Notes under the pieces: model-generated | The model's input: only the letters and a program-made list of their open reading frames with translations | Database searches by the model: none | What the model was told of the DNA's origin: nothing | Source: a virus | DNA length: 27,379 nt | Virus record (IMG/VR): IMGVR_UViG_3300030385_000917 | Span: 1 to 27,379 of that record | Reading direction: 5' to 3' (one strand) | Program-made: the position numbers and the translations under genes | Shown here: one piece after another, positions 1-27,379 of the stretch | Layout: the number at the start of each line of letters is the position of its first letter | Position numbering within the stretch: position 1 is the first letter of the stretch

Positions 1-3000
1 ACAGTCACGGGAAGTGGAGCAGACAATCAGGTGGCTGTGTGGAGCAGTTCAAGTGCGATTGAAGGAACCAGCAGCCTTGTGTTTGATTCAACGGGACTTG
101 CAGTTACAGGCGACCTTACAGTTGACACGGATACTCTGTATGTGAACTCAAGCACCAACTACGTTAATATGGCTGGAGCGTCACAAGTAAGACTGACACT
201 CGGAAATGAAGGAACGGCTGGGAACAACGATTCAAACTGGATAAGGGGGAATGGCACTGCTTTAGGATTAAATTCTGCGGGAGGCGACATTGGTTTTGAA
301 GTCGGGGGTACGGCGGTTATGACCATCGACTCCAGCGGCAACGTCGGCATAGGCGGAACGCCAACAGCTGGCAAGCTTCATGTGTTCGGTTCTTCAGTGT
401 TTGATTCAGGTGCTGCAAATGAAGTTGCGACCTTTCAAAGTACAGATGGTAACGCACATATACAAATATCAGATAGTCTTGATAATGCATTCTTTGGTAC
501 GTCAGGTAATGTGGCATACATGGGTATGTCTAATACCACCGCAGCTGGTGCAAACCTTGTGGTTGATAGCGCAGGAAACGTCGGCATCGGGACGGCTGAT
601 CCGGATGGAACCCTTCATGTCCACACGGGTTCTGCCGGAACAATAACGCCCAATGCCAACTCAGACGATTTAATCGTGGAGAATAGTGGTGCTGGCGGGT
701 TATCTATACTGGCTCCCGATGCCAATAATTCAAATATAGTTTTCGGCTCACCGACAGACTCCAGTGGAGCGTTGGTGCGGTGGAATCACGACACCGCCAT
801 TTTTGAAATTGGTTCCACAATCTCTTCTGGCACAGGTCAAGTCTCAATTAAGGCAGGAAACAACGCGGAAGCAATGCGAATTGACTCCAGCGGTGACGTT
901 AAGATTGAGGAGAAGTTGGGAATTGGTACAACTCCCGCCTCCCATCCTTTGGAGATTTCCACGGCAACCAATGGGGTGGGAATTTCTCTGGTTAATTCAT
1001 CTACTCTCAGCGGAATCTCCCTAGTTCCAACCAACAGTGGTTGGGGAACAAAGACGCCTCTGTTTGACATGAATAATGTGACAACCACAACAGGCACACG
1101 GTTGATTGTTGCTGCTGCTGAAAGTGTAATTACGTTCAATGATATAAATGATAATGCAGATTTCCAATTTGGTACTCAAGCCACGAAGAAGTTAGTCATA
1201 AAAAGTGACGGAAACGTCGGCATCGGGACGGCTGGGCCAGCAGAGAGACTTCATATTGAAGATTTAAGAACTGCTTCAGCACCCGCATTAAGAATAACAA
1301 ACGACGCTCGGTCATGGAATCTAGCTTCTAGAGGAGACATAGCCACCGATCCTTTTGTAATCCGAGATGTTACGGGAGGTGTAAATGCCTTCACAATTGA
1401 GGGAGGTACTGGCAACGTCGGCATCGGGACGGCTGCGCCGGGTGATAAGCTAGAGGTAGCCATCAGCGGTGAGGACTACATTTCAGTTACCAGCGGAGGA
1501 ACTAACGTAACACGAATGGGCGACCTTCACGCGACGAACAAGATAGGTTGTGTAGAGGTTTTTAGTGGAGGCGTACTCGGAGCCAGACTGGTTGGAGACA
1601 CGGGCGACTCTTACGTTACGGGGCAATTCGGCATCGGGACGGCTGCGCCAGATGCAGGGTACAAACTGCACGTTCAAGATGATGCTGCCAATGCCAACGC
1701 GCTGATTGAGGCTGGTGCTGGCTATAATCTAGCTGCCCTAGACTTTAGAGGTAACGGGGTAACGCAAGGAGGTGTCGTTGGAGGGACAGACGGAACCAGT
1801 GGATATTTAGCATTTTCCACAAATAACGCTGGATCAATAGCTGAGAGGGTACGATTCGCTGCTAACGGCAACGTCGGCATCGGAGTCACTGATCCCGATC
1901 AGGCTCTTGAGATTGATGGCAGGTTGCATCTGTCCGAGGAGGCTGCACCGAGCGCACCCGCTGATGCTGATGGAGGAGTCCTCTACGCAAAGGTAGACGG
2001 TAGCGGGAATGCTAGGCCATACTGGATAGCAAACGGTGTTGCCGAAGTAGACTTATCCGCATCGGCTGGAACTTCCTACACGGCTGGGGACGGGCTGGAC
2101 TTGAGTGGCACAGAATTTAGTACCGACCTCAAGGCCAACGGCGGACTGGTGATTGAGTCCACGGAGCTGGCTATTGATCTGGCTGCAAGTTCTTTCACGA
2201 ATACACTTGCTAACGCGAGCCTTGCAAATAGTGCAGTCACGGTTGGCTCAACCTCAATCAGCCTCGGATCAACCGCAGCAACCATTGCTGGGTTAACATT
2301 GACGGCTCCTGCGTTAGGGACTCCCGCAAGTGGAGTGCTTACAAACTGCACAGGATTGCCCATCGCTGGTATCGCTGACGGCACGGATGGCGAATTGATA
2401 ACGTGGAACTCATCCGGCGTGGCGGCGGCGGTAGCTGTGGGAAGTGACACACACGTTCTGACTAGCAATGGTGCTGGTGCGGCCCCAACTTTTCAAGCTG
2501 CTTCTGGCGGCGGCGGAACTCCTTCTGGAATAGCAGGTGCAGTTCAGTTCTCTGACGGATCAGCGTTTGACAGTGATGCCGACAAACTCTTCTGGGATGA
2601 CACAAATAAGCGGTTAGGAATTGGTACAGACATACCTTCAGGTGCGCTCCACATTGAGGGCGGCGACTTTCTGTTCAACACCATTAGTCCCGCTGACCGT
2701 AACTTTACGGTGGCAACTGTAGGAGACGCGAACGCTATCTTTGTAGAGGGTAGCACTGGGCATGTGGGGATTTCAACGGGTTCACCCAGAACAGAATTAA
2801 CCGTGGAAGGCTCAATCACCCTGAAAGAGCTGGGAAGTGCCAGAGCTGACACTGCGGCTTACGGTCAGATTTGGTGTAAGTCCGCCACTCGCGGCACAGC
2901 GGCCTTTTTCACGGACGACATTGGAACCGATATACCGCTTAACACGGATGTCCTTACCATCAACATGGGGGGCATTACTGGCACGGGCGAGAAGGGGTAT

Positions 3001-3393
3001 CACTATTTCCCGAAGTCTTTCACGATACTAAAGATTTGGGTGACAGTTTTTGGGGCGAGTTCTTCGGGCGATTGGAAGTTTGATGTCTGGACTGATGAGG
3101 GTGCTGCCGACCCAACAGGGCTAGACCGATACAGTTCAATCCTGTGGGGGTCATACCACCCAGATGGTACATTTACTGACGAATTGATTGATCTCTATGT
3201 ATCGGAATACGTGTCAGGTAGTCAATCTGCAATGACTGGATTTGCGGCTACTGTTGGCGATGACGACACTGGATCGCAGGATTATTTTGCACTGGATTCT
3301 GACAATTTTTTGGTGGTCAACGCTACAACCGCTGGCAACGCATTGACGGATTGTAAGATGTATATTCAGGGTTTCTGGACAGGCACTTCTTAA
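1..3393 (+). CDS. Tail fibre / receptor-binding protein, 5' end cut by window edge
   Basis: The reading frame is open from base 1, so the GTG at 31 is probably internal and the gene starts left of the window. About 1130 residues are visible. The protein is built from repeats of the form G-N-V-G-I-G-T-x2-P-x4-L-H-V, with copies near residues 115, 193, 405, 472, 543, 624 and 872. This is a familiar pattern in phage tail fibres. A region near residues 750-830 carries the widespread fibre motif GTPASGVLTNCTGLP. The last 150 residues, from about 980, are non-repetitive and aromatic-rich, and are the likely receptor-binding or trimerisation end. It lies upstream of a small fibre-linked gene and the lysis cassette. 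The fold is expected to be a trimeric beta-rich shaft. The receptor cannot be inferred. Fibre identity is secure; host specificity is unknown. Confidence 0.88.
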   Translation, partial: TVTGSGADNQVAVWSSSSAIEGTSSLVFDSTGLAVTGDLTVDTDTLYVNSSTNYVNMAGASQVRLTLGNEGTAGNNDSNWIRGNGTALGLNSAGGDIGFEVGGTAVMTIDSSGNVGIGGTPTAGKLHVFGSSVFDSGAANEVATFQSTDGNAHIQISDSLDNAFFGTSGNVAYMGMSNTTAAGANLVVDSAGNVGIGTADPDGTLHVHTGSAGTITPNANSDDLIVENSGAGGLSILAPDANNSNIVFGSPTDSSGALVRWNHDTAIFEIGSTISSGTGQVSIKAGNNAEAMRIDSSGDVKIEEKLGIGTTPASHPLEISTATNGVGISLVNSSTLSGISLVPTNSGWGTKTPLFDMNNVTTTTGTRLIVAAAESVITFNDINDNADFQFGTQATKKLVIKSDGNVGIGTAGPAERLHIEDLRTASAPALRITNDARSWNLASRGDIATDPFVIRDVTGGVNAFTIEGGTGNVGIGTAAPGDKLEVAISGEDYISVTSGGTNVTRMGDLHATNKIGCVEVFSGGVLGARLVGDTGDSYVTGQFGIGTAAPDAGYKLHVQDDAANANALIEAGAGYNLAALDFRGNGVTQGGVVGGTDGTSGYLAFSTNNAGSIAERVRFAANGNVGIGVTDPDQALEIDGRLHLSEEAAPSAPADADGGVLYAKVDGSGNARPYWIANGVAEVDLSASAGTSYTAGDGLDLSGTEFSTDLKANGGLVIESTELAIDLAASSFTNTLANASLANSAVTVGSTSISLGSTAATIAGLTLTAPALGTPASGVLTNCTGLPIAGIADGTDGELITWNSSGVAAAVAVGSDTHVLTSNGAGAAPTFQAASGGGGTPSGIAGAVQFSDGSAFDSDADKLFWDDTNKRLGIGTDIPSGALHIEGGDFLFNTISPADRNFTVATVGDANAIFVEGSTGHVGISTGSPRTELTVEGSITLKELGSARADTAAYGQIWCKSATRGTAAFFTDDIGTDIPLNTDVLTINMGGITGTGEKGYHYFPKSFTILKIWVTVFGASSSGDWKFDVWTDEGAADPTGLDRYSSILWGSYHPDGTFTDELIDLYVSEYVSGSQSAMTGFAATVGDDDTGSQDYFALDSDNFLVVNATTAGNALTDCKMYIQGFWTGTS

Positions 3394-3412
3394 ACAACAA
3401 CAACAACAACAA
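3393..3412 (+). repeat. (AAC)6 microsatellite leader between two genes
   Basis: Six perfect AAC triplets plus two As fill nearly all the space between the fibre stop codon and the next ATG at 3416. No Shine-Dalgarno sequence is present there. An unstructured CAA-type leader can support ribosome entry, so it may replace the usual site. As a short tandem repeat it could also vary in length by slippage. Confidence 0.85.
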
Positions 3413-3415
3413 TTT

Positions 3416-3745
3416 ATGCCAAACACATACAACTGGAGCCGACTAGAGGCTCTTCAAAAGGACGAGGGCGATCTCAGCAATGTGGTCGTGGATTTAGTCT
3501 GCGGTATGACCGGAACAGACGGAGAATACAGTGCGTATATTGATACGATGCACAAGCTCTCCCCGCCTGATCCGGATAACTTCATTCCGTTTGAAGACTT
3601 GACAGAGGAATGGGCAATTGAAATTGCCAATACGGTAGCTGAGGAAAGGGGCTTTCAGGCGTCTCTGGATTCGCAGATTGCTGCGGCGAAGATAAGGCCG
3701 ACCAGCAAGCCATTCGCGTGGCAAGCTCCTGCACCGAGCGAATAA
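3416..3745 (+). CDS. Small tail-fibre-associated protein (DUF7936-like)
   Basis: This 109-residue protein starts with a YNWS motif at residues 5-8, has a central segment with GTDGEYSAY, and then a PF-DLTEEWAI segment. It ends in a Pro-rich tail (FAWQAPAPSE). The arrangement resembles a small conserved phage family that I recall as DUF7936, usually found beside tail fibre genes in marine phages. That assignment is from memory. No catalytic motif, signal peptide or membrane segment is visible. The start is the only reasonable ATG, but it has no Shine-Dalgarno sequence and follows a CAA repeat. A fibre chaperone or accessory structural role would fit the position but is inference. Confidence 0.8.
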   Translation: MPNTYNWSRLEALQKDEGDLSNVVVDLVCGMTGTDGEYSAYIDTMHKLSPPDPDNFIPFEDLTEEWAIEIANTVAEERGFQASLDSQIAAAKIRPTSKPFAWQAPAPSE

Positions 3746-3771
3746 TTTCAGGATGAGTAGGGTGGATGCAG

Positions 3772-3930
3772 ATGGATGACATGAGTGAATATCTCAAGAT
3801 GTTCGGGGTGAACGGCGGAGTGTTAGCCGCAGTCAGCCTGACTGACCTTGAGTTGGTGTTAAAGATACTGCTGCTTGCCATGACTTGTGTGTGGACAGCG
3901 GTTAAGATTGCTAAACTACTAAAAGAATAA
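3772..3930 (+). CDS. Small single-span membrane protein, holin-cassette
   Basis: This 52-residue ORF has one hydrophobic helix near residues 28-45 (LVLKILLLAMTCVWTAVKIA), followed by a lysine-containing end. The chosen ATG is preceded by AGGGTGG at workable spacing. An in-frame ATG six bases earlier (3766) is possible but lies too close to that site. The stop codon overlaps the start of the next gene (TAATG), so the two are probably translationally coupled. Size and topology resemble T7 gp17.5-type holins, and a two-helix holin-like protein follows, so it is probably part of the lysis cassette. Which of the two is the holin cannot be decided from sequence. Confidence 0.72.
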   Translation: MDDMSEYLKMFGVNGGVLAAVSLTDLELVLKILLLAMTCVWTAVKIAKLLKE

Positions 3931-4127
3931 TGAAAGAAAAGCTTAAATCACGAAAACTGTGGGTTGCACTCGGAGGGCTTTTGCTCGTTGTGGCAACTGA
4001 CTGGCTGAACCTGACGCCGGAAGTGGCAGAGCGCGTAATAGGCGCAGTGGTCATAATTGTCCCTGCGTACATTGGCGGTCAGGGAATCGTGGATGCGATG
4101 AAGGAATATGCCACGAAGAAGAAATGA
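3930..4127 (+). CDS. Putative holin, two transmembrane segments
   Basis: This 65-residue protein has a very basic N-terminus (MKEKLKSRK), a first hydrophobic helix at about residues 10-23, a short polar turn (DWLNLTPEVAER), a second helix at about 37-52 and a lysine-rich tail ending in KKK. This is the layout of class II-like phage holins, which form the membrane lesion that releases endolysin. It overlaps the previous stop by one base and the next gene start by four bases. The predicted endolysin is not adjacent: it lies on the other strand near 26.1-26.5 kb. Holin function rests on topology and neighbours only. Confidence 0.7.
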   Translation: MKEKLKSRKLWVALGGLLLVVATDWLNLTPEVAERVIGAVVIIVPAYIGGQGIVDAMKEYATKKK

Positions 4128-4348
4128 TTCTGGAGGCGTTGAAGGGTTTAGCGGCCCTACCGAAACTGGTGGAAGCCGTGGAAAGGATTGGAGATAAGCT
4201 GGATGATAAGGCAGCGATGGAACGGTTGGGGGAAAAGCGTGATCGCAACCGTGCTGCTATTGACGGGGTGCTTCTCACCGCGCCTGGACAACGGGGAGAG
4301 GATGATAGCTCACCCGCAGTTTCAGGCGGCGACGATAGCGGCTCCTGA
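4124..4348 (+). CDS. Small amphipathic lysis-cassette protein, hosts an overlapping gene
   Basis: This 74-residue ORF begins ATGA, overlapping the holin-like stop. Its first half is amphipathic helix (ILEALKGLAALPKLVEAVER), and the second half is charged and then Gly/Ser/Asp-rich. I see no membrane segment, so it does not look like a classical inner-membrane spanin, although its position and the lipoprotein encoded out of frame inside it resemble an Rz/Rz1 arrangement. Similar short LPKLVEA-type proteins occur downstream of holins in phages, with no function that I know of. The low-complexity SPAVSGGDDSGS tail may be a product of the constraint imposed by the overlapping frame. Confidence 0.65.
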   Translation: MILEALKGLAALPKLVEAVERIGDKLDDKAAMERLGEKRDRNRAAIDGVLLTAPGQRGEDDSSPAVSGGDDSGS

Positions 4349-4412
4349 CTGGGTGAGGGAAGCATTGGACACCATTGCGGAGCTTGAAGTAGAGATAGAA
4401 AGAGGAAATTGA
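4203..4412 (+). CDS. Overlapping-frame lipoprotein, candidate outer-membrane spanin (Rz1-like)
   Basis: This 69-residue protein is read in a different frame from the 4124 gene and overlaps it over about 145 bases. Its N-terminus has basic residues (RQRWNGWGK), a hydrophobic stretch (SVIATVLLL) and a textbook lipobox LLTGC with the modified Cys at residue 23. It should be exported and lipidated. The mature part is about 46 residues, with an acidic helical end (ALDTIAELEVEIERG). The chosen ATG has GGAG nine bases upstream; a TTG at 4188 is an alternative. Placement after a holin and partial embedding in another gene is the classic o-spanin pattern, which implies a Gram-negative host. No clear inner-membrane spanin partner is seen, so the spanin role is inferred. 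Confidence 0.7.
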   Translation: MIRQRWNGWGKSVIATVLLLTGCFSPRLDNGERMIAHPQFQAATIAAPDWVREALDTIAELEVEIERGN

Positions 4413-4413
4413 T

Positions 4414-5721
4414 ATGGCAACATTAACAGGACAGACGGTAGCCTCGACTTACGATCTTCTGCTGAAGGTTGCTGCAACGGGGATAGACCCCAGCACTCCC
4501 CGCACCATTCAGGATGGCACGGCGAATAACTCCGCATTAAAGCTGGCTGGGGCATCGGTTCAGATCAAGCAATCAGATGACTCTTCCGCGACCCTTGAGG
4601 TGACGGGGGTATCCACGCTTACCGGGGCGGTTACTGCGACTGGCGGTGTGGTGGGAGATTTGACGGGGAATGCGGATACGGCGACAAAGGCTTACGTTAC
4701 TGACAACGAATCCACCAATGAAGAGAACCTGATTTCATTTGTAGCCGATGCAGCGACAGCCAGCGGGAATCACGGGCTGGAGATGGACGGCAACCTTACT
4801 TACAACCCATCCACGGGAACCATCACAGCCACGGCAGTTGCGAGCGCACTAACAGGAAATGTTGCTGGAAATGTTACTGGAAACGTAACTGGGAGTTCGG
4901 GAAGTTGTACGGGGAACTCCGCAACGGCCACAGCTCTTGCTGCTACTGGGAACATAGCGATGACGGGTGATGTGGCGTGGAACGTGGATTTCAGTGGGTC
5001 AGGTGTAACGGCTGCGGGGACTATACAGGCCAACGCAGTAGACCTGTCGATGTTGGAAGATGGCACTCAAGGAGATGTACTTTATTATGGCGCAAGCGGC
5101 GCACCAGCGAGATTGGCCGCTGGGACGGCTGGGCAAGTTCTTGAGAGTGGTGGTGCTGCGGCGAATCCGAGTTGGGCTGACAGAGTAAGGGGGATTGACA
5201 CTTTTGAGTCTGACGGAACATTTACTGTCCCGGCCACTGTCACGGCAGTCAAGGTGACGGTTGTTGGTGGCGGGGGCGGGGGGATGGAGGATTCTAATGC
5301 TGGAACTAAGATGGGAGGAGGTGCTGGTGGCGCAGCAATCAAGGCTATTACCGGACTCACTCCCGGTGCGGACATCACTGTTGTCGTGGGTGCGGGGGGT
5401 GCTGTCAATGTCGCAGGTGGCGATTCAAATTTCGGCGGCTATTGCTCTGCAACAGGTGGCGAGCAAGGAGGGAGCAGTGTGGCCTATGGTGGAGGCGGTG
5501 CGGGTGCTTCAGGGGACACTAACTTTACCGGAGAGTCGGGCTTAATGTCGAGCGCAGGAGGCTCAGGTGGAGGCTCAATATTCGGAGGCGGAGGGAGATG
5601 GCGAGTCTTAAGCTCTTATGGGGTAGAGGGAAACGCCACAACATACGGCGGCGGCGGTGCTGGCGGGCAAAGCACAGTGTACGGAGTCGGATTTGACGGA
5701 GTGGTTATCGTGGAATACTAG
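4414..5721 (+). CDS. Second tail fibre / adhesin with glycine-rich tip
   Basis: This protein has 435 residues. An AGAGGAAA site precedes the ATG. The N-terminal 80 residues contain a STPRTIQDGTANNSALKLA stretch typical of phage fibre shafts. Residues 140-200 carry short G-N-V-T/A repeats (LTGNVAGNVTGNVTG) and an SGSCTGNSATAT motif seen in many fibres. From about residue 265 a module begins with FESDGTFTVPATVTAVKVTVVG. It then becomes glycine-rich to the end, with runs such as GGGGGG and YGGGGAG. Glycine-rich ends of this kind are used as receptor-recognition tips, as in T-even gp38-type adhesins. The end VVIVEY is typical of this domain. It is probably a minor fibre or tip protein alongside the large fibre upstream. 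Confidence 0.85.
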   Translation: MATLTGQTVASTYDLLLKVAATGIDPSTPRTIQDGTANNSALKLAGASVQIKQSDDSSATLEVTGVSTLTGAVTATGGVVGDLTGNADTATKAYVTDNESTNEENLISFVADAATASGNHGLEMDGNLTYNPSTGTITATAVASALTGNVAGNVTGNVTGSSGSCTGNSATATALAATGNIAMTGDVAWNVDFSGSGVTAAGTIQANAVDLSMLEDGTQGDVLYYGASGAPARLAAGTAGQVLESGGAAANPSWADRVRGIDTFESDGTFTVPATVTAVKVTVVGGGGGGMEDSNAGTKMGGGAGGAAIKAITGLTPGADITVVVGAGGAVNVAGGDSNFGGYCSATGGEQGGSSVAYGGGGAGASGDTNFTGESGLMSSAGGSGGGSIFGGGGRWRVLSSYGVEGNATTYGGGGAGGQSTVYGVGFDGVVIVEY

Positions 5722-5730
5722 GAGTGAAAT

Positions 5731-6474
5731 ATGACATTAACTGAATTAGCAGACTTTGTTACCACGAAACTTTCCGACACCACCTCGGACTCGGTAGCGG
5801 TGTGCAAGGATTTTGTTAACCGCCGTTACCAGATGATATGGGACTCCGGCCTATGGACTGAGACAATGGGTGTGGCGAGCAAGGCGGTAGCGGCTGAGGA
5901 CACTGAGATCACGTTGGACGGTGTTCCAACCATTACATTTTACCAATCCTCATCCGCACCAACCACCTTCATAGATTTCCCCGTTGCCTTGAAGTTTACG
6001 AAGACAGGCAAGGATGACGGGTTGATGTTGCTCAATGATAGCTGGATGACGTTCTTCCAGATAGACCCGAATGTGTGGGAGAACATCTCCACTCGCAGGT
6101 CTACCCCGACAAACTTCATTAACCTGCCGAAGGACGCAAGCGGGTTCTGCCGAATCAAGCCTGTGCCTGTTCCGAAAGATGCCGGGTCAGTGTTCGTGTT
6201 GGGCAAACTGAAGTGGGTGGAACTGGGGGACTCGGACACGCCAGCCTTGAACGGGATAGACAATGCGTTGCTGGCGTTTGTAGAGGGAGATATGCTGGAG
6301 AGGTCGAGGCAGTACAGCAAGGCGCAGATCAAGTTTACTGAGGCGGCATCTCACATTCAGATAATGAGGGACATGGAGAAGGGTCAGAGACAGTCGATCA
6401 GCAGGATAATCCCCTACGTATATAGTCAGTACGACTTCAGGGCGACAACAGCAGACTTCGGGCCTAAGAGCTAA
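5731..6474 (+). CDS. Head-tail adaptor / tail tubular protein A-like (T7 gp11 position)
   Basis: This protein has 247 residues. A clean AGGAGTGAAAT precedes the ATG. The N-terminus is helical with CKDFVNRRYQMIWDSGLW, the pattern of podovirus adaptor proteins that dock on the portal and start the tail. A central beta-rich part (residues 60-170) is followed by a C-terminal helical segment rich in Arg/Lys/Gln (ERSRQYSKAQIKFTEAASHI). The next gene is the predicted nozzle, which matches the gp11-gp12 order of T7-like phages. The stop overlaps the next start (TAATG). The assignment uses family pattern and gene order; sequence identity to T7 gp11 itself would be low. Confidence 0.7.
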   Translation: MTLTELADFVTTKLSDTTSDSVAVCKDFVNRRYQMIWDSGLWTETMGVASKAVAAEDTEITLDGVPTITFYQSSSAPTTFIDFPVALKFTKTGKDDGLMLLNDSWMTFFQIDPNVWENISTRRSTPTNFINLPKDASGFCRIKPVPVPKDAGSVFVLGKLKWVELGDSDTPALNGIDNALLAFVEGDMLERSRQYSKAQIKFTEAASHIQIMRDMEKGQRQSISRIIPYVYSQYDFRATTADFGPKS

Positions 6475-8408
6475 TGCCACAACTGGAAAACAATTTAACT
6501 GATGACCCCATCGCACTGGATGGTGATGTCAGCTTTTCGGGTGGTCAAGCGAGCAACGTCCGCAAGAACGTCATAGCGGAGGGAGCGTTTGATATAGGCA
6601 AGAACGTGGACTTTGACACGTTCGGCAATGCGACAACCCGACGGGGAGTGTCACAGTTACTGGGCGATACGCTGGATGCAGTCTGGAACGAGATGACAGA
6701 CGACACGGATGTAACCGGGGATCGGTGGGAAGACGTTGGTGAGGAGTGGAGTTCAACTCTTGTTGGCCCGATCATTAGTGTGGCTTATTATGACACGCCT
6801 TCGGCAGAGCAGATGATTCTTGCGAACCACGATACGACTGCCGGAACCAGAAAGATAAAGTACGTCAGCGAGACTGGGTCGATTGCTGACACGGGAGGAA
6901 CCTTTGACTCAACAGCCACAGCCGTTTACTTCGCGCAACTGGTTGACCGGATGTACTTCTGTGATGGCGTCGGGAACCTGCAATACGTTGACTCGGCTTC
7001 CGCAGCCCAGACGATTACGGCTGGGACAATATCGAGCATTGAGATAACTGAGCAGGGGTTGGGCTACGAGGCTGTCCCTGCGATTACGTTCAGCAGTGGA
7101 GCCGCAGCGGCAACGGCGAGGCTGGGGTACGGCGGGAGGGTGATTGACGCTGTGGTTGACACTCCCAGCAGTGGGTATAGTGCGACTACACCTCCGACCA
7201 TAGCATTCGCAGCCGGATCAGCTGATCCAACGGCAACGGGAATAGCCCATCTATCTCAGACACCCTCTAAGCCGAAACTTTTAATCAGTCACTCCAACCG
7301 ACTTTTCTGCACGAGCGCAAATACGTCCGTGCCACCGGACACTTTATATTCGTCAGACGTACTTGACGGCGAGTCGTGGGACCTGCTGGGGAACAGTATC
7401 AGGGTGGGATCAGGTGATGGTGACCCGATCACTGCACTGCTGCCGTGGTTTGAGTTCAGGATACTGGTCTTCAAGGAGCGTAGCGTGTGGAGTGTGGACG
7501 CCAACCCAGCGCAGGATGTTGCCGATTGGGAGATCAAGCTAATCAATAACCGGACGGGTTGTGTGGCTCACCAGACAGCACAGCAGGTGGGGCCGGATGT
7601 GTTCTTCCTTTCCCGTGATGGCGTGAGGAGTCTCTCGACCATTGAGGCGGGAGCGCAGACGGACATTTCCTCGCCCATTTCATCCCCGATCAACGATTAC
7701 ATTGAGCGCATTAACAAGACGCACATAAGCAAGTCTTGCGCGGTGTATTATCGGAATCGTTATATGCTTTCAGTAGCATTGGACTCGGCTACTGACCCGG
7801 ACACTACGCTGGTCTTCAATGCCGAGCAGAAATCGTGGAGCGGCTTCTGGGTAGGCTGGGAGCCTCGCAGTTTTGCGGTGACAGCTTTCAGCGGGAACAT
7901 CAGGCTCCAGTTCGGGGACAACTGTGGCAAACTTTATACGTGGCTGGACTATGTGGCTGAGAGTTCGGCCACGGAATCTGAGTATCGGGATCAGACAGAT
8001 GATTATGCTACGACACTCCTGAGTCGCGCCTACAATTTCAAGGAGATTTATGCTGATAAGCTGGGTTATCAGGTTGAGTTCGATGTGGATAATCGGTTCA
8101 GCAATGAACAGCTGGTGAGCTTCTTCTATTTAAGGGATATGGAGGGGATAAACAACGGCCTCCTGCTAGAGACGGGAGACGCGATGCTGACTGAGAGTGA
8201 GAAACTGTTGCAATCGGATGTGTTGGGGACTCTGGAGAGGAACGTAGCTGTCCCGGCTAGGGACACGCACTTCACAAGGGCATATAATATGCTCAGTCGT
8301 GGTAAATTTAAGGAGATGCAGTACATGGCGACCACCGACGCCGGGAAACTCTCATTACACGCAGTCAAGTCGAGTGCGTTTGCTGATACAATCGATCCGC
8401 AACGATGA
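6474..8408 (+). CDS. Tail nozzle / tail tubular protein B-like (T7 gp12 position)
   Basis: This protein has 644 residues. It begins with a segment (residues 15-60) containing SGGQASNVRKN and NATTRRGVSQL, the usual opening of podovirus nozzle or tail-stabilising proteins. Beta-propeller-like sequence follows, with repeated strands such as LPWFEFRILVFKERSVW, DVFFLSRDGVRSL and RYMLSVALD. Residues 185-250 contain two related ITFSSGAA / IAFAAGS units. No enzyme motif is visible. It forms the distal tube through which DNA leaves the virion. Overlaps of one base upstream and four bases downstream (ATGA) indicate tight coupling in the late operon. Confidence 0.75.
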   Translation: MPQLENNLTDDPIALDGDVSFSGGQASNVRKNVIAEGAFDIGKNVDFDTFGNATTRRGVSQLLGDTLDAVWNEMTDDTDVTGDRWEDVGEEWSSTLVGPIISVAYYDTPSAEQMILANHDTTAGTRKIKYVSETGSIADTGGTFDSTATAVYFAQLVDRMYFCDGVGNLQYVDSASAAQTITAGTISSIEITEQGLGYEAVPAITFSSGAAAATARLGYGGRVIDAVVDTPSSGYSATTPPTIAFAAGSADPTATGIAHLSQTPSKPKLLISHSNRLFCTSANTSVPPDTLYSSDVLDGESWDLLGNSIRVGSGDGDPITALLPWFEFRILVFKERSVWSVDANPAQDVADWEIKLINNRTGCVAHQTAQQVGPDVFFLSRDGVRSLSTIEAGAQTDISSPISSPINDYIERINKTHISKSCAVYYRNRYMLSVALDSATDPDTTLVFNAEQKSWSGFWVGWEPRSFAVTAFSGNIRLQFGDNCGKLYTWLDYVAESSATESEYRDQTDDYATTLLSRAYNFKEIYADKLGYQVEFDVDNRFSNEQLVSFFYLRDMEGINNGLLLETGDAMLTESEKLLQSDVLGTLERNVAVPARDTHFTRAYNMLSRGKFKEMQYMATTDAGKLSLHAVKSSAFADTIDPQR

Positions 8409-8815
8409 GAACATTCCCTAGAACAACCGTAGAGATGGCTGACCTGATCGGGGATAAGCTGGACTTTTGTAGGGAGTGGGGTCGGGAACGTCTATTGGAG
8501 TGGGTACAGTGGTTTGTCGATAATGACCGATACTACGCCGTGGCAAAGGGTGACGAGCTGGTGGGAGTGGCTTTTGTGAGGTTCGTGGACAATGAAGAGG
8601 ATTGCCATGAGCATTATCGGGATACGGAAGGGCCGATATGTTATGTTGAGATGACAGTATGCGACCACCCCGATGCGATAAGGGCTCTATACCGAATGAT
8701 ATGGAATCATCTGGGAAAGAATGCTGAGAAGGTGGCGTGGGTACGTCATAAGTACGGGGGAAGAGTTACGTTAGTTGACATGAACACGGCTAAACGCCGA
8801 TTGATGAGGAATTAG
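8405..8815 (+). CDS. GNAT-fold protein, T7 gp13-like position
   Basis: This protein has 136 residues and starts with ATGA overlapping the nozzle stop. It looks like a small GNAT acetyltransferase fold: helices at residues 8-40, then paired strands YYAVAKGDELVGVAFVRFV at about 39-57, a strand ICYVEMTVCD at about 76-85, and a helix IRALYRMIWNHLG where acetyl-CoA-binding GNATs place theirs. T7 gp13, found between nozzle and internal core genes and needed for virion assembly, has a GNAT-like sequence too, so gene order supports the call. The pyrophosphate-loop signature (RxxGxG/A) is not clearly present, so catalytic activity is doubtful. Confidence 0.6.
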   Translation: MRTFPRTTVEMADLIGDKLDFCREWGRERLLEWVQWFVDNDRYYAVAKGDELVGVAFVRFVDNEEDCHEHYRDTEGPICYVEMTVCDHPDAIRALYRMIWNHLGKNAEKVAWVRHKYGGRVTLVDMNTAKRRLMRN

Positions 8816-8817
8816 TT

Positions 8818-9990
8818 ATGGGAAAATCTAAAGCACCACCGCCACCAGACTATGCAGCGGCAACTCGCGAGGGAGTTTATGCGGACATAGAGACTATGCC
8901 AGCACGGCGAAGGATTGAGGCCGCTTATCGTCTGGGCCAACCTGTGTCCTACGCTGATCCTCGCACGGGAAAGCAGGTGTCTGCCGATTTTAGGGGGTTG
9001 GGCGATATAGACATAACGGAGGCTGAAACGGAGGCATTGCTGGGGATGGTTCCGCAGATGACCGAGGCACAGCTTTCAAACCTGATAGAGTATGGACCAC
9101 AATTTATAGCAGAACAGAGAGAACAGATGCGTCAGGTTGATCCTGAGGGGTTCGGTTTAAGGGAAGAGTTTGCAGGAGGATTGAGGAGAGGAGAAGGCAC
9201 TGCTGAGGAACTTTTAGGGGAAGGCGTTGCAGTCCCTGAGTATGAAGAGGTCGCTGCCCCGACTCTGGCTGAGGCAGAGATGACTTCCGCTGGGAGGCAG
9301 GAGCTAGAGACTCAGCTTGCCGATCAGTTAATGAGGGGAGAACAGTTGACGCCTGAACAGCAGAGGATGTTGGAGCAGGGAGTACGAAGGGCTTCGGCTT
9401 CTCGAGGGCAGGCGTTGGGAGCTGGGTCAGGATTGCGTGAGGCGATTGCGAAGCTGGAGGGTGGAATGCAGTTAGGCCAGCAAAGGAGAGGTGAGTACCT
9501 AGGCTTCCTCGGCAGCGGACAGTCGGAGAGTGACACGGCCAACAGATTGGCGCAGCAGAACTTTGCTAACACGATGCAAAGGGTGCAACAAATCAATCAG
9601 GCACGGGGAGCCACATTCACTGGACAACAACAGAATCTAGGCCAGCAACTTGCTACGAGGCAGCAGGGGGTTGGTAACATACAATCCCTATTGGGATTAG
9701 CACCTGTAGCGGCTCAGGGCGGAATGATGGCTGGCTTCCAGCAGGGAGCTTCACCCTTTGCAACCCCGCAGATGCAGCGAGGGATGGGGTTAGACCCCGG
9801 AGCCGCAGCAGCAGGATCGGGGTTTGCCAGCAACGTGTTCGGAACTCAAGCAAGTATGTACGAGCCTAGCAGTCCTCTGGGAACTATTGCCGGGACGGTG
9901 TTAGGAGGTCTAGGCGGGTTCGGCGGCCAGATGCTGGGAGCAAGGATGGCATTAGGGCCGGAATGGCGGGACAGAGTCTTCCCGAAATAA
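8818..9990 (+). CDS. Internal virion / ejection protein (T7 gp14-like)
   Basis: This 390-residue protein starts two bases after the previous stop, with an AGGA site in the previous gene end. The N-terminus is Pro-rich (KAPPPPDYAAATREG). The middle is rich in Gln, Ala, Glu and Arg and predicted largely helical (LADQLMRGEQLTPEQQRML). Near the C-terminus there is a glycine-rich hydrophobic segment (LGTIAGTVLGGLGGFGGQML), which could enter a membrane. Small Gln-rich proteins of this kind, followed by two larger helical proteins, are the ejection proteins of short-tailed phages that extend the tail across the cell envelope during infection. The assignment is by composition and order. Confidence 0.7.
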   Translation: MGKSKAPPPPDYAAATREGVYADIETMPARRRIEAAYRLGQPVSYADPRTGKQVSADFRGLGDIDITEAETEALLGMVPQMTEAQLSNLIEYGPQFIAEQREQMRQVDPEGFGLREEFAGGLRRGEGTAEELLGEGVAVPEYEEVAAPTLAEAEMTSAGRQELETQLADQLMRGEQLTPEQQRMLEQGVRRASASRGQALGAGSGLREAIAKLEGGMQLGQQRRGEYLGFLGSGQSESDTANRLAQQNFANTMQRVQQINQARGATFTGQQQNLGQQLATRQQGVGNIQSLLGLAPVAAQGGMMAGFQQGASPFATPQMQRGMGLDPGAAAAGSGFASNVFGTQASMYEPSSPLGTIAGTVLGGLGGFGGQMLGARMALGPEWRDRVFPK

Positions 9991-10003
9991 CAGGAGAGTA
10001 ATT

Positions 10004-11716
10004 ATGGCAAGCCCATTTGAAAAAGCATTCTTAGCATCATCCGCAAAGGCTCCGAATCTCTTTGAGATGTTCGAGGGCAGGAGGAGGGAGTTGGATAGAG
10101 AGAAGGCAGCAAAAGAAGCAGAGAAAAGGACTGTGGTGAGGGCTGCACAAGCTAAGCTGGCATCCACTCTAGAGGCTTTGAGAAGCAGGGACCCCGCCTC
10201 GTTGGGGGCTGCTCTAGAGGAGCTGGGGTATCCCACTACAGAACGAAAGCCAGCAGGCGTGAAGCTCTCACCCATTGAGATGGTGAGGCAAGCTGCAGGG
10301 ATAGATCAGAAAAAGCTGTCCGCTATGGATGCAGTTAGGCAAAGTATGCCGCAAGGAGAGATAGGCACAGTCGAGAATATAAGGGCGCAGCAGGAGTATC
10401 TTGCTTCGATAACTGGCGCAGAGAGGAGAGCGGCGGCTGGGCCAGAGGCAGAAGCGGCTGCTCTGCTGAGGCAGGAGTCAGAACTTAGCGCGGCAGAGAC
10501 GTTGCAGAAACGTACGAGTGATCTCGCTATTAAGAACTATGCAGCCATGTATAGAGCTCAGGAAGCTGAGGTCGAGAAGACCAGAGCGACTGGAGCTAAA
10601 AGATCAGGAAGGGTAATTCTGGCAAAACAGGCGGGCGACTCCGGACAACCATTTAGTGTTGTCACCGAAACAATAGCCTCCAACGCTGAAGAGGGCGAGC
10701 TGGGAGGAGAGCTGCACAATGCGTGGGCATCTGGGCAAAAAAAATACCTGAAGCTAAACTACGGTGGGAGGGTTCAGAGAAGCATAGCTAAGGGCATTGC
10801 TGACCTAGATGCAGGGTTTACCCCGGTAAACCCGTGGACAGACCCTATAGATGCAGACGCCAACCTACACTGGGAAGAAATGGTTGATATAGCCCGCCTG
10901 AAACAACCGATAAAAAAGCATGAGGCTATACAGAAATCAGCAGCCGCCCTTCTAAAGATACAGACGGACAGGGAGAACTTAATGGAGTCGGTTGAGAAGG
11001 TTCCTCAGTATGAGCAGGCGCAAATGGCTTTTGACAAGTGGTGGGATGGTGTCGTGAGCAGGATACCAACGGTGGGTGGAGCAAGACCAACGGCGAGTCA
11101 GATAAGAGCAGAAGCAGTAAAAAGGGGGATCGAACCGGGAGCCGTTCTCACTTTAGCTTTAGGCAGGATCGGCATACCCAGATTCAGGGACTTTAATTTC
11201 AACAACTTTGTCAAGCGCGGTCAGGGTTGGTTCGAGTCTGCAGAAATCCTAGAGACTCGGGCGGGCGGAAAGCCCGTTCACTACACAACCCCGTTCTCCT
11301 CACTGGAAGTATTGTCTCGTTCCGCTGCTGGAACGGAAGAAGAAGCCATCGAGGGAGCAGAGATAGGGGCAAGAGCTAGGTTTGCTGGAGATAGGAAGAC
11401 TGCAGGGCTGGGCTGGAGCGAATCCATCAGGCTTCTGGGGCTTCCAGCCACTACAGGATACATTGTGGAACGTGCTCCAGAAGTCTTCACGATTCCAGTT
11501 ACGACTAAAGACCCTCAAGGGAATGTGGTGACAGAGGATGTTGAGTTAACGCATAGGATTAGAAGGAATCCGACTAGACCGCTTACGCCTATAGAATTTC
11601 ACAAGGCAAGAAGTGAGCAGATGCAGAGGAATCAATTCACGGAAGACCCAACAAGCCCGAAGGACAAGGCTGGGAACTTTATTAGTGGAAGAGAAATATG
11701 GATTAGAGTCAACTAG
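10004..11716 (+). CDS. Internal virion / ejection protein (T7 gp15-like)
   Basis: This 570-residue protein is preceded by AGGAGAGTAATT. The first 200 residues are almost entirely charged helix (RRRELDREKAAKEAEKRTV and following) with many Ala, Glu, Lys and Arg. The remainder is mixed helix and strand, with segments such as TPFSSLEVLSRSAAG and RRNPTRPLTPIEFHKARSEQ. No signal peptide, membrane segment or catalytic motif is evident. It lies between the gp14-like gene and the giant gp16-like gene, the position of the second ejection protein in T7-like phages. I do not recognise the sequence itself. Confidence 0.65.
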   Translation: MASPFEKAFLASSAKAPNLFEMFEGRRRELDREKAAKEAEKRTVVRAAQAKLASTLEALRSRDPASLGAALEELGYPTTERKPAGVKLSPIEMVRQAAGIDQKKLSAMDAVRQSMPQGEIGTVENIRAQQEYLASITGAERRAAAGPEAEAAALLRQESELSAAETLQKRTSDLAIKNYAAMYRAQEAEVEKTRATGAKRSGRVILAKQAGDSGQPFSVVTETIASNAEEGELGGELHNAWASGQKKYLKLNYGGRVQRSIAKGIADLDAGFTPVNPWTDPIDADANLHWEEMVDIARLKQPIKKHEAIQKSAAALLKIQTDRENLMESVEKVPQYEQAQMAFDKWWDGVVSRIPTVGGARPTASQIRAEAVKRGIEPGAVLTLALGRIGIPRFRDFNFNNFVKRGQGWFESAEILETRAGGKPVHYTTPFSSLEVLSRSAAGTEEEAIEGAEIGARARFAGDRKTAGLGWSESIRLLGLPATTGYIVERAPEVFTIPVTTKDPQGNVVTEDVELTHRIRRNPTRPLTPIEFHKARSEQMQRNQFTEDPTSPKDKAGNFISGREIWIRVN

Positions 11717-11725
11717 GGAACTAGG

Positions 11726-14700
11726 ATGGAGCCCTTCTACTACAATCTCACTCTGAGTGACGGAACCAGCATAACCGTAGCGTCCCCTACCCCCCTTAGC
11801 TATGAAGAGGTCCAGAGGATAAAGAAAGACAAGGAGGAGAACATAAAGAAAACCGGAGGTCCGATAAAGGTCACCGGAAGGGTAGCGGGAGAGACTGTAG
11901 GGGGAGTAGTATCGGGGACATCGGATATACTGGCAGGTGGGGAAAGCCTAGATGCCCTTGTTGGAGGATGGATTCTTGAAACGCTGGGGTTCAGGGATGC
12001 GGCTAAGTGGAGCAGGGAATCACAGCAAAGGGCGGCTAGGGAGGTATGGGGAGAAGGGGGGCTGGGGGGAGTTGGCACTGGAATCACAGAAGCCTCAAGG
12101 GCGTTAGCACCTGACTCAACCATAGGCGATATAGGGGGATTTCTGGGAGGAACAGGAGGGAGAATGGTTCCGCTAATTCTAGGAACATGGGCTACCGGAG
12201 GCGGAACTGCTCTAGGCATGGGAGCCTCCGCATTCGGCTGGGCAGGAACCCAGCAGACGGGTGCTGCCATGAAGCAGTATGAGGAGATAGAAATGGACAG
12301 GCTGAGGAAGGAGCTGCCTGACTCTCCTGAATCAGAGCTGTACGCGATTGCCGCTGGAAGGGCTATTGGCCCAGCACTGGTAAGTGGAGCGAAGACCGGA
12401 GTAATAACTGCAATCGGCGGGGCAGTGGCGGGAAGGCTGGGGCTGTTTGCTGAGACAAATCTTAGAGTCGGCCCTCAGTACGCAGCGAGAATAGCCGAGG
12501 CGTCTAAACAAGGCATATTAAGAAGAGCGGGGATGGCGGCTGCAGTGGAAGGGGTTGAGGAAGGGGTTGATGAGTTTGTTGACGCCTACTTTACTGAGCG
12601 CAGGTATAAGCCCGAACTGTGGGAAGGGCACGGGGAGGCTTTCAAGCGGATAATGAAGGGGGTCGGTGCTGGAGCATTTTTCGGGGGGATCATAGGAGGA
12701 GCAGGAGCCTACGGGCAGAAGAAAAGAACAGCTCGCGAGCTTGAGGAGATGAAGGCAGAGGTCGCGAGGGCCATAGCTCCTAAGTTCGAGGCTGCGTGGA
12801 TGAAGAAGCTGGACGAGGGAAAGTGGATTGACCCTGAGATAGCTAAGATAGACAGGGAGCAAATACGTGGCAAGTGGACATTAAGGGAGCTTAACGAGTA
12901 TCAGGAGCTGGGCAGACTCAAGGCGGTGCTTAACAAGGACATCGGAGATGCCTATGTCAGAAATCTCACAGACCCGAACACTGAGCTATCTAAGGGCGAA
13001 CAGGAGCTTCTGAGGAAAGTGGGGAGAGAGGCTGAGATACTTCTTGCTGACATAGACGCAGGGAAAAAGAAAGTCTATGACGCAGACACTCAGAAAGTCC
13101 TCGATGAGGCTGGCGCAAAGACGGTTGAAGAACTTTACGATATGTCAACGAAAGGGTTGCTTCCGAAGCAGAAGCAATTCCTCGATAAAGCATTGATAGA
13201 GATGGGGACAGTCGAGGCCCCCCCAGAGATAGAGGTAGCCACTGGTGCAGAAACCTTAGGGATAGCCCCGACCTCTCCAGTTGGAATATCCACACCTCCT
13301 GTGTCTGAAGAAGTCGAACGGGGAGATTTTCTCGTCAGGGAAGGTGGCGCGGAGCTGAGTTACGGAGGCGCAGCACAACCATTCCTGCCGAGGGTTCGTG
13401 AGTCGAGACAGATTCCTCAGGTAACTCCCACGCCTGAGGGGGAGGTGGCAGTACCGTATATCCCTGAGGTTCCGATGCTGGAAGGAGAGGTGTCGGCTGA
13501 GGAACAGGCTGCGGCTGTGGCAGAGATGGAGGCTGCTGCCATTGCAAAGGGGGATAAGCCTGAGAGGTTCGGGCCTAAGGGAATAGTGGTAAAGGACTTG
13601 CAGAAGGCACAGCAAGCGTTCGGCGTTGATGCTCCTCCAGCCGTGGAGACTGGACCCACTAAGGTGGCGGATGCTGGCCCTGACGTGTCAATCCGTGACC
13701 CCGAAGATGTGTCTTCGGCATGGGAACCTGAGGGGACGATTGAACCTCCTCGTGCTGTAAGGAGGATAAAGAAGAGGATAGCTAAGGGCAAAGACCTGCT
13801 CAGCAAGGAAGAGAAAGGGAAGTTAAGGAAGTGGGAGAAGAAACTGGAGAAAATTCAGGCTGAGAGGGCTAGGCATAAGGCTAAGAGAGAGGCTAAGGGG
13901 ATTAGATATATGCGCTCTGGAGGACTGAGTGATGAACAGGCCATTGATGCTGGGATCGCTGCTGCACTGGTGGCACTGAAGGCTGGTCAGTCAGTATCGG
14001 ACTCTGTGAAAGCGGGGGTAGCTGCGGCAAACGCAGTTGGATTCAGGAATAGCGGCGTCACCTCAGAGGAGACAGAGGACAGGATTTTATCAGGAATGAA
14101 GGACAGCGTGGCTGCTGTAACTGCAGGGGAGACTGTAACCCCGTCTAAGCTTGAGCTGGGTAAGATCAGTGAGGCACTCGAAGCATTCAAGAAGAGTGGA
14201 CACGCTACAGCCCCTCAGCCTGTTTCGGGGGTTATTCCAGCCGAGCAAAGCAAAGATGCACTTGACGTAGCCCTGAAAGTTTTCAAGAAGAAAGGCTCCA
14301 TACCTGAGGCACTGGATGCAGCTTATGCCTCCCTTGACGGGACATCCGTATCAAGGGGAGCGTTCGATTCAGGAATGGTGCAGAAGATGATAACTGCAGT
14401 TGACGAGATGAACGCTGGCAACACGATAGAGGGAGCGTCAGCGGCTGCAGTAGCCACAGACACCAGCGTGATGCCGAATGAGATAAAGAATCAGATAAGG
14501 CTAAGGGCCGAAGATGAGGACAAGGGGATAAGCCTCCTTCCTGATACCAGTTTCGTAGGAAAACTATTTAATATGCCGCAGTGGTTGTGGAACCAGATGG
14601 TCGGGAGACAGGAGGACACTCTGGAATATTACGGATTCAATGCCCTTGCGGTAAGATGGAACAAGATGGAAGTAGACAGCAAGAAGCTGGCGGGAAGATT

Positions 14701-17434
14701 CGCCTCTATGGTATTCGACAGGAAAGGCGGGTACAACGAGGCTAAGGACATAATGCACCTATGGACAACCATAAAGAGTTCGGAACTAGAGGGAGTTGAG
14801 GCCGAGGTAGACGATTACTGGAGGGCAAGGCACATATTTCAGCAGAAGAAGGGGCCAGAGCCGCCCCTTGAGACGCTGTCCCCAGTCGCTAAAAACATAG
14901 TGGAGGGCGTGGGAGAGGCTTATGACGCGATGGGAGCTCACGCGAGAGATGAGACGAGGGTATACGTTGTGGACTCGAAGGGAAATGTCAAACTGGGAGA
15001 TTTCAAGCTGGGCAAAGAGGGGTTCCCTATGGTGATGAAGGCTGAATACCGGACAGTCCTAGAGAACCTGCACAAAAAAAGCAAAGCAACTCCAACCATA
15101 GAGTTCCTGATAGACCGGGTGGGAAGGACTGTCAAGGGAGTGAAAGATGTAGAAACCCTAGTCGAGTGGAGGGACAGGCATAAGGTCAGGGGGTATGGCA
15201 GCAACAGGGATGGGACTGAGACTACTTCACAGTTGATGAGCCAGTTAGAAAAGAAGAGGGAGAACCCGCTGGACGCTGATCTGCTGGACTTCAGCTTAGA
15301 CGCCTTCCTAGGGTACATAAACAACTGGTCGCAGAGGATAGCAGAGATAGAGGCATTCGGTCAGGGTATAGACCCAGCAATGGACGGCAAAGACGCCTTC
15401 GAGGTGGTGATTGAAATAGTTCATAAGAGATACGGTAAGCCACTTAGAAGCACCGAGATCAACGCACTCAAGAGGGCAAGAGCTGCGGCATACAGGGATG
15501 TAGGGGGGTGGATAGGGCAGACGGGGGAGAAGGTTGCGGCTGGGCTTGAGTCCTTTGCATCCGCCACAATGCTTACCGGAGTGGCAAGTGCCATACGCAA
15601 CGGGACTGGAGCACTACAGAATGTTGCGGGAGCATACTACGCTGGTAACACATCGGCGGCATTGAGGGCACTGGGAAGGCTGGCAGGAAGAGGAGCGAAC
15701 GCAGTATCAGGGAAGCTCTTAGGCACGGACTTGATAGTCCTGCAGGATGCAGCCATAGACGCAGCTAAGCTGAGAAGCTGGGGGGTTTTGCAACAGGACT
15801 TGACTCACCTTATGACTGGGTACGAGGCAACTGCCACAGAGGCGGAAGGTAAAGGGAAGAAGATCACCGCGAAGGAAGAGATTGAGAAGATAAGGTTGGG
15901 GGAGCTTTCCATAATAGACGTAGCCCTTCGCAGGATAAGAAAGATTCAGGGCATAGGACTTTCAATCACTGGATTCAAGGGCACAGAATTTACGGTGAGG
16001 TATGATTCAGCATTGACCGCTCGTGTTCTGGTAGCTGACGCAATAGATGCAAAAAGGGACAAAAGCAATCCCCAGCTACTAGAGGAGTTCAGGAGCTTCG
16101 CTGGTGGGATGAAGGGATTTGATGATGCTAAGATCAATCGGCTGTTGAAGGGTGACGATGCGGCGATGGTTGATTTCGTTGTGAGGTTCGTTACCGACAC
16201 TCAGGGAGGCTACACTCCGAACCAGTTACCATTCTGGTTAACCACTCCCATGGGAAGGTTCATGGGCAAGTTCATGCCCTACGGCATAATGATGAACCAG
16301 CTTCACGCTAAGAACATTAGAAGAAGGTTCAGAAAGTCAGTAAAGAAGGCGGGAGGTGACCCAGACAATATGTCTGATGCGGTTACAAAGGCGAAGTTCA
16401 AAGACCTCAAGGCATACGGCATAGGATCGCTATTATCCGTTAAGGACTTGATGGCTATGGCTGCTCTATTCGGCGGCGGCGGCGAGGCGTTCTGGCAATT
16501 CATGGCATCCCTATTCGGAATGAACAGGGATGTTCCAACATGGCATGAGATAGCGTCAGGGGACGATCCCCTCCCGAAGAGAATGTGGGACTTAGCAGGA
16601 AGATGGTACGAGAACATCCAGTACACAGGAACGATGGGGGCAGTGATGGAGGCAGGGGAGCAGGGGTTGGCGGTATTCGGACATGAGAGCAAGCGACAAA
16701 AAGACTTACTGGAACCCGCTGGCCTAGCGATAGCGTGGAACGCATACCACTATATGCAGGATGCACAAAGTCAGGAAGAGTATCTTGATGCCGAACTCAT
16801 GGAGAAATACTTTGAGAAACAGTTCAGCCTGTGGAGGTATGGCAAGAGGGCAACCTACAGGGTGTCAAACGCAGTCGAACTTGACTGGGACAGAGCTAGA
16901 CGGCACAAGCTTAGGCAGGACTATTACGCCCTCAAGAATGCAGCAGACAGGTACGCAGATCACAAGGGGATGGACACCGACTCCATGTTCAGTGGTGGAG
17001 GAAGATTCCTGCCTTCTCCCTACAAGAGATTTTACACAGACATACATGACGAGCTGTATCTGGGCAACACGATTGGAGCTAGGGAAGCTGCCCTGAAGGT
17101 GGCTTCTCTGATGGGAGATGACAGAGACAAGTCGTGGAGCAGGGTGTCCAGTTCCGTTGTTAGCTCGCAACCCCTGAAGGTGGGGGGCTACACAAACACA
17201 GACATTCAGAATGACTTCCTCAAGTGGGCTAAGCGCAACTTGTCTTATGACGACTATGCCAGTATAGTTAATCTACAGCAAACCTACGAGGGAACAGCTA
17301 GGGCGGCAGGACTGATCTCAGGCGGGAACGCTAGGGTGATGCGGGGAATGAAGATAGACATGAACAAGAGGACCCCTAAGAGCAGGAAGAAGAAACCGCC
17401 CGATAGAATTGAAGAGATTCTGAGGGGTTACTAG
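11726..17434 (+). CDS. Giant internal virion / ejection protein (T7 gp16-like)
   Basis: This protein has 1902 residues. The N-terminus reads YNLTLSDGTSITVASPTPLS, a short beta motif often found at the start of phage ejection proteins. Residues 50-330 are rich in glycine and hydrophobics, with several possible membrane-inserting stretches (GGFLGGTGGRMVPLILG, GAFFGGIIGGAGAYG). Residues 530-680 are Pro/Glu/Val-rich and probably unstructured. Residues 675-730 are a very basic helix. After about residue 945 there is a large helical domain. It includes a hydrophobic segment near 1275-1310 and a conserved-looking TPMGRFMGKFMPYG patch near 1506-1519, reminiscent of the large polyvalent proteins carried by mobile elements. 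The C-terminus is basic (SRKKKPP). I see no convincing transglycosylase catalytic motif, unlike T7 gp16. It probably forms the trans-envelope channel. The weak GGGAACTAGG site suggests modest initiation. Confidence 0.75.
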   Translation: MEPFYYNLTLSDGTSITVASPTPLSYEEVQRIKKDKEENIKKTGGPIKVTGRVAGETVGGVVSGTSDILAGGESLDALVGGWILETLGFRDAAKWSRESQQRAAREVWGEGGLGGVGTGITEASRALAPDSTIGDIGGFLGGTGGRMVPLILGTWATGGGTALGMGASAFGWAGTQQTGAAMKQYEEIEMDRLRKELPDSPESELYAIAAGRAIGPALVSGAKTGVITAIGGAVAGRLGLFAETNLRVGPQYAARIAEASKQGILRRAGMAAAVEGVEEGVDEFVDAYFTERRYKPELWEGHGEAFKRIMKGVGAGAFFGGIIGGAGAYGQKKRTARELEEMKAEVARAIAPKFEAAWMKKLDEGKWIDPEIAKIDREQIRGKWTLRELNEYQELGRLKAVLNKDIGDAYVRNLTDPNTELSKGEQELLRKVGREAEILLADIDAGKKKVYDADTQKVLDEAGAKTVEELYDMSTKGLLPKQKQFLDKALIEMGTVEAPPEIEVATGAETLGIAPTSPVGISTPPVSEEVERGDFLVREGGAELSYGGAAQPFLPRVRESRQIPQVTPTPEGEVAVPYIPEVPMLEGEVSAEEQAAAVAEMEAAAIAKGDKPERFGPKGIVVKDLQKAQQAFGVDAPPAVETGPTKVADAGPDVSIRDPEDVSSAWEPEGTIEPPRAVRRIKKRIAKGKDLLSKEEKGKLRKWEKKLEKIQAERARHKAKREAKGIRYMRSGGLSDEQAIDAGIAAALVALKAGQSVSDSVKAGVAAANAVGFRNSGVTSEETEDRILSGMKDSVAAVTAGETVTPSKLELGKISEALEAFKKSGHATAPQPVSGVIPAEQSKDALDVALKVFKKKGSIPEALDAAYASLDGTSVSRGAFDSGMVQKMITAVDEMNAGNTIEGASAAAVATDTSVMPNEIKNQIRLRAEDEDKGISLLPDTSFVGKLFNMPQWLWNQMVGRQEDTLEYYGFNALAVRWNKMEVDSKKLAGRFASMVFDRKGGYNEAKDIMHLWTTIKSSELEGVEAEVDDYWRARHIFQQKKGPEPPLETLSPVAKNIVEGVGEAYDAMGAHARDETRVYVVDSKGNVKLGDFKLGKEGFPMVMKAEYRTVLENLHKKSKATPTIEFLIDRVGRTVKGVKDVETLVEWRDRHKVRGYGSNRDGTETTSQLMSQLEKKRENPLDADLLDFSLDAFLGYINNWSQRIAEIEAFGQGIDPAMDGKDAFEVVIEIVHKRYGKPLRSTEINALKRARAAAYRDVGGWIGQTGEKVAAGLESFASATMLTGVASAIRNGTGALQNVAGAYYAGNTSAALRALGRLAGRGANAVSGKLLGTDLIVLQDAAIDAAKLRSWGVLQQDLTHLMTGYEATATEAEGKGKKITAKEEIEKIRLGELSIIDVALRRIRKIQGIGLSITGFKGTEFTVRYDSALTARVLVADAIDAKRDKSNPQLLEEFRSFAGGMKGFDDAKINRLLKGDDAAMVDFVVRFVTDTQGGYTPNQLPFWLTTPMGRFMGKFMPYGIMMNQLHAKNIRRRFRKSVKKAGGDPDNMSDAVTKAKFKDLKAYGIGSLLSVKDLMAMAALFGGGGEAFWQFMASLFGMNRDVPTWHEIASGDDPLPKRMWDLAGRWYENIQYTGTMGAVMEAGEQGLAVFGHESKRQKDLLEPAGLAIAWNAYHYMQDAQSQEEYLDAELMEKYFEKQFSLWRYGKRATYRVSNAVELDWDRARRHKLRQDYYALKNAADRYADHKGMDTDSMFSGGGRFLPSPYKRFYTDIHDELYLGNTIGAREAALKVASLMGDDRDKSWSRVSSSVVSSQPLKVGGYTNTDIQNDFLKWAKRNLSYDDYASIVNLQQTYEGTARAAGLISGGNARVMRGMKIDMNKRTPKSRKKKPPDRIEEILRGY

Positions 17435-17505
17435 CGTATGTCTGCAGACATACGCAAAGGCTTCACACGATCATGTGAAGCTCAAGAGATTGTGTTACAC
17501 AATCT
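17434..17505 (+). repeat. Three consecutive inverted repeats (hairpin cluster)
   Basis: First, a perfect 22-bp palindrome at 17434-17455 with half-site GCGTATGTCTG; its first G is the last base of the TAG stop. Second, arms GCTTCACA (17460-17467) and TGTGAAGC (17474-17481) with a six-base loop. Third, arms AGATTGTG (17487-17494) and CACAATCT (17498-17505) with loop TTA. No T-run follows any of them, so they are not standard intrinsic terminators. They occupy most of the gap between the giant virion gene and the nuclease gene at 17518. They could be RNA structures, protein-binding sites or cruciform-forming DNA. Confidence 0.85.
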
Positions 17506-17517
17506 TACAGACAATGG

Positions 17518-17943
17518 ATGGACAAGAAAAGGACAGGCAGCGTTGCGGAGCTGGCCGTTGCAACTAAACTAGCAGAGTTAGGTTTCACGGTTAGCTGGCC
17601 TTTAATAGAGGACTCGTATGACCTGATCGCGGAGAAGGACGGGCATTCACGAAGGGTACAGGTCAAGTCCGCAGGACTTAACAAGGGGGGAAGCTATAGA
17701 TGCGCCACCGTCCACGGGAGCCCAGCCAGACAGAGCTACACTAAGAGAGACTGTGACGTGGTGGTCCTTCACGCTTCCTACTCTAAAGACTTCGACGATA
17801 TGATATTCGACGGGTTCTATATTATTCCCGTGGAGGATATAGCCGGACATCGCACTGCCGTGATCTTTCCTGCAGGGAAAGGGAGAGGGAACATCAAGGT
17901 ATGCAAATGGGAGAAGTACAAGGATGGCTGGGATAAAATATAA
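17518..17943 (+). CDS. PD-(D/E)XK endonuclease, I-Ssp6803I-like (PDDEXK_5 type)
   Basis: This 141-residue protein carries the motif chain of the group I intron-associated PD-(D/E)XK family. Residues GSVAELAVATKLAELGF give helix-borne E11. D35 is in SYDLI, and the catalytic strand is RRVQVKSA with Q48-V-K50 (Gln replaces the usual second acid, as in I-Ssp6803I and some resolvases). A later segment, DVVVLHASYSKDFDDM and FYIIPVEDI, matches the usual C-terminal half. It is expected to cut DNA in a metal-dependent way. It could be a free-standing homing endonuclease, a resolvase-like enzyme or a packaging/defence nuclease. There is no Shine-Dalgarno site; three hairpins lie immediately upstream. 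It lies at the junction of the late block and the opposite-strand replication block. Confidence 0.75.
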   Translation: MDKKRTGSVAELAVATKLAELGFTVSWPLIEDSYDLIAEKDGHSRRVQVKSAGLNKGGSYRCATVHGSPARQSYTKRDCDVVVLHASYSKDFDDMIFDGFYIIPVEDIAGHRTAVIFPAGKGRGNIKVCKWEKYKDGWDKI

Positions 17944-18178
17944 GAAGCTGCTGGGGAAAATGGTGGAAGTAGAATGGGAAGACCCCAGCGGGTACATCAA
18001 CGAAAACCTCAGTGACGTGAAGCTCTCGAAGTGTACCTCGTGGGGGGTGTTGAAGGAGCTGAAGAAGAACTGTATCATTCTCCAGACATCGAAGTATGAA
18101 GACTCAGAGAGCGGCGATTACACCACGATCAACAATGGGTGCATCACCGCCCTCCGAGCGTACCAACCGGACTCGTAG
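17924..18178 (+). CDS. Small conserved-looking hypothetical protein
   Basis: This 84-residue ORF overlaps the nuclease gene by 20 bases, with a putative AAGG directly upstream of the ATG inside that gene. The sequence alternates short strands: MVEVEWEDPSG, then VKLSKCTSWGVLKELKKNCIILQTS, then DYTTINNGCITALRAY. The pattern, with strands around a GW/GV pair and a final ...I-x-x-G-C-I... strand, resembles a family of short beta-rich phage and bacterial proteins of unknown function. Its stop nearly touches the stop of the opposing DnaD-like gene (one base between), so two convergent transcripts must overlap. No function can be assigned. Confidence 0.65.
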   Translation: MAGIKYKKLLGKMVEVEWEDPSGYINENLSDVKLSKCTSWGVLKELKKNCIILQTSKYEDSESGDYTTINNGCITALRAYQPDS

Positions 18179-18179
18179 C

Positions 18180-18788
18180 CTACTTGTCCAGAATCTTTGC
18201 TGCTGCCTCTAGGCCCTGCCATGAGTTCCTCATGGTGGTGTCTAGAATTTGAATGGCCTTCTTAGGCCCGTAACCTGCCAGCCACTTGAGCTGGCGTTGG
18301 AAGAAGATAGACTCGTCCGACACAGGTGCAGCCATGCTGCGCCGATACTTTATCCACTCCCGCCATTCCTTGAGGAAGTCCGCATCCTGTAGGCAGGTTG
18401 GAACGTCCAGCTTGAGTGAGCCTCCCTCAGTCTTCTTAGTATGATAAGCATCCCTTTTCCTCTTAGCATCATACTGTGATGACCTGAAGTTGGTCTGCCA
18501 TGTGTCCCAGTTAGCTATGCGAAGGAAGAAACCATCTCCTCTCTCTATCCAGCCCACCTTTTCAAGGGCGGTGAGGATTTTGTCCATCCTCTTCTCGTCT
18601 ATGCCCAGCCTACGACAGATGACCATCATCTCGATCTCATCCCGATCAGGCACGGTGCAGTCATCACGTTGCTTGCATATTCCTTTAGCCCATTCCCATA
18701 CGGCACAGCTTCCTGCGTCAACAGACTGGACATATTCCATCTCGGTATCATCCATCTGATGAGCACTTGTCTTGTACCATATCTTCAT
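18180..18788 (-). CDS. DnaD-like replisome organiser / helicase loader
   Basis: This 202-residue protein starts at the ATG with AAAGGAG six bases upstream; an earlier ATG at 18794 sits directly on that site and is unlikely. The N-terminal half has winged-helix character: CAVWEWAKGIC, IEMMVICRRLGIDEKRMDKILTALEKVGWIE and FFLRIANWDTWQ, the layout of DnaD/Lin1244-type replication initiation proteins. The C-terminal half (EWREWIKYR to QLKWLAGYGPKKAIQILDTTMRNSWQGLE) matches phage replisome organisers that end in a helical motif before GWQGL-type sequence. It would recruit the replicative helicase to the origin. The upstream overlapping gene encodes a DnaA domain IV-type protein, so the two form an initiation pair. 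No helicase gene is in the window. Confidence 0.7.
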   Translation of the reverse strand: MKIWYKTSAHQMDDTEMEYVQSVDAGSCAVWEWAKGICKQRDDCTVPDRDEIEMMVICRRLGIDEKRMDKILTALEKVGWIERGDGFFLRIANWDTWQTNFRSSQYDAKRKRDAYHTKKTEGGSLKLDVPTCLQDADFLKEWREWIKYRRSMAAPVSDESIFFQRQLKWLAGYGPKKAIQILDTTMRNSWQGLEAAAKILDK

Positions 18789-19377
18789 TGTCATCTCCTT
18801 TCAGTTCAGCTTTAGCCAGTTGCTCCATCACTTGAGCGAGGTGATCCTCATGGTTCCTGATGGCTCTGGCTATGGTGGTGGCAGCTTTCTTGAGCCCCAC
18901 TATCTTTTCGTCGGTCGCTTCGTCCAGATACAGGGACAGGTACTCTGCCCGCGCTATCTCGAACCTAGCCAGCACCCGCATATATATAGGCTCAACTCTC
19001 CTGTCTGATTCTAGGAACATTTCCAACGACTTCACCCCGTGAAGGACGGAGCCGTGATCTCGCTTGTTGGATGGATTCCTGTCGCCCATCTTGTTGCCTA
19101 TCCATTCCAGAGTGGGTTCCATTCCGAATGCCCCATTCTTCCCCGTGCCTACCTCATGCCTCATGAGCTTGAACAGCATGAACCTGTGAACTGGGTAGGG
19201 CTGTGTTCTGTCCCTGCCGAGGATGACTTCCTCAGGCGTTCCGGTAACATCCGACACACACGCAAGTGCGATGTCGAATAGTTCGTCGTACTGGTCGTGT
19301 CCGACCTCTATTGCTGGAAGCATACTCCCCTTGTACAGGTGGGTGAGTGTGCTCCGCATTTCTTCTTCTGATTTCAT
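18748..19377 (-). CDS. Protein with DnaA domain IV-type DNA-binding region
   Basis: This protein has 209 residues, with a very strong AAGGAGGAG site before the ATG. Residues 38-115 read like the C-terminal origin-binding domain of DnaA: VSDVTGTPEEVILGRDR, then HRFMLFKLMRHEVG, then LEWIGNKMGDR, and the signature-like RDHGSVLHG at 106-114 (DnaA consensus is RDHTTVxHA). The AAA+ ATPase domain of DnaA is absent. The C-terminal 90 residues are charged helix (LARFEIARAEYLSL, ATTIARAIRNHEDH). It overlaps the DnaD-like gene by about 40 bases. It may bind DnaA-box-like repeats in the phage genome to recruit the loader, or titrate host DnaA sites. The domain call is from motif reading and would be settled by a profile search. 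Confidence 0.72.
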   Translation of the reverse strand: MKSEEEMRSTLTHLYKGSMLPAIEVGHDQYDELFDIALACVSDVTGTPEEVILGRDRTQPYPVHRFMLFKLMRHEVGTGKNGAFGMEPTLEWIGNKMGDRNPSNKRDHGSVLHGVKSLEMFLESDRRVEPIYMRVLARFEIARAEYLSLYLDEATDEKIVGLKKAATTIARAIRNHEDHLAQVMEQLAKAELKGDDNEDMVQDKCSSDG

Positions 19378-19394
19378 AACTCCTCCTTTTAATG

Positions 19395-19443
19395 GTTAAC
19401 CCTCCCCGTCAGGCTGCAGTTTCCCGACAGGGAGGGCGTTAAC
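19395..19443 (-). promoter_or_regulatory. Long hairpin in the leader of the DnaA-like gene
   Basis: On the - strand, arms CCCTCCCTGTC and GACGGGGAGGG pair over about 11 bp around a 15-base loop, flanked by GTTAAC at both outer edges. There is no clear U-run, and a strong ribosome binding site follows within about 12 bases. It may be an attenuator, an mRNA-stabilising structure or a weak terminator between the 19469 gene and the DnaA-like gene. Confidence 0.55.
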
Positions 19444-19468
19444 TACTCAGGTATATAAAACAACCTGA

Positions 19469-19786
19469 CTAGAAAGGGTTCTCCTCCTCTGCACCTTCCT
19501 CGACAGGCGCGTCAATAGGATGCTGTAGCTGGAGGGAGACGAACGGGCCATATTCCCCGTCACGCTTCCATCCTGACAAATTGCATTTCAGTTTCCCTTC
19601 ATTGCTGCTGATGATACCCAGTAGCTCTTCGCTAAAAGCGAGGTGCAATACTCCACGGTAATCAGGTTCCTTGTCGCTCTTCTTGTCCGTGTTCCTGTTA
19701 AGGACGTGGGAGTATTTCTTTCCTGTCTTAGGGTTTGTTGCGTCTTTCCCTTCGGTGACGTCAACCCATCTTGTTCCTTCTGCCAT
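19469..19786 (-). CDS. DUF736-like protein with SSB-type acidic tail, candidate ssDNA-binding protein
   Basis: This protein has 105 residues. The core (38-90) contains DKEPDYRG, then a short helix, then GWKRDGEYGPFVSLQLQHP, which follows the pattern of DUF736 proteins (SDKAPDYR ... GWKK ... YLSVKLDDP). The last 13 residues are acidic and finish EEENPF at 100-105, strongly recalling the acidic tip ending in Pro-Phe by which bacterial SSB recruits partner proteins. It is a good candidate for the phage single-stranded DNA-binding protein, matching its place among nuclease, annealing and initiation genes. The start lacks a Shine-Dalgarno site and follows an 11-bp tandem repeat. SSB function is inference. 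Confidence 0.6.
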   Translation of the reverse strand: MAEGTRWVDVTEGKDATNPKTGKKYSHVLNRNTDKKSDKEPDYRGVLHLAFSEELLGIISSNEGKLKCNLSGWKRDGEYGPFVSLQLQHPIDAPVEEGAEEENPF

Positions 19787-19787
19787 A

Positions 19788-19809
19788 ATGTTTTATGTAT
19801 GTTTTATGT
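19788..19809 (-). repeat. Perfect 11-bp tandem repeat before the SSB-like gene
   Basis: Two adjacent copies of ATGTTTTATGT (read on the + strand) fill the space between the nuclease gene stop and the ATG at 19786. The second copy overlaps that stop codon. No Shine-Dalgarno site is present. The AT-rich repeat may contain a promoter -10 element (TACATA on the - strand, seven bases before the ATG), which would give a nearly leaderless mRNA, or may be an operator. Confidence 0.6.
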
Positions 19810-20385
19810 TTCTATGGTTAAATTGCTGATGACATCCTGAAGGAGGGCATCAGCTTGTTTCTTGTCTTTCATCCTCATGCTCTTAGCGAATTGCTTCTCA
19901 ATAGCATCGAGGTTTTTCCTACAGGCAATGTTAAATGCCCGTAAAATTCTGTCGGGATTCTTTACGTGGCACACCCGCTTGTGCTCACACCAGTTGCAGT
20001 AGTCGCATAGTGCTGGCTTCTTGTCAGGGGACTCGACTCTAGAGATCACGTCCTCCACCAGTTCCTCAGCCTGATCCCTGCTGATGGTCATGTTGCAGAC
20101 TGCCCTTGTTTTAGAATAGAGGAGATAGATATTGATGGTATCAAGGTCATCCCTCTGGCACAGGGCCGCTGCGTACACGCACATCTGCAGGACGTAATCC
20201 CTTTCCTGACCTGTCTTCAGGTCGAAGAGATTCCCCTTGTAGTATGCGTCTAGGTAGCCGTAGGTGACTGGCTTGCCACCCCTAAGGTATTCCACCTTAG
20301 TCTCTGTCTCTATATCTTCACCAGCACGTTCCGCCATTGACGTGACGTAACGCACTGCCCAGCTCACTCCTTCATCTATTTCCAT
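19804..20385 (-). CDS. RecB/Cas4-like PD-(D/E)XK nuclease, C-terminal (catalytic) part of a split gene
   Basis: This 193-residue product starts at an ATG with AAGGAGA five bases upstream; a longer frame to 20445 would overlap the neighbour by 52 bases and lacks a site. Motifs of the RecB/Cas4 nuclease fold are GYLDAYY with D46, FDLKTG with D55-x-K57, and QMCVYA with Q67 and Y71. A Cys cluster follows at C127, C130, C133 and C139 (ALCDYCNWCEHKRVC), as in the Fe-S or metal-binding end of these nucleases. The usual N-terminal part, with its own CP motif and GTxxH, is missing here but is found 760 bases upstream as a separate 59-residue ORF (21145-21324). The pair together would make one normal-length phage nuclease. 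Confidence 0.75.
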   Translation of the reverse strand: MEIDEGVSWAVRYVTSMAERAGEDIETETKVEYLRGGKPVTYGYLDAYYKGNLFDLKTGQERDYVLQMCVYAAALCQRDDLDTINIYLLYSKTRAVCNMTISRDQAEELVEDVISRVESPDKKPALCDYCNWCEHKRVCHVKNPDRILRAFNIACRKNLDAIEKQFAKSMRMKDKKQADALLQDVISNLTIET

Positions 20386-20393
20386 AAATCTCC

Positions 20394-20846
20394 TTAAAAT
20401 ATGTCTATCGGTTTCTTGAACTTTTCCACTGGTATCTTCAGGCACGGGTGCTGGTCAGCGGGGTCGTCCCTGTCTGTCCTGCCTCCGTACCGTACCTCGA
20501 AGCGTGTAATCATAGGGACTACCGCAATCATCCCTATGCCTCCCCCCGCGCGCACAGCGTACCAGCACGGTAGGCAAGTCGCATTACTGGTCATCAGCAT
20601 CTCCTCCCACTTGTAGACATCGCACATGATGTGCTTGTAGTTCGGTTTGAACGATCTCTTGTCCTTGATCTCAACGAAGGCTATCACCTTAGGGAAGCTG
20701 CCTTCTCCCTCGGTGACGGCGTAGTCCATGTGGTAGTTAATCGGCAGCTTTCTATAGGACAGCCCATCACGATTGACAGAGAGAATATACTGGATGATCT
20801 CCTTCTCGTTCTTCCTGTCCTCCTCGCTCTCGTAGGTTGGCCTCAA
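20394..20846 (-). CDS. Second PD-(D/E)XK-type nuclease (ExK)
   Basis: This protein has 150 residues. A TTG start overlaps the upstream stop codon (TTGA) and has AAGGAG about nine bases before it, so it is probably coupled to the upstream gene. Catalytic-type residues are visible: D41 in NYHMDYAVTEG and E59-I-K61 in VIAFVEIKDKRS, with the hydrophobic strand before the ExK expected of this fold. The rest contains a CLPCW motif near 93 and hydrophobic strands GIGMIAVVPMITRFEV. It is similar in style to small phage nucleases such as the VRR-NUC and Hjc types, but I cannot place it in one family. It lies between the two halves of the RecB/Cas4-like nuclease. Confidence 0.6.
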   Translation of the reverse strand: MRPTYESEEDRKNEKEIIQYILSVNRDGLSYRKLPINYHMDYAVTEGEGSFPKVIAFVEIKDKRSFKPNYKHIMCDVYKWEEMLMTSNATCLPCWYAVRAGGGIGMIAVVPMITRFEVRYGGRTDRDDPADQHPCLKIPVEKFKKPIDIF

Positions 20847-21163
20847 AACAGGTACTCCTTCCCCTTGTCGGACTTGAACTGCTTCTTGATGCCACCGTAG
20901 AACTGGTCATTGATGGCCTTCTGCCTAGCCCGTTCCGCAGCGTGCATCATGCCGTTACCGGACTTAGAGCACGGCACGCACGCCCACTGGTGGCCCAGAT
21001 TCTGCCAGACAGATGCCCACTGTGAGGCTATCGGGTCTTCATCGTCGTACTCTATCTGCAGGTTCTCACCGCATGATCCCAGAGGGGCAATCTTTCTCTC
21101 CCCGCCCACAGTCTCCCAGTGGAAAGGACCTTCGCATCTTTTATCTATTGTGACTTTCGCCAT
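20843..21163 (-). CDS. Hypothetical Cys-containing small protein
   Basis: This 106-residue protein starts at the ATG with AAGGAG eight bases upstream; the longer frame to 21250 has no such site. Four cysteines in the pattern RCEG (10), SCGEN and ACVPC suggest a zinc-binding fold. A helical, Lys/Arg/Gln-rich C-terminus (MHAAERARQKAIND) follows. The first 19 bases overlap the end of the nuclease N-terminal ORF. The stop overlaps the TTG start of the next gene. I do not recognise the family. By operon position a DNA-processing accessory role is likely but unproven. Confidence 0.65.
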   Translation of the reverse strand: MAKVTIDKRCEGPFHWETVGGERKIAPLGSCGENLQIEYDDEDPIASQWASVWQNLGHQWACVPCSKSGNGMMHAAERARQKAINDQFYGGIKKQFKSDKGKEYLF

Positions 21164-21324
21164 TCTTGTAGCTCCTTCTCGAATTGATCGTGTAGTAGTG
21201 TTCCCAGTTGTGCCGCTGGCCCAGCCTTTCCAGACTTGTAGCAAGGACACTTGTCGTATGCAGGAAACGATGACGGCGACAGGCTGTCATGGTGCTTCCT
21301 TGTTGCTGATGTTTCTTTTTTCAT
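21145..21324 (-). CDS. RecB/Cas4-like nuclease, N-terminal part of a split gene
   Basis: This 59-residue ORF is easily missed because of its length. Residues 15-29 read LSPSSFPAYDKCPCY and residues 37-45 read AAQLGTLLH. These are the N-terminal motif and the GTxxH helix of phage RecB/Cas4-like PD-(D/E)XK nucleases, in which a Cys near the start joins the C-terminal Cys cluster. The ORF stops at TAG, overlapping the next gene by 19 bases. The matching catalytic half is at 19804-20385, beyond two other genes. The ATG is followed by six As. The upstream site is weak (TTAGG). I infer one ancestral gene split by insertion of two genes or by rearrangement; the halves may assemble in trans. Confidence 0.65.
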   Translation of the reverse strand: MKKETSATRKHHDSLSPSSFPAYDKCPCYKSGKAGPAAQLGTLLHDQFEKELQEWRKSQ

Positions 21325-21328
21325 AAGC

Positions 21329-21460
21329 CTAAGTAGGGAGTGAGCAGGTCACGGCGTGGAGGCAGGAGCCCAGAAAGGAGAGGAACTCCAGTATGCTTTT
21401 CCTATGACAGAAACCACACACTCTAACAAACCTCTCGCTACTGCCCACTCCCCGAATCAC
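21329..21460 (-). CDS. Possible 43-residue protein, low confidence
   Basis: This short frame begins with a GTG that overlaps the stop of the ERF gene (TAGTG) and ends four bases before the start of the split-nuclease N-terminal ORF. Such tight spacing is what a coupled operon gene would show. The product has a CGFCH pair near residues 15-19 and a hydrophobic C-terminal half (ILEFLSFLGSCLHAV). No Shine-Dalgarno site and no family match are apparent, so it could simply be a 135-base spacer. Confidence 0.3.
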   Translation of the reverse strand: MIRGVGSSERFVRVCGFCHRKSILEFLSFLGSCLHAVTCSLPT

Positions 21461-22065
21461 TAGATGCCTAGGTCGTCCCCTTCAGTCCTGCTCATCACAG
21501 GACGCTTAGGGCTGGCAGGTTTAGCCTTCCCCCGCTTAGCTTTCTCCTTCTCCCCGATGATAGACTCACCGTCATCATCAGCATCAGCCTCAGCAGCCTT
21601 GTCCCCTGCCTTGACAGGGATGTTGAGCATTGCATTTTGCATACCCCTTCGGGCGTAGGTTTGTCCAGAGAGCTGTGCCTGTGGGTCATCAGGCCCCTTT
21701 GCTCCGGTCTTCACGATAGACTTGCCTTCAAGCCACACGCCTCCGACCATCAGTATACCCTTGACGATCTCAATGGTTGCGAGGGTTTCCTTCTCCACCG
21801 TTTCGACCCTGCCGTCAGGGTGGGTGGTGGTCTTAGTCGCCTTCAGCTTCTCGACGATTACGTCAGGCACTACTGAGAATGCTATTCCTGATTTCGCCTT
21901 AGGCTCTTTAGTCGCCTCGATGATCGAGTTCAGGTCAGCGTACTTCCCCCCGTAAAAAGGGTTCTCGTTCTTCTTGAGTGCTGGGTCCAGCATCGCCTGA
22001 AATTCAGCGAGTGCTGTGCCCAACTTCAGCCGACTGTCATCGGCTCCATTTTGTTCTTCCTTCAT
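21460..22065 (-). CDS. erf: ERF-family single-strand annealing protein
   Basis: This 201-residue protein starts at the ATG that overlaps the resolvase stop (ATGA), with GAGGAGG about ten bases upstream. Residues 12-70 match the ERF recombinase core: LGTALAEFQAMLDPALKKNENPF and YGGKYADLNSIIEATKEP, then KSGIAFSVVPD. A beta segment (TLATIEIVKGILMVGGVWLEG) and SGQTYARRGMQNAMLNIP complete the conserved region. The C-terminal 60 residues are acidic and then basic, probably a flexible interaction tail. ERF proteins anneal complementary single strands during phage recombination and genome circularisation. Neighbouring resolvase, nucleases and SSB-like gene fit the pathway. Confidence 0.85.
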   Translation of the reverse strand: MKEEQNGADDSRLKLGTALAEFQAMLDPALKKNENPFYGGKYADLNSIIEATKEPKAKSGIAFSVVPDVIVEKLKATKTTTHPDGRVETVEKETLATIEIVKGILMVGGVWLEGKSIVKTGAKGPDDPQAQLSGQTYARRGMQNAMLNIPVKAGDKAAEADADDDGESIIGEKEKAKRGKAKPASPKRPVMSRTEGDDLGI

Positions 22066-22400
22066 TCTGATTTTTCCTCCTCGGAGTCTTTCTTGATGAG
22101 AGCAAAGAATACCCACTCAGGCATCGTGACCAGCCATTGCCCACGGTTCTTCTTGTGGGCTACCACTGGCATACTCTCACCGCAATCGTCCTCCGATTGT
22201 TTTACTGCTTTTTCTATGTTCAATTTCTCTACACGTTTCACTTCAAAATGAAACGGCAGGTTACACACTACGTCAGGGGAGTCAGGACTGCCACTAAACT
22301 GCTGTCCCCTCCTTGCCTCATAGCCGTTAGCTATGAGATGATCCCTCCATTCACGCTCTCCACGAGCACCCTTCTGTCGGCTGTTAATCGCCTTTGTCAT
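22062..22400 (-). CDS. Hjc-like Holliday junction resolvase (PD-(D/E)XK)
   Basis: This protein has 112 residues. The motif order of archaeal/phage Hjc-type resolvases is present: KGARGEREWRDHLIANGY with E15, SGSPDSPDVV with D43, and FHFEVKRVE with E53-V-K55. The C-terminal strand and helix region ends in an acidic-basic tail (KKDSEEEKSE). It would cut four-way DNA junctions formed by recombination or replication. The start overlaps the upstream RHH gene by 17 bases, with GGGAG close to the ATG. The stop overlaps the ERF start, placing it in the same transcript as its likely partner. A nickase acting on other branched DNA is a possible alternative. Confidence 0.8.
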   Translation of the reverse strand: MTKAINSRQKGARGEREWRDHLIANGYEARRGQQFSGSPDSPDVVCNLPFHFEVKRVEKLNIEKAVKQSEDDCGESMPVVAHKKNRGQWLVTMPEWVFFALIKKDSEEEKSE

Positions 22401-22596
22401 AGGCTCCCACCTCTGCCATCATTACCAGTTTCTCAATGACTTCCCTCCTGCTCCTCCCCGTCTCACGCGACAGCATATCCAGCTTGTCAAATGTTTCGGG
22501 CAGTAGCCGCAGGGAGGTCATCCTCCTCTGGACATTCGGGTTTCCGGTGCGATCCTTAGCCGTGATTATTGCAACGTCCTGTCTCTCCTCAGCCAT
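22384..22596 (-). CDS. Ribbon-helix-helix DNA-binding protein
   Basis: This protein has 70 residues. The strand MTSLRLLP (26-33), helix ETFDKLDMLSRETG and second helix SRREVIEKLVMM form a clear ribbon-helix-helix unit of the Arc/CopG class, which binds operator DNA as a dimer. The 25-residue N-terminal arm may be unstructured. It is the first gene of the recombination-replication transcript, so an autoregulatory role is reasonable. There is no Shine-Dalgarno site; a sigma70-like promoter is placed so that the mRNA would begin about two bases before the ATG. Its operator may be the AGAGAGAATA element in the same gap. The DNA-binding fold is well supported, the target is inference. Confidence 0.75.
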   Translation of the reverse strand: MAEERQDVAIITAKDRTGNPNVQRRMTSLRLLPETFDKLDMLSRETGRSRREVIEKLVMMAEVGAYDKGD

Positions 22597-22604
22597 ATGT
22601 ATGG

Positions 22605-22633
22605 ATGATAATAGAGAGAATATACCTATGCAA
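22605..22633 (-). promoter_or_regulatory. Sigma70-like promoter for the RHH-led transcript
   Basis: On the - strand, TTGCAT (22633-22628) and TATCAT (22610-22605) are separated by exactly 17 bp. Transcription would start near 22598, only two or three bases before the ATG at 22596. The spacer contains the 15-bp element ATAATAGAGAGAATA (read on +, 22608-22622), which also occurs near the right edge. Confidence 0.5.
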
Positions 22634-22742
22634 GAACTAATTTAATAATAATTGTAACCAGTATAAAAACTATTAGCATATCTATAAACAGCCCCGTGTC
22701 TTTTTGTTGCATGGTTGCCCCCCTCTTATTCGTCTAACAGGT

Positions 22743-22856
22743 ATGAACTATGAGATGATTAACTTACTGCTCATTGGTCTGTCTATCCTGCACACTTTTG
22801 CTGCGGTGATAACAGGCATAGCTGCAGTGGCGATTGTCGTGAAGCTGAGAAGCTAA
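22743..22856 (+). CDS. Lone + strand small membrane protein
   Basis: This 37-residue ORF has one continuous hydrophobic stretch (LLLIGLSILHTFAAVITG, then IAAVAIVV) and a basic end KLRS, a good single-span membrane protein. It is the only plausible + strand gene inside the - strand block. Its stop overlaps the stop of the convergent MazG-like gene by four bases. Upstream DNA (22634-22700) is AT-rich with TATAAA-like sequences that could hold a promoter. The ribosome site (AACAGGT) is weak. A role in lysis timing, exclusion or membrane targeting is possible; function is unknown. Confidence 0.45.
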   Translation: MNYEMINLLLIGLSILHTFAAVITGIAAVAIVVKLRS

Positions 22857-23176
22857 CGCGATGCAATATCCCGCCAGTGTCCGACCTCCTTCTTGAGCCG
22901 ATGGATTGTATCAAGCAAGTCCTGTCTCTCTTTCTCTGCTGAACAGAGATAGAACCACAGGTCGATTGCCTCGTTCTTTGCTTCTCCGATAAGGTCAGCC
23001 CTGTCATCAAGGTTACCCCCGTGTTGTTTCTGCCCCTCGTTATATTTTAACGGGGCACGCTGATGCCAGTCCTGAACTGCGTCATCCCGAATCTGATCGG
23101 AACTCCTGCCAACCCACTCCTCTGCCATCTTTCTCTCCTCCGGTTCACCGGATGTTATGTTATCATCCTTTGCCAT
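22853..23176 (-). CDS. MazG-like nucleotide pyrophosphohydrolase-type protein
   Basis: This protein has 107 residues. The central motif KYNEGQKQHGG (44-54), followed by LIGEAKNEAIDLWFYL with E65, E69 and D72, resembles the helical metal-binding core of phage MazG/dUTPase-superfamily proteins. The C-terminus is charged helix (AEKERQDLLDTIHRLKKEV). Related phage enzymes hydrolyse nucleoside triphosphates, for example ppGpp or dNTPs, to adjust host metabolism. The complete E-x2-E plus E-x2-D set of active enzymes is not clear, so catalysis is uncertain. AGGAG lies about ten bases before the ATG. The start nearly meets the stop of the upstream gene. Confidence 0.6.
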   Translation of the reverse strand: MAKDDNITSGEPEERKMAEEWVGRSSDQIRDDAVQDWHQRAPLKYNEGQKQHGGNLDDRADLIGEAKNEAIDLWFYLCSAEKERQDLLDTIHRLKKEVGHWRDIASR

Positions 23177-23177
23177 A

Positions 23178-23396
23178 TTATGTGCATCTCCTTATCATAA
23201 GGTCATTGTAGACACGAGAGAATACTCCCGTGATTTCAGCCTCGCCATCCCTGCGAGTGCCCTTCGGCCTGAGGGTAAAATGTCCCTCAGGATGTATTGT
23301 CAGGATGAGGTTCTTAGGTTTACCCTTGTCCCTCACCACGCAGCCGATCCCCCTGTAGAGCTCGAACTCCCTTATCCTTGTCAATTTCAATGCCAT
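23178..23396 (-). CDS. Small conserved-looking hypothetical protein
   Basis: This 72-residue protein starts at the ATG preceded by AGAAAGGAAAAGTT, the ribosome-site style shared by its neighbours. An upstream ATG at 23432 would add 12 residues encoded by the GTGTACA repeats and is less likely. The protein is basic, with strands GIGCVVRD, NLILTIHPEGHFTLRPKGTRR and EAEITGVFSRVYNDLM. The ...LRPKGTRR... pattern recalls short phage proteins of unknown function. No motif for catalysis or membrane insertion is visible. Confidence 0.65.
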   Translation of the reverse strand: MALKLTRIREFELYRGIGCVVRDKGKPKNLILTIHPEGHFTLRPKGTRRDGEAEITGVFSRVYNDLMIRRCT

Positions 23397-23414
23397 AACT
23401 TTTCCTTTCTCTGC

Positions 23415-23432
23415 AGTGTACACAGTGTACAT
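23415..23432. repeat. 9-bp tandem repeat with GTGTAC core
   Basis: AGTGTACAC and AGTGTACAT lie side by side just upstream of the 23178-23396 gene. Each copy contains the palindrome GTAC flanked by GT/AC. Position before a ribosome site and strong symmetry suggest an operator or a small RNA structure. Confidence 0.5.
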
Positions 23433-23469
23433 TGAGTCCTCTGCACAATCTGCAGACCTCCTTAAAGCT

Positions 23470-23520
23470 GAGGGGGTGGGGGTTTCATTTCTGATTTCCC
23501 CCCACCCTCTCTTTTCTTTT
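23470..23520 (+). terminator. Terminator-like hairpin facing the + direction
   Basis: Arms GAGGGGGTGGGGG (23470-23482) and CCCCCCACCCTCTC (23498-23511) pair over about 12 bp, with a small bulge and a 15-base loop. They are followed on the + strand by TCTTTTCTTTT. On the - strand the sequence after the hairpin is not U-rich. The hairpin overlaps the 3' end of the DUF932-like gene. It would stop + strand (antisense) transcripts, such as one coming from the 22743 ORF, rather than the surrounding operon. Confidence 0.55.
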
Positions 23521-24340
23521 ACATCGTGTCGGTGATTACCTCCACGTCTTCCACTCCCTCGATGTTGCTCAGGTCAGTCTTGACCGGAGTCACACCCAGT
23601 AGTGTGTCCATTACGCCCGTCAACTTGCAGGTACGATTCTGCATGGTATGAAACGGCCAGCGTTTCCCCACCTCAGTGAAGGCGTTCTGAAGGGACCATG
23701 CGGTCCTACTCTCGAACTCCTCATGTGATGGTTCACGGTACTCTTCCTCCCACGCAGTGATCTGCGAAGAGGGGACAGCCTCCATTCTAAGTGCCTCCAT
23801 GATGATATGGTCGGCATCCTTCTCGGTGAGGTCAGTCTCCTTGTAGGCTTCGATGCGCCTATCCTGATTGACGAACTCCTCCGAGATGCGGGACATCCCC
23901 TTGTTCATTAGCACTGGCAGGTCGCGCCTCATGTGTCTGGTGTGCTTCCTTCCCACGACTACTGCAGCGTAGAACATGAGGTTGGCGCAGACTGTTACGT
24001 TATTGCCAGCCCCCAGTTGTCCACTGAAGTGCTTCGTGCTGGAGTTTCTACCAGCGACCACACGGGAGTAATCCTGAGTCTCAGACTCAAGCCCGTACAG
24101 TGAGAAGGAGTTCCATCTCGGACGCTCCTCCGGTTTCTTCGTGTCGATGTTATAGTCCAACAGGTATTCCCTGCTGGTTATCGTCCATCCCTGAGGCACG
24201 ATGTTATCCTCCAGCACTGTGAAGAATAGATCATCCCTGATGGGATAATGCTTCGGCCCCATTGATGTTGGGTCAGGTAACGCCTCGAATATATCGAGCG
24301 AGTTAGAGCTGACACCGTTTCCCATAATACGGTTTCCCAT
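23519..24340 (-). CDS. DUF932-like phage protein
   Basis: This protein has 273 residues. AAAGGAAATAAT precedes the ATG. The central pattern VVAGRNSSTKHFSGQLGAGNN, VTVCANLMFYAAVVVG and KHTRHMRRDLPVLM follows DUF932 family proteins, which carry an R-N/S-S segment, a V-C-x-N-L strand and a conserved His-Thr. The later EEFESRTAWSLQNAFTEVGKR matches the family's TxWxLxNAxTE helix. DUF932 proteins are common on phages and plasmids; their function is unknown, with links to replication or recombination suspected. A short copy of the FES-TAWSL segment is found at the end of the 25222 gene. Confidence 0.65.
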   Translation of the reverse strand: MGNRIMGNGVSSNSLDIFEALPDPTSMGPKHYPIRDDLFFTVLEDNIVPQGWTITSREYLLDYNIDTKKPEERPRWNSFSLYGLESETQDYSRVVAGRNSSTKHFSGQLGAGNNVTVCANLMFYAAVVVGRKHTRHMRRDLPVLMNKGMSRISEEFVNQDRRIEAYKETDLTEKDADHIIMEALRMEAVPSSQITAWEEEYREPSHEEFESRTAWSLQNAFTEVGKRWPFHTMQNRTCKLTGVMDTLLGVTPVKTDLSNIEGVEDVEVITDTM

Positions 24341-24405
24341 ATTATTTCCTTTCTGCTATACCCGTCAGGCCAACCGTTCGTGGTCACGACCTTCAGGGTG
24401 TGATT

Positions 24406-25110
24406 CTAGTTATGCTCCTTGATGCCCACGTCTCCGCTTCTGCCATTACATTTCAGGCAGCTAGCGCAGTCCAGCGTGAAGCCGCAAGCCTCCTCGTGTT
24501 CTTTGCTCTTCATGCACATCTCCTCCCCACGCACGAGCCGTTCATGCTCACGCAATGCGCGGAAGGACATCCAGCCCAGCCCCTTAGCCTTCCGGTGTTC
24601 AGCCTCAGACTCAGTGCTTGCCATGAAGAACTCCCGATACTTGTCCACGGCAGGGTTCTCCCACTGGTGAGTGTAGCCTGTCCAGCCAGCACTTGCCGCA
24701 GAGATTTCCCTGACGATTCCGACAGGGATTTTCTCCGGCCCACCATAAGCCCCCCACCTGATGAGCTTGCCATCGAAGGGAGTCGTGTCCTTGTCCCACA
24801 CGGGATAGCTGCCACGCTTGAAACATTCCCATACTGCACCGACTGACTTAGCCAGCTCGACGTAGCATTTGCGGGGAGTGTCCAGCCCCCGATCCTTCTT
24901 GAGTTTCACGAGGTAGGGACGTCGAGGACAGTTGCCGCATACGTGCTTGTCCAATCCTCCCCGTGCTGCCAGTACCGGATGCTTGTGCTTGTACAGGATA
25001 AAGACCTGCAGCATAGCACCCGTTGCCTTGTTACGACTGGGACGTTTCAGCCCCGTCAGTATCACTACCGTGCTCCTGTCCTGCCACAGGATTGTTCCGT
25101 TCTGATTCAT
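24406..25110 (-). CDS. Conserved Cys-rich phage protein of unknown function (DUF7227-like)
   Basis: This protein has 234 residues. AGAAAGGAAACCA precedes the ATG. Order of motifs: VVILTGLKRPSRNKATG, then HVCGNCPRR with C58 and C61, then KCYVELAK with C82, then LIRWGAYGGPEKIPVG, AGWTGYTHQW and a C-terminal cluster with CMKSKEHEEACG and LDCASCLKC. This arrangement is well conserved across many phages that I recall under DUF7227, always of unknown function. The paired Cys clusters suggest metal binding. It sits in the early-type block, downstream of a small overlapping gene. Confidence 0.7.
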   Translation of the reverse strand: MNQNGTILWQDRSTVVILTGLKRPSRNKATGAMLQVFILYKHKHPVLAARGGLDKHVCGNCPRRPYLVKLKKDRGLDTPRKCYVELAKSVGAVWECFKRGSYPVWDKDTTPFDGKLIRWGAYGGPEKIPVGIVREISAASAGWTGYTHQWENPAVDKYREFFMASTESEAEHRKAKGLGWMSFRALREHERLVRGEEMCMKSKEHEEACGFTLDCASCLKCNGRSGDVGIKEHN

Positions 25111-25225
25111 TGGTTTCCTTTCTGCTGGGCAGCGAAGCCGCTGCCTCAGCCCAGTTACTACGTTCGCGCTCCGCTGTTAGATCGCAGCGCATTTCAGGTG
25201 AGTAGAATATTTGTTGGTTTCTCAT
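25031..25225 (-). CDS. Small overlapping hypothetical protein
   Basis: This 64-residue ORF starts at an ATG with AAGGAGG seven bases upstream, overlapping the stop of the 25222 gene (ATGA). Its last 80 bases overlap the start of the 24406-25110 gene in another frame. The N-terminus has RNQQIFYSPEMRCDL. The C-terminal half is hydrophilic (SRKETNESERNNP) and probably disordered, as expected where two genes share DNA. The strong, well-placed ribosome site is the main evidence that it is real. Confidence 0.55.
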   Translation of the reverse strand: MRNQQIFYSPEMRCDLTAERERSNWAEAAASLPSRKETNESERNNPVAGQEHGSDTDGAETSQS

Positions 25226-25467
25226 TCTTCTTCCTCCTTCCTTAGCGACCATGCTGTCTCAGACTCGAACTCCTCTCGGCCTTTGTAGCCCGTGTCAAGC
25301 CCCGCCATTGCTATATCCTTGACGGATTCCTTAGGGAACTTGCACGCTCCGCATATGCTGCCGATGGCGGTCATAGTTGAAGCTACAAACTCCACACCCG
25401 CTCCCCCTTCATCTCGGAAGGTTGCTGCGAGTTCTATTACTTTCTCCATCAGTTCATCATTACTCAT
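25222..25467 (-). CDS. Small hypothetical protein
   Basis: This protein has 81 residues; the start overlaps the stop of the YkgJ-like gene. GAAGGAAGAAG precedes the ATG. Helical N-terminus (ELMEKVIELAATFRDEG), then a Cys-containing segment SICGACKFP, then an acidic end. The C-terminus REEFESETAWSLRKEEEE repeats a peptide found in the DUF932-like protein, and the underlying DNA is also similar, suggesting a partial duplication or a shared binding segment. No function is known. Confidence 0.6.
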   Translation of the reverse strand: MSNDELMEKVIELAATFRDEGGAGVEFVASTMTAIGSICGACKFPKESVKDIAMAGLDTGYKGREEFESETAWSLRKEEEE

Positions 25468-26072
25468 TCTTCTTCCTTCCTTATTTTGTCGATAGCCTTC
25501 TCCACTTTTTTGCGGAGTGCCATCGTGGTTCTCTTTCTCTTGTGTCCTTCCTGATCCAGCCCGAGCCAGATTGCTGAATACAATCCTTCAGCCACGTTGA
25601 GCTTCTCAACGTCCGTATGGACTGTGTCCCACATCTTAGCCAGTCTCGCCGCAGCGAATGAGCTCAAGCCATTAGCCCGTTGCTCCTCCATGCTGCAGCT
25701 AAACATCCTGCACCCGAAAGGTGCGTCCTCGTGTATGCCACACAACCTGCTCTTCTGGTTGAAGTGGACGCACGAGCCGTTCTTGCGTGAGGCAGGGACG
25801 AGCGTGGGTATCCTGACTATTTGATCTGAGTCAGGTACACGCACATAGGTCCCGTCCGATGCCAGTAGGGTATCCTTAGCCCACGGCATAACCTCCTCGA
25901 TGGTGACCTCTGCCTCCTCTCCTTCTGGGAGGAAGTCGGTGACCACCATGTAGGGGATTATATCCTCAGGCAACAGGAAGCTAGGCATCACGGCGCAATG
26001 CACCTGACACACCTTGCACCCGCACACGTTACGCTCAAGCACATCGGGATTTATATCGAACTCATCTTCCAT
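25464..26072 (-). CDS. YkgJ-like Cys-cluster (zinc or iron chelating) protein
   Basis: This protein has 202 residues. AAAGGGAAACCA precedes the ATG. Two Cys clusters are visible: C17, C19, C22 and C26 in VCGCKVCQVHC, followed by SFLLPEDI, and C101, C111, C121 and C126 in GSCVHF, RLCGIHEDAPFGCRMFSC. This is the layout of the YkgJ/CxxCxxCC family, small proteins thought to bind a metal or Fe-S centre through eight Cys. A central insertion (45-95) and a basic helical C-terminus (KRKRTTMALRKKVEKAIDKI) are additions to the core. The role in a phage is unknown. Confidence 0.7.
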   Translation of the reverse strand: MEDEFDINPDVLERNVCGCKVCQVHCAVMPSFLLPEDIIPYMVVTDFLPEGEEAEVTIEEVMPWAKDTLLASDGTYVRVPDSDQIVRIPTLVPASRKNGSCVHFNQKSRLCGIHEDAPFGCRMFSCSMEEQRANGLSSFAAARLAKMWDTVHTDVEKLNVAEGLYSAIWLGLDQEGHKRKRTTMALRKKVEKAIDKIRKEEE

Positions 26073-26544
26073 TGGTTTCCCTTTCCATTTTCTTTAACAT
26101 ATTTTCTATGATTGCTGCGTTTAGCTTAGTGCGTAGAGGAATCTTGTCGAAGTCTCCTTCGTGATCCCCGAAGAACTTGCCCAGCCCTGTATTCCAGACT
26201 GCCCATAGTTCCGCTACACTCGGCTCCCTCCTTGTCTTTTTTATGAAGCGACCCCTCAGGATTTCAAGGTAGTCGTGTGCATACACACGAGCGTATCCCT
26301 CCTTCCATGCGAAGTCATATGAATGGGTCGGCAGCTTGTGCCTTGCGCGGACGATGCTCACATCCTTCCACGCTATGGCCCAGAATTGCCACTGACCCCG
26401 TGCCATGCCGTGGTCACCGGAGACGTTGCGTCCTCCCGATTCCACTTGTCGGATTGCCTCGACAAGATTCCACGACACGTTGTTAACTGCCTGTAGATTG
26501 TGAGACACAATCACAAGCCCGATGGTTGTTAGTAGTTTTTTCAT
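26062..26544 (-). CDS. Exported lysozyme/transglycosylase-fold endolysin
   Basis: This 160-residue protein starts at the ATG with a perfect AGGAGG five bases upstream; a longer frame to 26610 is not needed. MKKLLTTIGLVIVSHNLQA is a signal peptide with likely cleavage after LQA at 19. The mature domain has LVEAIRQVESGG with catalytic-type E35, then HGMARGQWQF (46-54) and AVWNTG (115-120), the motifs of soluble lytic transglycosylase/goose-lysozyme folds. It would be exported by Sec and cut peptidoglycan. It lies in the early-type - strand block, far from the + strand holin cassette. It could also help DNA entry or keep the host wall remodelled rather than act only at lysis. Confidence 0.75.
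   Translation of the reverse strand: MKKLLTTIGLVIVSHNLQAVNNVSWNLVEAIRQVESGGRNVSGDHGMARGQWQFWAIAWKDVSIVRARHKLPTHSYDFAWKEGYARVYAHDYLEILRGRFIKKTRREPSVAELWAVWNTGLGKFFGDHEGDFDKIPLRTKLNAAIIENMLKKMERETNGR
26496..26512. repeat. GATTGTG hairpin inside the endolysin signal sequence
   Basis: Arms GATTGTG (26496-26502) and CACAATC (26506-26512) flank loop AGA. The same two arms occur in the third hairpin of the 17434-17505 cluster (17488-17494 and 17498-17504) with loop TTA. The copy here lies in coding sequence for the endolysin signal peptide. Confidence 0.7.
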
Positions 26545-26557
26545 TTGTCCTCCTTGA

Positions 26558-26845
26558 TTAGATGTAGTCATCCTGTGTTGCCCACGGCCCCGTAGGCTCA
26601 GGCGTTTCATCCTTCTCGAATGCCTTCAGCAGTTCCACTGCTTCTTCAGGCGTTGCTACGTAGTGAGTGTCCCTGCGATAGGGCGCAATCATTCCGTCAC
26701 ACTCCGGCTCCTTGTAGACTGCACCCACGTACCAGCCAGCAGCAGATGCCATCACGATAGGCTCGGAGACTTCCAACCCTTCACCTTCCGAGTTCTTGTT
26801 TCTTCTGGTGAACTTGATGTCATTGATGTCCTTATGTATCTTCAT
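26558..26845 (-). CDS. Small hypothetical phage protein
   Basis: This 95-residue protein starts at the second ATG of the frame because AAAGGA lies six bases before it; the first ATG (26860) overlaps that site. It has a strand-helix core: VMASAAGWYVGAVYKE, then MIAPYRRDTHYVATPEEAVELLKAF. The YRRDT-Y-x-x-P-E-E-A pattern resembles short proteins that modulate or mark phage products, of unknown function. The C-terminus is Pro/Asp-rich. The leader upstream is similar to that of the next gene to the right. Confidence 0.6.
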   Translation of the reverse strand: MKIHKDINDIKFTRRNKNSEGEGLEVSEPIVMASAAGWYVGAVYKEPECDGMIAPYRRDTHYVATPEEAVELLKAFEKDETPEPTGPWATQDDYI

Positions 26846-26889
26846 AACCAATCCTTTCATTAGTTAGTTATTGTTTCTATCTCTCTACT
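26846..26889 (-). repeat. Repeated leader element, copy A
   Basis: About 43 bases upstream of the 26558-26845 gene are nearly identical, with three small indels or changes at a few places, to the leader at 27083-27128. The shared part includes the ribosome site and the sequence ATAGAAACAATA (- strand). It probably reflects duplication of a gene start or a shared promoter-like unit. Confidence 0.65.
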
Positions 26890-27082
26890 TGAGATTCCCT
26901 AGGTAGTCCCAGAAGGGATCGTTGAGACAGGCGTAGTGAGCCCCGTTCTTACTGGCTCTCTGCTTCGCATCCCATAGGCTACCCTTAACCGTTTGTGTCC
27001 AGTGCCTACTGAACTTGCCGTCAATGTATGCCCTCACCCGATACAGGGTTGGGCCGATCTTCACTATCTTAGTAACAAACAT
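26885..27082 (-). CDS. Small basic hypothetical protein
   Basis: This protein has 65 residues. GAAAGGATCAGTT precedes the ATG. Strand-rich: MFVTKIVKIGPTLYRVRAYIDGKF, then HWTQTVKGSLWDAKQRASKNG, ending DPFWDYLGNLK. Positively charged and compact, it may bind nucleic acid, but no family is recognised. It is the first complete gene after the right-edge repeat region and probably the first gene of an early - strand transcript. Confidence 0.6.
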   Translation of the reverse strand: MFVTKIVKIGPTLYRVRAYIDGKFSRHWTQTVKGSLWDAKQRASKNGAHYACLNDPFWDYLGNLK

Positions 27083-27128
27083 AACTGATCCTTTCTTCTG
27101 TTAGTTTATTGTTTCTATTCTCTCTACT
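27083..27128 (-). repeat. Repeated leader element, copy B
   Basis: Partner of the element at 26846-26889. It lies directly upstream of the 26885-27082 gene and runs into two copies of TAGAGAGAATA (- strand), one of which is the 15-bp element also found at 22608-22622. Confidence 0.65.
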
Positions 27129-27140
27129 CTATTCTCTCTA

Positions 27141-27200
27141 TTATGGGAGAATAGGGGAGAAAGTGGGAGAAACTGGGAGAAGTTGGGAGAAACTGGGAAA
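27141..27200. repeat. Six-unit, 10-bp-phased GGGAGA repeat
   Basis: Six consecutive 10-base units each end in GGGAGA (the last in GGGAAA), with a variable four-base lead (TTAT, ATAG, AAGT, AACT, AGTT, AACT). One unit equals about one helical turn, so a bound protein would face the same side each time. It lies upstream of the first complete - strand gene. Confidence 0.75.
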
Positions 27201-27203
27201 GTG

Positions 27204-27377
27204 TCACTGACCCCAGCCCGATTCAACGGACTGTGTCAGTGTGCAGCACCATGTGCTCTGCCTTGCATCAGTCGTGCCGATGTTGCCATCATGCGACACG
27301 ATAGATTGTTTGCCTTCGGCGGGCTTAAAGTCTGGCATGGGATTCAGACTCCCCACGGTTACGCACTGGCGATAGCC
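27204..27377 (-). CDS. C-terminal end of a - strand ORF running off the right edge
   Basis: The frame is open for 57 residues from the edge to TGA at 27206-27204. The product ends TLTQSVESGWGQ and includes STWCC. No family is recognised. The same bases are also open in a + strand frame, so the strand is not certain; orientation of the neighbouring genes and the - strand hairpin at its end favour the - strand. Confidence 0.4.
   Translation of the reverse strand, partial: GYRQCVTVGSLNPMPDFKPAEGKQSIVSHDGNIGTTDARQSTWCCTLTQSVESGWGQ
27205..27241 (-). terminator. Terminator-like hairpin at the end of the right-edge ORF
   Basis: Outer arms CACTGAC and GTCAGTG enclose an inner stem formed by AGTCCG and CGGGCT, which pairs fully only on the - strand RNA (a G-U pair replaces a C-A mismatch). 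It overlaps the stop codon and is followed by ACACTTTCCC, a weak U-rich tail. It may end transcription from the right or shield mRNA ends. Confidence 0.45.
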
Positions 27378-27379
27378 AC

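Follow-up and report, generated by a model that had tools for sequence, protein, structure and literature searches.

A Cas4/RecB-type nuclease split between two genes of a phage recombination operon and probably reassembled in trans

Can a phage nuclease still function as one enzyme when its gene is broken into two pieces, with other genes lodged between them? This question is raised by a 27,379-nucleotide stretch of viral DNA (IMG/VR record IMGVR_UViG_3300030385_000917; hereafter, the window), in which the motifs of a Cas4/RecB-type nuclease are distributed between two open reading frames (ORFs).

Two ORFs homologous to a single nuclease

The shorter of the two ORFs (21145-21324, minus strand; 59 aa), here denoted the N-half, contains the motifs HH, SPSSFP, KCPCY and GTLLH, along with the first cysteine of the Fe-S type (C26) and the motif I histidine (H45, in GTLLH). 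The longer ORF (19804-20385, minus strand; 193 aa), the C-half, carries the motifs GYLD, FDLK, QMCVY and CDYCNWCEHKRVC. It starts with the ATG at 20385, with AAGGAG upstream; a longer form starting with the GTG at 20445 could be considered but would overlap the upstream gene. Both ORFs and their motifs, as described in a first-pass annotation of the locus, are confirmed by the ORF list. In a PHROGs search, the halves joined in silico scored 54.2 bits with phrog_69 (exonuclease), whereas the N-part by itself reached 15 bits and the C-part 39.6; the joined protein likewise outscored the separate halves with phrog_1706 and phrog_3953. The 350-aa protein encoded by an intact relative, L047, was compared with the record of 32,961 bases in which the window is contained, and matched at two places only, in order: residues 21-67 matched 21166-21303 (minus strand), within the N-half (E = 3.3e-8, 48% identity), and residues 74-211 matched 19966-20382 (minus strand), within the C-half (E = 5.4e-34, 44% identity). 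The N-half could be aligned with 10 relatives. A search of the PDB by sequence detected no relatives, only a meaningless match to ClpS.

Given the score of the joined protein above those of the halves, the match of the L047 protein at just two places and the presence of the split in 36 other contigs, the relationship is more than a chance similarity. Sequence comparison thus confirms that a phage exonuclease of the Cas4/RecB type is divided here, with the N-terminal part encoded by 21145-21324 and the catalytic core by 19804-20385. The assignment of both ORFs to a nuclease family that elsewhere consists of single chains, made in the first-pass annotation, holds: the region encoded by the 59-residue ORF has its homolog at the N-terminus of the intact proteins and is normally present in the relatives of the 193-residue ORF.

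Predicted fold and conserved residues

The AlphaFold2 model of the intact L047 protein (pLDDT 79.6) has the RecB/Cas4 fold. Residues 26-213 of this model match Cas4, AdnA, MGME1, RecE and lambda exonuclease, with Z scores of 9-12 for Cas4, AdnA, MGME1 and lambda exonuclease; among these matches are AdnA (Z = 12.1), Cas4 7mi5 (Z = 12.0) and Cas4 SSO0001 (Z = 10.8, rmsd 2.8 Å over 148 residues). The split point maps to the loop 68-76 of the L047 protein, located between helices, after the motif I helix. The C-half of the window modeled alone (pLDDT 82.8) yielded a confident Cas4/MGME1-type core, with weaker matches to MGME1 (Z = 8.5) and SSO0001 (Z = 7.8 at 4.6 Å).

Six residues of motifs II and III and the QxxxY motif (G43, D46, D55, K57, Q67 and Y71) are invariant in 27 sequences. 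The C-halves contain an invariant D, DxK and QxxxY along with four invariant cysteines, and in the split N-halves the motif I histidine and the first cysteine are invariant, as is the motif PSxxPA across clades. The pattern of one N-terminal and three C-terminal cysteines is present and invariant, spread over two chains, and a fourth C-terminal cysteine is conserved as well (C-x2-C-x2-C-x5-C). This pattern suggests a putative Fe-S cluster, with the Cys loop predicted at low confidence in both models.

Split and intact relatives

Relatives were gathered by scans with the C-part, with C-part profiles and with the N-part, and the split and intact forms were counted per contig with two profile HMMs. 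In the resulting set, 37 contigs, window included and a few of them near-identical to one another, encode the N- and C-parts as separate ORFs (the count includes L050, whose N-half is cut by the contig start) and 7 contain the intact gene; in 37 of the 37 split contigs, the N-part is upstream of the C-part on one strand. This number of contigs rules out chance or a contig artefact. Where an N-part was found without a C-part, the contig ends within about 1 kb, except for L095, which contains a distant single long ORF with a core missed by the profile. Single-chain forms are encoded in L046 and L047, and in more distant Verrucomicrobia-associated loci along with the Akkermansia phages Chambord and Chantilly. 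No instance of the split nuclease was detected in the annotated phage records searched. In the C-half encoded by the window, the C-terminal extension of roughly 80 residues seen in intact relatives is missing and, for this reason, the function could have shifted in the window. In L047, a 51-aa Cys-rich ORF (4624-4779) directly precedes the intact exonuclease gene (4782-5834); the near-identical beginnings of the two products, MGIMTSDGF and MGLTTSDTF, suggest that the beginning of the gene was duplicated in tandem.

In L061, the halves overlap with nothing between them, and the same organization, with overlapping ORFs, is found in L082, L087 and L089. The gap in L006, which appears as a clean linker insertion when compared with L047, is only 79 nt; a 33-aa mini-ORF with a single membrane span (L006:3909-4010) fills this gap and overlaps both halves. 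In L059, two small genes, neither of them a nuclease, are located between the halves, whereas L001, L043 and L044 contain a Cys-rich ORF and one further gene in this position. The two halves share one frame in the window and L006, and are in different frames in L001 and L007. In the phylogenetic tree of the N- and C-parts, the window groups with L001, L043 and L044, followed by L061, which is the sister of the window clade (support 97/86), and then by L006 together with the intact L047 and L046. The M clade (L007, L048, L052-L055, L059, L062 and others) consists entirely of split forms with 0.5-1.9 kb between the halves, and L082, L087 and L089 form a separate split group.

Because splits without inserted genes exist (L061 and L082/L087/L089), the split does not require inserted genes, and the proposal of the first-pass annotation that an insertion, or the inserted nuclease, broke the gene finds no support in these loci or in L006 and L059, which are split without a nuclease in the gap. 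We read the sequence comparison as pointing to fission first and cargo later in the lineage of the window. The number of fissions is a separate issue. It is possible, although less likely than not, that the split is ancestral for the whole clade and that the intact L046 and L047 genes are secondary fusions, as opposed to several independent splits. The distance from the motif I histidine to the ATG that opens the following gene is 9.7-11.3 codons in the window clade as well as in L061, L006 and the L082 group, as if inherited, and when the split is mapped on the tree as a label, the minimum is four state changes, with gains and losses indistinguishable. Conversely, the more distant relatives are single chains, and in a smaller tree a single clade of all split sequences was rejected (p-AU 0.0026), whereas a clade of the window plus the M clade was not (p = 0.126); re-fusion is compatible with both results.

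Operon context and the genes between the halves

The split nuclease belongs to a predicted operon with the gene order RHH, RusA-like, ERF, nuclease halves, small SSB-like gene and replication genes. The RusA-like/PDDEXK_15 gene (22062-22400, minus strand; phrog_244, E = 3.6e-22) encodes a protein of the Holliday junction resolvase type and is followed by the gene for an ERF single-strand annealing protein (21460-22116, minus strand; PF04404, E = 4.2e-13; phrog_2324, E = 1.1e-17), which is located upstream of the N-half and retains this position in split and intact relatives alike. Directly downstream of the C-half is a small gene (19469-19786, minus strand) for a possibly SSB-like protein with an acidic tail ending in EEENPF and a weak match to phrog_18154 (E = 0.016); relatives have a gene in the same place, after the C-half or after the intact gene. 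The association with cas1 and cas2 that marks Cas4 proper is not seen, the neighbors being the ERF, RusA-like, RHH and replication genes, and no cas genes were detected among the window proteins scanned, which represent part of the window ORFs. Elsewhere in the window, a PDDEXK_5 family gene (17518-17943, plus strand; PF11645, E = 1.1e-14) is located on the opposite strand, close to where the operon ends, and L007 and L008 contain similar ORFs on that same side. Another protein (25464-26072, minus strand) shows a weak match to a CxxCxxCC metal-chelating domain, just below the cut-off (PF03692, E = 3.6e-4).

As the first-pass annotation stated, a Cys-containing protein and a nuclease are encoded between the halves. 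The first cargo gene (20843-21163, minus strand) encodes a small Cys-rich protein of 106 aa with the best start at 21163; the ORF as listed (20843-21250) begins at a GTG further upstream. From the best start, the gene overlaps the last codons of the N-half by 19 nt, out of frame. The protein resembles zinc ribbons by its CxxC pairs only, with no family match; it is kept in L001, L043 and L044, a 69-aa ORF at the equivalent site in the other clade is possibly its relative, and no counterpart was found in annotated phages. The second cargo gene (20394-20846, minus strand; 150 aa) starts with TTG, overlapping the preceding stop codon, and encodes a putative endonuclease of the PDDEXK_14 family (PF24579, E = 1.2e-21). 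No close relatives of this protein were found in viral contigs, and the PF24579 proteins from Pseudomonas phages share only 27-28% identity with it. Of the two things that the first-pass annotation suggested looking for in related phages, the unsplit gene was found (L046 and L047), whereas PDDEXK_14 between the nuclease halves was seen in the window only.

The cargo was compared across 26 loci with a gap over 100 nt. In the window clade, it consists of the Cys-rich ORF followed by a nuclease or nuclease-like gene. In the M clade, the usual cargo is a small gene that looks MazG-like by eye and has no family match, one nuclease-like gene and an ORF of 60-74 aa, with the Cys-rich ORF present only sometimes. 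A window gene upstream of the RHH gene (22853-23176, minus strand) resembles this small M-clade gene, and L054 has an extra slot gene (3205-3606) with a match to the C-terminal domain of the RNA polymerase alpha subunit that is below the cut-off (PF03118, E = 3.9e-4). The nuclease-like genes of the slot fall into several groups without detectable mutual similarity; the window gene is the only one in PDDEXK_14, and the others, which match no named Pfam family, were denoted nuclease-like by E/DxK motifs seen by eye. The slot nuclease swaps family between close relatives while the flanks stay put: the nuclease of the window is replaced by a different family in its nearest relatives L001, L043 and L044, and L048:4083-4561 and L052:2529-3149 are unrelated nuclease-like genes with flanks 91-92% identical on each side. 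Given the change of family in the nearest relatives, the suggestion of the first-pass annotation that the inserted nuclease might be a partner of the halves is unlikely to apply in the sense of an obligate partner, although some slot nuclease may play such a role.

These exchanges bring to mind a selfish, homing-type nuclease that broke the exonuclease gene by inserting into it and has since been kept at this site, in parallel with mobE in nrdA of phage Aeh1. Nearly every cargo-bearing locus contains one small putative nuclease, from several unrelated families, the exchange between L048 and L052 is gene-exact, and such replacement is described for free-standing homing endonucleases of the T4 type, going by the title of a work cited in PMC2988022. 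Nevertheless, we consider this origin of the split unlikely. The split occurs without a nuclease between the halves in L061, L082, L087, L089, L006 and L059; no slot nuclease matched a homing endonuclease family in Pfam; and in the intact L046 and L047 the operon has a nuclease-like gene at another place, ahead of the RHH-RusA-ERF block, which points to a movable operon member. No direct repeats flank the insert in the window, and two imperfect inverted pairs were judged unremarkable.

Selection on both halves and a proposed two-chain enzyme

Both nuclease halves are under purifying selection. The dN/dS values, calculated by the Nei-Gojobori method between relatives, with the most diverged pairs saturated, range from 0.095 to 0.24 among N-halves and from 0.056 to 0.19 among C-halves; for the Cys-rich ORF, the range is 0.07-0.26 where computable. 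These values bear on the possibility that the C-half alone is the functional enzyme, the N-half ORF being a decaying remnant. The D, DxK and QxxxY motifs all reside in the C-half, and the core folds confidently by itself; however, the N-half shows the low dN/dS given above, its histidine, cysteine and PSxxPA motif are invariant across clades, and it is present in every contig that reaches far enough, so that decay appears quite improbable. Still less credible is a single full-length product, whether obtained through recoding (frameshift, hop or readthrough) or through splicing of an intron or intein that spans the gap. The common frame in the window and L006 and the overlapping ORFs of L061 and the L082 group, which would permit frameshifting, could be taken to point to such a product. 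However, the frames differ in L001 and L007, the gaps reach about 1.9 kb and contain conserved genes, the overlaps show no common slippery heptamer by eye, and no intron or other Rfam family was matched in 19400-21700; the frame relations and gap sizes led us to reject recoding into one chain.

Taken together, we consider it likely that the two ORFs encode an obligate two-gene nuclease of the Cas4/RecB type that is reassembled in trans and feeds the ERF annealase, and that the cargo entered the junction later. Under this scenario, two polypeptides would be produced from one operon by coupled translation and would fold together. The N-half would supply the motif I histidine and one putative Fe-S cysteine, and the C-half the Asp, Asp-x-Lys, Gln-x-x-x-Tyr and the remaining cysteines; because the residues of the metal site and the cysteines are divided between the halves, neither half alone is expected to be a normal enzyme. 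Assembly in trans would be the simplest account of selection on both halves, considering that the residues corresponding to those of Cas4 sit on different chains. The possibility of action in trans raised in the first-pass annotation thus appears likely from the shared family, the unsplit relatives and the selection on both halves. The assembled enzyme would resect DNA ends for the neighboring ERF annealase, an exonuclease-partner role suggested by the gene order and neighborhood. The two genes that separate the halves, for the Cys-rich protein and the nuclease, would be later cargo at the junction, the nuclease position being swapped among unrelated families. A further, tentative extension of this scenario is that the metal site and the Fe-S cluster are each formed by two chains, that breaks occurred repeatedly at one loop, that the junction serves as the entry site for exchangeable nuclease genes, and that the need for two chains may control the activity.

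Relationship to known systems and implications

The predicted fold of residues 26-213 of the intact relative is like that of the Cas4/RecB-type Fe-S nucleases (SSO0001, Pcal_0546, AdnA and the AddB nuclease domains), which also share with the proteins described here the D, D/ExK and QxxxY motifs, the histidine in the N-part, and the arrangement of the cysteines, with a single one in the N-part and another three, at C-x2-C-x5-C spacing, in the C-part. In the Cas4 protein Pcal_0546, one N-terminal and three C-terminal cysteines bind the cluster, and a histidine of the N-part is a likely, proposed metal ligand (PMC4176176). These nucleases are one chain or one domain, whereas the phage version is encoded by two genes, is located in an ERF recombination operon without CRISPR genes in view and has a conserved fourth C-terminal cysteine. 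Given that no CRISPR context was seen, we do not claim membership in Cas4 proper. The PHROG 69 phage exonucleases, including those of the Akkermansia phages Chambord and Chantilly, are homologous across both halves and have a similar neighborhood of recombination genes, but differ in consisting of one chain of 387 aa, encoded beside a Sak4-like annealase, with Asp in place of the motif I histidine and a longer C-terminus.

The known phage genes in pieces, which in T4-type phages were broken by homing endonucleases or lie around them, include nrdA/mobE of Aeh1, gene 60/mobA of T4 and gene 43A/43B of phage 25, with reassembly of the split products shown for nrdA of Aeh1 and gene 43 of phage 25, and with gene 43 known to be split without the nuclease in a relative (PMC2988022). 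As in these cases, a gene of DNA metabolism is present as two ORFs with a nuclease gene in the gap; it is contiguous in L046, L047 and the Akkermansia phages, and both pieces are conserved, as indicated by dN/dS and their co-retention. The closest parallels are the split nrdA of Aeh1 and gene 43 of phage 25. The differences are that here many contigs share the split, that insert-free fissions exist, that the nuclease-like genes in the gap come from several families, and that the enzyme encoded in pieces is a nuclease too, one with a putative composite active site. No report of a split Cas4-like phage nuclease was found in the open-licence literature.

The retention of both pieces intact in dozens of related uncultured phages suggests a working enzyme formed by reassembly. 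Automated gene calling probably presents the pieces as small proteins without any relationship, considering that the split was not seen in the annotated phage records searched. The series from the intact L047 through the overlapping L061 to the cargo-parted window provides a test bed for the breakage of phage genes and the filling of the resulting gaps. If the two-chain reading is correct, the locus would represent a break point in the Cas4/RecB fold that has been tested in nature and kept in many phages, with two chains completing a single active site and, probably, a single Fe-S cluster.
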